Both the position numbers and the translations under genes were made by a program. Below, in pieces: positions 1 through 64,000 of a DNA stretch of 64,000 nt. The first letter of the stretch is position 1; the number at the start of each line of letters is the position of its first letter. The notes under the pieces are model-generated. The model saw only the letters and a program-made list of their open reading frames with translations, had not been told where the DNA came from and did not search any database. This stretch comes from a virus, in IMG/VR virus record IMGVR_UViG_3300043256_000135, positions 1 through 64,000 of that record; one strand, written 5' to 3'.

Positions 1-22
1 CGGTCGGGCAATTCCAAAACTT

Positions 23-271
23 TCAGTCCGGCCGTCCGAATTCATCCATACTATCGGCCACACCGACCGCAAGATTCCGCACCCACCCCCACACGCCCCC
101 AAAGCCCCGCACCGGGCGCCACAACCCTGGACGCGCCTTCATCAACTCCCCGAGTAGCGGCGACACCAACAACACCCGGGGATACCGCCCCCAGGCCCGC
201 TTATGGTCCCCGAACCCTTCCAGGATGAAGTCCGGGAGATCATCGACCCACATGGTAACAGCTGCGCCCAT
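23..271 (-). CDS. Unknown 82-aa protein with leaderless-type start
   Basis: The protein begins MGAAVTMWVDDLPDF and is rich in Trp and Gly; I recognise no family. The ATG at 271 is chosen because the hexamer TATACT lies exactly 5 bases upstream inside TGTGGTATACT, and no Shine-Dalgarno sequence is present, so the mRNA probably starts at or next to the ATG. An alternative internal start is the Met at 253. It is downstream of the 97-aa gene ending at 291 but has its own promoter. Confidence 0.6.
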   Translation of the reverse strand: MGAAVTMWVDDLPDFILEGFGDHKRAWGRYPRVLLVSPLLGELMKARPGLWRPVRGFGGVWGWVRNLAVGVADSMDEFGRPD

Positions 272-276
272 GCGCA

Positions 277-287
277 AGTATACCACA
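277..287 (-). promoter_or_regulatory. Leaderless-type promoter
   Basis: Reads TGTGGTATACT on the minus strand. The TATACT hexamer ends 5 bases before the ATG at 271, the spacing shared by most copies of this element in the window. Confidence 0.7.
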
Positions 288-290
288 CGC

Positions 291-584
291 TCAGCGGTCC
301 AGCCCCCTTACTGCCTCGTCTCGCGTCGCCGCTTGCCGGATGATCGGGTAGCCCTGGGTTCGCGGATCCATGTCCGTGGTGTCCCACACGAACCAGGAGA
401 CCACGCCAAAGCGGGTATGGATCGGAGCGACGCGATATCGTCGCTGCCTTCCGCGGTTCGGGCCGGCCGTCAAGATGGGGCCAAAGGAGAGGGCGAAGGC
501 CGCATACTGTCCAGCCCTACTGGAATCGTTGACGTATTCCGGCGCGGGTGTGTCGAGCGGGTAAGCGCTTTGGTTTGTTTTCAT
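291..584 (-). CDS. Unknown 97-aa protein with leaderless-type start
   Basis: Starts MKTNQSAYPLDTPAP and ends with the basic stretch RDEAVRGLDR. No family is recognised. The ATG at 584 follows TAGGAT by 5 bases with no ribosome-binding site; this -10 hexamer also contains the TAG stop codon of the upstream gene (593-841). Longer in-frame extensions upstream are rejected because they would run through that promoter. Confidence 0.6.
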   Translation of the reverse strand: MKTNQSAYPLDTPAPEYVNDSSRAGQYAAFALSFGPILTAGPNRGRQRRYRVAPIHTRFGVVSWFVWDTTDMDPRTQGYPIIRQAATRDEAVRGLDR

Positions 585-589
585 GCCAC

Positions 590-626
590 ATCCTACCCCA
601 CGTTTACACGTCGGGTCGGACAATTC
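590..626 (-). promoter_or_regulatory. Leaderless-type promoter with upstream AATTGTCCGACC box
   Basis: On the minus strand a box GGAATTGTCCGACC (about 615-627) is followed by GTGTAAAC and GGGGTAGGAT. The -10 is at 590-595, 5 bases before the ATG at 584. The upstream box is shared with the promoters near 1234, 1903 and 3034. Confidence 0.7.
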
Positions 627-841
627 CGAAAAAGATTCAGAGCGCGGCCCAATCCCCCCAGGATCTTCCCGCGGCGGAACCCAACGACTCGCAGGAACGC
701 CACACGTTCCCGCAGCGCGGCCAGCCCCTCCGGTCGGGCGTAGCTCTCCCGGTCGGACTCCCGGCCGAACACCGGTGTAACCACTAGCTCTACCCAATCG
801 CGACTCGCGGCCATATCGTAGCGTTTGTCGTTAGCGCTCAT
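593..841 (-). CDS. Unknown 82-aa protein, MSANDK family
   Basis: Starts MSANDKRYDMAASRDW. The MSANDK N-terminus recurs in the gene at 1280-1609, which suggests that the two share an N-terminal segment or origin. The start overlaps the stop of the gene above by ATGA and has GGTGGCGG just upstream. The C-terminal half is rich in Arg and Leu. The stop codon lies inside the -10 of the next promoter. Function unknown. Confidence 0.55.
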   Translation of the reverse strand: MSANDKRYDMAASRDWVELVVTPVFGRESDRESYARPEGLAALRERVAFLRVVGFRRGKILGGLGRALNLFRNCPTRRVNVG

Positions 842-1125
842 TCCGCCACCAACTTGCCACCATCCTGGGCCAATCCCAACAGCTCCTCGAACTCCGCACC
901 TGGGACTCGGCCACCCTCCCCGCGATCGATGGCGTTCAAGTGCTTTCCCGTTGTGGGGCCCCATTCGTTTTCTCGGACGAGAATCCGACCGTTTCCGGTT
1001 GAGAACGCCACGGGCGTTTTGTAGCTGTACCACACCCGGAAGCCATTGCCCAGGTCGAATACCAGCGCGTTCGCGGCGGTCGTGTTCGGGCAGTAGGTCG
1101 AGAAAGTAGGCAGTGAAGTGGTCAT
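838..1125 (-). CDS. Conserved phage protein of unknown function (DUF8033-like)
   Basis: The 95-aa product contains VWYSYKTPVAF, VRENEWGPTTGKHLNAID and a short C-terminal helix. This combination (SYxTPVAF, NxWGPTTGKHLN) is a pattern I know from small phage and bacterial proteins of unknown function, which I place in the DUF8033-like group from memory. Start ATG at 1125 follows GGGGAACACA, a usable ribosome-binding site. Sits between a 30-aa membrane peptide and the MSANDK gene, with an ATGA overlap to the latter. Confidence 0.65.
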   Translation of the reverse strand: MTTSLPTFSTYCPNTTAANALVFDLGNGFRVWYSYKTPVAFSTGNGRILVRENEWGPTTGKHLNAIDRGEGGRVPGAEFEELLGLAQDGGKLVAE

Positions 1126-1135
1126 TGTGTTCCCC

Positions 1136-1228
1136 TTAGAAAAAGATGATAACGAGAACCGCGGCGGTGAAAAAGTCGCCTGGGGTTAGCCCCGCGAAGT
1201 GCGCCTTGATTCTATCGGTTACTTTCAC
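1136..1228 (-). CDS. 30-aa membrane peptide, GTG leaderless-type start
   Basis: The peptide is a polar N-terminal half (VKVTDRIKAHFAGLTPGD) followed by a single hydrophobic segment FFTAAVLVIIFF that runs to the C-terminus. It starts with GTG placed 5 bases after TAGACT, the same geometry as the ATG-started leaderless genes. Its stop is followed by the GGGGAA ribosome-binding site of the next gene. Function unknown; a tail-anchored membrane peptide is the simplest reading. Confidence 0.5.
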   Translation of the reverse strand: MKVTDRIKAHFAGLTPGDFFTAAVLVIIFF

Positions 1229-1233
1229 GCCAG

Positions 1234-1269
1234 AGTCTACCACGTGTAAACGCCGCGGTCGGACAATTC
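1234..1269 (-). promoter_or_regulatory. Leaderless-type promoter with upstream AATTGTCCGACC box
   Basis: Minus strand: GAATTGTCCGACC, then GTTTACACGTGG, then TAGACT at 1234-1239, then 5 bases, then GTG. The AATT of the box is about 27 bases upstream of the -10. Confidence 0.7.
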
Positions 1270-1279
1270 CGAAAAAGAT

Positions 1280-1609
1280 TCACCCCGCCAGCGCGGTCCT
1301 CGCCTCTTCGATCGTGAACGGCCCGCCACAAGGCAACAGGATCTCGCCCAGTACATCCTGCTCTTGGTCGAAATCGACCCGCACTGTCAACCGGTACGTC
1401 TCATCCCAGCGCACCTTGCGCCCAGTAATCCGGATCGCACAGTAGCTGTACACGTCGTGCCGATCCGAGTACAGTGCGTGCCGATACGGTGCGCCATCCC
1501 AGCTACGGGCGGCCTCGCTCACACCGTGAATACTCCGCGGCCATGGGTTGACGCCGGGGAAAAAGATGTTGAATCCCATCGGCGGGAAGTTCTTGTCGTT
1601 TGCGCTCAT
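1280..1609 (-). CDS. Unknown 109-aa protein, MSANDK family
   Basis: Starts MSANDKNFPPMGFNIF, sharing MSANDK with the gene at 593-841. The middle part is rich in Arg, Tyr and Trp, and the C-terminus is acidic. The start at 1609 has a strong AGGGAGG ribosome-binding site and overlaps the previous stop by ATGA, so translation is coupled to the zinc-finger-like gene above. No function is assigned. Confidence 0.6.
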   Translation of the reverse strand: MSANDKNFPPMGFNIFFPGVNPWPRSIHGVSEAARSWDGAPYRHALYSDRHDVYSYCAIRITGRKVRWDETYRLTVRVDFDQEQDVLGEILLPCGGPFTIEEARTALAG

Positions 1610-1896
1610 ACTCCCTCCCTGATCCCGTGAGTCGGGCAGCCTTGGACGTTTCCCGACAGCCCCACAAAGAGCGCTTGGCAGACTGGGCAATGTAATTCCT
1701 CTCCGCTCAGAATTACTGTACCGATTTCGGACTTGGAGAACTTGACCGCCTCGCAATCCGCGGCATACCGCATGAGTTCCTCGGCCAGCTGCCATGCCAG
1801 CGATGGGGACAAGTAGGCCGTTTCCGTACCAGAAAAGTGAACCGCTACCCATTCGTGGAATCGGTGCACCCGCGCGTTGCTTGTTTGCTTGACCAT
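1606..1896 (-). CDS. Unknown 96-aa protein with Cys/His zinc-binding tail
   Basis: The C-terminal part has HCPVCQ followed about 18 residues later by GCPTHG, a likely zinc site of CxxC and CxxH type. The N-terminal part contains an amphipathic helix (LAWQLAEELMRYAADC). Start ATG at 1896 lies 6 bases below TAGGAT with no Shine-Dalgarno, so this is another leaderless-type gene. Possibly a small DNA- or protein-binding regulator; this is inference only. Confidence 0.6.
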   Translation of the reverse strand: MVKQTSNARVHRFHEWVAVHFSGTETAYLSPSLAWQLAEELMRYAADCEAVKFSKSEIGTVILSGEELHCPVCQALFVGLSGNVQGCPTHGIREGV

Positions 1897-1902
1897 GTCA
1901 CC

Positions 1903-1938
1903 ATCCTACCCCATGTAAACGCCGGAGGTCGGACAATT
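1903..1938 (-). promoter_or_regulatory. Leaderless-type promoter with upstream AATTGTCCGACC box
   Basis: Minus strand: AGAATTGTCCGACC, spacer, TGGGGTAGGAT (-10 at 1903-1908), 6 bases, ATG at 1896. Confidence 0.68.
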
Positions 1939-1961
1939 CTGCTGGGCGGAGTCGAACCGCC
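1938..1961 (-). other. tRNA T-arm-like hairpin, no full tRNA
   Basis: Minus strand GGCGG, loop TTCGACT, CCGCC forms a perfect 5-bp T-arm with a canonical TTCGA loop (1945-1961) followed by a 7-nt acceptor-like CAGCAGA. No matching 5' acceptor or anticodon arm is found upstream. It could be a tRNA relic or a tRNA-derived attachment core. Confidence 0.25.
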
Positions 1962-1989
1962 GTTCGCATGGGGAGTTCACCGGCGGACA

Positions 1990-2460
1990 TTATTTCCCGC
2001 CGTCCCCGCACGTCGATTTCCCGTCAGCCCCCTCAAGTTCTGCGACGATCTGGCCGACGATCCCCGCGACTTCCTTTGCAAATCCACCCGGCCAGCGCAC
2101 TGCCGCCACCGGATCGTGAGACAGCAGCCGGGCCGCCACGGTCACGGTCAGGGTCCGTCGGAATTCGGCTGTTTCATTCTGAGGCGTCTCAATCGGAGAC
2201 AATCTCAGATTGAGGCTCGTGAGGTACTTGGCCAGTTCCTGGTGGTTCCAAGTTGGCGGCTCAGTTCCAAGTTGGCCACTTGGTTCCAAGTTGGCAGTTC
2301 CAAGTTGCGGATTCCGTTCCAAGTAGAGCCGTAGCGCGGCGATCTCGTCCCAATCCAAGGTGAGACTCTCTCCGTAACTGCTGTCGTACAGGTCCAGAGT
2401 CTTGCCCTCGACAGTGGCGGTAATTTTGGAAGTGATCTTCGTAACTTCGGTCATGGTCAT
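1990..2460 (-). CDS. Unknown 156-aa protein carrying an internal repeat array
   Basis: Starts MTMTEVTKITSKITATVEG. The middle codes QLGT, NLEP, QLGT and TWNH from four near-identical 12-nt DNA repeats read in different frames (see repeat entry), so the repetition is at DNA and not protein level. Two start codons compete: ATG at 2460 overlaps the upstream stop by ATGA, while ATG at 2454 has GAGGGA at better spacing. No family is recognised. Confidence 0.55.
   Translation of the reverse strand: MTMTEVTKITSKITATVEGKTLDLYDSSYGESLTLDWDEIAALRLYLERNPQLGTANLEPSGQLGTEPPTWNHQELAKYLTSLNLRLSPIETPQNETAEFRRTLTVTVAARLLSHDPVAAVRWPGGFAKEVAGIVGQIVAELEGADGKSTCGDGGK
2244..2327 (-). repeat. Iteron-like cluster of CCAACTTGGAAC repeats
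   Basis: The plus strand word GTTCCAAGTTGG occurs at 2245-2256, 2264-2275 and 2283-2294, with an 11/12 copy at 2297 and a partial copy near 2316. Start-to-start distances are about 19, 19, 14 and 19 bases, not multiples of three, so coding constraint does not explain them. The core CCAACTTGG is nearly palindromic. Another near copy lies at 2466 just before the gene start. Confidence 0.6.
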
Positions 2461-2906
2461 TCCCTCATTGGTTCCAAGTTGCAGAATTCCTCGCGCCACT
2501 CGTGTAGCACGTCTTTCCCGAGATCGCTCCCCCACTCGTCTTCCAAACGATCGCACACTTCCATCATGCCCGCGCCTTCGTCACCATGGACTGTAACCCG
2601 GCCCTCCCACGGCTTGCACTTGCCGTGCAGCTCGCATAGCCCATCCTCGGTCTGGAACGTGCACGTCTGTGGGTTGTTGACGTGCCCGCAGAAAGAGTCA
2701 AAGTCCGGAGCATCCTTTCCCTCGTAACCCACGCCAGCAGCCTGGAGGTAGGAAAACGGGGAGTCCCCATCGTCCCGAATCATGAGCCGCGCGGCCACAT
2801 CATTGGGCATCTCGCGAACTTCCGAGGGCAGCGGCCGGCAGGGAAACCCCTGGCACATCGCGATGCACTTCTCGCAGCTGCACTCGAATTCTTCCAAGTC
2901 GCTCAT
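2457..2906 (-). CDS. Cysteine-rich 149-aa protein, metal-cluster type
   Basis: The N-terminus holds a cysteine cluster (ECSCEKCIAMCQGFPC), with further cysteines at SFCGHV, QTCTFQ and GLCELHGKCKPWEG. The spacing resembles the YkgJ-type cysteine-cluster proteins that bind iron or zinc, but I cannot confirm membership. The start overlaps the upstream stop by ATGA. It ends at the start of the repeat-bearing gene and is probably cotranscribed with it. Confidence 0.6.
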   Translation of the reverse strand: MSDLEEFECSCEKCIAMCQGFPCRPLPSEVREMPNDVAARLMIRDDGDSPFSYLQAAGVGYEGKDAPDFDSFCGHVNNPQTCTFQTEDGLCELHGKCKPWEGRVTVHGDEGAGMMEVCDRLEDEWGSDLGKDVLHEWREEFCNLEPMRE

Positions 2907-3028
2907 CTTGATTGGTCCTCAATGCACGCATAGAGCACTCGATCGGAGCCGGGCTCCAACCACTCGATGCTCAGCACCCATCCCTCTTCGGAGCATAGCT
3001 CCCAGCTTGCATGCTCAATGTGGATCAT
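2903..3028 (-). CDS. 41-aa acidic protein with leaderless-type start
   Basis: Short acidic product beginning MIHIEHASWELCSEEGW. The ATG at 3028 lies 5 bases below TAGGAT and lacks a ribosome-binding site, which decides this start over longer in-frame options. It is the first gene of the transcript that continues into the cysteine-rich gene. Function unknown. Confidence 0.5.
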   Translation of the reverse strand: MIHIEHASWELCSEEGWVLSIEWLEPGSDRVLYACIEDQSR

Positions 3029-3033
3029 GTCAG

Positions 3034-3069
3034 ATCCTACCACAGTTCCAAGCGCGAGGTCGGACAATT
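3034..3069 (-). promoter_or_regulatory. Leaderless-type promoter with upstream AATTGTCCGACC box
   Basis: Minus strand: GAATTGTCCGACC, spacer, CTGTGGTAGGAT (-10 at 3034-3039), 5 bases, ATG at 3028. Confidence 0.7.
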
Positions 3070-3081
3070 CTGAGAAAAACA

Positions 3082-3558
3082 TCAGCCCACCATTTCTCGC
3101 CGACGGTTTCGCCACTTCCGCCATGTGTCACAACACGCCGACGGCGCCCAGTCCTCGCCATGCTTGGCTCGCATAGTGCCCAGCCACGTGGCGTACTGGG
3201 CCTCTTCGATTGCCCGCGGCTTGGCCCGGACCATGCGGCGCCGCTTCGGTCGGGCAGGCTTTGGCTTCGGCTGCACCATGCGCTGGGCAGGCTTCGCATG
3301 GGCCTTGTTCCATTCCTTGATCACGACGTTTGCTTCGGGAGTGAACCGCTTCCGTTGTCGCCACTTCCGCCACGTGTCCGAATGCTCGGGCGGCGTCCCC
3401 ATCCAGTCCACCCAGATCCGATACATGGCCTTCCACTTCGCCCGACGGCGCAGAGCCGCCCGTTTCTCCTTGGGGCCAAGTAGATCCAGCATGCGGCTCT
3501 GGTACGCCGACCATGCCTCCCCGGGTTTGCGGTTCACATCTTCAGGTCCAAACGTCAT
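3082..3558 (-). CDS. Highly basic 158-aa protein with repeated DTWRKWR motif
   Basis: Two copies of a short Trp/Arg motif, DTWRKWRQRKR and DTWRKWRNRRR, flank a linker very rich in Lys, Arg and Pro. This looks like a nucleic-acid-binding protein with two related modules, but no family is recognised. The start has a GAGGTAG ribosome-binding site 5 bases upstream. The gene overlaps no neighbour and precedes the promoter near 3034. Confidence 0.6.
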   Translation of the reverse strand: MTFGPEDVNRKPGEAWSAYQSRMLDLLGPKEKRAALRRRAKWKAMYRIWVDWMGTPPEHSDTWRKWRQRKRFTPEANVVIKEWNKAHAKPAQRMVQPKPKPARPKRRRMVRAKPRAIEEAQYATWLGTMRAKHGEDWAPSACCDTWRKWRNRRREMVG

Positions 3559-3567
3559 GCGACTACC

Positions 3568-3648
3568 TCAGTACGAAAAATGGGCCCCGCCGCCCATGAA
3601 CAGCAGAGCCCTCGCAGGACCCGCACCCTGCTCCACAGAGTACGCCAT
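3568..3648 (-). CDS. Possible 26-aa peptide
   Basis: An ORF starting MAYSVEQGAGPARALLF fills the gap between two clear genes, and its stop overlaps the ribosome-binding region of the next one. Support is only positional. Confidence 0.25.
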   Translation of the reverse strand: MAYSVEQGAGPARALLFMGGGAHFSY

Positions 3649-3660
3649 CGGTCCATGCGT

Positions 3661-3885
3661 TTACAGCTCAGGGATCAGACTGCCGGCGGCGTTACTGAAT
3701 CGGGTCCACAGGCTCCATATGTGTCGTGACCCAAAGGCCAACCACTCCAGGAACCCAATGGGTCCGGCAACGCATAGCACGCACAGGATCAGCACGGGGA
3801 GCACGACTATACGAATCAGGAACCACAGGATGACCCACAGGATCAGCCCGGTGGTCCGGCAGCAGATCCCTAAGCGCCCCAACAT
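3661..3885 (-). CDS. Small membrane protein, 74 aa
   Basis: One long hydrophobic stretch (GLILWVILWFLIRIVVLPVL onward) that could form two membrane helices, followed by a polar tail ending SLIPEL. The start overlaps the previous stop as TGATG. It is the last member of a cluster of small membrane and secreted proteins (3661-4960) that could be a lysis or envelope module; the role is inference. Confidence 0.55.
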   Translation of the reverse strand: MLGRLGICCRTTGLILWVILWFLIRIVVLPVLILCVLCVAGPIGFLEWLAFGSRHIWSLWTRFSNAAGSLIPEL

Positions 3886-4187
3886 CAGGCCAGCCCTGCA
3901 GCTCGCGCGGCCATGGCCAACAGGCCCTTGGCCAATGCTTGCAGGCGTTCGTCCAGAGCGTCAGCGCGGTTGACGGTGGCCCCGGCACCCATCAGCAGGA
4001 CATTGACGGCCTCATCTTCGACAGCTTCGTAGAAGCCCGCATCGTCGCGAAGCGGCGCCAAGTAGCGCATGCGTTCAGCGACATAGTCGCGCACCTCGGT
4101 CAGATCCCCTGTCAGCTCCACGCGGATGTCCGTCGCGGTATCCTTCAGGGCGGCGATGAACTCATCAGCCAGTAGTTTGAAATCCAT
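3885..4187 (-). CDS. Unknown 100-aa helical protein
   Basis: Begins MDFKLLADEFIAALKDTATD and is mostly predicted helix rich in Ala, Glu and Asp, with no membrane segment. The start at 4187 is set by the TGGAGAC ribosome-binding site. It sits between a 32-aa membrane peptide and a 74-aa membrane protein in the putative envelope cluster. No family is recognised. Confidence 0.6.
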   Translation of the reverse strand: MDFKLLADEFIAALKDTATDIRVELTGDLTEVRDYVAERMRYLAPLRDDAGFYEAVEDEAVNVLLMGAGATVNRADALDERLQALAKGLLAMAARAAGLA

Positions 4188-4212
4188 GATTCTTGTCTCC
4201 AGGGGTTGAAAA

Positions 4213-4311
4213 TCAATTGCGGTTGCGGATGTAGCTGCGGATGCCGGTATAGAGCCAGCCCAGCAGCGACCCGGTAGTGTACCCGACACAGAAAGCGATG
4301 ACAAGGATCAT
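4213..4311 (-). CDS. 32-aa single-span membrane peptide
   Basis: Sequence begins MILVIAFCVGYTTGSLLGWL and ends with the basic tail RSYIRNRN, a typical N-out/C-in single-span topology by the positive-inside rule. The ATG overlaps the stop of the upstream gene by ATGA. Too short for homology-based naming. Confidence 0.5.
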   Translation of the reverse strand: MILVIAFCVGYTTGSLLGWLYTGIRSYIRNRN

Positions 4312-4676
4312 AACTGCGCCGCCCGCAGCCCAAATTGACGGAACGTCTCCCGCTTGGACCCGGCGGTCCCCTCGGTCAGTTCACCATTGGCCACGCGGGC
4401 GTCGACACCAGCCTGGGCCCATGGTTCCAAACTGGACCACAGCTCGCGGATCTCGTCCGCACGATTACGGTCACCGGAGCCCAGGGCCTCTTTCATCTCG
4501 CCCAGCAGCACCTCCGCGTCCAGGGTATCGGTCTCCCCTTCCACGCCAGAGCGAACGGCTGGTGCAATCACACGGTCCAGGGCGACCAGCATGGCGGGCA
4601 TCAGGACTCGCTCACGAGCCAGGGTGCCACAGGTGGCCGTAGCCATCAACGTCAACAGAATCAGTAGGCGCTTCAT
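4308..4676 (-). CDS. Exported 122-aa protein with N-terminal signal
   Basis: The N-terminus MKRLLILLTLMATATCGTLA is a signal peptide, with a cysteine placed where a lipoprotein signal would be cut, although the box is not canonical. The mature part is acidic and helical. Start overlaps the upstream stop by ATGA. Lying directly below a holin-like gene, it could be an envelope or lysis accessory, but it does not resemble known Rz/Rz1 spanins. Confidence 0.55.
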   Translation of the reverse strand: MKRLLILLTLMATATCGTLARERVLMPAMLVALDRVIAPAVRSGVEGETDTLDAEVLLGEMKEALGSGDRNRADEIRELWSSLEPWAQAGVDARVANGELTEGTAGSKRETFRQFGLRAAQL

Positions 4677-4960
4677 CGGGCTGGCCTCGTGGCGGCTGCG
4701 GCTTCGCGTACAGCGATCTCGCGGTTGACCAGAATCACGTCGGCCCGTTCAGCGGCAGCAACCTGCCCGGCCACTTGCAGCTTCTTCACCGAAGAGCGGT
4801 GCGAGGAGTAGCCCAGGGCTGCACCCATGGCCACCACGATGCCGGCGATCTCGCCCCACACGGTGCCAGAGAAGTAGGTCACGGCAAAGCCGGCGATGGT
4901 CACCAGCGAGATGAGAAGGAACTCAGTGGACGATCGTCCAGGTTTGATTTCAGTCGTCAT
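4673..4960 (-). CDS. Holin-like two-span membrane protein
   Basis: 95 aa: a short charged N-terminus (MTTEIKPGRSSTEF), a first hydrophobic helix (LLISLVTIAGFAVTYF), a second (IAGIVVAMGAALGYSS), then a charged helical tail. The STEFxxxxLxT opening and two-span layout resemble phage holin-like membrane proteins. Ribosome-binding site GGAGAC lies 8 bases upstream. No endolysin neighbours it, so the role is inferred from topology only. Confidence 0.45.
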   Translation of the reverse strand: MTTEIKPGRSSTEFLLISLVTIAGFAVTYFSGTVWGEIAGIVVAMGAALGYSSHRSSVKKLQVAGQVAAAERADVILVNREIAVREAAAATRPAR

Positions 4961-5174
4961 ATTGTAAGTCTCCAGAGGTCATGTGTTGGGTCAGCGTTGA
5001 GCAGGGTGTTACCCACCTCCAGCCCTTCCCGCCGAATAGGGAAATCGTGGCCACAGCACCGCATCGAAATTCCGCACGCTGTACAGTTTCGTTGTGCTCG
5101 TCCATGCCCAAGGTGTCCAAAACCGCTGGGCACACGGGGCAGATCGGCAGCTTGATATCGGCGTAGTGGGTCAT
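4950..5174 (-). CDS. Unknown 74-aa protein with CPVC motif
   Basis: Contains ICPVCPA and further Cys residues (FRCGA, TPCST), perhaps a small metal site. Its end overlaps the start of the holin-like gene by 11 bases. No clear ribosome-binding site is visible, and translation may depend on the upstream gene, which ends 3 bases away. Confidence 0.5.
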   Translation of the reverse strand: MTHYADIKLPICPVCPAVLDTLGMDEHNETVQRAEFRCGAVATISLFGGKGWRWVTPCSTLTQHMTSGDLQYDD

Positions 5175-5176
5175 AA

Positions 5177-5680
5177 TTATTCAGGTCCGTCTAGGATGCG
5201 AGGATTATAGGCGTCTTCCCGTTCCTCTGCGCATCGGTCCATCTCGGCTTGCATCCTTGCGATCGTGCGGGTCAGCTCGCCGTTGGTCACGTTCACCTTC
5301 GCCAAAGCGTTGGCCCGGCCGATGACGGCCTCGCAGTCGATCTGCGAGGTGCCCATTGCACACGCTAGCCGGCGCAGCAGTACGGCGTCCACGTCCAACG
5401 ATCCGGCCAGGGCGTCGCGGATGGCGAGGTACTTGTCGGCCTGCGCGCGAATAACACGGAGACGTGCGAGAGCCTCGGTCTCGCACATGGGCCGAGTCTC
5501 TCCGCCCATCGTTTCATGCAGGCATCCGACGAACTTGAACATCTCCAAATCCTTCTGCTCTAGGGCCAGTGCGGCCACTTCGACCTGGATCTGGAACTCG
5601 GCGAGGCGATTGCTCAGCGCATCGCGCTGAGCGATGGCGGTTGCACGCTCGCGCCATAGTCGGATAGTCTTGCGGATCAT
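5177..5680 (-). CDS. Unknown 167-aa coiled-coil protein
   Basis: N-terminal basic helix (MIRKTIRLWRERATAIAQRD) followed by long heptad-rich stretches with few prolines, consistent with a coiled coil. The ATG at 5680 overlaps the stop of the GGDEF gene by ATGA and has GGAAG upstream; a GTG at 5692 is the alternative. It could be a partner of the GGDEF protein given the coupling, but this is only positional. Confidence 0.55.
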   Translation of the reverse strand: MIRKTIRLWRERATAIAQRDALSNRLAEFQIQVEVAALALEQKDLEMFKFVGCLHETMGGETRPMCETEALARLRVIRAQADKYLAIRDALAGSLDVDAVLLRRLACAMGTSQIDCEAVIGRANALAKVNVTNGELTRTIARMQAEMDRCAEEREDAYNPRILDGPE

Positions 5681-6159
5681 GTTTTCTTCCACGCGGCTTT
5701 GCGCCGTTCGAGTTCCTTGTCGGTCTGATTCAGTATACCACAGAGATCGGCGTCCGGCGCAACATGCGCCACGGCTCCGATGGCGGCCACGCGCGTGCCG
5801 TCCGCTAGGACGTTTACACCCACCACAGCCTCGATCCTGTTGCGAACTTTTGTGCCATCACTACACCACGGCAGCACCACGGCGAACTCATCCCCGCCGT
5901 GCCGGTAGACCGTGTCCCACCCACCACTGCGGATAGCAACGCCGACGCGGTACAGCAGCTTGTCGGCGCCGAAGTGACCCAGCACCTCATTGGCCCGCTT
6001 CAGGTTCGTCATGTCGAGCAGCACCACACCGAACGTAATGCCCATGGCCTGGAGCAGCCGACAGTAGTCCATGAACGCGCGCCGGTTGCCCAGGCCCGTC
6101 AGGTCGTCTGTCCGGGCGTCTGTCATCAGACGCACGGCTAGTTGTTCCAGGTCGTTCAT
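5677..6159 (-). CDS. Stand-alone GGDEF-domain nucleotide cyclase
   Basis: Nearly the whole 160-aa protein is a GGDEF domain: DDLTGLGNRRAF at residues 18-29, LLDMTNLKRANEVLGHFGAD at 47-66, and an intact HGGDEF at 87-92. Aligned to PleD-type cyclases, the metal Asp (49), the guanine-contacting Asn (57) and Asp (66), and the signature Glu are all kept, so activity is expected. The RxxD inhibitory site is absent (GGWD instead). No sensor or membrane domain. Product could be c-di-GMP or a related dinucleotide. The start overlaps the upstream stop by ATGA. Confidence 0.85.
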   Translation of the reverse strand: MNDLEQLAVRLMTDARTDDLTGLGNRRAFMDYCRLLQAMGITFGVVLLDMTNLKRANEVLGHFGADKLLYRVGVAIRSGGWDTVYRHGGDEFAVVLPWCSDGTKVRNRIEAVVGVNVLADGTRVAAIGAVAHVAPDADLCGILNQTDKELERRKAAWKKT

Positions 6160-6320
6160 GATGGTCTGATCCGGAACTTCCGTGTGGACATGCAGAGGCG
6201 CATGTTGTTGACCACCTCAATGGCCTCATCCCGATTACCTGTCCACCTCTGGCCTTCGGAGCGGATGCGGATGATTGAGGTCCAGACCCCGTCACCCTTG
6301 AATTGCACGTAGTAGGTCAT
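6156..6320 (-). CDS. Unknown 54-aa protein
   Basis: Begins MTYYVQFKGDGVWTSI, likely a small beta-rich domain with a basic C-terminus (STRKFRIRPS). The start is set by GATGGAGAAAGC upstream. The stop overlaps the GGDEF start by ATGA. Confidence 0.5.
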   Translation of the reverse strand: MTYYVQFKGDGVWTSIIRIRSEGQRWTGNRDEAIEVVNNMRLCMSTRKFRIRPS

Positions 6321-6424
6321 GCTTTCTCCATCATAATGATATCGGAGTAGCAGCCCTCTGGCCGGTACCACAGGATCCAGCATCCATCCCTCAGCTCCCA
6401 TTCCACACTGCGCAGGGGAATCAT
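6317..6424 (-). CDS. Unknown 35-aa peptide
   Basis: Begins MIPLRSVEWELRDGCWILWY. It is connected by ATGA overlaps at both ends, to the 189-aa gene above and the 54-aa gene below, which is good evidence that it is translated. No function assigned. Confidence 0.45.
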   Translation of the reverse strand: MIPLRSVEWELRDGCWILWYRPEGCYSDIIMMEKA

Positions 6425-6990
6425 ACCTTCCCCTTCAAGCTCTTCGCCAGCGCGCGGATGGCCGCTACGACGGATTCACCCTCCGGTGAGTCCGTCAGAG
6501 CACTCTTGATCAGTAACTCGCGGGCCTCTTTCTTCATCGCGCCTACGCGCAGGTCGCGCTCGCGGGCATCCTTCAGGGCCGTTAGAGCACCTAACCACAG
6601 GAGCCGCAAGCCCAAGGCGGCGTCGTCCAGCTCCACGTCTAAGGCGATGCGGAAGCGTGCCTCGTAAGTTTTCTGGTGATCCGAGAAGACCACCTGGGCC
6701 GTGGTCCCCGAGTCGCTGCCATCCTCGTACACGCGGTAAGTGGTCCTCTTGTGCATGTCATCTATGCCGCGCTGGATCAGTTGGCTAATCCCGCACAGCT
6801 GGTCGTAGTACTTCGCGGTGACCAGCTCGATCACGTGCTCATAGAACTTGTCGCGGCAGTAGATCACGTGTTGCTCGCAAGCGGCCACATCATGCGCGGC
6901 CAGCTCGATCATCTCCCCGGCCACCAGCTTGACGGCGTCGGCCCGCGTCAGCTTGATCGCGGCCACGGCTTCTTGTGGGATGTCGGTCAT
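6421..6990 (-). CDS. Unknown 189-aa helical protein
   Basis: Mostly helical, with a central beta-rich segment near TTYRVYEDGSDSGTTAQVVF. It starts MTDIPQEAVAAIKLTRADAV and ends with basic AIRALAKSLKGKV. The start overlaps the stop of the 35-aa gene above; no strong ribosome-binding site. Lies in the small-gene operon below SSB. No family recognised. Confidence 0.6.
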   Translation of the reverse strand: MTDIPQEAVAAIKLTRADAVKLVAGEMIELAAHDVAACEQHVIYCRDKFYEHVIELVTAKYYDQLCGISQLIQRGIDDMHKRTTYRVYEDGSDSGTTAQVVFSDHQKTYEARFRIALDVELDDAALGLRLLWLGALTALKDARERDLRVGAMKKEARELLIKSALTDSPEGESVVAAIRALAKSLKGKV

Positions 6991-7094
6991 GATCTTTTCT
7001 TGGGCTTCGCCACCGTGCGGCCCAGTTCCAACTTGGCCAGCATCTTGTACAGCTCGCGCACCTTGCGCGCTTCGATCTTCTCGCGTTGGGTCAT
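6987..7094 (-). CDS. Basic 35-aa peptide
   Basis: Sequence MTQREKIEARKVRELYKM onward is a single charged helix ending in KPKKRS. It is coupled to the genes on both sides by overlapping start and stop codons (TGATG upstream, ATGA downstream). Confidence 0.45.
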   Translation of the reverse strand: MTQREKIEARKVRELYKMLAKLELGRTVAKPKKRS

Positions 7095-7189
7095 CAGTCC
7101 AGCCCTTTTGCCAGTTTCCAGAACAAGGCGCACATCATGATTACTAGGATGCTGACCAGCACCATCCCCCAGATGTCAATGGCGCTCAT
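7094..7189 (-). CDS. 31-aa single-span membrane peptide
   Basis: Begins MSAIDIWGMVLVSILVIMMC with one hydrophobic helix and a short positive tail (KLAKGLD). The ATG overlaps the SSB stop as TAATG, so it is translated from the SSB transcript. Confidence 0.45.
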   Translation of the reverse strand: MSAIDIWGMVLVSILVIMMCALFWKLAKGLD

Positions 7190-7569
7190 TAGAAGGGCAC
7201 CGTGTCAGAGTCGGCCGGCGCCGAAGCGGCGGCGTCCGTCTCACGCTTCGACCCAACGAACTGGAAGCCGTTCACGATCACGGCCAGCTTCGATCGGTTT
7301 CCGCCATCCTGGGCCACCCACGTGGAAAAGTCCAGCTTGCCGTCGATGAAGATCGGGTCGCCCTTCTTGAGGTACTTCGCGATTGCTTCGCCGGTCTTGC
7401 CGAACGCGGTCAAGTCCACGAACGTAGTGCTCTCGCACTTCTCACCGTTGCGGGTGAACCGTTCGTTGACGGCCATGCCGAACTTGACGTACGCCTTGCC
7501 ACTTTGGGAGTAGCGCAGCTCGGGATCGCGGGTTAGGTTCCCGCCCAGAAATACCTTATTGAATTGCAT
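7189..7569 (-). CDS. ssb: Single-stranded DNA-binding protein
   Basis: The 126-aa protein has the SSB OB-fold pattern: MQFNKVFLGGNLTRDPELRY, then FGMAVNERF, STTFVDLTAFGKTGEAIAKY and LKKGDPIFIDGKL, ending in the acidic tip DSDTVPF used to recruit partner proteins. It would coat single-stranded DNA during replication by the phage polymerase and primase-helicase. The start at 7569 lies 14 bases inside the end of the HNH gene, so the two are translationally overlapped. Confidence 0.93.
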   Translation of the reverse strand: MQFNKVFLGGNLTRDPELRYSQSGKAYVKFGMAVNERFTRNGEKCESTTFVDLTAFGKTGEAIAKYLKKGDPIFIDGKLDFSTWVAQDGGNRSKLAVIVNGFQFVGSKRETDAAASAPADSDTVPF

Positions 7570-7981
7570 GTCTTCGCCCTGTCTTGATTTGTGAAATGAG
7601 ACTACTGGTTACGTTATAGTCTACTGCAATGTTACGCTGTAGGTCGCCCTTTTCCAAACGTTTTCGAATGTCCTGTACCTGTTCGTCGGTCAGCTTTCTG
7701 GTCCCGCGTCGTCCTCGCTCGTCCATGTCACGTGTGTTGTCGGCATGCGTGCCCAGTTCCAAGTGATCGGGCCGGACGCACCGCAGCACGTCGCACTTAT
7801 GGCGTACGAGCATACCGTCAGGAATTGGGCCATGGGTTAGGATCCACGCCACTCGATGTGCAATCTGTTGTTTCCCCTTGTAGCGCACCTGCCCATAGCC
7901 AGCTCCGCGGAGGGACGCAGTCCATAGCCAGCAGTCACCGGTCTTGTCCACATTCTCCCAAAAAGGCGGTAACGGTCTCAT
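7556..7981 (-). CDS. HNH endonuclease with C-terminal helix-turn-helix
   Basis: 141 aa. CWLWTASLRGAGYGQ, AHRVAWILTHG, then HKCDVLRCVRPDHLELG are the HNH_3-type core, followed by NTRDMDERGRR and a helix-turn-helix-like tail (LTDEQVQDIRKRLEKGD, ISQIKTG). This layout is typical of free-standing homing-type HNH enzymes of phages. The ATG at 7981 overlaps the 37-aa gene stop by ATGA, and the 3' end overlaps the ssb start. Confidence 0.85.
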   Translation of the reverse strand: MRPLPPFWENVDKTGDCWLWTASLRGAGYGQVRYKGKQQIAHRVAWILTHGPIPDGMLVRHKCDVLRCVRPDHLELGTHADNTRDMDERGRRGTRKLTDEQVQDIRKRLEKGDLQRNIAVDYNVTSSLISQIKTGRRHAIQ

Positions 7982-8091
7982 GGTTGTTGACTCAGTTTTA
8001 GGAATTCCAGCCAGATCATGATGAACGCCACCGCGGAGCAGATGCGCACCACGGACAGCGAGTCCAGCTGGAGTAGTCTTGGAATCTTCAT
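7978..8091 (-). CDS. Possible 37-aa membrane peptide
   Basis: Begins MKIPRLLQLDSLSVVRICSA and contains a hydrophobic helix (AVAFIMIWLEFL). Its stop overlaps the HNH start by ATGA. The ATG directly abuts a TATGCT hexamer, tighter than the usual 5-base spacing, so the exact start is uncertain. Confidence 0.4.
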   Translation of the reverse strand: MKIPRLLQLDSLSVVRICSAVAFIMIWLEFLKLSQQP

Positions 8092-8102
8092 AGCATACCA
8101 CA
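8092..8102 (-). promoter_or_regulatory. Promoter-like element, atypical spacing
   Basis: Minus strand TGTGGTATGCT followed immediately by ATG (0 bases). It probably drives the HNH-ssb transcript, with a short leader. Confidence 0.5.
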
Positions 8103-8150
8103 CTGCGCGCTAGTCGGTCGAGTCTTTCTCGATAATCACACCATTGGGCA

Positions 8151-9152
8151 TCAGAAAATCTCCTTCATGGTGACCTTGGCTGCCAAGGTCACCAGCTTCT
8201 GTAATTTCGAGAAATCGACAACGGGATTCTTCAGCTTTTTGACAAACCCGCGCGTCTCCTCTTCGATGAAGTCCCAGTAAACCGTGCCGATGAAGCGCGG
8301 GATGATCTTGTGGCGGTACTCCTCGATGAAGGAATCTTCGATACCGTCCGGCCCAAAAAGGCTGTCGGCCTGTTCTTGTTCCAACATCGGAGCGATGTCA
8401 TTCGCCACGGCTAGCACGACCTTCGCGAACGTCTTCTCGATGAAAGCCGTGGAGCAGAACGCTTCCACGATTTCCTTCTCGATCTGCCGCCCGCCGTCGC
8501 GCAGCTTGGGCCGGTTGCTGAACGTCTCACACACCATCTTAGCCCACGGCTGCCGTCCCCACTTGTTGGACCAGTCGTAGTTCTTCAGGACGATACCTTC
8601 ACCCACACCTTCGGTCACGAGGTACTTATTGTCCTCATCGCGCAGCTTGATCAGTTCGTTCTCGCTCGGGTTCTCGATGATCGCCAGCGGCGTCAGCACG
8701 TCGATGCCCATCTCCATCATCGGATCGGCATATACTTCGTAGGGTAGGTACTTCCCGGTGGCGTGCGTGTAAACGTCGAAGACATAGAACCGGCGCCATG
8801 CCTCTGCCTCGTACGTCTTCAGATTGTGCGGCACCAGCCACGCCCCGTACACAATCAGGTGCGGGAACTGGAGCACGAACGTGCGCAGGGCGAGAGCCCG
8901 CGGGTCGTCGCTGCGCATCCACTTGAGAAAGCCTGCATTGTCTGCATCAGCAGACAATGCCCGCGTCCGCGAGCCGCACATTACCTCTGCCGTCGCGTCG
9001 CCGGTCGGGCAGGACCACACGCTCGCGTTGGTGCCGTCGATCTTGGGAAAGATATGTACGACGCCGAACCCTAGATCAGACACATCAGGGTGGGCGCTCC
9101 GCTCTAGGTGGTCGTAGCGTCGAAATTGGCCCTGCGTCGCTACTTCAGTCAC
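8151..9152 (-). CDS. RNA ligase, Rnl2-like nucleotidyltransferase
   Basis: 333 aa from a GTG start that overlaps the preceding stop. Motif I is HIFPKIDGTNASVW with the AMP-accepting Lys near residue 37; downstream EGIVLKNYD and WAKMV fit motifs IV and V of the RNA_ligase family. It would seal nicks in RNA, for example repairing tRNAs cut by host defences. The C-terminal third is helical. No polynucleotide kinase is seen nearby. Confidence 0.85.
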   Translation of the reverse strand: MTEVATQGQFRRYDHLERSAHPDVSDLGFGVVHIFPKIDGTNASVWSCPTGDATAEVMCGSRTRALSADADNAGFLKWMRSDDPRALALRTFVLQFPHLIVYGAWLVPHNLKTYEAEAWRRFYVFDVYTHATGKYLPYEVYADPMMEMGIDVLTPLAIIENPSENELIKLRDEDNKYLVTEGVGEGIVLKNYDWSNKWGRQPWAKMVCETFSNRPKLRDGGRQIEKEIVEAFCSTAFIEKTFAKVVLAVANDIAPMLEQEQADSLFGPDGIEDSFIEEYRHKIIPRFIGTVYWDFIEEETRGFVKKLKNPVVDFSKLQKLVTLAAKVTMKEIF

Positions 9153-9369
9153 GGCTAGACCACTTCTCGGGCGTGGATGTAAAGCCCTCATCATGTAGCT
9201 CGGTCTCGGGAATGCAGTCAACCAACGGCACTTCACGCTCACAGGCAATGATTGCGGTTAGCACGGCCCGCACGGTCGTCGGATCGGTGATTACCTGCAC
9301 GTCGGTGTCACCGACGTATGAGCGGGAGCCCTCGGGCTTGGGAACTTGGACGCGGATCTGTATGTTCAT
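9145..9369 (-). CDS. Unknown 74-aa protein with leaderless-type start
   Basis: Begins MNIQIRVQVPKPEGSRSYVG. The ATG at 9369 lies exactly 5 bases below TATACT, without a ribosome-binding site. The end overlaps the RNA ligase start. No family recognised. Confidence 0.55.
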   Translation of the reverse strand: MNIQIRVQVPKPEGSRSYVGDTDVQVITDPTTVRAVLTAIIACEREVPLVDCIPETELHDEGFTSTPEKWSSRD

Positions 9370-9374
9370 GGGAT

Positions 9375-9385
9375 AGTATACCACA
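9375..9385 (-). promoter_or_regulatory. Leaderless-type promoter
   Basis: Minus strand ATGTGGTATACT, 5 bases before ATG at 9369; an AAAATCTGACCC box lies at the -35 distance. Confidence 0.7.
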
Positions 9386-9400
9386 TGAAACGCAGGCGGG

Positions 9401-9721
9401 TCAGATTTTGATCTCGGAACAATCTCGCATCCACTTCTCTAAGTAGCCGGGGCCGCTCGGCTCCCGAGCGGCCGGGCACTGGAGTAGTAGGCTTACGGCG
9501 TTGCTAATGCCGCAGCGCCCGGTGTGCTGATCAGTCCACGCCTCGATGTAGTCCGGGATGTGTCGGGTGACTCCCATCTGATCCACACCGTGCGGCGGGC
9601 TACCAGTACGCACGCTCTGCCATTCGAACACAAAGTACGCGACCAGCAGGTTGAGCAACTCCGGCTGGTTTTCCGCCATCTTGCCCAACGTACGCCGCGT
9701 CGGCCTATTGTATTCAGCCAT
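9401..9721 (-). CDS. Unknown 106-aa protein with leaderless-type start
   Basis: Begins MAEYNRPTRRTLGKMAENQP. Helical N-terminal half, with aromatic-rich VAYFVFEWQSV. The ATG at 9721 is 6 bases below TATACT; the longer in-frame extension includes the promoter itself and is rejected. Lies between a terminator and the RNA ligase operon. Confidence 0.55.
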   Translation of the reverse strand: MAEYNRPTRRTLGKMAENQPELLNLLVAYFVFEWQSVRTGSPPHGVDQMGVTRHIPDYIEAWTDQHTGRCGISNAVSLLLQCPAAREPSGPGYLEKWMRDCSEIKI

Positions 9722-9727
9722 GCTGAC

Positions 9728-9738
9728 AGTATAGACCA
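9728..9738 (-). promoter_or_regulatory. Leaderless-type promoter, variant
   Basis: Minus strand ATGGTCTATACT, 6 bases before the ATG at 9721. The -10 is intact but the TGTGG part is altered. Confidence 0.5.
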
Positions 9739-9789
9739 TGGTGGCCCAGCCTTCAAGAGATGGGCATCTGAACGCAGGTGAATCCCATG

Positions 9790-9829
9790 AAAAAAAAATG
9801 CTGCCGGCGTCGGGATCCGCCGGCAGCAT
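9790..9829 (-). terminator. Rho-independent terminator
   Basis: Perfect 12-bp inverted repeat ATGCTGCCGGCG / CGCCGGCAGCAT with an 8-nt loop, followed on the minus strand by nine T residues. It lies directly after the gene ending at 9834 and closes the operon that begins near 13.5 kb or above. It is the only classical terminator I found in the window. Confidence 0.93.
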
Positions 9830-9833
9830 GGGA

Positions 9834-10184
9834 TCAGATTTTTAGTGGTGGGACTCCTTGAACAGGCCCGTTAGGGATCCGATGAGCGGATAGGCTCGCC
9901 GCGGCAAGACACTTGCGGACGGATAGGAACCGGACCACCTTGCGGGAGTTGCGTGGACCTGTGCGTGCGTCACTCGCCCGCAGGGTAGCGATTAGGATCC
10001 GCAGCATGACTAATGTGTTGCCGCGGGTCAATCCACACCAGAATGCTAGGGGTGTTGCCTCCGCCTTCCACAGGCGAGCATCGGTAGCGCCCCGCGCGCG
10101 TAGGGCGACCGACACTGCGCGGGCGATCAGGTACACCACGCGGGCTACCTCGCTCTGCGGAATGTTGTCGGGGTCAATGTTCAC
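9834..10184 (-). CDS. Unknown 116-aa protein
   Basis: Begins with GTG (VNIDPDNIPQSEVARVVYLI) overlapping the previous stop as GTGA. Helical and rich in Ala, Arg and Leu; ends GPVQGVPPLKI. It is the last gene before the terminator. No family recognised. Confidence 0.55.
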   Translation of the reverse strand: MNIDPDNIPQSEVARVVYLIARAVSVALRARGATDARLWKAEATPLAFWCGLTRGNTLVMLRILIATLRASDARTGPRNSRKVVRFLSVRKCLAAASLSAHRIPNGPVQGVPPLKI

Positions 10185-10531
10185 TTGCGCCCCATCAGAG
10201 CGTCAACCTGTTTGTTGTAGGCATCTCGCAACTCACTGAACTCGACAGCTGGTAGGGCGTCAATAGCCTCCAACCACGACCCAGGTTCGATGCCATGCGC
10301 TCGGGCCGCAGTATAAACAGCGGTCTCGTACGCGGCCATCAGACCAGTGCGCTCGCCCATCATACTGCGCAGCTTGCGGCGTGACAGGGCTCGCAGGGTG
10401 TTGTTCGGGTTGAAGCAGTCCCGCACTAGACACAGCGCCTTGCTGAACTCATCGCACGGTTCGACTAGCTCCAGTAGCTCCATGATGGGCCCGATGTCCG
10501 GGTGTTTCGACATGCTCTCGTACAAGTTCAT
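10181..10531 (-). CDS. Unknown 116-aa protein
   Basis: Begins MNLYESMSKHPDIGPIMELL, mostly helical. The start at 10531 overlaps the preceding stop by ATGA and is preceded by GAGGCGAGAG. No family recognised. Confidence 0.55.
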   Translation of the reverse strand: MNLYESMSKHPDIGPIMELLELVEPCDEFSKALCLVRDCFNPNNTLRALSRRKLRSMMGERTGLMAAYETAVYTAARAHGIEPGSWLEAIDALPAVEFSELRDAYNKQVDALMGRK

Positions 10532-10755
10532 GACTCTCGCCTCGCTGTCCACACGGCTTCACCGATCAGGATGAATGTCTGCCAACAGGTGCCGACCAGA
10601 ACCTGCACTTCGTAGGTGTCCAGTACGGCGTTGCACTCTGAGGTGCAGTCGCCCATGTAGATTTCGGCGGCGCAGCTTGCGCACTCCGCTTCGATAAGAC
10701 GGGCCCCGTAATGGTTCAGATCATCGACTCCGCGCACAGTGTATACGGTCACCAT
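10528..10755 (-). CDS. Unknown 75-aa protein with paired cysteines
   Basis: Begins MVTVYTVRGVDDLNHYGARL and holds ECASCAAE and DCTSEC, a possible metal or disulfide pair. GGTGAG lies upstream of the ATG. Coupled on both sides by short overlaps. Confidence 0.5.
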   Translation of the reverse strand: MVTVYTVRGVDDLNHYGARLIEAECASCAAEIYMGDCTSECNAVLDTYEVQVLVGTCWQTFILIGEAVWTARRES

Positions 10756-10982
10756 AGTCTCACCATCCTTGGCTCTTGCAGCTTAGCGTCGCTTGCCCAC
10801 CACATCCATTCGTCCCAGTCTTCGAAGTGTACACGGCGAGTCGGCCACAATGTGAAGAATACCCCTGGATCCCAGTCCAAGAAGGGTGTACGGGCCCATA
10901 ACACGCGGCGAGTTGGCTCGCCCTCGCGCTTCCACCGCTGGCCAGCTCGGGGCCAGCCTTCCGGGTCCGCGCGAACCCTCAC
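10749..10982 (-). CDS. Unknown 77-aa protein rich in Trp and Arg
   Basis: Starts with GTG (VRVRADPEGWPRAGQRWKRE) overlapping the previous stop as GTGA, with AGGA upstream. The stretch FEDWDEWMWWASD is unusually tryptophan-rich. No family recognised. Confidence 0.5.
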   Translation of the reverse strand: MRVRADPEGWPRAGQRWKREGEPTRRVLWARTPFLDWDPGVFFTLWPTRRVHFEDWDEWMWWASDAKLQEPRMVRLW

Positions 10983-11356
10983 AATGTTCCTGCCAATCGC
11001 GTCGGGTTGTCGGTGCGCACGATCCTCGCGCCGTGCACCCAATCCACGAACCGGACCATCAGTGTGCGCACGATGGGCGGGCGCGAGTTCCACCGCGATG
11101 CTGGCATGGACTGGTACCACACGTAGTCTTCGGACACGCGAACGATGGCCCGCGAGACTCCGCACTTGCGGTATACCTGCCCGACGGTCAGCAGGCCCAT
11201 GTCCAACTCGTGGATGGCGTTCAGGGCGTCCCTGATTCGGGTGGCATACCTATGGCATCCACAGCTCGCCGCGGGATGCTCGGAGCCTTCCTCGCGTTCG
11301 TTGTCGATCACCCACCAGCCGGCGCCCACGGGGTGCATAAAATAGCGGGTGGTCAT
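10979..11356 (-). CDS. Unknown 125-aa protein
   Basis: Begins MTTRYFMHPVGAGWWVIDNE, followed by a helix (YATRIRDALNAIHELD) and a C-terminal basic part. The start has a GAGGGAAC ribosome-binding site; the end overlaps the next gene by GTGA. No family recognised. Confidence 0.55.
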   Translation of the reverse strand: MTTRYFMHPVGAGWWVIDNEREEGSEHPAASCGCHRYATRIRDALNAIHELDMGLLTVGQVYRKCGVSRAIVRVSEDYVWYQSMPASRWNSRPPIVRTLMVRFVDWVHGARIVRTDNPTRLAGTL

Positions 11357-11505
11357 GCTTGTTCCCTCAACCACTTCTTGACGCGCACGGCGTAGCGCAC
11401 GCGCATCGGTTCGGACAGCTTTCCACTGCCCATGCGCTTGACCTTCGTGCCCTCGCGGCGAGCCTTGCGGGATCCGAGAGACTTCCTGAATTCACGGCGT
11501 GTCAT
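11353..11505 (-). CDS. Highly basic 50-aa protein
   Basis: Begins MTRREFRKSLGSRKARREGT and is about 40% Lys plus Arg. ATGA overlaps at both ends support translation. It might bind nucleic acid. Confidence 0.5.
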   Translation of the reverse strand: MTRREFRKSLGSRKARREGTKVKRMGSGKLSEPMRVRYAVRVKKWLREQA

Positions 11506-11711
11506 GCCTTTACTTCCTGCTGGCGTATTCGTGTTTGCCAGTACGAGTCGAGTTCATCAGCTGCCGCCCGGGCTTCGGCTTCGCTATCGCCGCGCCAGAC
11601 TAGGATCCAGATCAGGCCATCGTCGATGGCCGCTTCCACGATCCAGGGGAACTCTGCATCTTGTGCTGGGGGTTTATCATACGCCCAGCCGCTGCCGTCA
11701 TTGTTGCTCAT
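11502..11711 (-). CDS. Unknown 69-aa acidic protein
   Basis: Begins MSNNDGSGWAYDKPPAQDAE, with a WIVEAAIDDGLIWILVW strand pair and an acidic helix (SEAEARAAADELDSYW). The ATG overlaps the stop of the 500-aa gene. Confidence 0.55.
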   Translation of the reverse strand: MSNNDGSGWAYDKPPAQDAEFPWIVEAAIDDGLIWILVWRGDSEAEARAAADELDSYWQTRIRQQEVKA

Positions 11712-13210
11712 GGCTTCTTACATCCTCTGCTGCACGGGGAGACCCCGTTGAACAGCTCAATTTCTCCAGCGCCGCCGCACTCGGGGCACTTGGGCTTGTC
11801 GGCGTTCGGTGACTCTGGCGCTTTGTCGTCGTTCGACGACATTACGAAGGCACTCTTACCGCAGGCGCACTGTGCGTTATCGTACGGACCGAAGTCGCAC
11901 TTGTGTGCGGTACGCTCCCGGATCTTGTCCAGGATCGGGCTCGCCACCACGTCCAGCTCTACCTCGACGGTGCCGTCTCCATTCACCTTAGTGCACCGTC
12001 CGATACTCACGCAGCTGGCGTCAACGTCTAGGTACACGCGGCTACCCACGGCCAAGGTCCAGCCGTCGGCCGACCGGCACGTGCAGACGACGCGGGGGCC
12101 CGTGCTGGTGTTCATGCGGATAGCGCCCAGCGTGCCCACGCACTTCTCGGATTCGATATTGGGGCCGGGCCACGTCACGGTCGTGCTGAGCACTTCCAGC
12201 GGTGGCATATGCTCCTGCTCGGACACACGCTCCAGGTCATCCGTGGCCATGGTGACGATCGTGGAACTGCCGCCGCTCTGCTGATAGACCACATCAACCG
12301 TGCCGTTGTTGTGGATGCGTTGGACGATCCACGTCACGTTGCTCGGATCCCCCTTGAGGTGAACGTAGTCGCCCAGGGCCAGCGGCGCCTTCAAGCTGTC
12401 CAGGAACGGGTACTTGACCTCGGACTCAAGTGCCAGAGTCAGACTCTCATCGCGGATTTCAACCACGCGGCCCAGAACTCCGCACGTGCGGATGCGATCA
12501 CCCAGATCGAACTGTCTGGCTTGGGGATCAAGGAGGGTGAAGGTCGGGGCCTCGGTCAGCTGCTCGCATGGTGCGCCCACGGCGAACTCGTAATTCATCT
12601 GCCTCCTCGCTGCGCGGATGTCTTCCATCGGCGTAGATTCGGTGGTGTCCCACTTGGTCCCATTGTTCTCGGGCGTGGCAAAGTTGCGAGCCTCGAAGTA
12701 CTTGATCCCGGCGGATGTGAACTTCCCATCCTCCATGACGGTCAGCTGCTCGCACGTTGCGCCCTCGGCGTATTCGTAATCGTCCGGCGACACGCCCACG
12801 CTTGACTCTGTGGCGAATTCCACATCGGCCTTATTCTTCACGGCCCGCGGCCCGACGTTGTCGTCCAGCCACGTCCGAATCTCCTCGGCCCGCGCTGGCG
12901 ACGGAATGCCGCCGTCCAGGACAAAGCCGCCGACCGCCTCGGGCTCGCGGGTCATGTCCCACAGGTCGCAGATGAACGCGCGGGCGTCGGGTTGCTTCTC
13001 GAACTCGTCGCTGATGTACACCATCTGCATCTCGCGGCCCATCTCCCCCAGTTCCTTCATCGTGCCATCGGTCTGGTGTTTCGTGAAGGTGGCCATCTCC
13101 CGGTAGGCAATCGCGAAGAACTTGGCCTGATCGTTGCTCGGCATGTGAGCGAACGCTTTGGCCATCTGTCCCACGTCGATGTCGATCTCGGTCTCGCTGG
13201 TGAACTTCAC
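11708..13210 (-). CDS. Unknown 500-aa protein with zinc-finger tail
   Basis: The N-terminal ~130 residues are helical. The middle contains two imperfect copies of a YEYAEGATCEQLT / YEFAVGAPCEQLT motif and several small beta-barrel-like segments (GDYVHLKGDPSNVTW, GSRVYLDVDA). The C-terminus is a DnaJ-type cysteine motif, CPECGGAGEI then CSRGCKKP, closely matching the end of the 236-aa protein at 13550-14260. Starts with GTG overlapping the preceding stop. Function unknown; an interaction or RNA-binding role would be a guess. Confidence 0.6.
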   Translation of the reverse strand: MKFTSETEIDIDVGQMAKAFAHMPSNDQAKFFAIAYREMATFTKHQTDGTMKELGEMGREMQMVYISDEFEKQPDARAFICDLWDMTREPEAVGGFVLDGGIPSPARAEEIRTWLDDNVGPRAVKNKADVEFATESSVGVSPDDYEYAEGATCEQLTVMEDGKFTSAGIKYFEARNFATPENNGTKWDTTESTPMEDIRAARRQMNYEFAVGAPCEQLTEAPTFTLLDPQARQFDLGDRIRTCGVLGRVVEIRDESLTLALESEVKYPFLDSLKAPLALGDYVHLKGDPSNVTWIVQRIHNNGTVDVVYQQSGGSSTIVTMATDDLERVSEQEHMPPLEVLSTTVTWPGPNIESEKCVGTLGAIRMNTSTGPRVVCTCRSADGWTLAVGSRVYLDVDASCVSIGRCTKVNGDGTVEVELDVVASPILDKIRERTAHKCDFGPYDNAQCACGKSAFVMSSNDDKAPESPNADKPKCPECGGAGEIELFNGVSPCSRGCKKP

Positions 13211-13497
13211 GGGGCCACCTCACCGATGTCGAAGACGTGCGCTACTACCTGACCACCCAGGACTGTCGCGCTCCCCACGTGCTGGCCCAGAGTAACTTCG
13301 GGCGGCAGTGGAGTAGCGGTGCCGATGACGGCCAGCGCACGGTTGACGACGGGGGCGTCAGGCTTTACGTGAGCCCACACGGCCAGCTGGTCATTTGGGG
13401 CAGCCACGTACAGGATCGTTGCCCCTTCGGGCATGGGGATCACGTGGTCCACTTTGTCGAAGTCCAGCAGGTACTTGTAAATGATGTGGTCGGTCAT
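13207..13497 (-). CDS. Conserved phage protein (DUF7352-like)
   Basis: 96 aa with the pattern IYKYLLDFDKVDHVIPMPEG, ILYVAAPNDQLAVWAHV and a final VVAHVFDIGE. I recognise this arrangement (IxKY...MPxGAxILxV...LxxWAxVxP...HVF) from a widespread small phage family of unknown function, DUF7352-like. ATG at 13497 has GGAGAC upstream, so this transcript is leadered although it uses the same promoter type. Confidence 0.65.
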   Translation of the reverse strand: MTDHIIYKYLLDFDKVDHVIPMPEGATILYVAAPNDQLAVWAHVKPDAPVVNRALAVIGTATPLPPEVTLGQHVGSATVLGGQVVAHVFDIGEVAP

Positions 13498-13519
13498 GGG
13501 TTCGGTCTCCAGTTGGGAT

Positions 13520-13530
13520 AGCATACCACA
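13520..13530 (-). promoter_or_regulatory. Promoter, leadered variant
   Basis: Minus strand GGTGTGGTATGCT; the -10 is followed by about 22 bases including GGAGAC before the ATG at 13497. Confidence 0.6.
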
Positions 13531-13549
13531 CCCAGGTGGGCGTGGGGGA

Positions 13550-14260
13550 TTATTTCGTAGGTCGTTTACACCCCTGCGAGCAATCCGATTTTTTGTAGGT
13601 AATCTGGGAAATGTATTCGCCAGAGCCACCACATTCTTCGCATATAGCCTTCGAGTTGGAATTCAGCTTTTTGTCTCGATCGGATTTCGGTGTCACAGGT
13701 TTGATGACGTTGCCCTTCGCGTCGAACGCCTTGACGACGGTGCCGGTGCCACCCCCGGTCGCCATTGGCTTCCCGGTCTTCATTACCGCGGCTAGCTGCG
13801 GGCTGATCATGTGGTGCGTCATACCGGTCAGCACTTGGCGCGCGGAGTCTTCCAGCACGTCGCTCGCGTTGCCCGGGTAATTAGCCAGCACCACGTCGTC
13901 CACGGTGTGTTGCTGCTGGTAGCGCGTGAGCGCGTTCGGCTTCACGGTTCCGTCGGGCTGCACGGTCCACTCGGTCATGGTCGCGCGGTGCACGGTCGTG
14001 TTATGCTGGCGGTACTGCTCCAGCTCCACTTCCTTCAATACCTTGCCGGCGGCTGGGTGCGGCGGTGGGGGCACCACTTCCACGGGAAGCACCACACCCT
14101 GGATCTTTGGCGCCAAGGTGATAGCGGCATGGACGCCCGTCGTACTTACGTCCATCGACAGGTGGACGACCTGGATCTTCTTGTCCGTGTCTGCGTCGTA
14201 GATATCCACGTTGTTCGGATCGCCGACGTTGCCCCGAATGTAGATGCGTTTGATAGTCAT
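13550..14260 (-). CDS. Unknown 236-aa protein with zinc-finger tail
   Basis: Begins MTIKRIYIRGNVGDPNNVDI. A proline-rich segment (VEVVPPPPHPAAGK) leads into a helical middle, and the C-terminus is CEECGGSGEY then CSQGCKRP, the same DnaJ-like cysteine pair as the 500-aa protein. Ribosome-binding site AGGACAG. The shared tail suggests a common partner or a recent domain exchange between the two genes. Confidence 0.6.
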   Translation of the reverse strand: MTIKRIYIRGNVGDPNNVDIYDADTDKKIQVVHLSMDVSTTGVHAAITLAPKIQGVVLPVEVVPPPPHPAAGKVLKEVELEQYRQHNTTVHRATMTEWTVQPDGTVKPNALTRYQQQHTVDDVVLANYPGNASDVLEDSARQVLTGMTHHMISPQLAAVMKTGKPMATGGGTGTVVKAFDAKGNVIKPVTPKSDRDKKLNSNSKAICEECGGSGEYISQITYKKSDCSQGCKRPTK

Positions 14261-14379
14261 CGCTGTCCTCGCGGGTTCTGGGCGTCCATCCAGTCGACGA
14301 TGGCCTGGACGAGGGCGGGCGGAACTCCCCGGCGCAGCAGCTCGTCCAGGAGCATGGCGATTCGTTGGTGGTAGGGCAT
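14257..14379 (-). CDS. 40-aa helical peptide
   Basis: Begins MPYHQRIAMLLDELLRRGVP. Joined by ATGA to the gene below and by TGATG to the gene above. Confidence 0.45.
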   Translation of the reverse strand: MPYHQRIAMLLDELLRRGVPPALVQAIVDWMDAQNPRGQR

Positions 14380-14588
14380 CAGTAGTTCCCGTCTTGCAGC
14401 ATGATCGCGGGCCCGTTCGTCACCTCGTGGATCGTGTAAACGTCACCGTTGCACCGCCGCGACAGGCTGTGCCTTCTCAGCATGGCGTTGAACTTGCGCC
14501 GGGCGTCGGCCTCGGACAGGGCGACCACCACAGCCGCCGTGCCCGTGGGCCATTGCCCCTCGAAGTCGTTCGTGTAGTAGGTTCGCAT
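14379..14588 (-). CDS. Unknown 69-aa protein
   Basis: Begins MRTYYTNDFEGQWPTGTAAV; an alpha/beta mini-domain with a SEADARRKFNAML helix, as seen in many small phage proteins. The start overlaps the preceding stop as TGATG. Confidence 0.5.
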   Translation of the reverse strand: MRTYYTNDFEGQWPTGTAAVVVALSEADARRKFNAMLRRHSLSRRCNGDVYTIHEVTNGPAIMLQDGNY

Positions 14589-14833
14589 CAGAAGTTCCTC
14601 TCGATGAGCGCGCTAGGCTCCTGTGTCATGTGGTTGCCGTGCAGAATGTTCAAGAAGTCGCACATCCCGTCACGATTGCCGGTCACTCCCTCGATCTCCA
14701 GCTTGTCCAGGCGCGCTGGGATCTCGGCCTTTGTACGGTTGTTTAGCTCGCGCTGGGCCTCGGCGACAGTCGGTAGGTACTCGTTGTACCAGTCTTCGGT
14801 CTCGGGATACGCTTGTACGCGATAAACGATCAT
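14588..14833 (-). CDS. Unknown 81-aa protein
   Basis: Begins MIVYRVQAYPETEDWYNEYL. Ribosome-binding site GAGGGACA lies 5 bases upstream of ATG 14833, which also overlaps the upstream stop by ATGA. Similar in size and layout to its 69-aa neighbour but not clearly related. Confidence 0.55.
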   Translation of the reverse strand: MIVYRVQAYPETEDWYNEYLPTVAEAQRELNNRTKAEIPARLDKLEIEGVTGNRDGMCDFLNILHGNHMTQEPSALIERNF

Positions 14834-15174
14834 GGCTTGTCCCTCAATCGTAGGTGAATGATGTTCGAAGCCCAGGGGGCGATCTCCAGCGTGTCCGATC
14901 CGCTGATCTCCACGTGGTCGCCGCGCAGTGTCACGTCGATGAAGTCCTGCCAAGACTTGTACTCATCGGTCAAGGCGAACCGGATCCGGGTGCGATCGGG
15001 CAGGTAGCTCAGCGGCTTGTCGCGGTAAGGCTCCAGCTCCACGCGAGTCGGCTCTCTGTTGGTCAGCTCGGCGATCTGCTCGCGGGCCTCTTGCAGCCGC
15101 ATCCCCAGGGTCTCGAACTCCTGCTGTGCCCACTTGGGCAGGGTCTCCCGCCGATATGCTTTCTTGGTGCTCAT
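14830..15174 (-). CDS. Conserved phage protein (DUF7239-like)
   Basis: 114 aa: LPKWAQQEFETLGMRLQEAR at the N-terminus, then IRFALTDEYKSWQDFIDVTL and a C-terminal IEIAPWASNIIHLR-like strand. The LPKWAQ(D/Q)E opening, coiled coil and C-terminal ASN(I/V) pattern are familiar from a small phage family of unknown function (DUF7239-like, from memory). Ribosome-binding site GAGGAAAG. Confidence 0.6.
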   Translation of the reverse strand: MSTKKAYRRETLPKWAQQEFETLGMRLQEAREQIAELTNREPTRVELEPYRDKPLSYLPDRTRIRFALTDEYKSWQDFIDVTLRGDHVEISGSDTLEIAPWASNIIHLRLRDKP

Positions 15175-15383
15175 GATTCTTTCCTCTGGGTTCGCAGAGT
15201 CTCATCGCCTTTGATGGTAGCTCCGCAGAATGGACAGAACTTGATTGCAATGACGATCTGAGGTTCCCAGGCCAATACAAAGTCGGCCATGTCAGTAGGA
15301 ACCTCTTCGCCGGCCCGCGTTCCCATGATGCCGACTAGAAAGTGGCGGCGCATGGTGCAGCAATAAGTTTCCAGTTCACTCAT
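15171..15383 (-). CDS. Unknown 70-aa protein with CPFC motif
   Basis: Has CC near the N-terminus and FCPFCGATIKGDE near the C-terminus, one half of a zinc ribbon. It overlaps the SprT-like gene stop by ATGA. Confidence 0.5.
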   Translation of the reverse strand: MSELETYCCTMRRHFLVGIMGTRAGEEVPTDMADFVLAWEPQIVIAIKFCPFCGATIKGDETLRTQRKES

Positions 15384-16030
15384 AACCCCAGCTCCATGTC
15401 AGTGCCGCAGCAGCAAGTCGGCAGGCCCACGTCGATCCACTTCTGGGTCGTGCGCAGAGTATAGCCACACTCAACATCGCTACAGCTCACCTTGATCATG
15501 CGGGTGCCTTGCTTGGTAGTCGAGGACTTCGACAGCTCCGCGTGCGGGTAGGGCCCGAGGTTACCGGTCAGCGCCAGCAACTGGCTGGAGAGCTGCTCTC
15601 CAGCCACCGTCGCGGTCATCTTGCCTTCCAGCCCGATGGCCTTGGCCAGCTTGCGGAACGGCCCCTTGTGGCCCGCATCTTTGCCGACGATGGTGTGGAT
15701 CAGCTCGTGGATCATGATGTCTAGGACCCGGATGGGCTCGTCCAGCGCGGGGCTGATGAATATCTCGCAGGTCGCATCGGCACTGCTCTCCGAATGCCAC
15801 GCCTGCCCGATGGTCTTGCCTCGGCCACCCTTGGGCCAGCCGCAACTCAGCCTCAACTTTGGGTAGTCGGGCGCTCCCTGCTCGTCGAACAGCGAGCGGA
15901 CTTCCAGCGCGGCGGCGTTCAGCCACTGCTCTCGGGTCGCGTGCTTCTGCCCGGTGCATGCTTTCTTTGGCTTGAGCTTCTCGCGCAGCTTGGTCCGCAC
16001 TGCGCTGTTGAGTTTCATGATTGGGTCCAT
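15380..16030 (-). CDS. SprT-like zinc metalloprotease
   Basis: 216 aa. The active-site motif MIHELIHTIVG at residues 106-116 with a further His in GHKGPFRKLAKAIGL (about 121) matches SprT/SPRTN-type metalloproteases (HExxH plus a distal His). The C-terminal part carries cysteines VSCSDVECGY and TCCCGTD that resemble the SprT zinc ribbon. Host relatives act on DNA-bound proteins; for the phage this is inference. Leadered start with GAGGAAC. Confidence 0.85.
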   Translation of the reverse strand: MDPIMKLNSAVRTKLREKLKPKKACTGQKHATREQWLNAAALEVRSLFDEQGAPDYPKLRLSCGWPKGGRGKTIGQAWHSESSADATCEIFISPALDEPIRVLDIMIHELIHTIVGKDAGHKGPFRKLAKAIGLEGKMTATVAGEQLSSQLLALTGNLGPYPHAELSKSSTTKQGTRMIKVSCSDVECGYTLRTTQKWIDVGLPTCCCGTDMELGL

Positions 16031-16054
16031 GGATTGTTCCTCGTTTGTTGCCCA

Positions 16055-16089
16055 ATCCTACCACACGTTTACACCAGCGGCGGGGAATT
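16055..16089 (-). promoter_or_regulatory. Promoter, leadered variant
   Basis: Minus strand GTAATTCCCCGCC box, GTGTAAACG, TGTGGTAGGAT (-10 at 16055-16060), then a 24-base leader with GAGGAAC before the ATG at 16030. Shows that the same promoter can serve leadered genes. Confidence 0.65.
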
Positions 16090-16666
16090 ACCCTTTCTCA
16101 TCCCAAATCTGATCGACCAACCCCCATGCCACGGCCAGCTCCGCGGTGAAATACTTGTCGGATTTTCCGGCAAAGATCCTTGCCCAGTGGGGGGCAGGCT
16201 TTTTGGTGTAGGCTGCGAGCAGGCGGGCGTATGTGGCCATTTGTACCTTGGCGGCCTCGGCGAGGCTCTTCAGGTAGAGTGGCGGGATGTTCTCGGGCAC
16301 GTCGGACAGGGCCACGTCATGCAGCATGAAAGTGACGTTCTCGCTGGCGTACCGGTAGCCCTTCTCCCCGCATGCGACTAGCAGGGGTGCAGCGCTTTGG
16401 CACTTGCCCAGGGCGACGGTGTGGACCGGGGCGGATATGGTTCGGGTCACGTCGTGCAGGGCGAACGCTTCGTCTAGGTCACCGCCGTACGATGAGACGT
16501 ACAGCTCGATGGGTTCCTTGTTCACGTCGGCCAGCAGGTAAAGCCCACGGATGGCGCGGCCGACGGTGGCCTCTTCAACACCGCCGTGCAGGAAGATGCG
16601 GCGCCCGGCGATGTCCACGCCGTGCTCCAGGGCGGCTTCGATGCGCGCGTTGGTTAGGCGGGCCAT
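16088..16666 (-). CDS. ClpP-like serine protease
   Basis: 192 aa with the ClpP/crotonase fold signatures: IELYVSSYGGDLDEAFAL, the nucleophile in ALGKCQSAAPLLVACG (Ser 91), the His in FMLHDVAL (116) and a C-terminal AVAWGLVDQIW. No Clp ATPase or capsid gene adjoins it, so it could be a free protease that takes host chaperone partners, or a prohead-type enzyme placed away from the head genes. The start overlaps the HD gene stop as TAATG. Confidence 0.82.
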   Translation of the reverse strand: MARLTNARIEAALEHGVDIAGRRIFLHGGVEEATVGRAIRGLYLLADVNKEPIELYVSSYGGDLDEAFALHDVTRTISAPVHTVALGKCQSAAPLLVACGEKGYRYASENVTFMLHDVALSDVPENIPPLYLKSLAEAAKVQMATYARLLAAYTKKPAPHWARIFAGKSDKYFTAELAVAWGLVDQIWDEKG

Positions 16667-17175
16667 TAGCGGGTCAGACGGTCGAATTGTGCCAGGAATC
16701 TTGCCCGTGCAGTCCGCCAGTGCCAGGGCTCGATTGGCAGATCAGGGTAGGGTACCATGCCCGATGTAGGCACCCACAGATCGAAGCCGAACTCCGCGGC
16801 CTCGGTGATCATCAGACGATGGTCCACTGCTTTGAGCGCCGAGGTGAACTCCTCCGGCAGCCCGAACTTCGCGCGGATTACGGCCTCTAGGCGGTCCTCG
16901 ATCACCTTGTAGTCTGGCAGTAGCGCCTTCAGAGGCGTGGGCATGTCGCCCACGTATGCTTCTTGGGCGTCGTGAAGTAGTGCCTCCAGTTCCAAGCCAG
17001 TTGGTGCGACGTCGCTGGCCAGCACGCAATGCTGCGCCACGCTGTAGGGCCACGGCGTATGTCCGCTGTACCTATTGGTCAGAGACAGGGCGTGCGCGAT
17101 GTCTTCGATGAGAATTGAGTCGGGCGTGGGATTCAGAAAATCCACGGTCCCGCTGCGGGTACTGATGTAGGTCAT
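16666..17175 (-). CDS. HD-domain nucleotide phosphohydrolase, YfbR/DatZ-like
   Basis: 169 aa: PWPYSVAQHCVLAS followed by LEALLHDAQEAYVGDMPTPL (HD at residues 68-69) and KAVDHRLMITEA. This is the phage YfbR-like group that removes phosphates from deoxynucleotides. DatZ, a dATP triphosphohydrolase of Z-genome phages, is of the same HD superfamily and size, but without a purZ gene in sight that assignment cannot be made. The start overlaps the preceding stop by ATGA. Confidence 0.83.
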   Translation of the reverse strand: MTYISTRSGTVDFLNPTPDSILIEDIAHALSLTNRYSGHTPWPYSVAQHCVLASDVAPTGLELEALLHDAQEAYVGDMPTPLKALLPDYKVIEDRLEAVIRAKFGLPEEFTSALKAVDHRLMITEAAEFGFDLWVPTSGMVPYPDLPIEPWHWRTARARFLAQFDRLTR

Positions 17176-18512
17176 GGCTTGAGGCGCTGTTCGGCCAACC
17201 ATTGGCCGTGACAGGGCGGGTCCTTCATGTCATTGGGTCGGAAGTATGTGATTCCTTCAATGGTGATCCGCTCGCGGCCATCCTTGCCGCGCAGTACGAT
17301 TGCTGGATATTGATGTACCGTGCCGTCGGGGAACAGCCTGGAGATGCCCAGGCCCCTCTGCCAGCCCGTGTTGCTCTGCTGTGGGCGGTAGCGTCCCACC
17401 TCATGCCGTGCCCCCATGGGCAGAGACATCCAGCACTGACCCTCTTGGGCTTCAGTGGTTCCAAATGACAGGCCCGCACGGTGGCAGTGCCCAGAGAGGC
17501 CTGAACGGCCAGCGGCCAGTAGTTCCGCTCGGGCGGGGCTGACGCCTAGCTTGGTACCGTGCAGCACACGGAAGAAGTCGAACAGCAACAGGCCGGGCTT
17601 CGCATCCTCGGTCCCATCTGGGGCCAGGATGGTGCCACCGTGATACAGCTGCACATTGTAGTCGTCCAGGCCTAGCAGTTCATCCACGCGCAGGCAGCGC
17701 AGCCCGGCGAGGCCGGGGGCCACTTGAGTCAGGTACCGGGCCAGTCGGTCGCCGGCATCGTGGTTGCCACCGGTGCTGATTAGGTCACCGCAGAAGCCTG
17801 CGTCCTCGCGGATCTGCCGGAACATCTCACGTTCGAAGTCCAGCTCGGATTGCAGCGGCTCAGTCCAGCCCGGGGTGTGAGGGTGGCTGCTAATCTCGGC
17901 GCCCTCCAGGACATCCCCGTTCAGGATCGTGCAGTCAGGCTTTAGATCTCGCAGGGCGGACAGGTAGGCGAACCACACGAACGGGTCCAGGAACTGGCTA
18001 TGGGTGTCACTGATGGTCAGGATCAGGTACGACCCGTCGTCATTGAACTCCAGGCTCTTGGGGTCAATGACATAGGGCGCGACGTATCGTTCCAAGTAGC
18101 GTTCGGTGTGTTCGCGCCTGGATTCTTTTGCGCGGTTCGCACGCCATAGTCGCGTGCCAGGTTGGTCGCGCAAGCCGGCTACCTCCAACGCATGGCTGAA
18201 CGTGCCGAACTGTGCAATAATGAACTCAATCGGATAGTTTCCGTACAGCTCGTACCGCTTGCCGTCATTGCCTATGCTGCGGAACTTCCATTGAGGATTC
18301 GTATCCTTGTCTTCCGCCACGCGCACAATGTCGGCCAGCATGTCTTCAATGGTGGGCCGGCGCTTCAACTTACGCCGTCGGTTCTGTTCCTTCCGGGCGT
18401 CTTCGTGCGCCTTGCGCTGGCGATACTTTTGAGTCTCAACCTTGCTCTTCTTGGTCGAGTCTGGCGCGGCCAGCAGCTCGTCCACGGCCTTCATCTTTTT
18501 GCGGCGGCTCAC
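17172..18512 (-). CDS. Metallophosphoesterase
   Basis: 446 aa. The N-terminal 150 residues are basic and helical (RRKLKRRPTIEDMLADIV). The catalytic domain shows ISDTHSQF, LNGDVLEG, STGGNHDAGDRL and SGHCHRAG, the metal ligands of calcineurin-like phosphoesterases of the Mre11/SbcD broad class. Starts with GTG overlapping the upstream stop. A DNA-processing role is plausible given the basic N-terminus and replication neighbours. Confidence 0.82.
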   Translation of the reverse strand: MSRRKKMKAVDELLAAPDSTKKSKVETQKYRQRKAHEDARKEQNRRRKLKRRPTIEDMLADIVRVAEDKDTNPQWKFRSIGNDGKRYELYGNYPIEFIIAQFGTFSHALEVAGLRDQPGTRLWRANRAKESRREHTERYLERYVAPYVIDPKSLEFNDDGSYLILTISDTHSQFLDPFVWFAYLSALRDLKPDCTILNGDVLEGAEISSHPHTPGWTEPLQSELDFEREMFRQIREDAGFCGDLISTGGNHDAGDRLARYLTQVAPGLAGLRCLRVDELLGLDDYNVQLYHGGTILAPDGTEDAKPGLLLFDFFRVLHGTKLGVSPARAELLAAGRSGLSGHCHRAGLSFGTTEAQEGQCWMSLPMGARHEVGRYRPQQSNTGWQRGLGISRLFPDGTVHQYPAIVLRGKDGRERITIEGITYFRPNDMKDPPCHGQWLAEQRLKP

Positions 18513-18781
18513 AGTGCTTCACCGGTGTCGGGGTCCAGCTTCATTACGTCGCGCACGTAAGCCCGGACGGTGCCATACCATCTCGGGCCATCGAATCGTT
18601 CGCGCAGCCCGTTGCGATAGAGCCACGGCAGGCTCATGCTCGCGCTCGGATCACCGGTATGCTTCAGCTCCAGGAAGTACCTGATCGCTGCAATCAGCTC
18701 GGTGTTGCCATTCATCATGTGCTTTGTGGGGACAGTGGCGCCCTTCAACAGGGAGTCGACAACTTGTTTGGGTTTGGTCAT
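18509..18781 (-). CDS. Unknown 90-aa protein
   Basis: Begins MTKPKQVVDSLLKGATVPTK and contains LPWLYRNGLRERFDGPRWYG, a short basic helix pair suggestive of nucleic-acid contact. The ATG overlaps the preceding stop by ATGA. Confidence 0.55.
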   Translation of the reverse strand: MTKPKQVVDSLLKGATVPTKHMMNGNTELIAAIRYFLELKHTGDPSASMSLPWLYRNGLRERFDGPRWYGTVRAYVRDVMKLDPDTGEAL

Positions 18782-19344
18782 CTGATGTTGGCTCCAATCC
18801 ATTCGCGCACGGCTGCATCCAGTACAGTATACCTCGCCATATGGGAAACAGCGTATACTCCCCATCCATTTTTCACGCCTTCGTGTGCTACTTGAACGAT
18901 GACGCCGACCAGCTCACCGTGATCGTTTACAACCGCGCCGCCACTACAGCCATAAATCACTGGGGCGCTCATCCAACCAGACTGCTGTGCCTGGTACCCT
19001 TCGGTCTTTAGTAGGGCATCGCCCTGATGCCAACTATAGGTGTACACTCGCTCGAACACTTGGGGCATCTCTGCGGCGGGCCGCAGGCCGTACGCCTTTG
19101 CTTCAGCGCAGGGGACCAGGGCCAAGTCCGTGTCGGGGTGGGGGATTGCTTCACCGCATGGCATCCCATCGGCCGTGATTATCGGCAGCATGTGCTTCGC
19201 AGTCAGGATCCACCCGTCCACGATAACCACACCCGAGCCTGTTTCGCCGTTGGGGCCCTTCAGTAGTAGGACATTTGGATAGTTCCAAGTTGTTGAACAG
19301 GCAGGCAGGAGCAGAACAGCAGCTAGGGCAGCACACTTCAGCAT
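18778..19344 (-). CDS. Predicted lipoprotein, trypsin-like serine protease
   Basis: 188 aa. Signal MLKCAALAAVLLLPAC ends in a lipobox with Cys 16. The mature part is a chymotrypsin-fold protease: GSGVVIVDGWILTAKHML (His 51), DTDLALV (Asp 73) and YGCSGGAVVND (Ser 134), with all three catalytic residues present. It would sit on the outside of the inner membrane or in the outer membrane, cutting an envelope or external target. It lies between the primase-helicase and a small gene, coupled by TGATG. Confidence 0.85.
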   Translation of the reverse strand: MLKCAALAAVLLLPACSTTWNYPNVLLLKGPNGETGSGVVIVDGWILTAKHMLPIITADGMPCGEAIPHPDTDLALVPCAEAKAYGLRPAAEMPQVFERVYTYSWHQGDALLKTEGYQAQQSGWMSAPVIYGCSGGAVVNDHGELVGVIVQVAHEGVKNGWGVYAVSHMARYTVLDAAVREWIGANIR

Positions 19345-21767
19345 CAGAAAGCCTCACCGCCATCGTCAGGCGGTTCGTTGGGTCCAGCGTCTTGGTTGTC
19401 ATCGCCGACAGGTGGCCATGCTCGGGGGCCGGACTTCGTCACGGTCTCCCACAGCTTACGGCATTCATCCAGCGAGGGGAAGACCCATACTTTTGGGCGC
19501 CCGGACGACTGGCGGCGCTGCCCGCGGGGGTCTACCCAGCCCTGAACGCTCCTCCCTGTCGTCGTAGACACCCCGAAGCGGGACAGGAAGATACCTAGAG
19601 GTCGATTCGGGTTTGTCTTGAAACTTGGGTATTCTACCTTGAATCGCTCCACCAGTTCCTCCTTCAGAATCTGCGTCCTCCAGCCCGCATGGCTGGGCAG
19701 CAGTCGGCCCTCTTCCAGAGCATTCAGCAGGAAGGATTGCATCTCGCTCATGCTCTGGTCCTGCTGCTTTCGCAGCTCGATGGTCTTTGGGCATTTCCAC
19801 ACGTCGAACTCACTCAGGTCGTAAGTGAGCAGAAAGTGCATCAGGGCCTCGTACCCACCATTATCCATCTGGGCGTGCAGCGCAGTGAAGTAGGCGATGT
19901 CCGTCTGGTAGCGGTCGTCGATTTCAACCACAAAGAACCGGCGGTCGTCCAGGTCGGCGCTAATGGCCCACTCCCGGTTCGTCGCCATGATCAGGTGGAC
20001 ACAGTTCCGCGACTCCATGTTGTCGACACCCTTCTGCTCAGTGCGCAGGGTCTCCTCGGTAATCAGAGACTTCAGGGCGGATTCGGCGCTCTCGTCGTGT
20101 GCAACGAAACATTCGTCCGCGAATACCAGCACGGAGTCTTTCAGCATCGCGTTGAACTGGCCAGTGACATGCTTCGGGTTGGACACGTACTTGTAGTGGC
20201 CACCGAACAGCTTGCCGAACATTTTGGCGAACGTGCCCTTGCCCGTGCCCTGGCCGCCGCGCATAACGATGGCGACCTGCCCAGGGTTCTCGGGATGCTG
20301 CACGGCATTGGCCATCCACTGCACCACGTAGATGTAGTACTCTTCGTTCCCCCGGCACACCACGTTCTTCACGTGGTCCAGGAACAGGGAGCAGTCGCCC
20401 GGCAGGGCGTTCACGGCGAAGCCGCGCCACAGGTTCATACAGTCGGAGAACTCACGGTTGGGGTAGAACACCACGCTGCGGTAGGTGCGCCGGTGTGTAT
20501 GTTGGAGCCACCATTTGCCGACGGGGATCTCTTTGGGGACGGGGTTGCCTTTCTTATCGGGCCACATCTCCACCACGGTCTGGTTGCTGTACATCGTCGT
20601 GAAACCGTCGCGTTGATGGAACTCGATCTCTGACCGGCCAATGGCTTCGTTGTAGCGTTCGCATGCGATTCGCATCTTACCGCCCACCGATTCGATCAGG
20701 GCGTACTGCCGGTTCAGCAACTCCAGCCACGGCTCGATCGAGTCCTCGCGTGCCCGCTGAATCGTGCGCAGGGCGCAGCGGTGCACATTGGCGGCGTTAC
20801 CCTGGGCCAGTACGTGGGCGCTGATGCCTAGGTCGGGGTCGGTGATGATGCTGTAGATGGTGTCGTCATCGAAGTTGTTGCGTACCAGCTCGCACGCCAC
20901 GAACCAGAGCCAGTCGCTCCGACTGTTGCCGGCGGTCAAAGGCTGGTCGGGATCATGCCCTTGCACGATAGCGACGCGGGCGCGCGGCGATACGCTCTTG
21001 AAGATGCCGTTCTCGTCGCTGAAGGCGTCCGCGGGCACGCGCTGGCAATTGCCGGAGACGTTTACCTGCACCTGATTTTTGCTTCCCACGCGCGTCCCGG
21101 TTGCGAGGTCGGGGGCCTTCATGAAGTACTCGGGGTTGTCGGCGTCGTACGTGGTGTCCCAGTTGGCCAGGATCACGTCGGCCATGATGGGGGTCTGGCC
21201 GTTCTTTCGTTTTGAGGCGTTGGGGAAATTGCACGTCCCCACAAGACGCATAACGTGATCGGCGCTATGGCACGCATCCGCTTGGAGCAACTTGGCGATC
21301 TGGACGTTGTACCGCTCGGCGTCTTCGACCTTCAACAGCTCCCCGCCCAGCTCGATCGGGCAGGCCAATTTCCAGAACGCTTGATACCCGCCGCCGCTGA
21401 AGGTGATCACGGTCGGCTTGGGAACAAGGTCGGTGGTCTGGAGCAGGTTCAGAATGCGCTTCTGCTCCTGAAGAAGGGGCAACCCCTTCTTCGGGTCGAC
21501 ATCGACATGCAGCCACTCCATCCTCAAAACGTCCCCCTTGCTGGCCTTACCGCAGCCTGGACGAACAGGGTTGGGGTGGAAGTAGATGTTGCGCTCCGCG
21601 GCCTGCTGGCGCACGATCCACGCGGCCATCTCCTCAACCGTGTCCGGGCCGAACGTACCGAAGTCGTTGGTCTTATCTTCGTGGAACGCACACAGCGCCC
21701 ACGGACCATCAGGCTTCCACCGCTTCAAGAAGTCGGCGGCCAGGGCGGTGTCGGGGGCGATCATCAT
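19344..21767 (-). CDS. Primase-helicase (DUF5906-type), leaderless-type start
   Basis: 807 aa. The N-terminal third has WLHVDVDP and ITFSGGGYQAFWKL, the RepB/AEP-like primase pattern. The C-terminal third is an SF3/D5-like AAA+ helicase: RGGQGTGKGTFAKMFG (Walker A near residue 505), LVFADECFVAHD (Walker B) and LIMATNREWAI (sensor). The domain order matches phage NrS-1-type bifunctional primase-helicases. ATG at 21767 is 4 bases below TATACT (a second ATG at 21764 is 7 below). Works with PolA and SSB. Confidence 0.88.
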   Translation of the reverse strand: MMIAPDTALAADFLKRWKPDGPWALCAFHEDKTNDFGTFGPDTVEEMAAWIVRQQAAERNIYFHPNPVRPGCGKASKGDVLRMEWLHVDVDPKKGLPLLQEQKRILNLLQTTDLVPKPTVITFSGGGYQAFWKLACPIELGGELLKVEDAERYNVQIAKLLQADACHSADHVMRLVGTCNFPNASKRKNGQTPIMADVILANWDTTYDADNPEYFMKAPDLATGTRVGSKNQVQVNVSGNCQRVPADAFSDENGIFKSVSPRARVAIVQGHDPDQPLTAGNSRSDWLWFVACELVRNNFDDDTIYSIITDPDLGISAHVLAQGNAANVHRCALRTIQRAREDSIEPWLELLNRQYALIESVGGKMRIACERYNEAIGRSEIEFHQRDGFTTMYSNQTVVEMWPDKKGNPVPKEIPVGKWWLQHTHRRTYRSVVFYPNREFSDCMNLWRGFAVNALPGDCSLFLDHVKNVVCRGNEEYYIYVVQWMANAVQHPENPGQVAIVMRGGQGTGKGTFAKMFGKLFGGHYKYVSNPKHVTGQFNAMLKDSVLVFADECFVAHDESAESALKSLITEETLRTEQKGVDNMESRNCVHLIMATNREWAISADLDDRRFFVVEIDDRYQTDIAYFTALHAQMDNGGYEALMHFLLTYDLSEFDVWKCPKTIELRKQQDQSMSEMQSFLLNALEEGRLLPSHAGWRTQILKEELVERFKVEYPSFKTNPNRPLGIFLSRFGVSTTTGRSVQGWVDPRGQRRQSSGRPKVWVFPSLDECRKLWETVTKSGPRAWPPVGDDNQDAGPNEPPDDGGEAF

Positions 21768-21771
21768 GGGT

Positions 21772-21782
21772 AGTATACCATA
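21772..21782 (-). promoter_or_regulatory. Leaderless-type promoter
   Basis: Minus strand GATATGGTATACT; -10 at 21772-21777, 4 bases before the first ATG and 7 before the second. Confidence 0.65.
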
Positions 21783-21795
21783 TCACCGGGGGGGT

Positions 21796-22209
21796 CTAGG
21801 TTTCCAGGAAGGGCCGGAGTTCACGGAAAGTTGGGGTGCGGACCCACAGGCAGATGGCAGCCTCGTACAGCTCTTGCCGTGTGCCACCTTCCTTGCCTCC
21901 CAGGATTGCAACGGCGGCCAGCCCCTCGAACAGCAGCCACTCGCTTGCGATGTTGAGCATCACAAACGCGCGTCCGTTTACACGCGCCCACAGGATGAGC
22001 CAGATTCGCTGGCCCTTCGTCAGGGGGTGGTCCAGCTGCACCGGGGTATCCACCCGGGCGGGCCATTCCTCGGTAGCCTTGCATTCGATCCACCCGTCGC
22101 GGTAGGCGATGTCCGGTGTGCCCGGGTGGCACCCACCGTTCTCTACGGCGAAGGCGCCCAGGGGGCGTAGGATCTTCACCAGCTGTTGCCTCATGTCGCG
22201 CTCAAGCAT
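21796..22209 (-). CDS. VRR-NUC family nuclease
   Basis: 137 aa. GGCHPGTPDIAYRDGWIECKA is the PD-(D/E)xK core of VRR-NUC proteins (Asp in PDIAY, ExK in IECKA). Such small phage VRR-NUC enzymes are thought to act on branched DNA during replication and recombination. Its start overlaps the previous gene by 8 bases, and its end is just above the primase-helicase promoter. Confidence 0.85.
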   Translation of the reverse strand: MLERDMRQQLVKILRPLGAFAVENGGCHPGTPDIAYRDGWIECKATEEWPARVDTPVQLDHPLTKGQRIWLILWARVNGRAFVMLNIASEWLLFEGLAAVAILGGKEGGTRQELYEAAICLWVRTPTFRELRPFLET

Positions 22210-22477
22210 CTTCCCACCAATCCATGTTCACACAGAGGTAGCATTCCCCGTCGGCCGTCATCATGCGCCGTTCCTTCTCTTCTCCGCACGTCGGGCACAC
22301 CGCCACCGGTTGCTTCACGTAGCCGCAGAAGCAATCCTCGGGGTTGCCCAGGATCAACAGGGCGTCCATCTCTGGGCAGAAGTGTGCGGTCTTCGACAAC
22401 TTGAACACCAGCCACGGGATCCAGCCGCGTCGGTCGATCCAGCGATACAACAGACTGCGCAGGCGCCGGGGTATCAT
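22202..22477 (-). CDS. Unknown 91-aa protein with zinc-ribbon cysteines
   Basis: Begins MIPRRLRSLLYRWIDRRGWI (basic), then FCPEM, DCFCGY, VCPTCGEE and ECYLCVN, enough for a zinc ribbon. The ATG overlaps the upstream stop by ATGA. Confidence 0.55.
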   Translation of the reverse strand: MIPRRLRSLLYRWIDRRGWIPWLVFKLSKTAHFCPEMDALLILGNPEDCFCGYVKQPVAVCPTCGEEKERRMMTADGECYLCVNMDWWEDA

Positions 22478-22809
22478 GCTCGACTCACTCGCTTCGCGAC
22501 CATCAGTCCGCGCTGGCGGAGTAGATAGTTGAGGGCGCCCAGCAGGAACACGCCGCCGACAACAAAGCGGGCCCACACCGGCAGGTCGATCCCCCAGAAC
22601 TCTTCGGGGATCAACACGTTGAGCCCACCAATGGTGAAGGCACCGACGTTGACCCCGCGAAGGAATGAGGGCAGGGTGGCCAGCTTTATGTCGAGCCCTA
22701 TGCGCTCAACGTCCAGCTTGTGGTGGATCGTCGCGTCGATGCCGTGCTTGGCTGCGGCGTCGAGCAGTTGTTCGTCGCGGACACTCAGGAGTCTTCTCTT
22801 GTCGTTCAT
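22474..22809 (-). CDS. Membrane-anchored 111-aa protein
   Basis: The charged N-terminal half (VRDEQLLDAAAKHGIDATIH) is followed by two hydrophobic segments (FLRGVNVGAFTIGGLNVLI, FVVGGVFLLGALNYLL) and a basic tail. Coupled by ATGA to the dCTP deaminase-like gene. Role unknown. Confidence 0.55.
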   Translation of the reverse strand: MNDKRRLLSVRDEQLLDAAAKHGIDATIHHKLDVERIGLDIKLATLPSFLRGVNVGAFTIGGLNVLIPEEFWGIDLPVWARFVVGGVFLLGALNYLLRQRGLMVAKRVSRA

Positions 22810-23324
22810 TTTTCGAACCTCGGTCCCTGCGGGCCGCGCTCAGCGCCCTGGTATTTGCCGGTGTAGGTGTTCTCGGGTATCTCGTCTGTGGTGTGGAAGA
22901 TGATCTGCGCGATCGGCTCATGGTCCACGATCGTCACGTCTTCCCCGCTGTGATTCGTGAGCAGCATGGTCAGGTAGCCCTTCCACCCGGGCTCCAGCAC
23001 GCACTGCGCCGGCAGGATCCCCCGTCGGGCCCAGGTGCTCTTGGGATGGACGAAGCCCACCACGTCGAGCGGCATGTTGAAGTGCTCCACGATGCCCACC
23101 AGGGTAGACTCACCAGCCCCGAGGATGATGCCATCGCTGTCGGGGGTCTGAACTAGTCGGTGCATGTTGAACTCATCCGACAAGCTATAGGCGTTGGTCA
23201 GGTCCACACGCACGTCGTAGCCCGCACTTGACAGGCCATACGACATGCCGCGGAACACCGTGCGCTCGTGGAAGGGGTCGATGATTTCGAGGTTCTTGAT
23301 CTGATGGTCTGCTAGAATGCTCAT
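22806..23324 (-). CDS. dcd: dCTP deaminase / dUTPase-family protein
   Basis: 172 aa with the Dcd pattern: GMSYGLSSAGYDVRVDL, VGFVHPKSTWARRGI, LEPGWKGYLTMLLTNHSG, IAQIIFHTTDE and a C-terminal YTGKYQG. It would make dUMP precursors from dCTP. Two motif positions differ from bacterial Dcd: HPKSTWARR replaces the usual GRSSLAR, and LLTN replaces the LEF/LEL with the catalytic Glu, so deamination should be tested against a pure dUTPase role. Confidence 0.8.
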   Translation of the reverse strand: MSILADHQIKNLEIIDPFHERTVFRGMSYGLSSAGYDVRVDLTNAYSLSDEFNMHRLVQTPDSDGIILGAGESTLVGIVEHFNMPLDVVGFVHPKSTWARRGILPAQCVLEPGWKGYLTMLLTNHSGEDVTIVDHEPIAQIIFHTTDEIPENTYTGKYQGAERGPQGPRFEK

Positions 23325-23794
23325 TGATTTGTTCTCCGATCCAGTTCACTCGGGCAGTAGAAGCGAAGGGCCACGCCTGCCTCTTCCAGCGTTTTCTCCG
23401 CCTCTCGCAGGTCGTCAGCCCACCGTTCGGGCACAGGGCGGCCACTGGCCACCACCCGGTCGATGTCGGCGGCGATGATGTGCTTGGTGCAGTTGCTCAG
23501 GCACGGAGCGCCCATGAAACCCCAGATGAAGAGCGTCCCGCCGCGCGCCGCGGGGCCTGCCTGGAGCAGCGCGTTCATCTCAGCGTGCACGATCAACCCC
23601 AGTTTTGCGCTGCGATCGTGTAAACGCTTGTCGTCAGCGATGCGAGACGGGAAGCCGTTGTAGCCGGTGCTGATCACTCGCCGATTCTGCACGATTACCG
23701 CGCCGACCTGTGAGCTAGGGTCCTTGGACATCAGCGAAGCTTCGCGGGCCAGTCGCAGGAAATGTACGTCCCACTTGTCAATTAGTCTTTTCAT
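23321..23794 (-). CDS. Deoxycytidylate deaminase
   Basis: 157 aa: KDPSSQVGAVIV, ISTGYNGFP, then the zinc site VHAEMNALLQA and APCLSNCTKHI (HAE and PCxxC). It converts dCMP to dUMP for thymidylate synthesis. Its start lies 17 bases inside the membrane-protein gene above; the end overlaps the dcd-like start by ATGA. Confidence 0.9.
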   Translation of the reverse strand: MKRLIDKWDVHFLRLAREASLMSKDPSSQVGAVIVQNRRVISTGYNGFPSRIADDKRLHDRSAKLGLIVHAEMNALLQAGPAARGGTLFIWGFMGAPCLSNCTKHIIAADIDRVVASGRPVPERWADDLREAEKTLEEAGVALRFYCPSELDRRTNQ

Positions 23795-24008
23795 GTTTCA
23801 CTTTCCAACGGTAGAAGCCTATCACATCCATGACGATGAAGACGGAACTCCAGATCCAAATCGCCGACATGGCCATCAGGATGCCAAGTATCAGCCAAAC
23901 GCCACTGCCAACTGCGCGGAATACCCAGCCGGTGATGTGTTTTTTGCCGAGCAGCCACGTGCCAAGTATCAATGCGACGTAACCGATATGTCCGAAGAGG
24001 TCGATCAC
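23778..24008 (-). CDS. Three-span membrane protein, 76 aa
   Basis: Starts with GTG overlapping the PolA stop, with AGGAG 8 bases upstream. Three hydrophobic stretches (GHIGYVALILGTWLLG, AVGSGVWLILGILMAM, IWSSVFIVMDVIGFY) end in basic RWKVKHEKTN. The layout resembles small PnuC-like or uncharacterised phage membrane proteins; that comparison is from memory. Confidence 0.55.
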   Translation of the reverse strand: MIDLFGHIGYVALILGTWLLGKKHITGWVFRAVGSGVWLILGILMAMSAIWIWSSVFIVMDVIGFYRWKVKHEKTN

Positions 24009-26074
24009 GCTGCCGCTCCTAACTCGCCCCACGTGGGGCCCACTTCCAGGTCACACACGGTGGGCACGTTCAGCTCTATCGCATGCACCATGATTTCGTT
24101 GAGCTGTTGAGCCTCACGCATGGCCCAGATAGTCAGATCGAGTTCATCATGCACCTGTAATTGCATCCGCACGCCCGCTTCGTCGGCCAGGACCATGGCC
24201 ACTTTGGTCTGGTCGGCACTGCTGCCCTGGATCAGGCCGTTCAGGGCTTTGTGCCCTCCGAACAGTTCACCAGTCTCGGGATGGATTGGGAAGCGGCGCT
24301 TGCGGCCCAGCAATGTACGGATGTACCCCATGTTCGTCGCGCGGTTCTTCACCATGCGGTCTAGTTGCTTGATATACGGTACCTTCTGATTGAAGCGTTG
24401 GAGCAATGCTTCACCCTCGGGCCCGGCCATCTCGAACGGATGGGCGCCGGTTTTCCGTAGCGCCTTACCCTCCGGGCTGTCGATGGGGTGGACCGTCCAC
24501 CGCCTCTGGTTCGGATCTCGCACCACCCAGATGGTGGGCAGACCCAGCGAACGGGCCAGCTTGCCACCACCCATGTTGTAGCATAGACCCAAGAAAATTG
24601 TCTTGGCATTGCCGCGCAGCAGCTTCGCCGCCTTGGCAATGGCCTTATCGTTCGACAGCAGGTCGGCCTGTCGGAACTCCTCGTACATCATGGTGGCCAT
24701 CATGGAGTGATTGTCCCAGTCCGGATCCGTGCGGCAGGCATGGGCCGCCTCAGCGCCGCCCTTGCAGCCGGTCATTTCGGCGTAGTGGATAATCATCCGG
24801 GGCTCCTGCCCGGAGAAGTCTAGGCAGGCCCATTTACCTCCCTGATCAGGGAGGTAAATGGACCTCCACAGCGGCCCGATCTCGGGATCCCGCGCAGGCT
24901 GTTGCTGTAGGTTGGGGTCGCTGGACGAGAGTCGCCCGAACGCCGGGCCGCGGATGCTACCGTCGTCGCGCTCCTGCCGCAGCTGGTTGAACGTGCAATG
25001 AACCCGGCCATTGATTTGGTGGTTTCGGATCGACTTGCAGAACGTCGTGCGGACCTTGTTCCACTTCTTGGCCAGCAGGATGGCGTCGGCCAGAGGCGTC
25101 CCAAGAGATTGGAGCCACTCCGACTTCACCGAAGGGTTCCCGCCGGTCGGCTTGCCGGTCTTCTTGCTGATGGTTTTTGGCGTCAAGGGGACCTTGACGC
25201 CGGTGGCCTCCAGGATCTTCGCTAGGGCGGCGGACTTGGAAATGTCGTCGGGTGACATTTCCCGGCCTGACAGCCGGGTGGCCTCGCGGCATGCCTTGTT
25301 CTCGATCTGCCACGCCTTGGCGTCGATGTGCTCCAGCTTCGCCATGTCCACGGCCACGCCCCGGCGGCGCATCTTGAGCAGTACAGGCAACAAGCGGGAC
25401 TCCAGGTCGTACACTTGTTCCAAGTCCTGACGGCGGATCTCAGCCTCATGCAACCGAAGGATGTGCAGCGGCAGTCTCGCGTCTTGGATCGCATACTGCG
25501 CCACAATCTTCGCGGGCGCCTTCCACATATCCTTCTTGGGGTCCAAACCGTGTGCAACAGCCCACGCATTCAGGCCCTCTTCATCTTTGCCAGGCAGGCC
25601 GAGCCGCTCGGCTTGAGCGTCAAGGCTCATGTGGTGGAACTCCTCGCCCCAGTACCAGTCTCCGGTTTCCTTGTCCTGCATTCGACAGAGCGTCGGCTCG
25701 TCCAGCAGCGGACCCGACACCTGAATGTCCCGAAAACGGCTGGGGCGAAACAGGACATTCTCTTCAGCAAGAAAATCCAGGTCGTACTGGAGGTTCGCGC
25801 CGCCAAGCTCACCACCAAAGTGGCGAGCTTGCTCGCGCAGGTACTCCAGCACGCGGTCGGGGTCGTCGTAGTTGCCCCCGCCTTCGTGGCGCATCGGCAG
25901 GTAGAACGCCGGGCCGTTCTCGTCGCCGCAGCAGAACGACACGCCAGTGATGTAGCCGCCGCGCCTCACGCCCGGGCCAAGCGTGGTCAACTGGTCGTCG
26001 CGGGTCTCGATGTCCAGCGCGACGCGGTCGTAGTCTGCCCAGTGGGGCAGATCGGATAGGGGCGGGAGGTTCAC
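24005..26074 (-). CDS. polA: DNA polymerase I family (PolA), exonuclease plus polymerase
   Basis: 689 aa. The 3'-5' exonuclease has VALDIETRDD, LGGANLQYDLDFL and QYAIQDARL. The polymerase has motif A ACLDFSGQEPRM (about 418), O-helix LLRGNAKTIFLGLCYNMG (about 495) and motif C LQVHDELDL (about 643). No 5'-3' exonuclease domain. In the O-helix the residue matching E. coli Phe762 is Leu. A perfect 32-bp palindrome lies just before motif A. GTG start overlaps the methyltransferase stop. Confidence 0.95.
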   Translation of the reverse strand: MNLPPLSDLPHWADYDRVALDIETRDDQLTTLGPGVRRGGYITGVSFCCGDENGPAFYLPMRHEGGGNYDDPDRVLEYLREQARHFGGELGGANLQYDLDFLAEENVLFRPSRFRDIQVSGPLLDEPTLCRMQDKETGDWYWGEEFHHMSLDAQAERLGLPGKDEEGLNAWAVAHGLDPKKDMWKAPAKIVAQYAIQDARLPLHILRLHEAEIRRQDLEQVYDLESRLLPVLLKMRRRGVAVDMAKLEHIDAKAWQIENKACREATRLSGREMSPDDISKSAALAKILEATGVKVPLTPKTISKKTGKPTGGNPSVKSEWLQSLGTPLADAILLAKKWNKVRTTFCKSIRNHQINGRVHCTFNQLRQERDDGSIRGPAFGRLSSSDPNLQQQPARDPEIGPLWRSIYLPDQGGKWACLDFSGQEPRMIIHYAEMTGCKGGAEAAHACRTDPDWDNHSMMATMMYEEFRQADLLSNDKAIAKAAKLLRGNAKTIFLGLCYNMGGGKLARSLGLPTIWVVRDPNQRRWTVHPIDSPEGKALRKTGAHPFEMAGPEGEALLQRFNQKVPYIKQLDRMVKNRATNMGYIRTLLGRKRRFPIHPETGELFGGHKALNGLIQGSSADQTKVAMVLADEAGVRMQLQVHDELDLTIWAMREAQQLNEIMVHAIELNVPTVCDLEVGPTWGELGAAA
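24830..24861 (-). repeat. Perfect 32-bp palindrome inside polA
   Basis: The first half is CCATTTACCTCCCTGA and the second half is its exact reverse complement, with no spacer. It encodes IYLPDQGGKW just before motif A. An uninterrupted 16-bp arm is very unlikely by chance in 64 kb. Confidence 0.9.
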
Positions 26075-26976
26075 GACAGGCGCTTCTCCGCCAGGGCCAC
26101 GTATTCCGGATTCAACTCACATAGGATAGCATTGCGCCCGTGCTTCTCCGCGACCATGCCGGTGGTGCCGCTGCCGCCGAACGGGTCCAGCACCGTGCCG
26201 CCTTCGGGGCAACCGGCCAGGATGCACGGCTCGATCAGGTCGGGCGGGAATACGGCGAAGTGGGCGCCCTTGAACGGCTTTGGTGCGACGGTCCAGACGG
26301 AGCGGCGATTGCGTTTCAATACTGGACCAACCTGGGCTAGACCCGCCTTGGTTCGATGTTTTTCATCGCCTTGGTCATAGGCTGTCTTGTATTTGTGGTT
26401 CTTGTTACAAGGATCTCGGCCTGTCGCGTCTTCCTTCACCGCTTCGTGGTCGTAGTAGTACTTCGGCTTCTTCGACAGCAGGAAGATGTACTCGTGCGCC
26501 TTCGTGCAGCGGTCACGCACGGATTCGGGCATCGGATTGGGCTTATGCCAGATGATGTCTTGGCGCAGGTACCAGCCGTCGGCTTGCATGGCGAAGGCGA
26601 CGCGCCAAGGGATGCCAATGAGGTCTTTGGCTTTGAGGCCGGGAGGGACAGTATTATTGGTCTGGCTGGCTTGCGCAGGCGAATGCTTTGCTCCTCCTTT
26701 TGTGCTGGCTACCTGATAGGACCTGTTTGCGGCATAGCTATCCCCCAGGTTCAGCCATACCGTGCCGTCGTCGCGCAGCACGCGGCGCACCTCGCGGAAT
26801 ACCTCGACCATCTTGGCCACATATTCGTCGGGCGTGGACTCTAGGCCGAGCTGGCCCTCGACGCCGTAGTCGCGCAGCCCGAAGTAGGGCGGAGACGTGA
26901 CGCAGCAGTTCACTGACGTGGCGGCCATGCCGCGCATCAGCTCAATGCAGTCACCTTGTTTGATTTCTACAGTCAC
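26071..26976 (-). CDS. DNA methyltransferase, beta class (N4-C or N6-A)
   Basis: 301 aa. The catalytic motif TSPPYFGLRDYG near residue 28 precedes the SAM-binding motif LDPFGGSGTTG near residue 267, the beta-class order. QDIIWHKPNPMPESV and EYIFLLSKKPKY are typical of site-specific phage methyltransferases. It would protect phage DNA from host restriction; no cognate endonuclease is seen. Starts with GTG overlapping the preceding stop. Confidence 0.9.
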   Translation of the reverse strand: MTVEIKQGDCIELMRGMAATSVNCCVTSPPYFGLRDYGVEGQLGLESTPDEYVAKMVEVFREVRRVLRDDGTVWLNLGDSYAANRSYQVASTKGGAKHSPAQASQTNNTVPPGLKAKDLIGIPWRVAFAMQADGWYLRQDIIWHKPNPMPESVRDRCTKAHEYIFLLSKKPKYYYDHEAVKEDATGRDPCNKNHKYKTAYDQGDEKHRTKAGLAQVGPVLKRNRRSVWTVAPKPFKGAHFAVFPPDLIEPCILAGCPEGGTVLDPFGGSGTTGMVAEKHGRNAILCELNPEYVALAEKRLS

Positions 26977-27392
26977 TCGTCTTTCTCTAGTTCGGTGTAT
27001 GGTGGCAGCGGATTCGGATACCGCTCAAACACAGCATCCACCAGCTTCTGAATGCGGCCCATCCACCCGGCCTTGGCCTTGGGTGGGCGGTCGTCTTCGA
27101 CCATGTCGTTCATCATAGCGTCGCGGAACACGAACAGGCAGGCCATGGCCTTGCTGACGTGGTGGATGCCGCTGTCGGGGTCGATATCCTCACCTTCCCA
27201 GTAAGCCATCAGGTGGCGCATGGCGGCGTCGTAGTAAACGGACGCTTGGATCGGGGCCACGCGGTAGTTGTGGCGGCGGTACTTGAAGGCACCTTCCAGG
27301 CATCCGACCGCCACCTCATACAGGACGGGGCAGGGCAGGACCGACAGCGGTGGCTTCGCGCGGCCGAGGGCGTCCTTGGGATTGATGGTCAT
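26973..27392 (-). CDS. DUF5664-type dATP/dGTP diphosphohydrolase-like protein
   Basis: 139 aa: MTINPKDALGRAKPPLSVLP, then GAFKYRRHNYR and a helix with RHLMAYWEGEDIDPDSGIHHVSKA (quoted in parts of the family pattern NPKDAxGxxKxPL, KYxxxNYR, RHxxAxxxGExxDxxSGxxH). This is the phage DUF5664 family named after dATP/dGTP pyrophosphohydrolases. It would reshape the dNTP pool together with the HD hydrolase and deaminases. The start overlaps the preceding stop by ATGA. Confidence 0.8.
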   Translation of the reverse strand: MTINPKDALGRAKPPLSVLPCPVLYEVAVGCLEGAFKYRRHNYRVAPIQASVYYDAAMRHLMAYWEGEDIDPDSGIHHVSKAMACLFVFRDAMMNDMVEDDRPPKAKAGWMGRIQKLVDAVFERYPNPLPPYTELEKDE

Positions 27393-27652
27393 ACGTTCAG
27401 TCCCCGGTTCCAGCCGCGGAGCAACGCGATCTCGCGTTGCTCGGGTCGCAACCGGCGGAACACCTCGCGGATTTCCTTCGCGCGAGACGGCGTCAACTTC
27501 TTGGTGAGCACGCTGTGGGGGAACAGGCGCTTGACGTACCACAGCTTGGCCGGGCCAATGTCGAGCCCGTCATCGGGCGTCGGGTCCGGTGCGGAGGCAA
27601 CGCCAAACACATTGTCCCTCAGCTTCTGGTATGCGTTCTTGAAGAAACTCAT
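27389..27652 (-). CDS. Unknown 87-aa basic protein
   Basis: Begins MSFFKNAYQKLRDNVFGVAS, ends with a basic helix (SRAKEIREVFRRLRPEQREI). Ribosome-binding site GGAGAC. No family recognised. Confidence 0.55.
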   Translation of the reverse strand: MSFFKNAYQKLRDNVFGVASAPDPTPDDGLDIGPAKLWYVKRLFPHSVLTKKLTPSRAKEIREVFRRLRPEQREIALLRGWNRGLNV

Positions 27653-27656
27653 GGTG

Positions 27657-28001
27657 TCAGTCTCCGTTCTGCCCGGGGTGGTCCCCCTCGGGCTGGTCTT
27701 GCTTGATCTCTTCGTCCGGCGTCTGGCCTCCGATGGCCTCGCAAACGGTGTCAACCATGGCCTTCTCATTGGCCGCCTTCGCGATGGTTGTGGCCACGGC
27801 GGCCAGGGCGTTGCCGGCTTCCAGCAGGGCACGGCGACGGCGCCAGGGGAACAACACCGTCCCCGCCACGGACAGCTGGTACCCGGCGCGCATCAGTCCG
27901 CAGGCGACACACGGCTCATACGTTTTGCGGCCACCCGCGTAATCGGTGAGGGTGCAGCCACAGGGGCGGCGGTCGATTTTTTCGATGATGTGGTTATTCA
28001 T
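27657..28001 (-). CDS. Unknown 114-aa protein with Cys pairs
   Basis: N-terminal cysteines RRPCGCTL and EPCVACGLM suggest a zinc site; the middle is a basic/hydrophobic patch (LFPWRRRRALLEAG), and the tail is acidic. Only 3 bases separate its start from the stop of the gene above, and no strong ribosome-binding site is seen. Confidence 0.55.
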   Translation of the reverse strand: MNNHIIEKIDRRPCGCTLTDYAGGRKTYEPCVACGLMRAGYQLSVAGTVLFPWRRRRALLEAGNALAAVATTIAKAANEKAMVDTVCEAIGGQTPDEEIKQDQPEGDHPGQNGD

Positions 28002-28004
28002 GAT

Positions 28005-28445
28005 TTAGTCTAGTAGATCCCTCAGAAGCACAGGCCGAAAATCTGTTTGCTCAACTGACACACCAATATACCATGGATCCGGCAGCACATGAGCATGTGT
28101 GTGGCCATGAACATTCTTTAGGTACCGGTGTTTTTGTCCAGGGTGAACTGGGATGTGAGTCAGGATACTGCCGTGAAACTCGAACATTCCCCTCACCTTC
28201 GTGAAATGCTCCAGGTATTTCACCATTGGGTAGACATCATGGTTTCCCATGGCTAGCTTCTTGGTGCCGTTCAGTTCGGGCACGCGATCCAAGCGAAACA
28301 TATCTCCCAACACGTATACAACGTCACGCTTCCTGACTACCTCATTCCATCGGCGAATCAGTTCATCGTCGTCGATCCCGCGCAGCTCGTGCAGCTTCTT
28401 ATGTCCCATGTGAAGATCAGCTGTTACAAATACTTGGCTACTCAT
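28005..28445 (-). CDS. Small calcineurin-like phosphoesterase, leaderless-type start
   Basis: 146 aa: FVTADLHMGHKKL, VVYVLGDMF, KLAMGNHDVYP, THIPVHP and VHGHTHAHV are the full metal-binding set of YfcE-like or phage lambda-like phosphoesterases. A second enzyme of this class besides the 446-aa one at 17172. ATG at 28445 lies 8 bases below TAGACT with no ribosome-binding site. Confidence 0.85.
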   Translation of the reverse strand: MSSQVFVTADLHMGHKKLHELRGIDDDELIRRWNEVVRKRDVVYVLGDMFRLDRVPELNGTKKLAMGNHDVYPMVKYLEHFTKVRGMFEFHGSILTHIPVHPGQKHRYLKNVHGHTHAHVLPDPWYIGVSVEQTDFRPVLLRDLLD

Positions 28446-28449
28446 CTCG

Positions 28450-28662
28450 CTACAGTCTACCACACAACTCAGTCAGGCGGGCGAGAAATGCCCGGATGCG
28501 CTCGCTCTTGTAGAAGGGGTCCACATCGCTCCCAGCCAAGTCGACCACGACAGCGGGGTAACGCTCCCGCGCGGCGTTGTAAACGGCCTGTCCGAGTCGC
28601 AGCTGGTGCCCGCTGTCAAGTACAGCCTTGAGGGCAGCGAGCATGATGTCGTCGGTGTTCAT
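28450..28662 (-). CDS. Unknown 70-aa protein
   Basis: Begins MNTDDIMLAALKAVLDSGHQ and ends ARLTELCGRL; helical. Start overlaps the helicase stop by ATGA. Its 3' end doubles as promoter for the phosphoesterase gene. Confidence 0.55.
   Translation of the reverse strand: MNTDDIMLAALKAVLDSGHQLRLGQAVYNAARERYPAVVVDLAGSDVDPFYKSERIRAFLARLTELCGRL
28454..28464 (-). promoter_or_regulatory. Leaderless-type promoter inside the end of the upstream gene
   Basis: Minus strand TGTGTGGTAGACT; -10 at 28454-28459, 8 bases before ATG 28445. It overlaps the last codons of the 70-aa gene. Confidence 0.6.
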
Positions 28663-29846
28663 CGTATGATCGCCAGATATTCTGACGCTCTTGTGCATGC
28701 GGTGTAGAGCCACGACCGCGCGTTCTGGCGGAAGCACGCGGACTCATCGAACACGATCACGGTGGGCCACGCCGAGCCCTGGGCCTTGTGGCACGTCAGG
28801 GTATATCCATACGTGAACTCCTGAATCTCACCCTTGCGGTCGTAGTGCTCCAGCTTCTCGCCCAGGAAAGGCGCGCAGTAGGCGTCGATGATCTGCGTCT
28901 CATCGTCGCCGTCGCGGCGGATCTCCAGCCCCAGAGTCTTGTTGTCCTGCAACACCGAGGCGTCGTTAGACGCGATGTATATCTCCCCGTTCAGCAAGCC
29001 TAGGTCGTGGTTGTTCCGCAGGCATACCAGCCGCTCACCCATCTCAGGCCAGGGGGTCGAATACCCGAGCAGCTCCCGCACCCGCTTGTTTGTCGCGTGT
29101 CGGGTCTTGTTGCGGCCGACGATGATCTGGTCGTAGGTCGGCACGTTCTCCGGGTTCAGCTCGCCCTTGCGTAGAACGGCCGCGTCGCCCAGGTTGCAGT
29201 ACTCCAGCGGTTTGCCCTCGCGAATGTCGGTGGCGAGCCGCAGAATCCCTGATTCTCGCGCTTGGCGATGCACCTCGGTCAGCATGATATCGGGCTCGCC
29301 CTTCGTGAAGAAGCCGGCGCCGAACACCGGGGGCAGCTGGGCCGGGTCGCCCAGGACCAGAACGGGGGTGTTGAAGCTGAGCAGGTCGCGGCCCATCTCT
29401 TCGTTGACCATGCTGCACTCGTCGATGATGATCAGGTCAGCATAGCGCACATCGGCGTCGGGATTCAGCTGGAAGTGCGGTTGCTTCATGCGCTGGACTT
29501 CTTGCTGGATCTGGATGCGGACCGAGGCCCGATGTTGATCGGTCTTCACGTTCAACAGCAGATCCTGGAGATCCCGTAGCCGCTCGCCGGACTTCGATCG
29601 GCTCTCGTAGATCAGCCGGTGGATGGTCGTCGCCTCGCCGCAGCCCTTGTCGCGCATGACCGAGGCGGCCTTGCCCGTGAAGCTGCCGTACAGAACGTGG
29701 CCCAGGCCCTCGGCGAAGTGTTTGACCAGCGTCGTCTTTCCGGTGCCCGCATACCCTGCAAGGTAGAAAAACGGTTTATCCCCTTCAGATTTCATCCAGG
29801 TGGCGACAGCGTCCAGCGCGTCGGCTTGCTGTGGGGACCACTTCAC
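28659..29846 (-). CDS. SF1B DNA helicase, Dda/RecD-like
   Basis: 395 aa with ordered SF1 motifs: YLAGYAGTGKTTLVKHF (I), DLIIIDECSMV (II), VLGDPAQLPPVFG (III), YGYTLTCHKAQGSAWPTVIV (V) and YTACTRASEYL (VI). It matches the T4 Dda/RecD2 class that moves 5' to 3' on single-stranded DNA. GTG start overlaps the previous stop. Part of the replication set with PolA, SSB and primase-helicase. Confidence 0.92.
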   Translation of the reverse strand: MKWSPQQADALDAVATWMKSEGDKPFFYLAGYAGTGKTTLVKHFAEGLGHVLYGSFTGKAASVMRDKGCGEATTIHRLIYESRSKSGERLRDLQDLLLNVKTDQHRASVRIQIQQEVQRMKQPHFQLNPDADVRYADLIIIDECSMVNEEMGRDLLSFNTPVLVLGDPAQLPPVFGAGFFTKGEPDIMLTEVHRQARESGILRLATDIREGKPLEYCNLGDAAVLRKGELNPENVPTYDQIIVGRNKTRHATNKRVRELLGYSTPWPEMGERLVCLRNNHDLGLLNGEIYIASNDASVLQDNKTLGLEIRRDGDDETQIIDAYCAPFLGEKLEHYDRKGEIQEFTYGYTLTCHKAQGSAWPTVIVFDESACFRQNARSWLYTACTRASEYLAIIR

Positions 29847-30046
29847 GGCATCTCCTCGACGGCCTCGACCAGAGCGTCCGTCAGCTTGTGGCAGGCATCG
29901 TCGATGCGGGTGATCCGGGACCGGGCGTTCATCTCGAATTCAGGGGTTACGCTCTCGCAATCCAGCAGGGATGCCTCAACGTAGGACCGCTCCTTTTGGA
30001 GCACATCCAGGGCTTCGATCATGGAGTCTAGGTTCAGGTGTAACAT
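29843..30046 (-). CDS. Unknown 67-aa acidic helical protein
   Basis: Begins MLHLNLDSMIEALDVLQKER; a predicted helical hairpin. The start lies 15 bases below the tRNA 3' end, with TGAGAC upstream. Coupled to the helicase by GTGA. Confidence 0.55.
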   Translation of the reverse strand: MLHLNLDSMIEALDVLQKERSYVEASLLDCESVTPEFEMNARSRITRIDDACHKLTDALVEAVEEMP

Positions 30047-30060
30047 GTGCGGGTCTCAGT

Positions 30061-30134
30061 TGGGGTGCTGCCGGGAATCGAACCCTGGTCTTCCGCGCCA
30101 CAGGCGGACGTTCTACCACTGAACTAGCAGCACC
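30061..30134 (-). tRNA. tRNA-His (anticodon GTG)
   Basis: Cloverleaf on the minus strand. Anticodon stem TCCGC/GCGGA frames the loop CTGTGGC with anticodon GTG. Read with G at -1 paired to C73, as bacterial tRNA-His requires, the acceptor is GTGCTGC/GCAGCAC, T8 and A9 are in place, and CCA is encoded (30063-30061). The T-arm is odd: with that register its stem needs a bulged A in CAGGG/CCCG. The whole acceptor can alternatively pair as GGTGCTG/CAGCACC with one T-stem mismatch. Confidence 0.88.
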
Positions 30135-30138
30135 ATGA

Positions 30139-30144
30139 ATTCTA
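30139..30144 (-). promoter_or_regulatory. Possible tRNA promoter
   Basis: Minus strand CCGGTAGAAT ends 4 bases before the first tRNA base, the same geometry as the leaderless genes. It could start the transcript at the tRNA 5' end without RNase P trimming. Confidence 0.4.
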
Positions 30145-30146
30145 CC

Positions 30147-30222
30147 GGCACCCCTCCGCCGCGGACTCAAACCGCGATTTCCCGACTCCACGCCGGGTGC
30201 CTTACCAGCTGGTCCAGTGCTT
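30147..30222 (-). other. Degenerate tRNA-like sequence, Pro(TGG)-like
   Basis: On the minus strand a D-arm-like CCAGCTGGTAAGGC, an anticodon arm CCCGG-CGTGGAG-TCGGG and a perfect T-arm CGCGG-TTTGAGT-CCGCG follow each other at tRNA spacing. The loop would give anticodon TGG, but U33 is G, C56 is U and the acceptor ends do not pair. Likely a decayed tRNA or a structured RNA. Confidence 0.4.
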
Positions 30223-30429
30223 AGACGAACGGGTGGGTGATTTCGAATGCCGTTGCTTTCTCGGGTCCAGTCGGCCAAGTCTCCCGGGTGCGTCTTGCGA
30301 GTCCACCATTCTCTCACCCTCAAGGGGTGTCTGGCGTCGGATTGCTAGGGGCAACCCGACAAACCCTGGGCGTTTACGGCTTGAAGCATGTCCGTTGCAA
30401 CAGACGGTTCACCACCGGATACCCTAAGA
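30223..30429. other. Noncoding stretch above the tRNAs
   Basis: About 200 bases with no convincing gene. It contains fragments that resemble tRNA D-arms (ACTTGGCCGACTGG) and a TTCGAAA loop near 30240, but no complete cloverleaf could be folded. Confidence 0.5.
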
Positions 30430-31317
30430 TCAGAAAGCGCTGTCGCCGTCTTCGGCATCGCCACCGCCGTCGGTGGTCGCGGCCTTGTTCAGGTCGGCCT
30501 TCAGCTCGCCGCCCTCGATCATAGTCTTCAACTCACGGCCGGCGATGTAGCCAGCGTGTTCCGGGACCATGAGCGACTGCACGGCGTTGTTGTCGACCGC
30601 GAAAGTGATCGTGGGGTTGAACCACGAACCGCTGTCGTTCGACTCCTGGCCGGTGCCGATGATCACGCGGTGCGCGAACAGCGGCGGATTCCGCTTGCGG
30701 CCCGTGCCATCATCGACCATGCAGTAGCGTGCACGGCTGATGAACTTCTTCTTGTACACCGCGATCGAGGTGGACGAGAAGGGGATGACCACGACGCCCG
30801 AGGGGCTGTCGTTGTCCAGGATCACACCGTAGACGTAGTAAGTCTCGACCAGATCGTTGCCGTCTGGCGAGTAGAACTCACCGTACTTCATCTTGCCGGC
30901 CTTCTTCCGGCTGTTCTCGCCCGCCTCAATGGCGCGGGCGTTCTCCGCGATGGCTGCCTCAACCAGCTCAGTGCCGGGCTGGTGCAGGGACACGATGCCG
31001 CCGCCTTGGTTGCGGGGGCGCCACTCAACGAATACATGCTGCCGCAGAGCGGGCACGATCGTCACGTTCTCCAGCAGTTCGCCGGTGCCGGTGTTCAGGA
31101 TCATACCGGCGACAGCGCCGTCGATCTTGCCGTTGGGGCCCTGGACTTCCGGGCTCTGTGCCTGAAGGATCTTTAGGAAGGGGATGCCGGCTTCGTCCCG
31201 GCCCACGTCGTCGAGGCCAGAACCGAAGTCCTCACCATAGTTGATGGCGGGTACGAGGGCACTGGCGTTCGGGTCTACAGTCACCACACTGGTGACTGAC
31301 TTTTTCTTGGTAGCCAT
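30430..31317 (-). CDS. Conserved phage protein, possible ssDNA-binding role
   Basis: 295 aa. Begins with a Lys/Ser-rich MATKKKSVTSVVTVD, has GIPFLKILQAQSPEV and VFVEWRPRNQGGGIV in the first half, YKKKFISRARYCMV in the middle, and ends in an acidic tail DAEDGDSAF similar in character to SSB tails. The PFLKILQ...SPE and GGG(I/F)V pattern is familiar from uncharacterised phage proteins next to recombination or replication genes. The binding role is inference. GGAGAC ribosome-binding site. Confidence 0.6.
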   Translation of the reverse strand: MATKKKSVTSVVTVDPNASALVPAINYGEDFGSGLDDVGRDEAGIPFLKILQAQSPEVQGPNGKIDGAVAGMILNTGTGELLENVTIVPALRQHVFVEWRPRNQGGGIVSLHQPGTELVEAAIAENARAIEAGENSRKKAGKMKYGEFYSPDGNDLVETYYVYGVILDNDSPSGVVVIPFSSTSIAVYKKKFISRARYCMVDDGTGRKRNPPLFAHRVIIGTGQESNDSGSWFNPTITFAVDNNAVQSLMVPEHAGYIAGRELKTMIEGGELKADLNKAATTDGGGDAEDGDSAF

Positions 31318-31350
31318 GCGGATTGTCTCCAGAAGTTTGGGCCGGCTCTT

Positions 31351-31953
31351 TTAGGCGCCCGGCCGTTCAGCGCCATGGTCTCTAAGTATAGCACTCTCGG
31401 CGAGGATTGCACGTAGTTTTTCTTCCCCCGAGTTTTGAATCTGACGAACACGCTCTGGGGTGACAGCGAGAATGTCGCCTACCTGTCGCAGCGTCATAGG
31501 CAGAGTGTTTACACCTCTGCGCATGCGGATCACCATCGCCTCGCGACTTGGCAACAGCTTGATGCCGTCGCGCACGGCATCAACCATCTCAGCTTCATCC
31601 AGTACTTCCGACACGTCGGGCGCCGAGTCCGCGAGGTCGTAGGCGGTCTCCAGCGAACCACAGATGAGGGAAGGCCGCCGCCGCGGCGTTCGCACGATCT
31701 CATTCCTGGTGTGAATGGCGTCCATGATTATCTTCAAGATGTGCCAGCGGGCGTAGGTCGAAAACTTCGTGCCTCGCGCAGGGTCATACAGCTCGGCCGC
31801 GTCTATCAAACCGAGGTAGGCTTCCTGCACCAGATCCTTGTATTCCATTCGACTGGCCTGGAAATGATTGGCGAAGTGCGTCGCAAGACCCATGTTGGCA
31901 AGTACGAGTTCATTGCGCTTCTTCTGTAGGGGGGTCAGCTTTCTCTTTTTCAT
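31351..31953 (-). CDS. Phage sigma-70 family factor
   Basis: 200 aa. Region 2 is clear: MEYKDLVQEAYLGLIDAAEL, then YDPARGTKFSTYARWHILKI with the aromatic melting residues. Region 4 is MTLRQVGDILAVTPERVRQI, a helix-turn-helix like sigma region 4.2. Region 1.1 is absent and region 3 short, as in group 3 factors. It would redirect RNA polymerase to phage promoters; the recurrent TGTGGTAKACT element is the obvious candidate. The start lies 44 bases inside the upstream gene. Confidence 0.9.
   Translation of the reverse strand: MKKRKLTPLQKKRNELVLANMGLATHFANHFQASRMEYKDLVQEAYLGLIDAAELYDPARGTKFSTYARWHILKIIMDAIHTRNEIVRTPRRRPSLICGSLETAYDLADSAPDVSEVLDEAEMVDAVRDGIKLLPSREAMVIRMRRGVNTLPMTLRQVGDILAVTPERVRQIQNSGEEKLRAILAESAILRDHGAERPGA
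31385..31390 (-). promoter_or_regulatory. Promoter for the 295-aa gene, leadered
   Basis: Minus strand AGTGCTATACT inside the 3' end of the sigma gene; a leader of about 60 bases with TGGAGAC precedes ATG 31317. Confidence 0.5.
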
Positions 31954-32689
31954 TGGGGGTCACAGCCTGAAACATAGTCACCGCTCGGGCGCGGTGGTTG
32001 GTGGAGCGCAGGAGCAAGATAGTACCCCATGTCTTCCAATCGGTTTTGCGGTGCATTGGCCACACCACGTCTAGATAGACGAGGTTAGCGCCGGGCGCGG
32101 CCACGCGGCGCAGGGCGCGCATGATCTTCCCGCGGTTGGGCGGCGGGCAGTCATACTTCTTGGCATCCTCCGCACTGTAGGGCGGATCCGCGAGCACGAG
32201 ATCGAAGCGGCCCTCCCACTCCTCGGGCATGGCGAGCACGTCGCCCTGCCACGTCGGGTATCGGCCCTGGTCGGGGCCGTGCGTGTCGACGAGTTCCATG
32301 AGCACACCGATCTCTCCCGCAGCCATGTGAGTCGGTGCCCGGCCGGTCGACTCCTCGATCACATCGAACACCTTCACCATGTTGTCCCAGCCGGCCACCT
32401 CCATGGCATTGCGCAGCGTCAGCCCACCCGAGAACACGTGCAAGATCCGCCGCGCGTCCGGGAACATGACGTGGATTCGTTCCAGGTAGCCGTGCGGATA
32501 GGCGCCATAAAGGTCGTTCGGATTCTTGTAGCACGCGCCGATCATCCAGGCGCCAGTGACCATGGGATTTTTCCCGCCGTAGGACAGCGGCGGCCGGTCG
32601 GGAAACTTCCGATTGTAGGCGTGGCACGCCAGCTCGTGCCGGCCAAGCTGCGGTTTGCCGCCGATCCAGACTTGGTGGATGTCGGTCAT
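31910..32689 (-). CDS. SAM-dependent DNA methyltransferase-like, DPPY type
   Basis: 259 aa. The catalytic motif DLVLADPPYSAEDAKKYDCP lies near residue 165, and a SAM-site-like HVFSGGLTLRNAMEV near residue 85, the order of alpha or gamma N6-adenine enzymes. C-terminal half AAPGANLVYLDVVWPMHRK. A second methyltransferase besides the one at 26071; the target base cannot be read from sequence. The end overlaps the sigma gene. Confidence 0.78.
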   Translation of the reverse strand: MTDIHQVWIGGKPQLGRHELACHAYNRKFPDRPPLSYGGKNPMVTGAWMIGACYKNPNDLYGAYPHGYLERIHVMFPDARRILHVFSGGLTLRNAMEVAGWDNMVKVFDVIEESTGRAPTHMAAGEIGVLMELVDTHGPDQGRYPTWQGDVLAMPEEWEGRFDLVLADPPYSAEDAKKYDCPPPNRGKIMRALRRVAAPGANLVYLDVVWPMHRKTDWKTWGTILLLRSTNHRARAVTMFQAVTPNEKEKADPPTEEAQ

Positions 32690-32724
32690 TTCTTCGCTGC
32701 CTCTTCTTCAGTAAGGAACGTCAT
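32686..32724 (-). CDS. Possible 12-aa peptide
   Basis: MTFLTEEEAAKK is bounded by ATGA overlaps at both its start and its stop, bridging two genes. It may serve only as a coupling device. Confidence 0.25.
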   Translation of the reverse strand: MTFLTEEEAAKK

Positions 32725-32930
32725 GCTCGCCACTCTCGACCAAACTCTTCGACAAACCACGCCACCAGCATAACAGCCACGCCACATAGGGCACCATCAT
32801 GATGTATGAGAGTAGCTCCGAAACCGGTTATAGCAGCGCACACCAGGCCCGTAAAAGGCTTTCTCGTTCTCAAAAATCCTATGCCGAGACCGACCCCAAG
32901 GAACGCCAGAATTGCAGCTACAATGATCAT
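32721..32930 (-). CDS. Two-span membrane protein, 69 aa
   Basis: Begins MIIVAAILAFLGVGLGIGFL, basic loop RTRKPF, second helix, then VEEFGREWRA. GGTGG upstream of ATG 32930. Function unknown. Confidence 0.5.
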   Translation of the reverse strand: MIIVAAILAFLGVGLGIGFLRTRKPFTGLVCAAITGFGATLIHHDGALCGVAVMLVAWFVEEFGREWRA

Positions 32931-32931
32931 G

Positions 32932-33183
32932 TCATCCACCCATTGCCGACAGTCCACAGCCGGGACACCCATCGGTGCCCGGGACGCCCCATCCTCCACA
33001 CTCGCACGGCCCCGTTGGCCGCCATGGATACCGCGCCTTCTTGACATCGGCCGCCTGATCCACCAGCATCTCGCACAGCACCCGCAGCGCACTCACCTGG
33101 GAGCCGTACTTGGCGGTCTTGAGGCCGGCGATCTTTGCCCGATAGTAGCCATCGGGCGTCCTGATGATCTTGGGGAGGGTCAC
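32932..33183 (-). CDS. Unknown 83-aa protein with zinc-ribbon tail
   Basis: The N-terminal half is a basic strand-helix unit (YYRAKIAGLKTAKYGSQVSA); the C-terminus is PCECGGWGVPGTDGCPGCG, a compact zinc ribbon. GTG start overlaps the upstream stop. Confidence 0.55.
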   Translation of the reverse strand: MTLPKIIRTPDGYYRAKIAGLKTAKYGSQVSALRVLCEMLVDQAADVKKARYPWRPTGPCECGGWGVPGTDGCPGCGLSAMGG

Positions 33184-33695
33184 TTCTTCGCGGTCACCTT
33201 CGCCACACGGCGCTGGTAGCCCTTCAGGAGTTTGATGGGAACGTCGATGCCTTCCTTCAGCATGGACTTGATCGCCGCCTTGTTGCTGCTCTGGTGCACC
33301 TCCATCGACTTGACCGAGAGGATGCCATTCCCAGACAGTTCCTCGACCAGCTCGTCCGCGTCGGCTTCCGACCCAGCGGTGAAAGGAACAGAGACCAGCG
33401 TCTTGATCAGGCCACCCTGATCATTCTCACGCAGCCACTTCAGGGCATCCGGGTTGGCCTGCGTCAGCTTCCCAGCGGACAGCTTGTCTTCTACCTCAAC
33501 GCTCACGCCGGACTTCGTCTTGAAGGCGGTCAGCTCCAGCTCGTCCATCAGCTCGGGAATCTGGAACTCGGACAGGTTCTGCACCTTCTTCTGAGCGGCC
33601 CGGAGTTGGGCCTCTATGATTGACACCTCTGTCTCGGCGTCGAACATGGCGTCAGCGAGTTGGGAAAGTCGGGTCAATCCATCAGTGTCAGTCAT
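33180..33695 (-). CDS. Conserved phage coiled-coil protein, 171 aa
   Basis: Begins MTDTDGLTRLSQLADAMFDA with a coiled coil (IIEAQLRAAQKKVQNLSEF), then ELMDELELTAFKTKSGVSVE, WLRENDQGGLIKTLVSV and a C-terminal VHQSSNKAAIKSMLKEG. This ordered pattern is one I know from many podo- and siphovirus early regions, where it is uncharacterised. GGAGCG ribosome-binding site. Confidence 0.65.
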   Translation of the reverse strand: MTDTDGLTRLSQLADAMFDAETEVSIIEAQLRAAQKKVQNLSEFQIPELMDELELTAFKTKSGVSVEVEDKLSAGKLTQANPDALKWLRENDQGGLIKTLVSVPFTAGSEADADELVEELSGNGILSVKSMEVHQSSNKAAIKSMLKEGIDVPIKLLKGYQRRVAKVTAKK

Positions 33696-33852
33696 TTTGT
33701 CGCTCCATGGTGATCTCCACCACATCGTCTTGGGAAATGCCAAGAGAGTCAATCTTCCGCATGAGCGGGATGAAGGCTTCACCCAGGGTCTCAACAGTGA
33801 TGTTGAACTCGTAGACGTCGTCCACGGTCTCGATTGTTACGTGCCATTTCAT
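33688..33852 (-). CDS. Unknown 54-aa acidic protein
   Basis: Begins MKWHVTIETVDDVYEFNITV; a beta-alpha unit. GAGG upstream of the ATG; the end overlaps the next gene by 8 bases. Confidence 0.5.
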   Translation of the reverse strand: MKWHVTIETVDDVYEFNITVETLGEAFIPLMRKIDSLGISQDDVVEITMERQND

Positions 33853-33854
33853 AT

Positions 33855-34109
33855 CTAGAGGTCCTCTTGCTCAAACACGCTCCGGTTATTCGCAGCACAT
33901 TCATCTCTGTACCTCTTCAATTTCCGAAATACGCCAGCAATCTGCCTCACCGCGTCACGCAACGACCACTCGCAAGCCACAATCTTCAGATTGACTGGGT
34001 TGCCTTTGACGGTTTCGGCATGAATGATTATGGACGCCTTTCCCGGTTCGTAGTTACAGACGCGGATATCAAAGCCGTTGGCATTGAAGTTTCGTGTGGG
34101 AGTGTTCAT
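33855..34109 (-). CDS. Unknown 84-aa protein with leaderless-type start
   Basis: Begins MNTPTRNFNANGFDIRVCNY and ends with a basic then acidic tail. The ATG at 34109 lies exactly 5 bases below TATACT without a ribosome-binding site. It also overlaps the stop of a possible 26-aa gene by ATGA, so it may have two modes of translation. Confidence 0.6.
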   Translation of the reverse strand: MNTPTRNFNANGFDIRVCNYEPGKASIIIHAETVKGNPVNLKIVACEWSLRDAVRQIAGVFRKLKRYRDECAANNRSVFEQEDL

Positions 34110-34186
34110 AGGACAGTATACCACACGCTGGCACCCTTGCGGAGATTTTCTTTGGCCCACAGGGGCTGGAGGTTCGTGCGTGCCAT
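34106..34186 (-). CDS. Possible 26-aa peptide
   Basis: MARTNLQPLWAKENLRKG onward fills the gap after the helicase stop, has GGAGTGGG upstream and ends with an ATGA overlap. It contains the next gene's promoter within its codons. Confidence 0.35.
   Translation of the reverse strand: MARTNLQPLWAKENLRKGASVWYTVL
34115..34125 (-). promoter_or_regulatory. Leaderless-type promoter
   Basis: Minus strand CGTGTGGTATACT, 5 bases before ATG 34109; AAAATCTCCGC at the -35 distance. Confidence 0.7.
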
Positions 34187-34187
34187 G

Positions 34188-35672
34188 CTATACCCACTCC
34201 CGGATGGAATCGCCCAAAATCAGAGCTGCTAGATCCACCTTGTCCCGCAGGGCCCGTAAGATGGTCCGGTCAAGAGTCCCGCGTGCGATAATATCTATGT
34301 AGAGCACAGACTTGTCCTGCCCGATGCGGTGGGCGCGGTCTTCGCTCTGGAGCCGGTCGGAGAGCCGGAAACTGTTGTTGTAGTACACGACCGTCTTTCC
34401 CATATGCAAAGTCAAACCTTCACCAGCGGCTGCTGGGTTAGCCACGAAGAACTGCGCGGTACCATCCTTGAACGCGGCGCGGCGCACCTCGCGGTCGTCT
34501 TGGGAGGTCCGGCCGTCGTAGACGACACAAGTCTTTCCCTTCGCGAGCAGTGCGGCCTCGATCAGGTCGATGTCCTTTTGGAACTTCGCAAAAATGATGG
34601 CTTGGTGGGGGATGTCTTCGATCGTATCCATCAGGCACAGCAGTCGCGGGTTCGGCATGATCTCGATCATGTCGCCGCCGTCCGTTGGCAAGTACCCGGA
34701 GGCAATCTGCTGGAGCCTCAGTAGCCTAGTTATTGCAAGAGCGGCCGTGACCATGTCGTCATCTGCCAACCAAATTACAAACTCCCTTTTGAGTTCTTCG
34801 TAGAGCCGCTTCTGCTCTGGGCTCATGTCGAACGTGCGCTTCTCGTACAGCTTCGGCGGCAAATCGAGCACGTCCTCTTTCAGTAGGCGATCACCCATCT
34901 TGTCCACGATCGCGTGCAGAGACGCAAGGTTCTGGTACCCGGTCAGCGTCTGAAACCGTTGACCGTTATCGTTGCGGACGTACTCCTCGAATACCCCATA
35001 CAGTGCTTTGAACGCGGGGAAGCTGCCGCAGCCCATGCGCTTCCAGACGTCCTCATCCAGAAACATCAGCTGCGAATAGAGATCAAAGGGTCCCTGCGTG
35101 ATTGGGGTCCCCGTCAGGATGCGGCGATAGGGGGCATACTTGCTTGCGGCCAACACGCGCTTGGTGCGCTTCGCCGAGGGCGTCTTGATTCTTGCGCTTT
35201 CATCGAGAACAAACATGCACCGGCGATCGGTCAGCAGGAACTTGGAAGCCTCTTTTCCCTTCATCAGGCCACGCTTCGCACCCTTCGTACGAGAAGTCAT
35301 AATTGAGTCGTACGACATTATCAGGACTGCCAACATGCTCGGGGGCGTCGACAGGAATTCCTTCAGTTCCTTCTGGAAGCCGATGGTTTTCGCTTTGCTG
35401 GTATTCCACAGGAACACCTGCACGCGCTTCGGGTCCACGCCGAAGTGCAGCGGCAATTCATCAAAGACCCAGTTGGGCGCGACCGCCTTGGGAGCCAGCA
35501 CCAGCGCACCGTTGATTTCGCCCGACTCGTACAGGTGACCAATGATATCGATGGTGGGCTTCGTCTTCCCCGTCCCCTGTTCCCAGAAGATCGCACGAGC
35601 CCGCAGGTCGCGGGTGCGCTCATACAGCTCGGCCTGATGTTCGAACGAAGTCGTCTTTTGGGTGTAGGTCAT
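34188..35672 (-). CDS. Snf2-like SF2 helicase
   Basis: 494 aa: AIFWEQGTGKTKPTIDI (motif I), CMFVLDESARIKTPSAKRTK (II), RILTGTPITQGPFDLYSQL (III), QAIIFAKFQKDIDLI, and QSEDRAHRIGQDKSVLYIDI (VI) are the ordered Snf2-family motifs. Such phage proteins remodel DNA-bound complexes or help replication restart. The ATG at 35672 has no ribosome-binding site and follows a leader with two strong hairpins. Confidence 0.9.
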   Translation of the reverse strand: MTYTQKTTSFEHQAELYERTRDLRARAIFWEQGTGKTKPTIDIIGHLYESGEINGALVLAPKAVAPNWVFDELPLHFGVDPKRVQVFLWNTSKAKTIGFQKELKEFLSTPPSMLAVLIMSYDSIMTSRTKGAKRGLMKGKEASKFLLTDRRCMFVLDESARIKTPSAKRTKRVLAASKYAPYRRILTGTPITQGPFDLYSQLMFLDEDVWKRMGCGSFPAFKALYGVFEEYVRNDNGQRFQTLTGYQNLASLHAIVDKMGDRLLKEDVLDLPPKLYEKRTFDMSPEQKRLYEELKREFVIWLADDDMVTAALAITRLLRLQQIASGYLPTDGGDMIEIMPNPRLLCLMDTIEDIPHQAIIFAKFQKDIDLIEAALLAKGKTCVVYDGRTSQDDREVRRAAFKDGTAQFFVANPAAAGEGLTLHMGKTVVYYNNSFRLSDRLQSEDRAHRIGQDKSVLYIDIIARGTLDRTILRALRDKVDLAALILGDSIREWV

Positions 35673-35690
35673 GGGGTGCGGGAATAATGT

Positions 35691-35748
35691 GCCGGCCCCG
35701 GGAGAGAACACTCTCCCGGACCGGCGTTGCCAGCTACGGGTTGGCAAC
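35691..35748 (-). promoter_or_regulatory. Double-hairpin 5' leader of the Snf2-like gene
   Basis: Hairpin one: GCCGG and CCGGGAGAG pair with CTCTCCCGG and CCGGC (35691-35725, 4-nt loop AACA in the plus strand). Hairpin two: GTTGCCA/TGGCAAC (35726-35748, 9-nt loop). Both lie between the promoter at 35782 and the ATG, with no U-run, so they look regulatory and not terminating. Confidence 0.65.
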
Positions 35749-35781
35749 AGAGCAACCAAACGGAGGATTCTTCACCACACC

Positions 35782-35792
35782 ATTCTACCACA
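35782..35792 (-). promoter_or_regulatory. Promoter of the Snf2-like gene, leadered
   Basis: Minus strand ATGTGTGGTAGAAT; -10 at 35782-35787; AAGTTTTCTCGACC at the -35 distance. A leader of about 105 bases follows. Confidence 0.6.
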
Positions 35793-36195
35793 CATGGAGC
35801 CCGGAGGTCGAGAAAACTTCGGCGCTGATGCCCACGGGGGATGGTGTACACGGGTGTACACCATTGCACCGCTGCACTGGTGTACACCAAAACACCCAAT
35901 TAGAGCCCACTGGTGGGCGAGTACACGATGTACACCGTTGTACACTATCTCTAGAGAGGGTACAGGGAAAGTACAGAAAGGACGTGTAGAACGCACGTTT
36001 CCCGGGCAACCCGCAATCCACCCGTGTACATGGTGTACACCCGTGCCACCCTTATCCCACAAGGACTTACGACGCCACTATTGCAGCCATGCAATAGTGG
36101 CACCCGTGTACAGATAGGGCTGGATGTTTCCCGATCGGGAACTTTTGGGCCGGATCGGCCACACGGCGGCCGATCCTTCCCGGACGGGAAAGCCC
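35793..36195. other. Noncoding control region with GTGTACAC array and inverted repeats
   Basis: About 400 bases without a credible gene. GTGTACAC occurs exactly at 35844, 35854, 35880 and 36033 and with one change at 35928, 35938, 36024 and 36106. Inverted repeats: CCACTATTGCA/TGCAATAGTGG (36075-36100), TTCCCGATCGGGAA (36128-36141), GGATCGGCC/GGCCGATCC (36152-36176) and TTCCCG/CGGGAA (36177-36190). It lies where transcription diverges, so it may be an origin, operator array or both. Confidence 0.75.
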
Positions 36196-36480
36196 TCAGA
36201 CTTCTGGGGTGCCTAGGAGCCCCGCTACGGCCTTCACCAATAGAAGGGCCACTGGGACCATCAGGCCATAGAAGAGCCGCCTCACGCCAGCCGCGGCCTG
36301 TTCCAGGCGATCCAGGCGGACATTGTGTCCCTTGATCCCATTGCCATCGCCGACTAGGATCGATTGGACCTTTTTTGCCCGGGCGTCCAAGGTGTCGATC
36401 TTCTCGTCCAGGCCCTTCAGGACGACCAGGGTCTCGGCCTGAGTCACCTCGATTTCGCGCAGTCTTTCGTCGATTTCCAC
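36196..36480 (-). CDS. XhlA-like coiled-coil membrane protein, GTG leaderless-type start
   Basis: 94 aa. Heptad helix (IDERLREIEVTQAETLVVLK), a GDGNGIKGHNVRLDRLE link, and one C-terminal membrane helix (LFYGLMVPVALLLVKAVAGL). This order resembles XhlA-type hemolysin/holin accessory proteins. GTG at 36480 is 5 bases below TATACT. It is one half of the divergent promoter pair. Confidence 0.6.
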   Translation of the reverse strand: MEIDERLREIEVTQAETLVVLKGLDEKIDTLDARAKKVQSILVGDGNGIKGHNVRLDRLEQAAAGVRRLFYGLMVPVALLLVKAVAGLLGTPEV

Positions 36481-36485
36481 ACCAG

Positions 36486-36491
36486 AGTATA
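36486..36491 (-). promoter_or_regulatory. Leaderless-type promoter, divergent pair (minus)
   Basis: TATACT on the minus strand, 5 bases before GTG 36480. Its partner on the plus strand begins 12 bases away, so the two probably compete for polymerase. Confidence 0.65.
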
Positions 36492-36502
36492 GGCCAACGT
36501 GG

Positions 36503-36508
36503 TATACT
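36503..36508 (+). promoter_or_regulatory. Leaderless-type promoter, divergent pair (plus)
   Basis: ACGTGGTATACT on the plus strand, 5 bases before ATG 36514. It is the only plus-strand copy of the element, and it serves the only plus-strand genes. Confidence 0.75.
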
Positions 36509-36513
36509 CGTCC

Positions 36514-36645
36514 ATGAAGAACAATTTCACGCTGTTTGCCAAGATGGGGGTCCTAACCATCGGGGTTATTGTCCTGAACATAGTTGCTCTGCTGGCGGTG
36601 GTTGCTGGCGCCCTGTGGCTGCTCCAGGAATTCGGTGTACTGTGA
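36514..36645 (+). CDS. 43-aa single-span membrane protein, leaderless-type start
   Basis: Begins MKNNFTLFAKMGVLTIGVIV, a single hydrophobic helix, and ends LLQEFGVL. First gene of the plus-strand island. No ribosome-binding site; TATACT is 5 bases upstream. Stop overlaps the next GTG as GTGA. Confidence 0.6.
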   Translation: MKNNFTLFAKMGVLTIGVIVLNIVALLAVVAGALWLLQEFGVL

Positions 36646-36860
36646 AAACCATAGATGCAATTTGTCAGCGCGTCATACGTGAGTGCCAGAAGATAGAGGC
36701 AATGGCAACAGGGCGCGATACCTTCTGGATCCAGAGCCAACACAACGGTGCAGAAATCCAAGTCTGCGACATTGTGGCGAAGCGCGCCCTGTCCCAGGAT
36801 CGCCAGAAAGAGCTGGTGAACTGGTGGCTGGAAAACGTGACGTCGCTTCTACTTCCCTAG
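36642..36860 (+). CDS. Unknown 72-aa plus-strand protein
   Basis: Starts with GTG (VKTIDAICQRVIRECQKIEA), overlapping the previous stop. Helical with a Trp pair (VNWWLENV). Probably translated by coupling. No family recognised. Confidence 0.55.
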   Translation: MKTIDAICQRVIRECQKIEAMATGRDTFWIQSQHNGAEIQVCDIVAKRALSQDRQKELVNWWLENVTSLLLP

Positions 36861-36869
36861 GCGCTGAAC

Positions 36870-37034
36870 ATGTGGACTACACATATATTCGACCTAGGAA
36901 GATGGGTGTCCATACGTACTGGAAAGCACCAACAGCCATGGACCTACGGTAGCCGAGAAGCGGCCTTAGAGGCCATCAACGACTACAGAAAGAAGTGGCC
37001 GATGGTACACCTACGGCTGCGAATCACACACTGA
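36870..37034 (+). CDS. Unknown 54-aa plus-strand protein
   Basis: Begins MWTTHIFDLGRWVSIRTGKH and contains SREAALEAINDYRKKW, a helix often seen in small phage proteins. No clear ribosome-binding site; starts 9 bases after the previous stop. Confidence 0.5.
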   Translation: MWTTHIFDLGRWVSIRTGKHQQPWTYGSREAALEAINDYRKKWPMVHLRLRITH

Positions 37035-37041
37035 GGACAGC

Positions 37042-37383
37042 ATGAATCACCACGACTTCCGATCCACCCCGGACCTTAGCTGGATAGACTCATTGTTCGC
37101 CTGCCCGGGTCGGCTTGAGCTGTTTGGTCCGGACGATTGCCCCATACCCGGCAGCCAGCGGCTGTTGAAACCGATCGACCCCACCGGGTATGAGGCAGAC
37201 CATGCAATTAGTTGTGGAGCGCGCTATGAAGCCTTCTACCCCAAGAATAGATGCGGACGCCGGACCCCAATCTCACATTACCGGGTTACTGGTGGGGACA
37301 TGGAGGATGGATTGCAGGCATTCTTGCAAGAATTCGTAAAGACCGATCGTGATACTCTGATGGTCTACATCCCACAGCCCTAG
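37042..37383 (+). CDS. Unknown 113-aa plus-strand protein
   Basis: Begins MNHHDFRSTPDLSWIDSLFA with scattered Cys (ACPGRL, DDCPIPG, SCGARY, RCGRR). GAGGACAG ribosome-binding site 1-2 bases upstream of a usual distance. Its last 4 bases overlap the end of the convergent tail-tip gene, so no terminator separates them. Confidence 0.6.
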   Translation: MNHHDFRSTPDLSWIDSLFACPGRLELFGPDDCPIPGSQRLLKPIDPTGYEADHAISCGARYEAFYPKNRCGRRTPISHYRVTGGDMEDGLQAFLQEFVKTDRDTLMVYIPQP

Positions 37384-40301
37384 GCACTGAACGTCCCGTA
37401 CGCCACCCGGACGGCACTGGGATTCTCGATCTCCACGAACTGGGGATCCGGGCTCTCATTCACAGTGTGACGCAGCTCGATGGTGTCCGAGGAGGTCAGG
37501 GACGCGGTGACCCCGCTGGTGCCCCCAGCGGTGATGATGACAGACCAACTGCCGCCGTTGATGCGGTGCTCCACGTCGCTAGTGGAGTAGGCAGCCCCGA
37601 TGCGCACTGTGAACACGCCCCCAACGATCGTAGCGTAGCTGTTCGAGATGTCCCCGGCCCGCAGGTTCCCGCCCAGGTAGAACAGGCCGTCGTTGACCGA
37701 CGTGGGCACCACGTCGTGGATGAACGTCTGCCGGCTGGTTAGGTCCACCTCGGTGCCGATGTCGTGCCGAGTCTCGATCTGCACCCGGATTTCCGTGCCG
37801 GCTGCCGCAATCTCTTGAATCTCCAGGCGGTCGATGATGGCGGACAGGCTGGTGCCGGTGGCCCAAGCGGTCGGGCTGCTGGCGATCTCGGTGTTGACGC
37901 CGTCGGGATCCACGAACACCCTCACCCGGAACTCGGTGCTGGCGTCCACGCTGGTGTCGTCGGCCAGCATCGCAGCCAGCTCATCGCCGTTGGTGAAGTT
38001 GCGCCGGAACCAATCCACATCGAAACCGAAGGTGTTCTCCCCAGCCCCACCGTCGCCCTCCACGTCCGGGGCACCGTACTCAGTGGCCCCACCGTTGTAC
38101 AGGACGGCTGCCGGAGGGTAGGGGCGGATGGTCCGCTTGGCCATGGTCAGGGCTACCGGGGTCACGGCGCCCGCGTAGGTGGCGATGGACGACCGCATCC
38201 GCAATTCGATGTCCACGTTGTTGGTATTGACGAAGTTGGTGTCGGTGATGCCCGAGCCCAGGTGGAGCAGGAACACATCGTCGTTCGCCGCATGGGCGAC
38301 TTGCGCGCTGTCCAGCACGCCGCGGAAGACGCCGTCCAGACTCACGTCAGGCCCGCTGGTGGTCGCGTCCCGCACCAGCATGAACTCGTCATTGACCATG
38401 ATCAGTTGGGCCAAATGCTGCCCCAGATCCGAGTCGCTGGCCGTGTCGTCGAAGGCGGCCTCCAAATCCGTCTGGGAATCAGGGGTCGCATTGATCAGGA
38501 TGCTGGCAGTCGGATTCGCCACGCCCGCGGTAAGGGCGGCATCCAGCTGGCCGATCTTCGTGAACTGGAACACCTCACCCGCCTCGGAGTAGGAGCCGGC
38601 TGGGGCACCACTCGCGTGTCGCTCCTTGATCAAGAAGGTGACTTCGCCGCCCTGCCGCCGGGCCGAGCAAATGATCTTGGTAACCGTATCGTCCCCGACG
38701 TACTTCGGATCCCGCACCACGATGGCCCGCGGGACTTCTAGAGCCACCAGCTGCGCGGCCGGATAGGCCACCAGCGAGACAACGGGCGGGGTCCAGCCGG
38801 TGGCCGGTGGGGTGCCCATGGACGCAGCAGAGAACTGGAACACATCCTGAACCACGGACAGAGTCATCTTGTTGGACTGGAGCCGGCCATAGTCGATCCG
38901 GGTGATCCGCATGGGCAGCTTCGTGAAGCCCAAGCGGGCGTTTGTCCACGCGACCACATCACCGATGGACAGCTCCCACATCTGCCGGTTGACAATCAAG
39001 GTGCAGCGGGCCAGGGGGTAACTTTGCGCCCGCAGGGCACGCCATGCGAAGATGGACGCCAGGGCGCTGTTCTTGCAACCGGGGTAATTGATCTTGGCGC
39101 TGACGGTCGAAGCACCCGCGATCGTGCCGTTGCCTTGGATCATAGCATTCGCCATGTCCTGGGCCAGGGCGAACGACGCCTTGTAGTCGTCGTCGCGCTT
39201 GATGTAGCCTACACTGATGGTGTTGGTGGTGTCAGCCCAGCTGCCGCGGGAGTAGTCACGAACCTCGGACACATTGTCGTCGGTCAGCTGCGGCACAGTA
39301 TCGATATCGTAGTCAGCTCGGGCCAGCTTGATGGCCCATTTCCCGGTCGTCTGATCCAGGAAGACCACACCATCAATATGGCGTTGCAGCTCGGCTAGGA
39401 TTTCCTTGGCCGGCGTTTCCCTGTCCAGCAGCATACTGAAGCCATTGACTTCGGTGATCATGGTGTCGGCGGCAGCCAGAAAGTTGGGAAGATCGATGTC
39501 GGTGACCGACACCTCTTTCCCGAAGCCCCACTCTTCGTTTGTTAGGATCTCGTAGATTACGTTCACCGGATTGGCATCCACACCGACTTTGTCCTCACCG
39601 GCGCCTTGGCCCGAGAAGATGCCGGTGTATCGCTCCAGCTCAGCCGACCACGGTTTGATGGACGTACTCATGCCCAAAGAGGCCCCACGGTTGCTGGCCA
39701 GTGGGGCGGCGCTGGTGAACTGCCGGGCGACCATGTAGCATGTGCCCGAGTAGCGCGGGGCCGTCGGGGTGATGGCCGACGCGACCCGCTGCCGAGCGTC
39801 GTCGTTCAGGTAGGCGTTCACGGCCTGGGTGGTGCTACCGGTGTAGAAGTCGCAGGTAGCCTGCACGCCGCCCTGCCCAAGTTCCTCACCGCCGAAGAGG
39901 TCCGGCTTGTCAATGTCGAAAAAAGTGTTGGTCGAAACGGTGCCGGAGAATACCTCATCGTCGCCGATCCACACCCGCTTCAGGACCACGTCTGGGCCGC
40001 GGCACATAGCGAGCTGCATACCCAGGTGGTAGCGGAAGCCTGTTGTAATGCGTTCAGAACTCCATAGACCGGTCTTGATCTTCTCGGTGATGGCGTCCTG
40101 GAGTAGGTCGCCAAACCAGATGACGTTGGGGCCCTTCTGGCGCACGCGGCCCCAGATCAACGGAACGTGGCGATCCTCGGTGGTCGTCGGGAACGTGAAG
40201 TCACCCAGGCCCGCGGGGCGTGCATTCTCTATGTTTGGCTTCGGCCGGAGCAGCTCTGACAGCACGACCGAGATCACGAACAGCAGCAGGGTAGTGAACA
40301 T
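37380..40301 (-). CDS. Tail tip / host-specificity protein, gpJ-like
   Basis: 973 aa. Hydrophobic N-terminus MFTTLLLFVISVVLSELLRP, then VPLIWGRVRQKGPNVIWFGD and a long region with SMLLDRETPAKEILAELQRH and VSAKINYPGCKNSALASIFA, as in gpJ-like tail-tip proteins of siphoviruses. The C-terminal third is repetitive beta-rich and likely exposed. It would form the central tail tip and take part in host recognition. GGTGGA ribosome-binding site. Confidence 0.83.
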   Translation of the reverse strand: MFTTLLLFVISVVLSELLRPKPNIENARPAGLGDFTFPTTTEDRHVPLIWGRVRQKGPNVIWFGDLLQDAITEKIKTGLWSSERITTGFRYHLGMQLAMCRGPDVVLKRVWIGDDEVFSGTVSTNTFFDIDKPDLFGGEELGQGGVQATCDFYTGSTTQAVNAYLNDDARQRVASAITPTAPRYSGTCYMVARQFTSAAPLASNRGASLGMSTSIKPWSAELERYTGIFSGQGAGEDKVGVDANPVNVIYEILTNEEWGFGKEVSVTDIDLPNFLAAADTMITEVNGFSMLLDRETPAKEILAELQRHIDGVVFLDQTTGKWAIKLARADYDIDTVPQLTDDNVSEVRDYSRGSWADTTNTISVGYIKRDDDYKASFALAQDMANAMIQGNGTIAGASTVSAKINYPGCKNSALASIFAWRALRAQSYPLARCTLIVNRQMWELSIGDVVAWTNARLGFTKLPMRITRIDYGRLQSNKMTLSVVQDVFQFSAASMGTPPATGWTPPVVSLVAYPAAQLVALEVPRAIVVRDPKYVGDDTVTKIICSARRQGGEVTFLIKERHASGAPAGSYSEAGEVFQFTKIGQLDAALTAGVANPTASILINATPDSQTDLEAAFDDTASDSDLGQHLAQLIMVNDEFMLVRDATTSGPDVSLDGVFRGVLDSAQVAHAANDDVFLLHLGSGITDTNFVNTNNVDIELRMRSSIATYAGAVTPVALTMAKRTIRPYPPAAVLYNGGATEYGAPDVEGDGGAGENTFGFDVDWFRRNFTNGDELAAMLADDTSVDASTEFRVRVFVDPDGVNTEIASSPTAWATGTSLSAIIDRLEIQEIAAAGTEIRVQIETRHDIGTEVDLTSRQTFIHDVVPTSVNDGLFYLGGNLRAGDISNSYATIVGGVFTVRIGAAYSTSDVEHRINGGSWSVIITAGGTSGVTASLTSSDTIELRHTVNESPDPQFVEIENPSAVRVAYGTFSA

Positions 40302-40320
40302 CAGTCCACCCCCCGGGTGC

Positions 40321-40740
40321 CTAGCTGTGCTTGGCTAGGTACTCGATCGCAGCCTGTAGTCGGTTGGGGTCGTCCTTCATAAAGCCAAGAGCTGTATTGC
40401 AGCAACCGCACAGCATCTCGCGAATCTTGCCCGTCTCGTGGCAGTGGTCCACGTGCAAGCGTCCCCATCGTCGATCTGTGGGCGGCCCGCCGCAGATTGC
40501 ACATAAGCCGTTCTGCGCGGCTATCATTTCGTCTGCCCTCTCCCGAGTCACGCCATGCTGTTGTTTGAAGACTTTTGCGCGAACCTTTTCGGGATTGGCT
40601 TGGCGCCACTTCTTGGCCAACTCTGCCATTCGAGCATGTTGTTTCGGCGTGCGCGGATTTCTTCGGTGCCAATCGCGGTGATACTTCAGCCGCGCCTCTC
40701 GCTCCTCTAGCGTCTCGTTCTTTTTCTTTGTTGAGACCAT
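40321..40740 (-). CDS. Recombination endonuclease VII-like HNH protein, leaderless-type start
   Basis: 139 aa. Basic N-terminal helices (EEREARLKYHRDWHRRN), then NGLCAICGGPP, LHVDHCHETGKIREMLCGCC and NTALGFMKDDPNRLQAAIEY, the endonuclease VII family pattern. It interrupts the tail operon, carries its own promoter (TATAAT, 8 bases before ATG 40740) and has no coupling to neighbours, which suggests a mobile insertion. Confidence 0.88.
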   Translation of the reverse strand: MVSTKKKNETLEEREARLKYHRDWHRRNPRTPKQHARMAELAKKWRQANPEKVRAKVFKQQHGVTRERADEMIAAQNGLCAICGGPPTDRRWGRLHVDHCHETGKIREMLCGCCNTALGFMKDDPNRLQAAIEYLAKHS

Positions 40741-40748
40741 GATATTTC

Positions 40749-40759
40749 ATTATACCACA
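40749..40759 (-). promoter_or_regulatory. Leaderless-type promoter of the endonuclease gene
   Basis: Minus strand GATGTGTGGTATAAT; best match of all copies to the TATAAT consensus; 8 bases before the ATG. Confidence 0.65.
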
Positions 40760-40763
40760 CATC

Positions 40764-41591
40764 CTAGGCAGAGGGAAGTCCATTTTGAAAAAGATCGAAG
40801 TTGGGAGTAAAAGCAAATCCACCAAAGTCGGCGACGCGGTCGAAGACTAGGGCACAGTCGCCTAGGATTAGGTGGTCGCATCCGGCAAAAACTTGCATGT
40901 TCAGCCCGGTTGGGTCGACCTGGAAGGGCAGGAACATCGTCAACACATCACCGGACTGGGCGGTGATCATGCGAAAGTCGTGGGTGCCGGTCGGCCGGAG
41001 ATACCCACCAACGAAGTCGAAGCCGGTGGCGCCCGCGCCGGTCACCGTAATGGTGTCGCCACTGATGGAGGCAGCTGCACCCAAGTGGTCGAAGTTGGTG
41101 GCGATGGCCCCACATGCGGCATCGTAGAGTACATGCTGACACATGGCAGCATATGTGAAGCGCGGCATGAGCCGGTTCATCGCGGACTCAATCGACCGGA
41201 TGGCGAACGTGGCGCTGTGCCCGTCGTTCGGAAAGGCGCATGACTGCACATTGCCCTTGAACAGCAGCACCTGGGTATCGAAGGCGGGGACTTCATCGCG
41301 CTGGTAGCGGAAGATGTTCAGGCCGGCGCCCTGCCCCGGAGGTACAGTGATGTACAGTTGCGCGAACTCATTGTCCGACGGCATGGTGACAGTCAGGTTG
41401 CGGTTGGCCTGATCGCTGCCCTGCTCGATCTTGCCCCGTGCGATAGCCAGCGGCGTGTAAACATCGCCGTCCACGGTCAGCTCATCCTCGGCTGATGTGT
41501 AGCGGAAGGCGTCCGAGCCCAGGGTGAACTCGTACAGCTCGATCGGGCGTGACTCCTCAACGCTCTGTTCTAGGGTATCAAGATCGGCCAT
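40764..41591 (-). CDS. Distal tail protein, DUF2163/BR0599-like
   Basis: 275 aa: IELYEFTLGSDAFRYTSAED, YTPLAIARGKIEQGSDQANR, ATFAIRSIESAMNRLMPRFT and QHVLYDAACGAI match the family of tail proteins often found directly upstream of the gpJ-like gene. Starts 3 bases after the stop of the 608-aa gene. Confidence 0.8.
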   Translation of the reverse strand: MADLDTLEQSVEESRPIELYEFTLGSDAFRYTSAEDELTVDGDVYTPLAIARGKIEQGSDQANRNLTVTMPSDNEFAQLYITVPPGQGAGLNIFRYQRDEVPAFDTQVLLFKGNVQSCAFPNDGHSATFAIRSIESAMNRLMPRFTYAAMCQHVLYDAACGAIATNFDHLGAAASISGDTITVTGAGATGFDFVGGYLRPTGTHDFRMITAQSGDVLTMFLPFQVDPTGLNMQVFAGCDHLILGDCALVFDRVADFGGFAFTPNFDLFQNGLPSA

Positions 41592-41593
41592 GG

Positions 41594-43420
41594 CTAGTTG
41601 TCGTCAAAGACTTGGACCACCGGCTGCTGGCAAGTGGCGAGTCCGACGCGGGGGTGGTTGATCACAAAGTTGTCCGCGCCGAAGCGGCCCAGCTCGTAGA
41701 ACTGCACGCGGACGATCTCGGCCACAGTCCGGTTCGCGGGCCACGTCGTATCCAGAGTGAGTCGCTCAGTCGTGGTGTCCACGTTGGCGACGGACTGCAC
41801 GATGCGTACCAAGCTGGTGCCGTCGGTGAACGTGATGCGGAACGTATCCTTGGGCGCTCGCGCGTTGATGAACCGCTCGTACTCAATGTTCTCGATGTCC
41901 ATCGTGTTGGCGGCGCTGACCAGATCGGCCTTCACTTCCAGGTCCTCGATCCAGGTCGGTGTGTAGAATGCCTTCTGGCGGCCGGCCAGAGCGATCAACA
42001 CGCGGCGGAAATTCAGGGTCTCCAGGCGGCTGCGCAGAACGAAGCCCTTCTGGTGGTGCCGCTTGTTGCGATCCCAGGTACTGGAGAGGGCGATCAAGCC
42101 GGTGCTGTTATCTATACGGTAGATGCGCCGCTTATACTCTTCAGCCATTTCGCCCGAAACTACGTTGCAATCATCGAACAGCACGCGGCCATTGTATGTC
42201 GAGTAGGCGGCGGTGCTGCCGGCCAGGGCCCCAGTATCGTTGTCGTTTACCTCGAATCTGATCTTGAACGTCTCCAGATTGTTCTGCGCCCGGGCGGCGG
42301 CGACGGTTCCCAGGACCGTGGCTGCCCGCAGGGGCATGATCAGGGTGCCCACCGGGTAGGCGTTCACGCTCGCGTCGGTGGCGGTGATGGTCGTGGCGGT
42401 CAGCGAGTCGATGGTGATCACGTCAAACGTATTCGCATCGGTGATGATCACGGCCAGCCCGCCCAAGCGTAGGTCGACCTCATCAGCGTTGGTTACCGGG
42501 TATACTGTGGCGCCGGAGCTAACCGCTGCGGTTAGCTCCAGAGCCTCATCCCACACCGGGAACCCGAAGACATTGTCGGTCCAATCCATGATGAAGGCTT
42601 GCATTCGCTGCCGTTCGTTCGTGGTCAGTTTGTAAATTACCTCGAATATCTGGCGCGGCTGCTTTCGCAGGGCGATGCGCTGTTCTTTGCCGGACAAGGC
42701 AGTAATGATGTCGGTCAGGAAGGCCAGCGTTTCCTTCACTGGTGCCTCATACTGTGTGGGCATCAGGACAATTCGCGTGCCCGAGATGAACAGCTGCGGG
42801 GCATCGCTGCTGTCGAAGCTGAAGTCCAGTGTAGTATCGAAGGTTGCTAGCCCATTCTGTGCGGCGATCACCTCACGCTTGACCATGGTACCTAGCGCCA
42901 GGGTGTCGCTCAGGTTGTCGGTCGTCGCGGCGTCCAGCATGGAGGTCTGGCGTGGCACCACTTCCGGCGTGCTTTCGTCGGGCAAGCTAACGCCCGGCGT
43001 CGCATTGTTCGTGATGCTGTCCAGCGTGATGCTCACCTCGCGGTGCGCACTGTACATCTCGTAGTCTTCCTGCTTCTGGGTGATGATGTTGCCGAACGCG
43101 ATCTCGGTTCGAGGCAGGACGTGCACCTTCTCCCACCAGTCGATCATGCTGGTGGTATGGTCGGCAAAGCTGGCTACAACCACACCCTGCTCGGTACCCG
43201 CCGGGCGGGCTACCAGGGTGGGGCGATCCTGGTTGGTGCGCAGCCCACTGTTGTCGGGCAGGTTGATGAGCACCGCCTCGAATAGACCACTGGTCCCAGG
43301 CGTCTGCGTTGGACGACCGAAGCCACCCTCAAACCCCAGGCCCGTCAGGTACGCGCGGGGGAAGGTGTCTAGTTGCCCATCAGTGAAGATGAACGATGCG
43401 CCTTGGTCTACTCCGGCCAT
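41594..43420 (-). CDS. Minor tail protein, 608 aa
   Basis: The middle repeats the theme of short beta-hairpin segments (VSSGATVYPVTNADEVDLRL), and FNRR-like ETLNFRRVLIALAGRQKAFY with TPTWIEDLEVKADL in the C-terminal half resembles DUF2460-like and related distal tail proteins. TGATG overlap with the gene above. A 12-bp-arm hairpin lies at 42515-42539 inside it. Confidence 0.7.
   Translation of the reverse strand: MAGVDQGASFIFTDGQLDTFPRAYLTGLGFEGGFGRPTQTPGTSGLFEAVLINLPDNSGLRTNQDRPTLVARPAGTEQGVVVASFADHTTSMIDWWEKVHVLPRTEIAFGNIITQKQEDYEMYSAHREVSITLDSITNNATPGVSLPDESTPEVVPRQTSMLDAATTDNLSDTLALGTMVKREVIAAQNGLATFDTTLDFSFDSSDAPQLFISGTRIVLMPTQYEAPVKETLAFLTDIITALSGKEQRIALRKQPRQIFEVIYKLTTNERQRMQAFIMDWTDNVFGFPVWDEALELTAAVSSGATVYPVTNADEVDLRLGGLAVIITDANTFDVITIDSLTATTITATDASVNAYPVGTLIMPLRAATVLGTVAAARAQNNLETFKIRFEVNDNDTGALAGSTAAYSTYNGRVLFDDCNVVSGEMAEEYKRRIYRIDNSTGLIALSSTWDRNKRHHQKGFVLRSRLETLNFRRVLIALAGRQKAFYTPTWIEDLEVKADLVSAANTMDIENIEYERFINARAPKDTFRITFTDGTSLVRIVQSVANVDTTTERLTLDTTWPANRTVAEIVRVQFYELGRFGADNFVINHPRVGLATCQQPVVQVFDDN
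42515..42539. repeat. 25-bp inverted repeat in the minor tail gene
   Basis: GGAGCTAACCGC and GCGGTTAGCTCC flank a single T. The 12-bp arms are exact; it encodes LTAAVSS. Confidence 0.8.
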
Positions 43421-44529
43421 CAGTTCTTCTTGTACATGATCCCTTGGTGGATTGATGTATCAGATGCAGTTGGGGAATCGCTTCTTTGGCGAGAGGGGAA
43501 GAGCACCCACGTATCGCCACCAATGACAATCTCCTGCTCAGCCGTAAACTGGTCGAGGTTGATTCCACGAACGTCAACCATGCCCCCCATTGGGCCAAAA
43601 ATTGTAGTCGACCCGGCTTGATCCCAGTAGAAGATTGCGATCGGGTAGCCGGGTAAGAAGCCCTTATCGAGGCTCGGCAGGGCCTGCCCGAAGTCGGTGG
43701 CGAACTGGTTGCCGCGGAACCCGCCGACGAACAGCACACGCTCCGTATCGCTACCGCCCCCAGCGCTCTGTCGGTCCAGGCCCAGATCGGCTTGGTTGCC
43801 GCCGACGACGCCCCACAGGCCGGCCCCAGTCTGGAGCGGCAGGCCGTCGGCCTGGATCGTTGCCATAAACAGTTCCATGCCGTTCGTGGGATCGGGAGAA
43901 GAGCCATCTTTCGTGAGGCCATCCAACAAATGTGTGTTGCCAACTCGAACTCCGTTGTCGGACGTGGTAGCTGTATGGCGGGCGCCATAGGCGTAGGAGC
44001 CGCCGTTCCAATCGTTGAACTTCTGCAACTCGCCGAAGCCGAAGTGCACGTACTTTCCGGCGGTCGTCTCCACGACGACGTGGACCGCCTCGACAGGGGT
44101 CACCGTGACAAAGGCCCAGTACTGAATCGGGGTATCCCCTGCAAGGTCAACCCTGCGCGCGCCTGCGATGGTGGCGTCCGTCGTACTTGCGGCCCCATTG
44201 CCGCTGTCATTGTCCTGATCCCAGGGCCCAGCGCGTGTGTCGTTGTAGTTACCAACTCCGCTGGCGTGGTCGTACTGGTAGATGCCCAGATAACGCGGAG
44301 AGCCAGTGTCCCACTGAAACGCCACTTGGATGTCTGGGGTGTTTGTGCCGAGGGCAACCTTGCTCCACGCGGCCTCGCCGGTGGACGTGTCCACCCCGAG
44401 CGTGCCGAGTCCGTCAAGATCCTCGCCGGTCCACGCGGGGTTACCGCCGCCTCCGAGTGTTAGGAACGTGTCCAACTTGGTCATGAAATCCGCGATGCTG
44501 GACGTGGTTTCGTTGATGAAAAGTGCCAT
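43420..44529 (-). CDS. Minor tail protein, 369 aa
   Basis: Begins MALFINETTSSIADFMTKLD; the central part (WAFVTVTPVEAVHVVVETTA) and HFGFGELQKFNDWNGGSYAY resemble phage tail fibre or tip proteins of unknown role. It lies between two other tail genes with 0-3 base spacing, so it belongs to the same transcript. Confidence 0.65.
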   Translation of the reverse strand: MALFINETTSSIADFMTKLDTFLTLGGGGNPAWTGEDLDGLGTLGVDTSTGEAAWSKVALGTNTPDIQVAFQWDTGSPRYLGIYQYDHASGVGNYNDTRAGPWDQDNDSGNGAASTTDATIAGARRVDLAGDTPIQYWAFVTVTPVEAVHVVVETTAGKYVHFGFGELQKFNDWNGGSYAYGARHTATTSDNGVRVGNTHLLDGLTKDGSSPDPTNGMELFMATIQADGLPLQTGAGLWGVVGGNQADLGLDRQSAGGGSDTERVLFVGGFRGNQFATDFGQALPSLDKGFLPGYPIAIFYWDQAGSTTIFGPMGGMVDVRGINLDQFTAEQEIVIGGDTWVLFPSRQRSDSPTASDTSIHQGIMYKKN

Positions 44530-44532
44530 GGC

Positions 44533-46200
44533 TTACGTATCCCATTTCCACGCGATGTACTGATAGGCGTTCGTGTGGGTGTGGTTGTGGAAGACCAGAT
44601 AGCGGTCACCGTTGACCGTAATGTAGTCCTCACTGAAGTTGACGATCCGCGAACCGGTGCCATCATCCGACTCAACCCAGAAGACACCACGAAGCTGGCC
44701 ATAGAGCTGGTCGCTAGCGGCGTCAGGGGTGGAACTCTCTTGCTTCCGAAGCGTCAAAGGCCACAGAAAGAACTCGTCGACCGTGCCCGGAATCTTGCGG
44801 AGAACCAGCACGGTGGAGCCGCGGTCCAGCTCGAAGACGGAAAGGCTCATTTGGATTGATCCAATCGCTACGACCTTGTCGGCGGTCGCACCGATCTCAA
44901 CCCGCGGGCGACCACAGGGCGTGCAGATGATCTCCTCGAACGTGGGCGTACCACTTGCGTTGTCGTTCTGGATGTTCTTGTACACCTGCTCACCGTTGTC
45001 CCAGGCCCAGCCGCAACCGCTGCTGATCATGCGGTTCTCGGTTAGGCTGGTAACGTGGTCGCTGCCCACGGTCGGATCAATGTTGATAGCTCGGGAACTG
45101 CCGAAAGTGTAGATCGGATAGGGGGACTCGGTCTCGGTGCCGATGCGGTTCAGAAGACCAGCGTAGTGCTGGATGTAGATGCCGTTGTCCGACACTGCGG
45201 CAGCCTCATCGAGCTGCGTCAGCATAGAAAAGTGCAGGTCATCAGCCTTCATCCAAAAGTCCATCTCGTCCGTACCGGCGCCGGTGTCCTCCGAGCAGAT
45301 GATGTAAGACCCGCCGTCGGCGAACGTGGTCTCATCGGTCAGCCCCGGCGAGCGACCAGTATGGGAGGACAGATCCAGGGCGGGGTTGTGGGCAACCAAG
45401 GCCATGGACAGAACAGCGAAGCGGGTATCGAGGCCCGACGTAGCAGTGCCGGAAAGCAGGGCCGTAAACGGCTTGTTGGTCCAGCCGGCTGCGTCGCCGA
45501 CCAGCACCACGGACTTTTCATTCAGGACGCTGTTGATGCTGCGATCGTTCGTGTTCCGACCATCAACCGTCCAGCCGGTCTCAGCCAGGGTGATGTCGAC
45601 CGTGGCGCCTGTGCCTCCGCCGCCCGTGACGGCCAGTCCGGTCGTGCCGATGATGCCGGTTGATCCACCCATGGTGATCGTGCAGCCGGTGCCCGACACA
45701 CCGTTCGGGCCCACCGCGGTCGTCGCGGTCGGGTAGGACGGCAGCGAGGAGTAGACGCCACCCCCGCCGGTGCCCAGATCCTCGAACAGGCTGGCCGTGG
45801 CCACTGCGCTACCGCTCAGGGTATCGACCTGCACCTTCGCTGGACAGCGGGACGATCCCGAGTCGAACTCGATGATGTCGCCCACTGCGTAGCCGGTGCC
45901 CCCGGCACTGATAGTCACGCTGCCGTTTACACGGTCGCCGAATGCGCCATTGCTGTGGATGCGCATGGTCAGGATCTGCCCGGCGCTGACGGTCAGCACC
46001 TCGAACTTGGCGTCCAGGTGCGCGCCCGCGTGGGTCAGCTCGACGATGTCGCCGATCACGTAGGTGCCACCGGTGCCGCCGTTGTTGATCACGACGGTGG
46101 CTACGTTGCGGCTAGTGCGGAAGCTGACGATCTTGTTGATCAGGTCGTGATAGCTAGTTGCTCGGGCGGTGCCCGAGCCGACTTCGATTTGGCATGGCAT
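44533..46200 (-). CDS. Minor tail / fibre-like protein, 555 aa
   Basis: The N-terminal half has glycine-rich repeats of the form INNGGTGGTYVIGDIVELT and ISAGGTGYAVGDIIEFD, typical of tail fibre shafts. The C-terminal half has FWMKADDLHFSMLTQLD and YQYIAWKWDT at the end. The start overlaps the tape measure stop as TAATG. Confidence 0.68.
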   Translation of the reverse strand: MPCQIEVGSGTARATSYHDLINKIVSFRTSRNVATVVINNGGTGGTYVIGDIVELTHAGAHLDAKFEVLTVSAGQILTMRIHSNGAFGDRVNGSVTISAGGTGYAVGDIIEFDSGSSRCPAKVQVDTLSGSAVATASLFEDLGTGGGGVYSSLPSYPTATTAVGPNGVSGTGCTITMGGSTGIIGTTGLAVTGGGGTGATVDITLAETGWTVDGRNTNDRSINSVLNEKSVVLVGDAAGWTNKPFTALLSGTATSGLDTRFAVLSMALVAHNPALDLSSHTGRSPGLTDETTFADGGSYIICSEDTGAGTDEMDFWMKADDLHFSMLTQLDEAAAVSDNGIYIQHYAGLLNRIGTETESPYPIYTFGSSRAINIDPTVGSDHVTSLTENRMISSGCGWAWDNGEQVYKNIQNDNASGTPTFEEIICTPCGRPRVEIGATADKVVAIGSIQMSLSVFELDRGSTVLVLRKIPGTVDEFFLWPLTLRKQESSTPDAASDQLYGQLRGVFWVESDDGTGSRIVNFSEDYITVNGDRYLVFHNHTHTNAYQYIAWKWDT

Positions 46201-49130
46201 TACTGGATCACCTGCTGGACTCGGTCTTTGTTACGAGCGAGGGCGTTGATGATGGCTTCGTCAGCGCCACCGTCATTGATTGCGTTGGGAACATCGTCTT
46301 CACTCTGCACGTTCACGATCTGGATGTTGGGCGCGGGAGCCTGAGGCGCATCCTTGGCGTTCGGCACAATGGTGCCCGCGCGGTCTGGCACGAACAGCTC
46401 CGGTCCGTTTTCGCCGACGATGAAGCTACGATTGGCTTGGACTGGTCCACCCTCTTGCTTTCCAGGGAAGGGAAAAGGTCCCTGCCCAAAGGCTCGGCCG
46501 CTGGGGCCAAACACAGCACTGATGGCCTGCACGACCAATAGTCGTGCGAGGATGCGACCCAAGTCCGCAATAATTGATTTAGCAAGATCCTTGAACGAGA
46601 GTTTACCTTTCTCATTCAACTGCGCCAGTGCATCCGTGATGCTGTCCGCGAATACGTTTGCAACCTTTTCGCCGACAGAGGCCAGATCCTCGGCCTCTTG
46701 CTTCATCTTGATGAACGCTCGGGTGAACCCTTCTCCCAGCTCATTGCTAGCTTCCAAGCCCTTCAACTTTACGTTTTCCAGTTCCTTCGCTAGCTCTGCG
46801 GCACTTAGGCGGCCCTGATCAAACAAGGTCCGAAGCAAGTTCACCTGATCGTTCAATGCCTGCTGCGACTTGATGCGCCGTTCCAGACGATCCAGTTGGC
46901 GTTCTTCTTTCTGGTGTTGACGTGCTAGCTCGCGCTCAAGCTCGATTTCTTTCCTTGTCTCAGTATTTAGCCGCCGCTTTCCGTTGATAACCCTATTGAT
47001 TCGATTTTCGACATTCTTGGTAATCTTCTCGCCTTCTTCGCGCAGTTTATTCTCCAACTCCATCTTGTCGGCAACTGTATCACCAATCTTGGCGCGCAGC
47101 TCCAGTGCCGTAAGTTCCTTCTCCAAGATCTCAAGGCTATTCAGCTGACCCTCTAGCGCGGTAGGCACCAAGGCGTCCTGCATCGCCTGAAGTTCTATGT
47201 TGAACGCTTCTTGGCTGATGACGGTATCATCAAGCAAGCTCTTCAGTGCTGTCAACTCTTCATTGAACTTTTTCTGTGGACCAGTGATTCTTTCGAAAAT
47301 ACGCTGTCTCACTGCCAACTTCGTATTCCCCTCAATCAAGAGACGGATTCGTTCTTTCTCTTTAGGGGTAGGTAACGCCTCTTCTGCTTCTATTCGCTGA
47401 ATTTGTTCGTCAAATTTGATCCGAATCTTATCTTCTTGTGTCAATGCTGCCAGCGCATCCCGACGCCGCTCCAACCTAGCGATAGCGGCCTCAGTGATAT
47501 CGGCGCCTCGCCGCTCACGGTCGTTTGCTTCCCTCTGCGCGGCGGTCACCTCCTGGGTGACATTTTTCTGAGCCTCTAGTCGTTTCTCCAGCTCTGCAAG
47601 TCTCGCAATTTGTGCGTCAGTTGCCTTCCCATCCTTGCCCTGACCGACTGCATTGATGCGGCTTTGTCGTGCTATGTCACGCATCAGTGTCAACTGTGCG
47701 GTGAATTCCTTGTTGACGAACTTTGAGTCCTCCTCAGTTCTGTTGAGAATCTCGCCCAGCTCTTTCATGTTCGCGTTGTATTGCTGGACTGCGCGCACGA
47801 GTGGAATCATGGCTGCTCCTACAGCCAGGAAGGGCCCAACGGCCATTGCACCACCGATAGAAGCCCTCAGGGCGACGAATGATGTTTGGGTCGCAAATAC
47901 TTGAGCCCGAAGTGCAACCAAGGAAGCGACGGCTTTCGGGATGGCGGTTACCAGGAGTACGTTGAAGGCTGCGATCAGCTTTCCAAGTCCCCCAAGGGCC
48001 AAAGCCACCAGAGCGACCTGGAGCAAATCTGCGTTTCTTGCGACAAGCCTAAACAGGTCAGTGAGTGTATCCAGGAATGCAATCGCCACGGGAGACGCGA
48101 ACACCTCACCGACGGCAAGGTTGAAGCCCTCAAGTGCGGACTTCGCGCGGAACAATGCCCCACTCAGGGTCTGATCCATGATCTCTGCGACCCGCTTTGC
48201 CTCACCACCGGAATCCTTTAGGGCCTTGTTCAGCTTGCGGATCTTCGGAATGTTATCCACCAGCACGGCGAAGGCCGGGCCACCACGTTGGCCGAACACC
48301 TCCAGGGCGTCGCCGGTATCGAAGCCGGCCAGCTTCAAGGTTTCGAGAGCATCTGTCAGGCTCACAACCGTCGGATCCACTTTCGAAAGCTGGATCTCGG
48401 CGGCGTTTAGAATGTCAGTCAGTTCACGCCCCGGGCTCGCCAGCTCGGCCAGGACCCGGCGCAGGCCGGTGCCGGCCAGGGTGCCCTTCAGGCCGGCGTC
48501 GGACAACGCGCCCAAGGCTGCGTTGGTGATCTCAAGCGTCTGACCCAGCCCCTTGGCAATGGGCGCCACGAACTTCAGAGCCTGCCCCAATTGGGACACG
48601 TTGGTATTGGCACTGTTCGCGGTCTCCGTCAACACGTCGGTGACGCGAGCAGTCTCTCGGGCTTGCAGCCCAAAGCCTCGCAAGGTGCTGGCAGTAATGT
48701 CGGCGGCCTCTGCCATCGCCAGCCCGCCCGCCTGGGCCAGGAGCAGGGTCTGCCCCACGGCCTCCATGGTCTCGGCCACGCTGAAGCCCGCTCGGGCCAA
48801 CAGAACCATGGCGTCCGCGGCCTGGGTAGCCGAGAATCTGGTGGTAATGCCCAACTCTTGGGCACGGTCTCGAAGCACTTCGAACTCACCGGCCGTGGCC
48901 TTGGTCACCGCTCGGACGACAGCGATGGACTCCTCGAACTTGGCCATGTTCCGAATGGCGCCGAAGATGATGGCTCCACCGGCTAGGGCCGCAAACGTGA
49001 GCCCGAGGCTCTTCCGCACCCGGGCGGCCTGGGCCTCGATCTTCGTCAACTGACGAGAAATCGGCCGCGTGCCCAAGGGCACCCGGCTCGGGTCGACGAC
49101 GACCTGGATCCTAAATGTCTGCTCGGCCAC
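46200..49130 (-). CDS. Tail tape measure protein
   Basis: 976 aa. The N-terminal 300 residues show the TP901-type core (AKFEESIAVVRAVTKATAGE, ATQAADAMVLLARAGFSVAE, NTNVSQLGQALKFVAPIAKG). The long middle is coiled coil, and two hydrophobic stretches near 380-430 fit membrane or tail-tip insertion segments. The C-terminus has RSFIVGENGPELFVPDRAG, a common tape-measure end. Length suggests a tail of roughly 140-150 nm by the usual scaling. GTG start just after the A-rich end of gpGT. Confidence 0.93.
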   Translation of the reverse strand: MAEQTFRIQVVVDPSRVPLGTRPISRQLTKIEAQAARVRKSLGLTFAALAGGAIIFGAIRNMAKFEESIAVVRAVTKATAGEFEVLRDRAQELGITTRFSATQAADAMVLLARAGFSVAETMEAVGQTLLLAQAGGLAMAEAADITASTLRGFGLQARETARVTDVLTETANSANTNVSQLGQALKFVAPIAKGLGQTLEITNAALGALSDAGLKGTLAGTGLRRVLAELASPGRELTDILNAAEIQLSKVDPTVVSLTDALETLKLAGFDTGDALEVFGQRGGPAFAVLVDNIPKIRKLNKALKDSGGEAKRVAEIMDQTLSGALFRAKSALEGFNLAVGEVFASPVAIAFLDTLTDLFRLVARNADLLQVALVALALGGLGKLIAAFNVLLVTAIPKAVASLVALRAQVFATQTSFVALRASIGGAMAVGPFLAVGAAMIPLVRAVQQYNANMKELGEILNRTEEDSKFVNKEFTAQLTLMRDIARQSRINAVGQGKDGKATDAQIARLAELEKRLEAQKNVTQEVTAAQREANDRERRGADITEAAIARLERRRDALAALTQEDKIRIKFDEQIQRIEAEEALPTPKEKERIRLLIEGNTKLAVRQRIFERITGPQKKFNEELTALKSLLDDTVISQEAFNIELQAMQDALVPTALEGQLNSLEILEKELTALELRAKIGDTVADKMELENKLREEGEKITKNVENRINRVINGKRRLNTETRKEIELERELARQHQKEERQLDRLERRIKSQQALNDQVNLLRTLFDQGRLSAAELAKELENVKLKGLEASNELGEGFTRAFIKMKQEAEDLASVGEKVANVFADSITDALAQLNEKGKLSFKDLAKSIIADLGRILARLLVVQAISAVFGPSGRAFGQGPFPFPGKQEGGPVQANRSFIVGENGPELFVPDRAGTIVPNAKDAPQAPAPNIQIVNVQSEDDVPNAINDGGADEAIINALARNKDRVQQVIQ

Positions 49131-49136
49131 TTGGAA

Positions 49137-49960
49137 CTATTTCTTTTTTTTTCCTGCTTGCGCGAGGCGAGTGGCCTGCTGGTCGCGCGACCACTTCAAA
49201 TATGCCTCATCCATCTCACGAAGCACGTGTTCGAAGACGCTACACATAGTATAATCCAGGCCCTTCTTTTCTCCATACAAAACGATTTTCGACCATGGGA
49301 TCGGGCCGATGGCGGTACCGAAGTACCGCTCGCTGGAGAGAGCGTCGAACGCTAGCAGATAGAGTTCATCCCCGCGCACCAGCGGGGGCTCCTCTTCGAT
49401 GAACTTCTGGGCGCGGCCTCCGGTACCCCGGGCCTTTTGGTACTGGCCCGACTCTGACGCCCAGCCATCGCGCTGGTGAGTCAGTTCGTAGATGAGCCGC
49501 GCGGTTAGTTTCCCGCCAGCTCGTCGGCGTCAGGCGCCGGGATCTCGTCATCGGCGTAGAACCGCGAAGGTGTGCTCGCTTCATTGCGCACGTCATCCAT
49601 CAGCTCCAGGGGCAGCTGGTGGCATAGCTTCTGTGCGTTCTCTCGGGTAAAGGGCACGTGGCCGTTCTCGTCCAAGCCTTCGCCGTCGCCTTCGACGTTC
49701 TCCCAGCCCTTGATCACGTACCGGGGATACAGCACGCGGTCCTCATCGCGAGCCATGTCGATGTCAGCCGCCGTGACGGACTTCGACTTGAGGAGTTGGC
49801 GTTGACGCTGGCCACTCATTTTCAGCATCGCATTGTAGTACTGCGAGTTGCATTCGAGGGCGGGGGCCAGGAGCAGGACAGCCTTGGCGCCCAGGGCGGG
49901 CATAGAGAATCTCGTGACGGAGTTGCCGGAGAGGGTATACTTGTCCAGGTTCTTGAACAT
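49137..49960 (-). CDS. Tail assembly chaperone gpGT, made by -1 frameshift
   Basis: The gpG frame meets the slippery heptamer GGGAAAC (49508-49514) right before its TAA. A -1 slip gives LAGKLTARLIYELTHQRDGW and continues to a stop at 49137, producing about 274 aa ending QAGKKKK. The T part has no start of its own with a ribosome-binding site, and lies exactly between gpG and the tape measure, as in lambda-like phages. The C-terminus is coded by a run of nine A. Confidence 0.88.
49505..49960 (-). CDS. Tail assembly chaperone gpG
   Basis: 151 aa, ending AGN at the stop after the slippery site. FSMPALGAKAVLLLAPALEC and the helical core KSVTAADIDMARDEDRVLYP, plus position between tube and tape measure, identify it. 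AGGA lies upstream of ATG 49960. It should be made in excess over the gpGT fusion. Confidence 0.82.
   Translation of the reverse strand: MFKNLDKYTLSGNSVTRFSMPALGAKAVLLLAPALECNSQYYNAMLKMSGQRQRQLLKSKSVTAADIDMARDEDRVLYPRYVIKGWENVEGDGEGLDENGHVPFTRENAQKLCHQLPLELMDDVRNEASTPSRFYADDEIPAPDADELAGN
49508..49514 (-). promoter_or_regulatory. Programmed -1 frameshift site GGGAAAC
   Basis: Matches X-XXY-YYZ (G GGA AAC) in the gpG frame and abuts the TAA stop at 49505-49507. Confidence 0.88.
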
Positions 49961-49984
49961 CGGTTCGGGTCCTTGTGTTACGGG

Positions 49985-51574
49985 TTAGGCGGTCGGCACG
50001 CGAGGGAAGAGGCTGATGCCTAGCGACACGTTCGGGATGGTCCCGTCCGGATCGTTGAATGCTTCGCCAGTGACGTTGACTAACACGGACTGATCTACCG
50101 GGTATTCCCGGTCTCCACCGCCGAAGGTCAGCGCCGGAAGATCGAGCGCCAGGGCGCCGTCTTCATTGTCCAGGATGGCTGCGAACGTCACTGTGGTATT
50201 CGCCTTGATGGCGTCAACAATCTCCGAGTTGGTGAAGAGCATCTGGCCTTCCAGGTTTACCTCGAATAGGCCGGCGTTCACAAAGGAAGCGCCCAGTGTA
50301 CCCAGGCAGTTCTCGGGGGTCACATTGTTGCGGATGGTCAGCGTCAGGCTCTTGAAGCATACATCCGACGCCAGGGTGATGAGGTCGGTCGTTAGGCTAA
50401 CAATGTCGCTGGCCGTATTCAGTGCAACGGTTCGCAGTGGGCTGACACCCGCGTCCGCATCGGTCTTCCGCGTGGTCGTAATGTCATCGGCATTGGTGCC
50501 GATGAAGCCCCAGGTAGCAACAGCCTTGTCGTTCAGCGGCAGGCTCAGGGCCAGCTCATTCGCGAAGTTGCCGATTGCGTACTCGTACTCATCGGTGCCA
50601 GCTCCGCCCAGGTCGGGGAAGACAGCCTCGAACTGGTAGCTGCGCTCCAGGTAGCGGCTGTCATCCGCATCCGCGGTCACTGCAACGTTGCGCAGGAAGC
50701 GGCCGAACAGGATGTCACAATCGCCTTCGCCCGTGTTATCGGCGCTTGCGCCGAGATTGGAATCCAGCTTGTCCAGGTTCAGCGTGGCAGTGCTGATGCT
50801 AGTGATGCGCGCATAACCGTAGGTGTCTTCCGACGCCGAGGCTTTCAAAGCGTTGATCACAGCACCCGCACTAGATGCTCCACCTATGTGGATAAACTGT
50901 CCAGGCAGCAGGCCCAGGACGGTCCAGTCGGCCACGTCCGCGGCCGAGACCAGCGTGGCGGTCGAACCGGACTTCGTGAACGTTAGGTCGGTATCACCGA
51001 TTCGAATGCCGGCCACTTGCAGACTTGCGCTGGTAGCGGGCGTTTCAGTTACTAGAGTACTTGCGACCTGAATGGTCGTATCAGTCGAGGCTACGTCAGC
51101 ATTCAGTTCGTGGATATCGTTGTTCGCGGCATTGGTATAGCCCTTGGCATAAACCAGGCTTCGGCCAGCTGCGGCGACAAATACCATTTTGGCGGCAAGT
51201 CCAACGCTAACGCTGTCTACGGTGAAGTCATCCGTGGTCCCGACGGCCGGCGGCGGGATCGTGCCCGTACCGTCCTTTAGGTCGAACCCAACATTGGCAT
51301 ACTCAGCGAAGACAAAGCCTTCGGCGAAGTCTTCAAAGGACTCCATCGTGAGATCGGCCTCGAACTCTACCGCGCTCTCCAGGTTGACCACGGTGCCCTT
51401 CTTGCGACCTCGCTGGATAGCGATAGGACGACGTGCGACAGTCGTGATGGAGGCACCGTATGCGCTGATGGTATTCGGCTCCAGCAGGAACCACAGCGGA
51501 GAACCCGGCAGGACACCGATCGAGGTTTCGACCGTGTACTGCAAGACCACGTTGTTCGTAAGCACTCTCGCCAT
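49985..51574 (-). CDS. Major tail tube protein
   Basis: 529 aa. Begins MARVLTNNVVLQYTVETSIG; the phrases LWFLLEPNTISAYGASITTV, KKGTVVNLESAVEFEADLTM and the C-terminal DREYPVDQSVLVNVTGEAFN are like large phage tail tube proteins. Position directly upstream of the gpG/gpGT pair supports the call. Its size implies extra surface domains in the middle. Confidence 0.8.
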   Translation of the reverse strand: MARVLTNNVVLQYTVETSIGVLPGSPLWFLLEPNTISAYGASITTVARRPIAIQRGRKKGTVVNLESAVEFEADLTMESFEDFAEGFVFAEYANVGFDLKDGTGTIPPPAVGTTDDFTVDSVSVGLAAKMVFVAAAGRSLVYAKGYTNAANNDIHELNADVASTDTTIQVASTLVTETPATSASLQVAGIRIGDTDLTFTKSGSTATLVSAADVADWTVLGLLPGQFIHIGGASSAGAVINALKASASEDTYGYARITSISTATLNLDKLDSNLGASADNTGEGDCDILFGRFLRNVAVTADADDSRYLERSYQFEAVFPDLGGAGTDEYEYAIGNFANELALSLPLNDKAVATWGFIGTNADDITTTRKTDADAGVSPLRTVALNTASDIVSLTTDLITLASDVCFKSLTLTIRNNVTPENCLGTLGASFVNAGLFEVNLEGQMLFTNSEIVDAIKANTTVTFAAILDNEDGALALDLPALTFGGGDREYPVDQSVLVNVTGEAFNDPDGTIPNVSLGISLFPRVPTA

Positions 51575-51576
51575 GA

Positions 51577-51627
51577 CTAATTACTCCGTTGCCAATTCAG
51601 CTTGGCTTTCTGCTCGTCAGCCTTCAT
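51577..51627 (-). CDS. Possible 16-aa peptide
   Basis: MKADEQKAKLNWQRSN starts with an ATGA overlap and ends 2 bases before the tube protein ATG. May only couple translation. Confidence 0.25.
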   Translation of the reverse strand: MKADEQKAKLNWQRSN

Positions 51628-52031
51628 TTCAGCTCAGTGTATGAAAAGAAACATTCCACATTGATCTGGTAGAAATCATCGCCCGCCCCGATTTCAATCG
51701 GAGCCGCAGCTGTGAATCGGACGCCCGTGAGGGTCTTTCCTTCGAAAATACCCATGGCGACTTGCGCTAGAGTATCGGCCCCTTCGGCCCCATCTTCAAG
51801 GGGCGAGAAACACTGGATGATGGCCGTGCCCACGGATTCGAACTTCCGAAGGCCCACGCCGCCCAGGGACTCCTGGGCCCTTCCGGCGTGCCGGACCACC
51901 AGGCGGGCCCAGGCTTCAAGTTCCGGAGGATCGAAGTGCTCATTGTCCAGGGTCAGATGTGCCGTATCAAGCCCTGCGTCGGCTAGGTAGGCCGTATAGA
52001 TGATTCCGCGCGCTTCGTTGAGAGTCGTCAT
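51624..52031 (-). CDS. Tail terminator-like protein
   Basis: 135 aa: TTLNEARGIIYTAYL, LEAWARLVVRHAGRAQESLG and YQINVECFFSYTELK, with size and order (after the gp10-like protein, before the tube) of lambda gpU-type terminators. Start overlaps the previous stop by ATGA. Confidence 0.7.
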   Translation of the reverse strand: MTTLNEARGIIYTAYLADAGLDTAHLTLDNEHFDPPELEAWARLVVRHAGRAQESLGGVGLRKFESVGTAIIQCFSPLEDGAEGADTLAQVAMGIFEGKTLTGVRFTAAAPIEIGAGDDFYQINVECFFSYTELK

Positions 52032-52441
52032 CTGCCTACCAAATCAACCCGAATGGCCTTGATAATGCCCCGGCGGATGAAGCCCGCGGGGGCCTGTTTG
52101 CTGCTCCCGGCATCTAGTTTGAGGATGTAAGGGACGTTGTTCGTAATGTGGACGGGTCCCCGGGCCAGCTTGTATTCTGTCACCACCTGGGCGACCCCTG
52201 CCGCACTGGCGCCCGACAGTTGGCCGGCCTCCGCTTGGGCCCGGGTGCCCGCCGTCTGATCCAAGGCGCTGCCGATGTTGGGCACCCAGTTGGCTCGGGC
52301 CCAACCGGTGAGCACTGGGGTGCCGCCTTCACTGGGAGCCGCTTGGAGGTTGGCGACGATATCCAGGACCAGCTTTTTGATAATCTGCTCGACGAACCGA
52401 TTCAGGCCCGCAATCACTACGCGCACACGCCGGCTGACCAC
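52028..52441 (-). CDS. Head-tail component, HK97 gp10-like
   Basis: 137 aa: VANLQAAPSEGGTPVLTGWA, RANWVPNIG and a final VPYILKLDAGSSKQAPAGFI are the typical gp10-like features (TPVxTGxxRxxW and YxxxLexGsSkqaP). GTG start directly after the preceding TGA. Confidence 0.8.
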   Translation of the reverse strand: MVSRRVRVVIAGLNRFVEQIIKKLVLDIVANLQAAPSEGGTPVLTGWARANWVPNIGSALDQTAGTRAQAEAGQLSGASAAGVAQVVTEYKLARGPVHITNNVPYILKLDAGSSKQAPAGFIRRGIIKAIRVDLVGR

Positions 52442-52936
52442 TCACTCTAGCTCCGCTGCTTTTGCAGCTACGCGCTTCTCCCGCGCTTTACGATTGCGCT
52501 CCACGCGCTTGGCTTCGGCCTTCTTGTCCGCCGCGCGCTTCTCCCGCGCCTTGCGGTTGCGGTCTTCGCGCGCTTGATCCTTCTCGACCTGATCCCATGC
52601 TTTCTCGGCGGGGACGTTGGGTTCGATCACCTCGTCGATCAGCTTCTCAACGGTATCGAGGCCGGCTTCCTCCTGCTCCAGGACGGCGACAGGGGCCTCG
52701 CTGCGCGTCTGCAACGCTAGCCGGCGCTGCGCCTCAACCGGCTTGAAGTCGGCCTGCTCTAGAGTGCCGTTCTCGAACCACCGGCGAAGACGGTTCAGGC
52801 CCAGCTTCTCGCGCTGTGCCTGTGAGATGATCTCGCCGGGCAGGACAAAAGGCTTCTTGGGGTCGTCGCCCATACGGAGGCGGCGTTTCGCGACAAGATC
52901 CGCTGTGGGATCCCAGTGTTGTTTCCAGTGTCTCAT
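52442..52936 (-). CDS. Unknown virion-region protein with basic repeats
   Basis: 164 aa. The N-terminal half has DDPKKPFVLPGEIISQAQRE; the C-terminal 45 residues repeat RNRKAREKRAADKK / RNRKAREKRVAAK, a charged single helix. In the head-tail completion block, so probably a connector or assembly factor. Confidence 0.55.
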   Translation of the reverse strand: MRHWKQHWDPTADLVAKRRLRMGDDPKKPFVLPGEIISQAQREKLGLNRLRRWFENGTLEQADFKPVEAQRRLALQTRSEAPVAVLEQEEAGLDTVEKLIDEVIEPNVPAEKAWDQVEKDQAREDRNRKAREKRAADKKAEAKRVERNRKAREKRVAAKAAELE

Positions 52937-52945
52937 GATGCGGGT

Positions 52946-53515
52946 TTAGCTGATTCCGTTGCCCATGTCGATGACGTAGAAGTCGATAGTGCCGGCCGCC
53001 GTCACCGTGTCGTCGACTGTTACCGGAGTCGGCAGGCCGATGTTCAGGTACATCTTATTCGTGGCCGAGTCGGCCAACTGCTTCGGGAAGGTCGCGGTCG
53101 ACTGTCCCAAGACGTTGACTTGCAGCGCCGGGGTGAGATCACTCGCGTCCAGGTCCTGCTTTTCCAGGTAGTCGATCATGGTCGTGGCGAGCGTCTGAGC
53201 CGAAGCCGCCGCGGAGCCGATGCCCACGTCCAGGTCGGTGGCCGCAACGATGCCCGTAGCGGTGTTGCCCTTGGTCAGCTCCAGGTCAACTTCCATGCCG
53301 AGGATGTGCAGGTTCCGGTCTGGCCACGTCAGCAGCTGAACGCTACCATAGTCGAGGGCGGCCGTGATGGTGACCACTTGGGCCGTCAGCTTCAGCGTCA
53401 CCTTCTGGGCTGTTACCAGCTGGTAGTCAACGCCATTGGTGGAAAATGGAACGACGAGGGGAGAACCGTCACGCAGTTGGCTAGAACGGCCCTGTTGTCT
53501 GGTCTTGAAACTCAT
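52946..53515 (-). CDS. Virion structural protein, paralog of the 242-aa protein
   Basis: 189 aa. VTLKLTAQVVTITAALDYGS, then QLLTWPDRNLHILGMEVDLE and a C-terminal NKMYLNIGLPTPVTVDDTVT. The same order of elements (beta strand, YGxxQL, xLYLN...PVT...G) appears in 56867-57595, so both may be decoration or head proteins from a duplication. Confidence 0.62.
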   Translation of the reverse strand: MSFKTRQQGRSSQLRDGSPLVVPFSTNGVDYQLVTAQKVTLKLTAQVVTITAALDYGSVQLLTWPDRNLHILGMEVDLELTKGNTATGIVAATDLDVGIGSAAASAQTLATTMIDYLEKQDLDASDLTPALQVNVLGQSTATFPKQLADSATNKMYLNIGLPTPVTVDDTVTAAGTIDFYVIDMGNGIS

Positions 53516-53530
53516 TGGATCAGTGTAGGG

Positions 53531-53791
53531 TTAGGGCTTACGCAAGTAGAGAGCGACAAGTAGGGCTTGATCTGCAACGGTAGTACCTGTCGCTTCAATT
53601 CGAACATGCCTCAGTGGCAGCAAAGTACCGGCAGTCACAGTGACCGGAACCTGCGTGGTATCTGGCCGGATCAACTGAACGATGCCCGCTTCTGGACACC
53701 AAAGAGCGTCAGCTTCACCACCCGCGTGCGCGGTATCCGATACGTTTACAGCGTAGTGGCCATAAATCTGGGTGTTTACAACGCTCGTCAT
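53531..53791 (-). CDS. Small virion-region protein, 86 aa
   Basis: Begins MTSVVNTQIYGHYAVNVSDT, beta-rich, ending LVALYLRKP. It lies just downstream of the capsid gene and may decorate the head. No family recognised. Confidence 0.5.
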   Translation of the reverse strand: MTSVVNTQIYGHYAVNVSDTAHAGGEADALWCPEAGIVQLIRPDTTQVPVTVTAGTLLPLRHVRIEATGTTVADQALLVALYLRKP

Positions 53792-53816
53792 GATGTTCGC
53801 CAGGGGTAAATGGGGT

Positions 53817-53838
53817 GGCCCGGCTATAGCTCCGGGCC
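53817..53838 (-). promoter_or_regulatory. Hairpin after the major capsid gene
   Basis: GGCCCGG/CCGGGCC with an 8-nt loop, beginning 7 bases past the capsid stop. No U-run follows, so it more likely protects or limits the mRNA end than terminates. Confidence 0.5.
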
Positions 53839-53844
53839 TTACGA

Positions 53845-54840
53845 TCAGTTGACGATCGTGATGTAGAACTGACCGAGGTCGGCCGAGACCAGCTTCTGGT
53901 CGAAGGCCATCTGGATCTCGATCATGTCGGACTCACGCTTCTCGTCGCGGATGCGCTTCACGCGCATGCCGAGAGCACCGGCGCCCAAGAGGCCGGTCCA
54001 AGAGAAGGTGTATCCGGCGCTCGGGACGTAGAGCCCGGGGCTCGGCGCGGAGTAGACCAGCAGAGCGGACTTGCCGCCGATGAGGTCGATGCTGTCCGCA
54101 GCACCTTCAGTTGCCGAGTTGACGACCGAGTCCATGACCAGAACCTCTTCCAGCTCGAAGAGGGCGGCCAAGTTCTGGCGCATGACGATGGCGGGGCCAT
54201 TCGTCTGTCCACGGTCCAAGCGCCCGACGATGTCGGGGTGATCCAACAGAGCGTCGTAAACCTCGCGGCCCACGACCATCTTGTTGGGCCTGAAGCCCGT
54301 GCGTGCCTGCACCCGACGCTTACCGGCGCGAACGTCCTCAATCGGGGTCGAGTCCGCGCGGTCCCAGCGGCCTACCTCATTGGTAGACGGGGACGCGGAG
54401 TCAACACCGGTCTGGTCGGTCGTCCAGAGGCCGCTTCCGAAGAAGTCGGTGACCCACTGGAGTTCCTTCCGGATCATGCCCGCCTGAGACAGCCCTTCGG
54501 TCATCTCGCGGTCGGCCTGGAGCGGGGAATCGTAGTTCGCCCGGACCTGATCGGCCAGCATCTCGTGCAGTGCCCACACATCGCAGGCGTAGCTGTCCGT
54601 GCTTACCTCGTGGGTGCGCTGAGCGGACAGGGCGCCGGGGGCGCGCTTTTTCATCTCGTCACGGAACCAAGCTCCGCGAGGGATGGTGAAGTACTTGTCA
54701 GTCTGCTTTGCGACGGACAAGACAGGGAAGACCCGATCAGCGATGAATGCCTCGGGGTTCTGAGCGAACGCGATTGCGATCGTGGTCAGTGGCCGATCGA
54801 CATGAACGTCACCGCGACCCGGCTGGTTGATAGGTGCCAT
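53845..54840 (-). CDS. Major capsid protein, HK97 fold (phage E type)
   Basis: 331 aa: RVFPVLSVAKQTDKYFTIPR, GAWFRDEMKKRAPGALSAQ, THEVSTDSYACDVWALHEML and TGFRPNKMVVGREVYDALLD are the usual landmarks of this capsid family. It is preceded by a decoration-type gene and the protease/scaffold gene. Start ATG at 54840 with AAGGAAAC upstream. Confidence 0.92.
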   Translation of the reverse strand: MAPINQPGRGDVHVDRPLTTIAIAFAQNPEAFIADRVFPVLSVAKQTDKYFTIPRGAWFRDEMKKRAPGALSAQRTHEVSTDSYACDVWALHEMLADQVRANYDSPLQADREMTEGLSQAGMIRKELQWVTDFFGSGLWTTDQTGVDSASPSTNEVGRWDRADSTPIEDVRAGKRRVQARTGFRPNKMVVGREVYDALLDHPDIVGRLDRGQTNGPAIVMRQNLAALFELEEVLVMDSVVNSATEGAADSIDLIGGKSALLVYSAPSPGLYVPSAGYTFSWTGLLGAGALGMRVKRIRDEKRESDMIEIQMAFDQKLVSADLGQFYITIVN

Positions 54841-54870
54841 GTTTCTGTTTCCTTAGGGGGTTGGGGTGAT

Positions 54871-55263
54871 TTACACTTGGCGTCCGGCCACGTGCAGGAG
54901 GATGCTGATGATGTCGCCATCAGCAGCAGCGGCTTCGAGTGCTCGGCCGTGACTGTACTTGCTTGCGCCGACAGTATTGGCTACCAGGGCCTTGCCCGTG
55001 GATCCTTGAGCACCGACAAGGTCGCCGACGGAGATTGCTTCTGCGGCTTCGATCTTCATGATCGCAGGCTGTCCACAGGGGGCCATCGCAAACAGGTCGC
55101 CATCAGCGGCTGCGGCTTCGGCGCTAACGCCTTCGGCCAGGAAGTCGTCCGTGCCGACGCCTACATCGTACTTGCCGTCGGACTGGAGAGAGACAAACCG
55201 GTAGATCGCAATTGCTTCGCCGGCCGTCGCGGAAAGAGTCTGGAGATTCTCGGCAGTTGCCAT
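54871..55263 (-). CDS. Capsid decoration protein-like (DUF2190-type)
   Basis: 130 aa with an Ala/Gly-rich repetitive beta pattern: AAAADGDLFAMAPCGQPAIM and VGASKYSHGRALEAAAADGD. Position directly before the capsid gene fits a head decoration protein. Confidence 0.68.
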   Translation of the reverse strand: MATAENLQTLSATAGEAIAIYRFVSLQSDGKYDVGVGTDDFLAEGVSAEAAAADGDLFAMAPCGQPAIMKIEAAEAISVGDLVGAQGSTGKALVANTVGASKYSHGRALEAAAADGDIISILLHVAGRQV

Positions 55264-55281
55264 TTTCTTTTCCTCGGTAGA

Positions 55282-55962
55282 TTAGGAGCCGGCCAGCTGC
55301 GAGTGCAGCTTGAGGCCCTCGGGGGTATCCAGGGCTACCGTGTAGGCGCGCTCTGGGGAAAGGGTGGAATCGTTCTCCATGAGGCCCTTGGCGATGCCCG
55401 TGATCAGGGTATGAGCGTCGGCGCCTTCACCGTTGCCATCGTTGCTCGTGCCGAGCGTCTCGAACGCCTTGGCCATGCCCGCGTCCTTGGAGAGCAGAAT
55501 TGCCGTGACGTCCTCGCGCTTCTCGACCGGAAGGGTCTCGATAGCTTCGAGCAGGTCAGCCTTCGGGCCGATCTCGCCGGTCAGGTGCTTCAGCTCTTCG
55601 CCGGCCTGCTTCTCGAACCCGGCGCGCTTCGCCAGCTTCTCGGACTTCTCGACGCGCTCTTCGGCCTTGTCCGCGCGCTGCGCAGCCTTGACCAGTCGTT
55701 GGTCGTCTGACTTGAGGAACCTATCGCCATCGCGCGAGGTGTAAACGACGGGATCGGCTTCGGTCGCGTTCTTGACGATCGCGTCCTTGTCTTCGGACTT
55801 CAGGAACTCGCCCTGGCCCTCAGACTCCAGCCCGTCGAAATGGGCGCGCTGCTCGGGGGACAGCTTGACGATCTGCTCGGCACGCTCAGCGCGCTGCTCG
55901 GACTTCGCCAGCTCTTCGGGGGTGATCACCGTCTCTTCGGTGACCTTTTCTTTCTTCGACAT
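55282..55962 (-). CDS. Nested scaffold protein from internal start
   Basis: 226 aa starting MSKKEKVTEETVITPEELAK inside the longer frame. GGAGAC lies 7 bases upstream of the ATG. The arrangement copies lambda C/Nu3, in which the scaffold shares the 3' end of the protease gene. Confidence 0.65.
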   Translation of the reverse strand: MSKKEKVTEETVITPEELAKSEQRAERAEQIVKLSPEQRAHFDGLESEGQGEFLKSEDKDAIVKNATEADPVVYTSRDGDRFLKSDDQRLVKAAQRADKAEERVEKSEKLAKRAGFEKQAGEELKHLTGEIGPKADLLEAIETLPVEKREDVTAILLSKDAGMAKAFETLGTSNDGNGEGADAHTLITGIAKGLMENDSTLSPERAYTVALDTPEGLKLHSQLAGS

Positions 55963-56451
55963 GGTGATGTCTCCGGATTCGCCGAGGGGCTCGGCGGTAG
56001 CACTTGCCTGGGTTTCGTCTGACGCGAGCGAGGCAAGAAAGCCCTCGGCCAGTATTTCGTTGGTGATGCTTTCGTCGGCCTTGACCAGGGCGGATAGCCC
56101 GTGGCTGTGACCTTCTGCATCAGAAATGAGAATGTTGCCGGCATCGTCCATGATCCAGTCGTGAACGTGGCCGTCGGCGAAGCTAGTCTGCCCAGCCTTC
56201 AGCTCGGCCATTCCCTCGCTGGACGCACTGATCAGCACGATGCTGTGGGAGTGCCCGCCGGTGAAGGTGGTCATAGCCAGCCGGTTTTTCTGGATTGGCT
56301 CCACGGTGACAGTATCCGCCGCACGCTTCAGGATTGCAATGCGTGCAGGACCGTGGGCGGGGTTGTCCACAAGGCTGATTTCATCCAGGCGGAATTTCGA
56401 TATCCGACGCCGCCGCTTGGGCTTGACCGGATCTTGTGCATGGCTGCTCAT
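55282..56451 (-). CDS. Protease-linked scaffold protein with XkdF-like N-terminus
   Basis: 389 aa. The N-terminus has RLDEISLVDNPAHGPARIAI as in XkdF-like proteins, then His-rich HSHSIVL and HVHDWIM. The C-terminal 226 residues are charged and coiled-coil (AKSEQRAERAEQIVKLSPEQ), a scaffold pattern. An in-frame ATG at 55962 preceded by CCGGAGACATCACC would yield the scaffold part alone. Confidence 0.78.
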   Translation of the reverse strand: MSSHAQDPVKPKRRRRISKFRLDEISLVDNPAHGPARIAILKRAADTVTVEPIQKNRLAMTTFTGGHSHSIVLISASSEGMAELKAGQTSFADGHVHDWIMDDAGNILISDAEGHSHGLSALVKADESITNEILAEGFLASLASDETQASATAEPLGESGDITMSKKEKVTEETVITPEELAKSEQRAERAEQIVKLSPEQRAHFDGLESEGQGEFLKSEDKDAIVKNATEADPVVYTSRDGDRFLKSDDQRLVKAAQRADKAEERVEKSEKLAKRAGFEKQAGEELKHLTGEIGPKADLLEAIETLPVEKREDVTAILLSKDAGMAKAFETLGTSNDGNGEGADAHTLITGIAKGLMENDSTLSPERAYTVALDTPEGLKLHSQLAGS

Positions 56452-56867
56452 TCGTCGATTACCTCCAGGTACTCCCCGCCGATGGAAAAGCCCGTGTATT
56501 CGCCGTTCTTGGCCTTTTCGAGCAGCTCTGGGCTATCGGGAGCCATCGCAATCAGCAGACCAGAGTAGGGGGTGATGATGCCCAGGGCTTTCGCTATTTC
56601 GCTGGTCAGGGGAAAATGATGAATTACTGCGCCGTCTTGAATTGGCTGTTTGTTGCCGTCCCGCGCGTGCATGTCGCAGGCTACCCGTTTGGACTTGGCG
56701 AAGTCCGTTACAGCCTCCAGCATGGCCTGCTCCTCGAAGTGCTCGCCGTCCGAGTCGTAGAAGTCGCCATTCTCGTCGGCCACCTTGCAGATCATGGCCC
56801 AGCCGAAGATCAACCCCAGCTCGGTGCTGACCTTGAGAATCGTAGCGTCCGTGCGAAACTCAGCCAT
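56448..56867 (-). CDS. XkdF-like prohead serine protease domain
   Basis: 139 aa: LKVSTELGLIFGWAMICKVA, HFEEQAMLEAVTDFAKSKRV, ACDMHARDG and EYTGFSIGGEYLEV follow the XkdF pattern with conserved His and Ser (DMH, GFSIGG). Separate from the scaffold gene here but overlapping it by ATGA, whereas many phages carry one continuous gene. Confidence 0.8.
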   Translation of the reverse strand: MAEFRTDATILKVSTELGLIFGWAMICKVADENGDFYDSDGEHFEEQAMLEAVTDFAKSKRVACDMHARDGNKQPIQDGAVIHHFPLTSEIAKALGIITPYSGLLIAMAPDSPELLEKAKNGEYTGFSIGGEYLEVIDE

Positions 56868-57595
56868 TACAGGAGGGGGACGTACCAAACTTCAACAGTG
56901 CCGGTAAGCGTCAGGACGCCGGTGCCCGAGGTTACGGGGCTGGAGGCATTCAAGAACAAGTCCGTGGTCACTCCGGGGACTTCCGCGGCCCCAACGGCTG
57001 CCGCACCAGTGACAGTGCCGGTCGTGGTGCCGGTTGCATCGATCTTGCCGCGCAAGTCATCTTCGCCTGCGTTGCTGAAGTCGGTACTAGCTGTAACGAC
57101 AGTACCCACAGCCACATCGACCGTGCTGGCATCGCCGGCCAGATCACTGTGCGTGAAGGTCAGGGCCAGCTTGGTGGCAACAATCCGGTAGGCGGCCGGT
57201 AAATCGTCGGAGAGCTGGAGGCCTCCATAGTCGTTCGCGGCTGTCATGCTGAGAGTATCTGCGGCCAGGGTGACAGTCAACTTTTTGACCTGCGGGCCGA
57301 CTACAGCCACAGTCGCGTTGGTCGGCAGGACGGTGGGGTTGGTGTCCGCTTCGACGATGTTTCCATCGATGGCCGCCGCAGCACCCGCCAAGTCCGTATC
57401 CAGGGTTCCACCCGTCAGGGCGCCGGTCAGGGTCGGAGTCGTGAGGGCCGGGGTGTCGAAGGTTCCGGTGGTGACGGCCGGATTGGTCAGGACCGGAGTA
57501 GTCAGAGTCGGCGAGACGAAGGTCCCGGCGTCGACCTCGGGATTCCGCAGATCCGCGTTCAGGATGAGGGTGTTACGCGATAGTTTTCCGGCCAT
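56867..57595 (-). CDS. Virion protein with Thr-Pro repeats, paralog of the 189-aa protein
   Basis: 242 aa. After MAGKLSRNTLILNADLRNPE come six tandem units of TPxLTTPV / TPALTTPTLTG type. The C-terminal domain (KLTVTLAADTLSMTAANDYG, DLFLNASSPVTSGTGVLTLT) resembles the protein at 52946-53515. Probably a head decoration or fibre protein. TAATG overlap with the protease. Confidence 0.62.
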   Translation of the reverse strand: MAGKLSRNTLILNADLRNPEVDAGTFVSPTLTTPVLTNPAVTTGTFDTPALTTPTLTGALTGGTLDTDLAGAAAAIDGNIVEADTNPTVLPTNATVAVVGPQVKKLTVTLAADTLSMTAANDYGGLQLSDDLPAAYRIVATKLALTFTHSDLAGDASTVDVAVGTVVTASTDFSNAGEDDLRGKIDATGTTTGTVTGAAAVGAAEVPGVTTDLFLNASSPVTSGTGVLTLTGTVEVWYVPLL

Positions 57596-57659
57596 GAAGG
57601 GATCTCGCTCTTGGGGGTCAGATTCAGGATCGGCTTTCTGGTCTGTGATTTCAAGCCGT

Positions 57660-58658
57660 TTACAGGATGGCGGCGCCGACCGCACCCAATTCGCTCAGTT
57701 TCAGGATCCGTGTTTGGACAAGGCACCGGCAGTTGATGTCCTCCAGGGCCACCCCAAAGCTGCCGGGGTGCAGCGTGAGATTGCCGGCGCCGCTCACGAA
57801 GGGCTCGCCGACCAGCCTCCGCTGGCCGTGCATGGTCCGATGGCTGGTCTGGGCGCCAGCCCCGAAGTCCCGGACCAGCTCATCGCCCGCCGTGGCCCAA
57901 ATCCGGATGAGCTGATCACCCTGGAGCTGGCCCGACTCGATCGCCTGCCGGTACATCTCGTCCGTGCCTTCGTGGGCCACGCGCAGGCCCTCGGTCCGGG
58001 CGATGGTCTCCGACCGCAGCTTCAGCGCCCGCTTGCGGTAGCGGTCCACCATCTTGTCGATCTGGGCCTGGGAGAGAGGCTCCCCGCGATTGATGGCCCC
58101 GCGGACCGTCCGGTCGAACCGGCTGTCGCGCAGCTCTCGGGCCAGGGCCCCGCGATCCAGATCCCGCAACTGTCGCTCGTAGTTCCGCACCCAGCGTTCC
58201 TGCTGTTCGGTCAACCCAATGGAACTTCGGAAAGCACGAGCGATCTCACGGGGGTTCTTGCCCTGTTGAATCCCGTCAATCAGGGCGGCCTGGGTAGACC
58301 GGCGCTGCTGCTCAGTGAAATTGGTGACCAGCCGCAGTTGGTTCGAGCGCATGGCCTGCACGGCCCGGGTGTTTGTCTGATCGAAGCCAATGATGATCTC
58401 GTTTTCCGTCAGGAAGTTGGCCGTATCGATGCCCGCCCGTACGAACTGCTCGACCCACACCGAGCCCAAGCGCGCGGCGGCAAGGCTGATGATCTCGAAT
58501 GCTTCAGCGAACCGGGCCTGCTCCAGCAGAATAGCCAGTTCATCCAGGCTGATACTTCCCTCGATCGCGCGCAGCGCGGCCAGGAACTCCCGCTGGAACG
58601 CGGTCTCGGCGCCCACGATCAGGGCTTCGATTCGGGATTCGGGATCAATAGTAGCCAT
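57660..58658 (-). CDS. Minor head protein, MuF-like
   Basis: 332 aa. The C-terminal half has LRSETIARTEGLRVAHEGTD, QTSHRTMHGQRRLVGEPFVS and VALEDINCRCLVQTRIL, the MuF/gp7 landmarks (IARTE...AH..., HR.mhGq, P..nCRC). The N-terminal half is helical. It normally sits by the portal inside the procapsid; the portal gene itself is not in the window. Confidence 0.88.
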   Translation of the reverse strand: MATIDPESRIEALIVGAETAFQREFLAALRAIEGSISLDELAILLEQARFAEAFEIISLAAARLGSVWVEQFVRAGIDTANFLTENEIIIGFDQTNTRAVQAMRSNQLRLVTNFTEQQRRSTQAALIDGIQQGKNPREIARAFRSSIGLTEQQERWVRNYERQLRDLDRGALARELRDSRFDRTVRGAINRGEPLSQAQIDKMVDRYRKRALKLRSETIARTEGLRVAHEGTDEMYRQAIESGQLQGDQLIRIWATAGDELVRDFGAGAQTSHRTMHGQRRLVGEPFVSGAGNLTLHPGSFGVALEDINCRCLVQTRILKLSELGAVGAAIL

Positions 58659-58661
58659 AGG

Positions 58662-59478
58662 TCAGGGTATCAGCGCGGTCTCGACCATCAGAATTTCAAA
58701 GGTACTGCACACCGACGAGTTGGTCGTGTCGTTTTCCGTGATGCGAATATCGATGTCAGTCTTAGGTCCCACTACGATCGGCGCATCGAATCGATCTTCG
58801 ATGTACGACGAAGTGCCCGTCTCGCGTAACCCCATCGTACCGCGGAGTCGCCATGCACCGCCTCCGTTGCTATTGTCCCTGGTGAATAGGCCAAGCTCTA
58901 TTTCGGCCGCGGCGCCGCTCTTTGCGAAGTTGCCTTGCCAGGATGTAATAAGGCCGGTCAGGTTGCCGGCGATAGTGTACATAGCTTGCTGCGTCTGCCC
59001 CCCGGTCGGCACTAAGCACCGCCTGCGTTGCACCTGCGGATGCCAGCCGTATGGTAATGGTGCCTACGTTGGAGCCTGCACTACCTGCCGTTACCACGAA
59101 CGCGCGGAACACGCGCCGCCAGTCCGTGCGCGCGAAAGTCACGATCCCCGTGCCGTTCAGCGTGACAGTTTCTTCCGCCAACAACCAGTCGGTGCCGGCC
59201 AGCCCCTGAACCGTCAGCGTGAGCGCGCCGGTGGATCCACCGGCGCCGTCTTCGGTGGACGAACTGAGAACTTCCAGCGAGAACGTACCAGCCTGGAACG
59301 GGTACAGCCCATCGTCGTTCCATACAGTTTCAGGCAGCCCGGTGATATCCACGTCCGGGTTCTTGCCGAACTTGCGCAGGTTGGTAACTCCGTTCACGAG
59401 TCCCAGCCTCACAGCAACTTCGGGATAGTGGTCCCGGATCCATCGCCTCGACCAGCTCTGGATGTGCAGGCGTACCAT
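58662..59478 (-). CDS. Virion protein interrupted by a +1-base frameshift at a G run
   Basis: The first frame runs MVRLHIQSWSRRW to VLSADRG, and the second from GQTQQAMYTIAGNLTG to the stop at 58662. Together they make one protein of about 271 aa, with VTLNGTGIVTFARTDWRRVF and TIRLASAGATQAV before the junction and LFTRDNSNGGGAWRLRG after it. The break is a run of six G (58998-59003); five would restore the frame. This may be a sequencing error, a real mutation, or phase variation. The remnant frame alone ends at 58870. Confidence 0.65.
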
Positions 59479-59482
59479 CGGT

Positions 59483-59869
59483 TTACACGGCCTTGCACAG
59501 GCAAGTATACATCGCGGCAGCCGGGTCGCGGTCCAGGCTCTTGATGCGGTACGTCGCATCCTCAATGGTAATCCTGTCCTGCACCTTGGGCACGGCCGAA
59601 TTCTGGATACTGTCGCCGACCAGCTGAATGATCACATCGCCGTCTTCCACCAGCGTGCCCTTGACGCTCTTGATGTCGGTGGAATCGATGAAGCCCTTGG
59701 CGGTGTGGTTCGTGCTTGTCCGGTTCTTGCCGCCGGTGTTGTTGCCCGTGCGTGCGCCTCCGGTGAAGCTGATCAGGACCACGACATGCGCCGGATCTTT
59801 CAGTGTGTTGTCTCCAATCTCACGCTTGATGATCTTCGAGACATTGATGTTGGCAATCTTGATACCCAC
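59483..59869 (-). CDS. Head closure-like protein
   Basis: 128 aa starting with GTG (VGIKIANINVSKIIKREIGD). The ending EDATYRIKSLDRDPAAAMYT resembles head-stopper proteins (YxIxxxDrDPAxAxY). In the head-tail completion block between connector and MuF. Start overlaps the preceding stop as TAGTG. Confidence 0.65.
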   Translation of the reverse strand: MGIKIANINVSKIIKREIGDNTLKDPAHVVVLISFTGGARTGNNTGGKNRTSTNHTAKGFIDSTDIKSVKGTLVEDGDVIIQLVGDSIQNSAVPKVQDRITIEDATYRIKSLDRDPAAAMYTCLCKAV

Positions 59870-60075
59870 TACAATTCTGCTCCTGTTAGGTGTCGCTCTG
59901 TGCGTTCATCCGACTTGGGGACTACTGTCCAACCATTACGACCGTCTTCTGTCTGGACGGAGGTCACATCGTAGGCGGAGGTCATGTCAACCAGGGTGCC
60001 TTCGTCGTTCACTTTCATGACCTTGAACTGGTCGCCCTCTTCAGTGGTATAGAGTGTCACATGTAGACTGATCAT
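59869..60075 (-). CDS. Small protein of the connector block, 68 aa
   Basis: Begins MISLHVTLYTTEEGDQFKVM; beta-rich, ending with a charged TERHLTGAEL. ATGA overlap with the connector gene. No family recognised. Confidence 0.55.
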   Translation of the reverse strand: MISLHVTLYTTEEGDQFKVMKVNDEGTLVDMTSAYDVTSVQTEDGRNGWTVVPKSDERTERHLTGAEL

Positions 60076-60659
60076 GGGAGTCCTTGGCTCAGGTCGAAAT
60101 CGTCCTTGCTGTAGTCAACAACCTCAGTGGTGCCCCAGGCGCCGCCGGAAATGCCGCTGCTTTCAATGTAGCAGCCCACGAGGTCATTGACCACGGTGGG
60201 CAGGCGAGTTTCGCTGCCGGTGCCCGCGGTGCCGGTGAAGAATTCAACTTCGGCGCTGCCGGCCTTGACTCGCTTCACATTACTGCCGGTGCCAGTGCTG
60301 CTCTGTTCGGTGGCGTCGTCCAGAAAAATCAGGGCCTGTTCGAATTCCGCGTTGGCAAAAGCGTCGGGCGTAGTACCATCTGCAACGGCTACACCACTGC
60401 ACGCGGCCCCATCCCTAGGCCACTGAAGCGGCTGCGGCGTGACTGTATCCGTTTGCTCTCCCGACCATGTAACCGCGCGGTCAAGAAATCTCACTGCGCT
60501 AACCAACGCACGCTTTTTATTGGCAGTTGACGCATCAGTCCACGCATCAGAGCCCAGACGTGCACTGAAGTAGTCGTTGGCGTCATTGACTGGGTCCGCC
60601 GTGAGCGCATAAACGCTATACGTGTTTGAACCGATAGTTAGTGTGGATACTGTTCCCAT
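60072..60659 (-). CDS. Head-tail connector, DnaT-like/gp6 family
   Basis: 195 aa. ANDYFSARLGSDAWTDASTA, NKKRALVSAVRFLDRAVTWS and LQWPRDGAAC are the family hallmarks (YF..R.....W......K..AL..A...D....W.G.......L.WPR.G). It forms part of the adaptor ring between portal and tail. Confidence 0.8.
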   Translation of the reverse strand: MGTVSTLTIGSNTYSVYALTADPVNDANDYFSARLGSDAWTDASTANKKRALVSAVRFLDRAVTWSGEQTDTVTPQPLQWPRDGAACSGVAVADGTTPDAFANAEFEQALIFLDDATEQSSTGTGSNVKRVKAGSAEVEFFTGTAGTGSETRLPTVVNDLVGCYIESSGISGGAWGTTEVVDYSKDDFDLSQGLP

Positions 60660-60664
60660 GATTT

Positions 60665-61030
60665 CTACTTGGTAATGTCCTGTTTGAACTCGAACGTACC
60701 TTTGGCAATGGTTCGAATCTTACTGGATCCGTCCGTCTGTTGCAGGTCGAAGAAGTACTCGTTAGGGGTCTGATCCGCGTCGCCCGCCGTCAGTTCGAAC
60801 TGCACCACCCCGTTGGGGCCGTCCGTAATAGTCCCGGTCAACTGGAATAGGTTATTCACAGAGTCCACTGGCTCATCAGACGGATCCACGGTCAGCAAGT
60901 ACGAGAAACCGGTAATGGGTTCTGGAGTCACGCCGTCCGCCTTTAGGATTGTGAAGGTCCAGGGAGTCGTGTCGCCCCGGCTAATGCACAGGTCGATCGC
61001 GACCGGGCAAATGTTCAGAAGTATGGCCAT
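60665..61030 (-). CDS. BppU-like / Ig-like appendage protein
   Basis: 121 aa: ICPVAIDLCISRGDTTPWTF, FSYLLTVDPSDEPVD and YFFDLQQTDGSSKIRTIAKG. The (RGDT)xPF and FxLxxxDGxxRTIxxGxFxI pattern belongs to N-terminal domains of baseplate or capsid-fibre proteins that join a receptor binding part. Confidence 0.68.
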   Translation of the reverse strand: MAILLNICPVAIDLCISRGDTTPWTFTILKADGVTPEPITGFSYLLTVDPSDEPVDSVNNLFQLTGTITDGPNGVVQFELTAGDADQTPNEYFFDLQQTDGSSKIRTIAKGTFEFKQDITK

Positions 61031-62391
61031 TAGATGCTCACCCCTATGTTTGAGGCCGGCAGAATCACATCAACGTTCAAGTCGGCCAGTACTACGTCTA
61101 CATTGACGACAGGGCCGGCCCCAATAATACCGAGTTTGATTGCGGTAGTCTCAGGGATCTCGACTGTCTCATCAATAACCCGAGTCATTGCCCGAGAGGC
61201 TTGGATCTGCTCCACGATCTCGACCGTCTCGTTCACCAATCGCACCATCGCCCGCAGCCGAAGAGTGGTTTCCACGATCTCGATCACTTCATTCACTATC
61301 TGGACCGTACCCAGCACTCGGTTCGTAGCTTCGACGATCTGAATGACCTCATTCACTATCTGGACCGTACCCAGCACTCGGTTCGTAGCTTCGACGATCT
61401 GCTCTATCTCATCGACCAAACGAACCATGGTCCTGGGACGAACTGTCGTCTCGACTATCTCTACCACCTCGTTCATCATGCGAGTCATGGCCAAGTGCTG
61501 CTCGACAGTCTCAGAAATCTCCTCGACTTCGTTGATTACTTGCACAAGTGCTGCCCCAGCAGGGGGTGCTACTGCTAAGGTCCGGCTGCGCAGCTCGAAC
61601 ATGCGCAGCGGATGAGCGGCCATTGCCTTGATCTCGCTCTCCGCAAGGGCCCGCGTGTACACACGGACATCGTCGATCATCCCGTTGTACTCGCCATAGG
61701 GGTCTCCACCGTTGCGGGCAATGGCTGTTCCACGAACAAGAGTGTTATCAATCGTTCCGGTCTTGGAAATAGATCCAGACTGAACGCCGTTGACATAGAT
61801 CCGCATCTCAGCACCGTCATACCGAAATGCTAAGTGGGTCCACAGCCCCTCCGGCGCACCCTCGCCAGAGTTAGCTACTTGTGTTGATGTAGATCCCCCG
61901 GCCTTCAAACGCCAACGCACTTGGCCGTCGGTACTGGCGTACGACAGCATGAAAACATGATCCGCTTCTTGGACACCATTGGCCTTCACGAAGATACGCA
62001 TATCTCCGGGGCCGATGTTATCAGGCTTTAGCCACACACAGAGGGTGCACTCACTGACAGCAGAACCGTCGGGCGTCTCGATCTGGAAGTTGTCGCCATC
62101 GTCGATGGCCAGATAACCACCATTAGTACCGTCACCATCAAAATCTATCCCTGGTCCCTTGCTGCTCGCTCGCCACGTTGGAAGATTGGTTCCTGCGAAA
62201 GTGGCGTCATGTCTTCCCCGTGAACTGGGAGCTAGATTGGGGACGACCAAACCTGTATAACCCAATCCAGGCACCCACGCTCCAATCAAGCCCACCCAGT
62301 CTTCCGGAAACCGAGATTCCCCAGGACTGCGAGCGAAGCCCTGCCTGTAGCTAGGGCGCCGCGCTAGTTGGTGAAATGTTGTAACACCCAT
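61030..62391 (-). CDS. LamG-domain virion protein with C-terminal helical repeats
   Basis: 453 aa. Residues ~25-260 form a LamG/concanavalin-type fold (GIDFDGDGTNGGYLAIDDGD, LCVWLKPDNIGPGDMRIFVK, LWTHLAFRYDGAEMRIYVNG, GMIDDVRVYTRALAESEI). The last ~190 residues are about eight repeats of 20 aa with the theme MVRLVNEVVEIVETT. Could bind host sugars or decorate the virion. It lies among head and connector genes, so attachment to the capsid is possible. Confidence 0.78.
   Translation of the reverse strand: MGVTTFHQLARRPSYRQGFARSPGESRFPEDWVGLIGAWVPGLGYTGLVVPNLAPSSRGRHDATFAGTNLPTWRASSKGPGIDFDGDGTNGGYLAIDDGDNFQIETPDGSAVSECTLCVWLKPDNIGPGDMRIFVKANGVQEADHVFMLSYASTDGQVRWRLKAGGSTSTQVANSGEGAPEGLWTHLAFRYDGAEMRIYVNGVQSGSISKTGTIDNTLVRGTAIARNGGDPYGEYNGMIDDVRVYTRALAESEIKAMAAHPLRMFELRSRTLAVAPPAGAALVQVINEVEEISETVEQHLAMTRMMNEVVEIVETTVRPRTMVRLVDEIEQIVEATNRVLGTVQIVNEVIQIVEATNRVLGTVQIVNEVIEIVETTLRLRAMVRLVNETVEIVEQIQASRAMTRVIDETVEIPETTAIKLGIIGAGPVVNVDVVLADLNVDVILPASNIGVSI
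61289..61401 (-). repeat. Near-perfect 60-bp tandem repeat
   Basis: The 53 bases at 61289-61341 recur identically at 61349-61401, period 60, encoding two VEATNRVLGTVQIVNEVI units. Looser copies of the same unit extend on both sides (about 61150-61540), so the repeat number may vary. Confidence 0.85.
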
Positions 62392-62393
62392 TT

Positions 62394-62906
62394 CTACTGA
62401 AGTTCAGGTGGAATTGGAGTCAGAATGAACGAATGGGACTCACTTGTTGAATCGAAGGGATCGTCCGTATCGTTATGAACTATCGGCGAGACGTAGCGGA
62501 ACGGGATCCTCACCTTCCCTGAGATCTTCATCTCGTTCCCTACGCCCGTCGAATACACCAACGCTCCATCCAACCACAAACAGTTTCGCAATTGGTCTGC
62601 CGTCATCACGCCTTCAGCTGTCGTCGTCGGATCGGTCGTTGGCTTGCCGTCAAAGCCTGTCGTGGTGTTGCTGAACGACAAGTAGGCTAGAATCCCCTGA
62701 CCGATTACGGGCACTGTGTCGAAACTGTCGATGAACAACTCGTACATGTAGAACTCGGAGCGCGGAGCGACACCGAGATCATGGAACGAGCCCATCACCA
62801 CGCCGTCAGCAGCCAGCCCACCGAGGTCCAGGAGTTCATCTCCGCCAGTGGCGGCATCGGTCCACGTCCGCGATGCCTCGGGATTGACGTAGAGCTTGTT
62901 GACCAT
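62394..62906 (-). CDS. Virion appendage protein, paralog 1 of a tandem pair
   Basis: 170 aa beginning MVNKLYVNPEASRTWTDAAT and ending HSFILTPIPPELQ. Its neighbour has the same length, the same ends, and shared blocks (TTDPTTTAEG, LAADxVVMGSF, AYLSFSNTTTGFDGK). Beta-rich. A function in an appendage next to the LamG protein is likely from position. Confidence 0.68.
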   Translation of the reverse strand: MVNKLYVNPEASRTWTDAATGGDELLDLGGLAADGVVMGSFHDLGVAPRSEFYMYELFIDSFDTVPVIGQGILAYLSFSNTTTGFDGKPTTDPTTTAEGVMTADQLRNCLWLDGALVYSTGVGNEMKISGKVRIPFRYVSPIVHNDTDDPFDSTSESHSFILTPIPPELQ

Positions 62907-63418
62907 TACTGGAGTTCAGGCGGGATCGGTGTCAACACGACCTTATGCGCATCCGATGTAGACAATAGAGCGTCGGCTGTGTTGTTATGAAGTACTGGCG
63001 CTACATACCGGTGCGGGATATGAATGATCCCCGAAACTTTGAGTTCATTGGCTGCAGTCGTCGAGTAGACACTAGCGGCATCCACCAGCTTGACATTTCG
63101 CAATTGATCTGTCGTCATCGTGCCTTCCGCAGTCGTCGTCGGATCCGTAGTAGGGTTGCCGTCGAAGTTCGTCGTAGCATTACTGAATGACAGATAAAAC
63201 AGCACCGACTCACCGACTACTGGTGCGGTATCGAACCCGTCGATAGTCACCTCATACATGTAGTCTGCGGGCTGCGCTCCAGCACCACGATCGAGGAACG
63301 AACCCATGACCACGGCGTCTGCGGCCAACCCGCCTGCATCCATGAGTTCGGCACCGCCAGTAGTCGCGTCAGACCAATCAATCGCGGTCTCGGGATTGAT
63401 GTAGAGTTTGTTGACCAT
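62906..63418 (-). CDS. Virion appendage protein, paralog 2 of a tandem pair
   Basis: 170 aa beginning MVNKLYINPETAIDWSDATT and ending HKVVLTPIPPELQ, clearly related to the next gene down by eye over its full length. Start and stop overlap at both ends (62906 and 63418). The pair is a tandem duplication that has diverged mostly in the middle. Confidence 0.68.
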   Translation of the reverse strand: MVNKLYINPETAIDWSDATTGGAELMDAGGLAADAVVMGSFLDRGAGAQPADYMYEVTIDGFDTAPVVGESVLFYLSFSNATTNFDGNPTTDPTTTAEGTMTTDQLRNVKLVDAASVYSTTAANELKVSGIIHIPHRYVAPVLHNNTADALLSTSDAHKVVLTPIPPELQ

Positions 63419-63816
63419 CAGAGTGCCCTCGCCTGTGCTACAGTTCCAGCTCGAACTTTGCCAAGTCCCAATTCCTCAGCTCTGCTGACAGCTCTTTTCC
63501 GCAACACTGCAAGAGCAGCGATCGTGCTACTTCCAGCGCCAAAAATATCGATCATCAGATCGGCTTCTTTGCCAAATGGATTCAGTGTGCCCATTCCAAG
63601 CAAGCCAAACAGTTCTGCTTTTTTGTCAGCCGCCAGAACTGTATATTCCGCAGGAACCACTGCCTGAAGCACTTCTGTTGCTTCCATCGTGTCCCTATTC
63701 ACACTTCTATTGACTACGTTGATCTGATCCGCAGCCAACGCATCATTAGCGTCGTAGGCGCCCGTATCTGGATGGCCTGCATCCAATTCGGCGCGAAGGT
63801 CTTCTAAACGACCCAT
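63418..63816 (-). CDS. Unknown 132-aa appendage-region protein
   Basis: Begins MGRLEDLRAELDAGHPDTGA; helical, with ALAVLRKRAVSRAEELGLGK near the end. Similar short helical genes often accompany phage fibre clusters, but no family is recognised. Confidence 0.55.
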   Translation of the reverse strand: MGRLEDLRAELDAGHPDTGAYDANDALAADQINVVNRSVNRDTMEATEVLQAVVPAEYTVLAADKKAELFGLLGMGTLNPFGKEADLMIDIFGAGSSTIAALAVLRKRAVSRAEELGLGKVRAGTVAQARAL

Positions 63817-63819
63817 GGC

Positions 63820-64000
63820 TTATACCCCACTCATCTGATGATTCACGAAGACCTTCAGAGTATCCGACGAAGTCTTGGTGAACGAGGCCGCAAATTCCGC
63901 GTGCATGATCACAGGTTCCGATGCACCCGGAGACGGATTCGTCAAAATCAGGTCAGTGATATCAGCAAGGTTTGCATCAGCGGTAGCGTAACTGACCCGG
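63820..64000 (-). CDS. Partial gene running off the window end
   Basis: The last 59 residues are visible, from VSYATADANLADITDLILTN to VFVNHQMSGV. Its stop lies 3 bases before the next ATG. N-terminus outside the window; function not assigned. Confidence 0.55.
   Translation of the reverse strand, partial: RVSYATADANLADITDLILTNPSPGASEPVIMHAEFAASFTKTSSDTLKVFVNHQMSGV

Follow-up and report, generated by a model that had tools for sequence, protein, structure and literature searches.

A solo GGDEF gene of a tailed phage and its apparent kinship with GGDEF domains of giant phage proteins

Results

The GGDEF gene and its phage

The stretch of DNA analysed here, which we call the window, covers the first 64,000 bases of a virus record that is 76,449 bases long. 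It contains a solo GGDEF gene that encodes a protein of 160 amino acids, hereafter P0001 (Table 1). At either end it shares an ATGA sequence with the adjacent open reading frame (6156-6159 at the start codon, 5677-5680 at the stop codon), and it thus has the appearance of an ordinary gene within a compact operon. The small upstream ORF and the GGDEF gene may be translationally coupled.

The record is that of a tailed phage, because it contains a terminase large subunit (found in L002), a major head protein, a recognised tail protein, a single-strand DNA-binding protein, an RNA ligase and a Dda-like helicase. No tyrosine integrase was found in the record, so the phage may be lytic. Neither a c-di-GMP riboswitch nor any other known regulatory RNA was detected in the window, only a tRNA. 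Searches for families other than EAL and PilZ recognised no known c-di-GMP target in the phage.

Several other features of the record deserve mention. The GGTCGGACAATTC repeat occurs between small genes in 4 copies (0.09 expected by chance), possibly as a regulatory element that recurs in this region. The gene pairs g85/g86 and g93/g94, each made up of adjacent and similar genes, look like tandem duplications. The g29 product carries a HELIH motif (phrog_6361) and is 36% identical to an ORF of Bordetella phage CN1, which is annotated as an antirestriction protein and follows the GGDEF gene in CN1.

Table 1. Positions of the GGDEF gene, its neighbours and other features (window numbering unless L002 is given)
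Feature	Position	Strand	Remarks
Solo GGDEF gene (P0001)	5677..6159	-	ATG start, 160 aa; ATGA overlaps at both ends
Codons of the G88-G89-D90-E91-F92 signature loop	5884..5898	-	computed from the ATG at 6159, read in the sequence
Codons of G79-G80-W81-D82, at the place of the RxxD inhibitory motif	5914..5925	-	sequence and PleD alignment
Small upstream ORF, MTYYVQFKGDG...	6156..6320	-	54 aa; stop overlaps the GGDEF start; within ORF 6156..6401
g9	5177..5680	-	167 aa, no known function; start overlaps the GGDEF stop
g11	6421..6990	-	189 aa, no known function; homologue immediately upstream of GGDEF in L018/L098
g8	4673..4960	-	membrane protein of 95 aa that may be holin-like; L099 and L197 have a homologue downstream of GGDEF
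g7	4308..4676	-	122 aa with a hydrophobic N-terminus; L098, L099 and L197 have homologues downstream of GGDEF
g6	3885..4187	-	100 aa, no known function; homologues downstream of GGDEF in L098, L099, L197
Single-strand DNA-binding protein	7189..7569	-	phrog_44, E=1.8e-35; same strand as GGDEF
RNA ligase	8151..9152	-	phrog_548, E=2.7e-32; same strand as GGDEF
Major head protein	53845..54840	-	phrog_1005, E=3.9e-81
GGTCGGACAATTC repeat	614-633, 1257-1276, 1927-1946, 3058-3077		between small genes
g29	15380-16030		HELIH motif
tRNA-His	30062-30134	-	anticodon gtg
g85/g86 and g93/g94	window 62394-63418, L002 9384-9883		adjacent similar gene pairs

Domain and predicted fold

Residues 16-156 of P0001 match the Pfam GGDEF family (PF00990) with 60.6 bits (cut-off 23.8, E=2e-16) over profile positions 2-157 of 161, i.e. 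the protein belongs to the family. In a search of the whole record it was found with E=1.2e-17, the match is therefore not due to chance, and no second GGDEF domain was found. The GGDEF domain fills the protein and a sensor domain is absent; this bears out the initial annotation, which had described a phage-encoded, stand-alone GGDEF protein without a sensor, and the genome is a true phage genome. With its single domain, the protein does not have the several domains of a polyvalent protein.

The AlphaFold monomer is a confident GGDEF fold (pLDDT 97, pTM 0.90), and its TM values against solved diguanylate cyclase domains are 0.7-0.8. Beyond this fold the model shows only one short helix at the N-terminus (residues 3-15), perhaps a remnant of the coiled-coil stalk that such enzymes usually have.

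Active-site and inhibitory-site residues

The residues of P0001 were mapped by alignment to PleD, and we take their roles to be those established for PleD. The metal-binding aspartate (D49, PleD D327), the presumed phosphate lysines K54 (K332) and K154 (K442), R86 (R366) and the guanine contacts N57 (N335) and D66 (D344) are all present, and the GGDEF signature is intact from G88 to F92, including E91. In these respects the earlier claim that the signature, metal and guanine-contact residues are intact holds. PleD R446 is replaced by K158. The second aspartate of the DxDxFK motif, which is present in 78 of the 80 bacterial GGDEF domains nearest to P0001, is a threonine here (D-M-T-N-L-K). This substitution, overlooked in the initial annotation, is common to P0001 and its relatives L098, L099 and L100.

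The inhibitory RxxD motif that would be expected five residues before GGDEF is absent; GGWD stands in its place as previously stated, so that the aspartate is kept and the arginine is not. An arginine is found 4-5 residues before this aspartate (R77), also in the three closest relatives, and given this residue the loop may possibly be a remodelled site. The further proposal that the missing motif makes synthesis free of feedback goes beyond the evidence: only 30 of the 80 sampled bacterial domains have RxxD, so that the lack of it is little evidence of unregulated synthesis.

Two other assignments can be rejected from these residues. Without RxxD, P0001 is unlikely to be an I-site receptor of c-di-GMP. 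In the Hypr-type GGDEF proteins, i.e. cGAMP synthases, a serine presumably replaces the guanine-binding aspartate that corresponds to PleD D344, and a Hypr-type synthase is ruled out by the retention of D66.

Solo relatives on phage contigs

The nearest relatives of P0001 are all viral. Six further solo genes were found on phage contigs, and their products are 43-57% identical to P0001: L018 (=L098) 57%, L099 55%, L100 47%, L195 47%, L197 45% and L196 43%. They were recovered only by alignment-based searches; searches of viral contigs with the GGDEF protein, the RNA ligase or g11 as single queries gave no relatives. The best bacterial matches are 28-46% identical and mostly partial.

The neighbourhood is in part conserved. 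Homologues of g7 and g6 accompany the GGDEF gene in L098, L099 and L197, that of g8 in L099 and L197, and those of g9 and g11 in L098, where the g9 homologue (32% identical) lies immediately downstream of the GGDEF gene (L018/L098). In L098 and L099 the genes beyond this neighbourhood run on into terminase genes. L100 comes from a 62.6-kb relative of the P0001 phage (tail protein 56% identical, helicase 42%), in which the GGDEF gene is found at another location, on the opposite strand, and is flanked by copies of a 105-nt repeat. Copies of this repeat of about 105 nt (at 4601, 5142, 6471 and 7271, 71-97% identical) lie between successive small genes including GGDEF, and it looks like a repeated transcription-unit boundary. 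The solo GGDEF protein of L196 (2732-3358) has a hydrophobic N-terminal stretch and is possibly membrane-anchored, and that of L197 has RRED five residues before GGDEF.

The closest solo proteins, like the giant relatives described below, have retained the residues for GTP, metal and guanine binding, the remainder having drifted to 47-57% identity. Among P0001, L098 and L099 the dN/dS ratio is approximately 0.28-0.45, a crude value since the synonymous sites are near saturation; by this crude measure the gene is under purifying selection.

Giant-protein relatives and phylogeny

Four further relatives (L101-L104) are GGDEF domains that lie within phage proteins of 1500-2023 amino acids and are 29-40% identical to P0001. 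Three of the four share the DxxNLK and GHxGAD features with it. In contrast to P0001, which has no RxxD, L101-L103 have this motif with one extra residue before GGDEF. In the record of L101, a portal-like gene (PHROG match) and a gene with a weak head-protein match precede the giant gene; PF12236, a podovirus portal family, matched none of the giant-protein records but no control either, so that this negative carries no weight. The giant protein of L103 contains the LPD38 'large polyvalent protein associated' domain (29.3 bits, cut-off 27), and among the relatives of P0001 a polyvalent-protein domain was seen only there. This protein (3964-10029, 2022 aa), which also has a HELGH metallopeptidase-like motif and a possible ParB-like stretch, appears to be of the multidomain polyvalent type.

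In the phylogenetic tree P0001 and L098-L104 form one clade apart from the bacterial domains (support 95/91), and with three more solo members the support of this clade of solo and giant proteins is 99/93. A second phage clade (100/100) unites the solo proteins of Yuavirus and Vojvodinavirus with other giant proteins. The AU test found one common clade of both phage groups compatible with the data (p-AU 0.476), and a single clade of all solo proteins was borderline rejected (p=0.0499). Because both clades mix solo and giant forms, the trees indicate that the domain moved between the two, probably more than once. The initial annotation had overlooked this phage-only clade with domains of giant polyvalent-type proteins.

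Comparison with known proteins

Short GGDEF-only phage proteins are already known from Yuavirus (YuA gp44) and Vojvodinavirus; the group (phrog_5594) also includes MP1412_43 and CN1 gp42, and the YuA protein is mentioned in a review (PMC10333796). Like P0001 these are phage-encoded proteins of about 152-156 amino acids that consist of GGDEF only, lack RxxD and keep the catalytic Asp, Asn, Asp and Lys. The MP1412 gene precedes that of the terminase large subunit by about 5 kb. However, they are only about 35% identical to P0001 overall (41% over 95 aa), fall into the separate clade described above, have S/A-G-DEF instead of GGDEF, and have different neighbours. Bordetella phage LK3, which belongs to this group, has an integrase, whereas no tyrosine integrase was found in the P0001 phage. 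LK3 lysogens form more biofilm and the authors point to the GGDEF gene, a link that is a correlation only (PMC8471281).

GGDEF domains have also been reported in polyvalent proteins, for which injection and the use or disturbance of host cyclic-nucleotide signals were proposed (PMC5512222). Those domains are embedded in giant proteins, whereas that of P0001 stands alone and outside the virion module. The GGDEF proteins of Bacillus phage SP-15 and phage G are likewise phage-encoded, without a known sensor and among the closest viral structures, but they are longer (183 and 254 aa), have an N-terminal extension and fall on other tree branches.

With the bacterial enzymes PleD, WspR and SadC (PF00990), P0001 appears to share, by alignment and model, both the fold and the catalytic residues; it differs from them by the absence of a sensor, of the long coiled-coil stalk and of RxxD, and by the threonine in DxDxFK. 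Finally, mCpol/OptS of Panoptes is, like P0001, a small stand-alone palm-domain cyclase, yet OptS is nearly devoid of the GGDEF motif and uses ATP (PMC12657218). The intact motif rules out that P0001 is an mCpol/OptS protein.

At E<=1e-3, 89 of the 50,697 phage records gave a GGDEF match, some of these being bacterial-type cyclases; many matches in viral records came from typical bacterial sensor cyclases and were excluded. The earlier statement that GGDEF genes are rare in phages is thus right by number, but whole phage genera carry such a gene. No enzyme assay of a phage GGDEF protein was found in the open-licence literature.

Discussion

What is new here is the kinship between solo genes and giant-protein domains, which sequence comparison joins into phage-specific clades. 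As to function, a cyclic-dinucleotide synthase is the best guess, because the protein is stand-alone, its catalytic residues are intact and RxxD is missing, and the guanine-contact residues N57 and D66 predict c-di-GMP as the product. The conservation of the GTP, metal and guanine residues together with purifying selection argues for activity; the missing stalk and the threonine in DxDxFK call for caution. Weighing these features, we think that P0001 probably works as a diguanylate cyclase and produces c-di-GMP during infection of the cell. This would not mean, despite the lack of a sensor, that synthesis is constitutive: a diguanylate cyclase works only when two GGDEF domains come together, and P0001 keeps only the short helix at residues 3-15.

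The scenario that we infer is the following. P0001 would be a small diguanylate cyclase from a GGDEF lineage specific to phages, and its gene would be transcribed in an operon that has the replication genes on one side and the g8-g7-g6/terminase genes on the other. Two copies of the protein would pair, probably aided by the short N-terminal helix, each binding one GTP through N57, D66, K54, K154 and R86, with the metal held by D49 and the GGDEF loop. The two GTP molecules would be joined into c-di-GMP, which would be raised or locally supplied in the infected cell. In other phages the same domain resides in giant virion-module proteins of the polyvalent type, through which the activity would enter the cell with the DNA; some phages probably inject these giant proteins into their hosts. 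The benefit would most likely be host takeover via c-di-GMP, i.e. an infected cell that is less motile, more adhesive or changed at its surface, or, alternatively, the adjustment of a surface process that c-di-GMP controls.

It is unlikely, though conceivable, that P0001 is instead a catalytically weak or inactive module that binds GTP or proteins, e.g. by pairing with host diguanylate cyclases and inhibiting them. Many isolated GGDEF domains without a dimerising partner are weak enzymes, and P0001 is a solo domain without a proper dimerising stalk, with a threonine in DxDxFK and an apparently remodelled I-site loop. However, it has retained every residue needed for GTP and metal binding, and none of the seven solo members of the clade lacks any part of the GGDEF signature; GGDEF domains that lose catalysis usually lose the signature. 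Nor is the protein likely to act as an I-site c-di-GMP receptor without RxxD.

We find it improbable that the product serves counter-defence, i.e. that a flood of cyclic dinucleotide misleads or blocks CBASS, Panoptes or similar systems. What speaks for this is the kinship of P0001 with polyvalent-type GGDEF domains, for which interference with host nucleotide signals was proposed (PMC5512222), and the possible counter-defence neighbourhood in Yuavirus and Vojvodinavirus, in which the GGDEF gene adjoins genes annotated as antirestriction. On the other hand, the residues of P0001 predict c-di-GMP, and 2',3'-c-di-AMP or 3',2'-cGAMP is the product of those Panoptes cyclases that have been studied (PMC12657218). 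No defence-related neighbour or effector was recognised around the gene, and no PADLOC model matched the protein (2023 library, which may predate Panoptes), so that interference with CBASS, as suggested previously, finds no direct support. Moreover, in hosts whose immune STING proteins respond to c-di-GMP, its synthesis would trigger death. Counter-defence would need a nucleotide other than c-di-GMP for the best-known systems, or a host immune system that c-di-GMP can disturb.

A recently captured bacterial gene or an assembly contamination without a phage role is very improbable and largely refuted: GGDEF genes are abundant in bacteria and some GGDEF-positive phage records look like bacterial DNA, but this gene lies inside a phage operon with overlapping genes, related phage contigs share overlapping sets of neighbours around it, its viral relatives are closer (43-57%) than the mostly partial bacterial ones (28-46%), and dN/dS is below 1.

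Earlier phage GGDEF proteins, i.e. those of YuA and LK3 and the polyvalent proteins, were noted one at a time. Their kinship and the conserved catalytic residues make it a testable question whether phages produce c-di-GMP during infection and what use it is to them. At 160 amino acids, P0001 offers a simple way to learn whether a GGDEF domain on its own is enough for cyclase activity, and of these results it is the kinship with the giant virion-module proteins, confined to phages, that deserves to be followed. From the sequences, phages appear to keep a GGDEF signal-making tool as their own. As a tentative generalisation, which may well not hold, tailed phages would own at least two GGDEF lineages, deployed either solo after entry or within an injected giant protein of the virion module, and synthesis of c-di-GMP by phages would be a means of early host takeover that recurs and is maintained by selection.

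Follow-up and report, generated by a model that had tools for sequence, protein, structure and literature searches.

Paired genome-specific repeat arrays as candidate replication origins in a phage family with a PrimPol-SF3 primase-helicase

Replication origins built on short repeats are the closest described counterparts of the locus reported here. Phage P4 has one primase-helicase, alpha, and two separate cis regions, ori and crr, that carry the same iteron, a plan like the one we propose. Phage SPP1 has two similarly organised origins, oriL and oriR, about 13 kb apart, each with repeats and an AT-rich unwinding element, and a model in which binding at the second origin makes forks stall, and so sets off concatemer replication, has been put forward (PMC6316719). 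The Rep proteins of SaPI elements are reported, in a passage citing Ubeda 2007, to recognise iterons by their C-terminal domain (PMC7581432).

We analysed a window of 64,000 nucleotides, that is, the whole stretch of DNA under study, which comprises bases 1-64000 of a 76,449-bp IMG/VR phage record (G000). A repeat array in this window is duplicated elsewhere in the record, and paired arrays recur at the same two places across a phage family. We suggest, with a probability of about 0.6, that they are paired iteron origins, one ahead of each gene block, bound by the phage's PrimPol-SF3 primase-helicase.

The array, its duplicate and its surroundings

An earlier note, made from the window alone, saw eight exact or near palindromes in 270 bp and proposed a candidate origin or master operator. 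The clustering is real and lies far beyond chance, but the count is nine: the GTGTACAC sites at 35844-36113 comprise four exact copies and five with one mismatch. They are arranged as singles, tandem pairs and one triplet, with spacing of 9-10 bp, and the array thus shows what characterises iteron origins, many repeats with a tandem core roughly in helical phase. The array and its neighbours are as follows.

34188-35672, minus strand: SNF2-type DNA helicase (phrog_62), first gene of the replication module and conserved landmark beside the array
35782-35811, minus strand: sigma-70-like promoter TCGACC-18-TAGAAT, a consensus match only, between the array and the helicase and reading towards the helicase
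35840-36113, no strand: iteron array of nine GTGTACAC-type sites, extended consensus ATGGTGTACACCAT
35844-35861, no strand: tandem pair, both exact GTGTACAC (35844 and 35854), 10 bp spacing
35880-35887, no strand: lone exact GTGTACAC site
35919-35945, no strand: tandem triplet GAGTACAC-ATGTACAC-TTGTACAC, spacings 9 and 10 bp
35921-35980, no strand: core of this array and its easiest-melting 60 bp, a weak signal that ranks 21 in the genome
36024-36040, no strand: tandem pair GTGTACAT-GTGTACAC, 9 bp spacing (exact at 36033)
36074-36101, no strand: hairpin within the gap, 12-bp perfect arms and 4-nt loop
36106-36113, no strand: lone site GTGTACAG
36127-36191, no strand: GC-rich palindromes without a T-run, adjoining the stop codon of 36196-36480
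36196-36480, minus strand: small coiled-coil/membrane-protein-like gene, upstream in the helicase direction

The same word forms a second array at 73641-73938 of the record, close upstream of the small terminase gene (72916-73398); it was absent from the earlier note because it lies outside the window. Its eight TGTACA sites (73644-73935) fall within a 60-nt inverted repeat, and their spacings are mirror-like (23, 22, 60, 77, 59, 22, 23). With TGTACA in both arrays, 16 of the 34 such sites in the record are found in two intergenic gaps. The two arrays are near-antipodal, about half a genome apart.

Chance or low complexity has a negligible claim to explain these sites. When the whole record was shuffled 300 times with dinucleotides preserved, the richest 270 bp never exceeded four GTGTACAC-type sites, against nine in the real array, and the second array and the recurrence across the family also speak against an artefact. 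Outside both arrays no 270 bp of the record holds more than two such sites, and GTGTACAC clusters most strongly of all 256 8-bp palindromes in the record. The strongest local repeat signal of the record is a separate cluster of GTTCCAAGTTGG-like repeats at about 2101-2500, within a predicted gene. Also in the window are a tRNA-His gene (30062-30134, minus strand) and two adjacent paralogous genes (62394-62906 and 62906-63418, minus strand) that are 70% identical over a 300-bp stretch.

The pairing of origin and operator as hypotheses has held up, but the supports first offered for it have not. The stretch is indeed noncoding: gene calling left 35673-36195 free of genes, and annotated relatives likewise have an intergenic gap at this position. 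Transcription, however, does not diverge across the array, since both genes beside it are on the minus strand and plus-strand ORFs begin only at 36514. The small ORFs of that plus-strand stretch (36514-37383) are missing at this place in the nearest relative, the fragment G028 (identity 68% for the helicase and 76% for the primase), which has a homologue of the 36196-36480 gene in the same position. The hairpin exists, with arms one base pair longer than the 11 bp claimed, and the GC-rich palindromes said to occupy 65 bp are in place; we saw no counterpart of either in G028.

A DnaA-dependent origin at this gap is very improbable, as nothing points to it beyond the string CTTATCCCACAAG. This supposed near DnaA box differs from TTATNCACA by more than one mismatch, and 35700-36250 contains no match to TTATNCACA at <=1 mismatch. 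In the whole window such matches number 19 with 21 expected, which is the chance level. GC skew, proposed as a check on the origin, shows no switch at the gaps in any of the genomes compared, and this counts against replication starting there.

Paired arrays and melting across the phage family

The helicase beside the array has relatives in Ab18, YuA/M6, Bordetella FP1, Pam3 and Rhizobium RHph_I65, and the records of FP1, Ab18 and YuA are assigned to the family Mesyanzhinovviridae. FP1 and Ab18 each have two long gaps, precisely those that precede the helicase and the terminase, and one motif per genome is carried by both gaps. Arrays occupy these same two places, ahead of the SNF2 helicase and ahead of the terminase, in YuA/M6, Ab18, FP1 and IMG/VR phages, for which 21 IMG/VR records were compared in full length. 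The window's phage conforms to this family pattern, with a genome-specific array upstream of its SNF2 helicase gene and the same word arrayed again ahead of its small terminase gene.

The repeat words vary among genomes (AAGTTAAG, AAGGTAAG, AAGTCAAG, ACTYRAGT, AGTCGAGC, CTTAAG, and GTGTACAC in the window's phage), while within one genome a single word is common to both arrays. YuA/M6, Ab18 and FP1 therefore share the two gaps with the window's phage but differ from it in word (AAGTTAAG, ACTYRAGT and others). By k-mer content, the helicase-gap array was closest to the second array of its own genome in 12 of 15 genomes, or in 10 of 13 when G016 and G020, whose second gap was chosen by eye, are set aside. 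Exact copies of the word are almost confined to the two clusters (13 of 13 in FP1, 16 of 17 in G001). The same gap in G028 carries a related but different word, TAACACCAT/GTACACCGTTT, and its core CTGTACTT...TAGATAGTGTACA is similar to the window core at 35921-35980. A scan of IMG/VR for GTGTACANNNGTGTACAC returned 69 scattered contigs, and a pattern check for paired TGTACA sites found them in none of six related records. The more divergent relatives G003, G005, G014, G017 and G022 have repeat clusters elsewhere, some of them coding or low-complexity.

Array sequences also turn up widely in existing records. The FP1 core segment occurs at 121 places in 64 phage records, mostly without annotation. 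The 175-kb record of Escherichia phage ERS-1 (PP337211.1) contains a Pseudomonas-type array core twice at 54598-54667 and is possibly a chimeric assembly. Two contigs of one Anaerolinea MAG (L306 and L307) both carry the SNF2 helicase at equal identity, which is likely phage contamination of that MAG.

The position of the second array next to the terminase genes, the near-antipodal placement of the two copies and the inverted repeat of the second copy here could indicate a role in packaging, recombination or partition, as a pac site, a recombination hot spot or a centromere-like site. We consider this quite improbable, as the terminase is a long way from the first array, related phages have been described as lytic and their genomes as circularly permuted (PMC11946847), and ParA/ParB-like and integrase families are absent among those listed for the scanned proteins.

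Melting behaviour is more suggestive of origins in the relatives than in the window's phage itself. Using nearest-neighbour energies for 60-bp segments ranked over the whole genome, we found that for 13 of 18 genomes one of the two arrays holds the easiest-melting segment, and that in 11 of the 18 the arrays take ranks 1 and 2. Among 35 additional loci, 16 had their easiest segment in the helicase gap, against 2.1 expected, and repeats were almost always present in those 16. In M6, FP1 and the kin of both, the easiest segment combines tandem 9-bp iterons with a following (TAA)n, (AAG)n or (TCTA)n tract. The arrays of YuA/M6, Ab18 and FP1 have such strong AT-rich trinucleotide or tetranucleotide runs, whereas those of the window's phage lack them and are only moderately easy to melt, at ranks 21 (helicase gap) and 8 (second array). 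This moderate melting is the main weakness of the origin reading for the copy in the window.

The primase-helicase as proposed initiator

Seven protein families are common to all 19 array genomes, and all belong to replication or recombination: the primase-helicase, DNA polymerase, SNF2 helicase, a Dda-like helicase, Pam3 gp33-like and Pam3 gp34-like proteins, and a VRR-nuclease-like protein, whose fold is assigned from a reading of its sequence. Among these seven, the distances between repeat words track the primase-helicase best, with raw correlations of 0.72-0.79 and partial r of 0.47-0.60 when the other, non-primase families are controlled for. As the genomes are related, this co-divergence is an association rather than proof of binding, and tblastn may miss small, fast-evolving DNA-binding proteins. 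It is also not exclusive to the primase-helicase: a few non-universal families are similar, and FP1 gp14 scores as high or higher. The features proposed for initiation are as follows.

19344-21767, minus strand: PrimPol (AEP)-SF3 primase-helicase, 807 aa, proposed initiator and predicted repeat binder
19344-19805, minus strand: C-terminal winged helix and acidic tail, residues 655-807, least conserved domain and proposed repeat-binding part

This protein carries an AEP domain and the core of an SF3 helicase (DUF5906), and its C-terminal domain is variable in alignments A1-A3. Its AlphaFold2 model has a mean pLDDT of 86.8, and VIA matched the model to the helicase region of NrS-1 (Z 25.7), the S-2L PrimPol (Z 20.4) and SaPI5 PriRep1 (Z 19.0). 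Modelled alone, the C-terminal domain adopts the topology alpha-beta-alpha-alpha-beta-beta, and its weak VIA matches (best Z 6.6) are to winged helices of RTP, PadR, Cdt1 and Orc1; we call it a winged helix on this topology and these matches, while Foldseek with the domain alone returned no match at E <= 0.001. Most of the primase-helicases have an acidic tail ending in -PF (here 19344-19370, minus strand), like the C-terminal peptide of bacterial SSB. In G002, repeats also lie directly upstream of the primase-helicase gene.

Other binders were considered and set aside. FP1 gp13 and gp14 co-diverge well with the repeats, but both are absent from the window's phage, G028 and G002. The 'repressor' FP1 gp23/Ab18 ORF21 has a same-place family here (21796-22209) that matches phrog_2165, and nuclease-like homology is reported for the corresponding gene of LK3 (PMC11946847). 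A phage sigma-70 family factor (phrog_351, 31351-31953, minus strand) has a 70% identical counterpart in G028 and is not among the families common to the array genomes.

Origins, operators and known systems

A different function for the same repeats would be as operators, to which a phage protein, perhaps the primase-helicase and perhaps an unrecognised small protein, binds to activate or shut down the early and late operons. The arrays stand ahead of exactly the phage's two operons, and in the window's phage the array and the helicase have a sigma-70-like promoter between them. Two promoters of 1000 MU stand in the YuA annotation, at 489-568 and 33014-33160, each inside an array, and a repeat contains their -35 hexamer, TTAGGT. 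These promoters, for which the record gives activity only, were reportedly identified in the host by promoter trapping. They support operators, but equally fit an origin with a promoter that is repressed by the initiator or helps opening. Several observations make operators, the main rival, the less likely reading. No transcription regulator is universal among the array genomes, where the shared families serve replication and recombination. The families listed for 57 early-module proteins, up to 25 per search, contain a sigma factor and none of the repressor-type HTH kind, although many of the small proteins are of unassigned kind. Additionally, an operator does not predict that the genome's easiest-melting segments lie in the arrays, and predicted gene promoters are often some 100-300 bp away from the array core.

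We favour origins because of the two concerted arrays, the melting elements of the relatives and the co-divergence with the primase-helicase, although the 14 kb between the array and the proposed initiator gene count against this choice. Origin and operator roles may both hold. We suspect that the C-terminal winged helix of the primase-helicase recognises the genome-specific repeats. The protein would assemble on the tandem 9-10 bp core, melt the adjacent weak segment, and then load as helicase and prime synthesis. Once bound, it may repress promoters in or beside the array; alternatively, these promoters may assist opening of the origin. The second copy may serve as a late origin or, as suggested for SPP1, may block forks and thereby switch replication to concatemers.

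A broader picture is tentative and, taken whole, falls short of an even chance. It holds that this lytic family uses two iteron origins that evolve in concert and contain host promoters. The winged helix of the PrimPol-SF3 protein would be re-targeted as the repeats drift, giving each lineage its own origin word, and the second origin would drive the switch to concatemers. If true, YuA, M6, Lydia and Ab18, some of which are studied for therapy, would gain a predicted origin pair and a predicted initiator. The family would also offer a natural series of matched initiator and iteron pairs in which to study how primase-helicase DNA specificity changes. We found no description of paired arrays in the part of the family literature that was searched.

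Comparison with known systems places these arrays near several of them. The P4 alpha protein differs in having another primase domain, and its ori and crr are merely kilobases apart. SPP1 uses gp38, a separate loader and a DnaB-type helicase, whereas a single fused PrimPol-SF3 protein is proposed here, and both array copies here, unlike those of SPP1, lie in intergenic gaps. Our array is not classed with oriL/oriR, and the likeness is drawn from the description of SPP1. The SaPI Rep-ori systems resemble the window's phage in combining element-specific short repeats with a primase-helicase of matching fold, as the match of its SF3 core to SaPI5 PriRep1 indicates. The SaPI ori lies directly downstream of rep, however, whereas the arrays here are far from the gene, occur in two copies and belong to a lytic-type phage. 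With 14 kb between array and gene, we do not class the array as a member of the SaPI group, and suggest that it may work like a SaPI ori.
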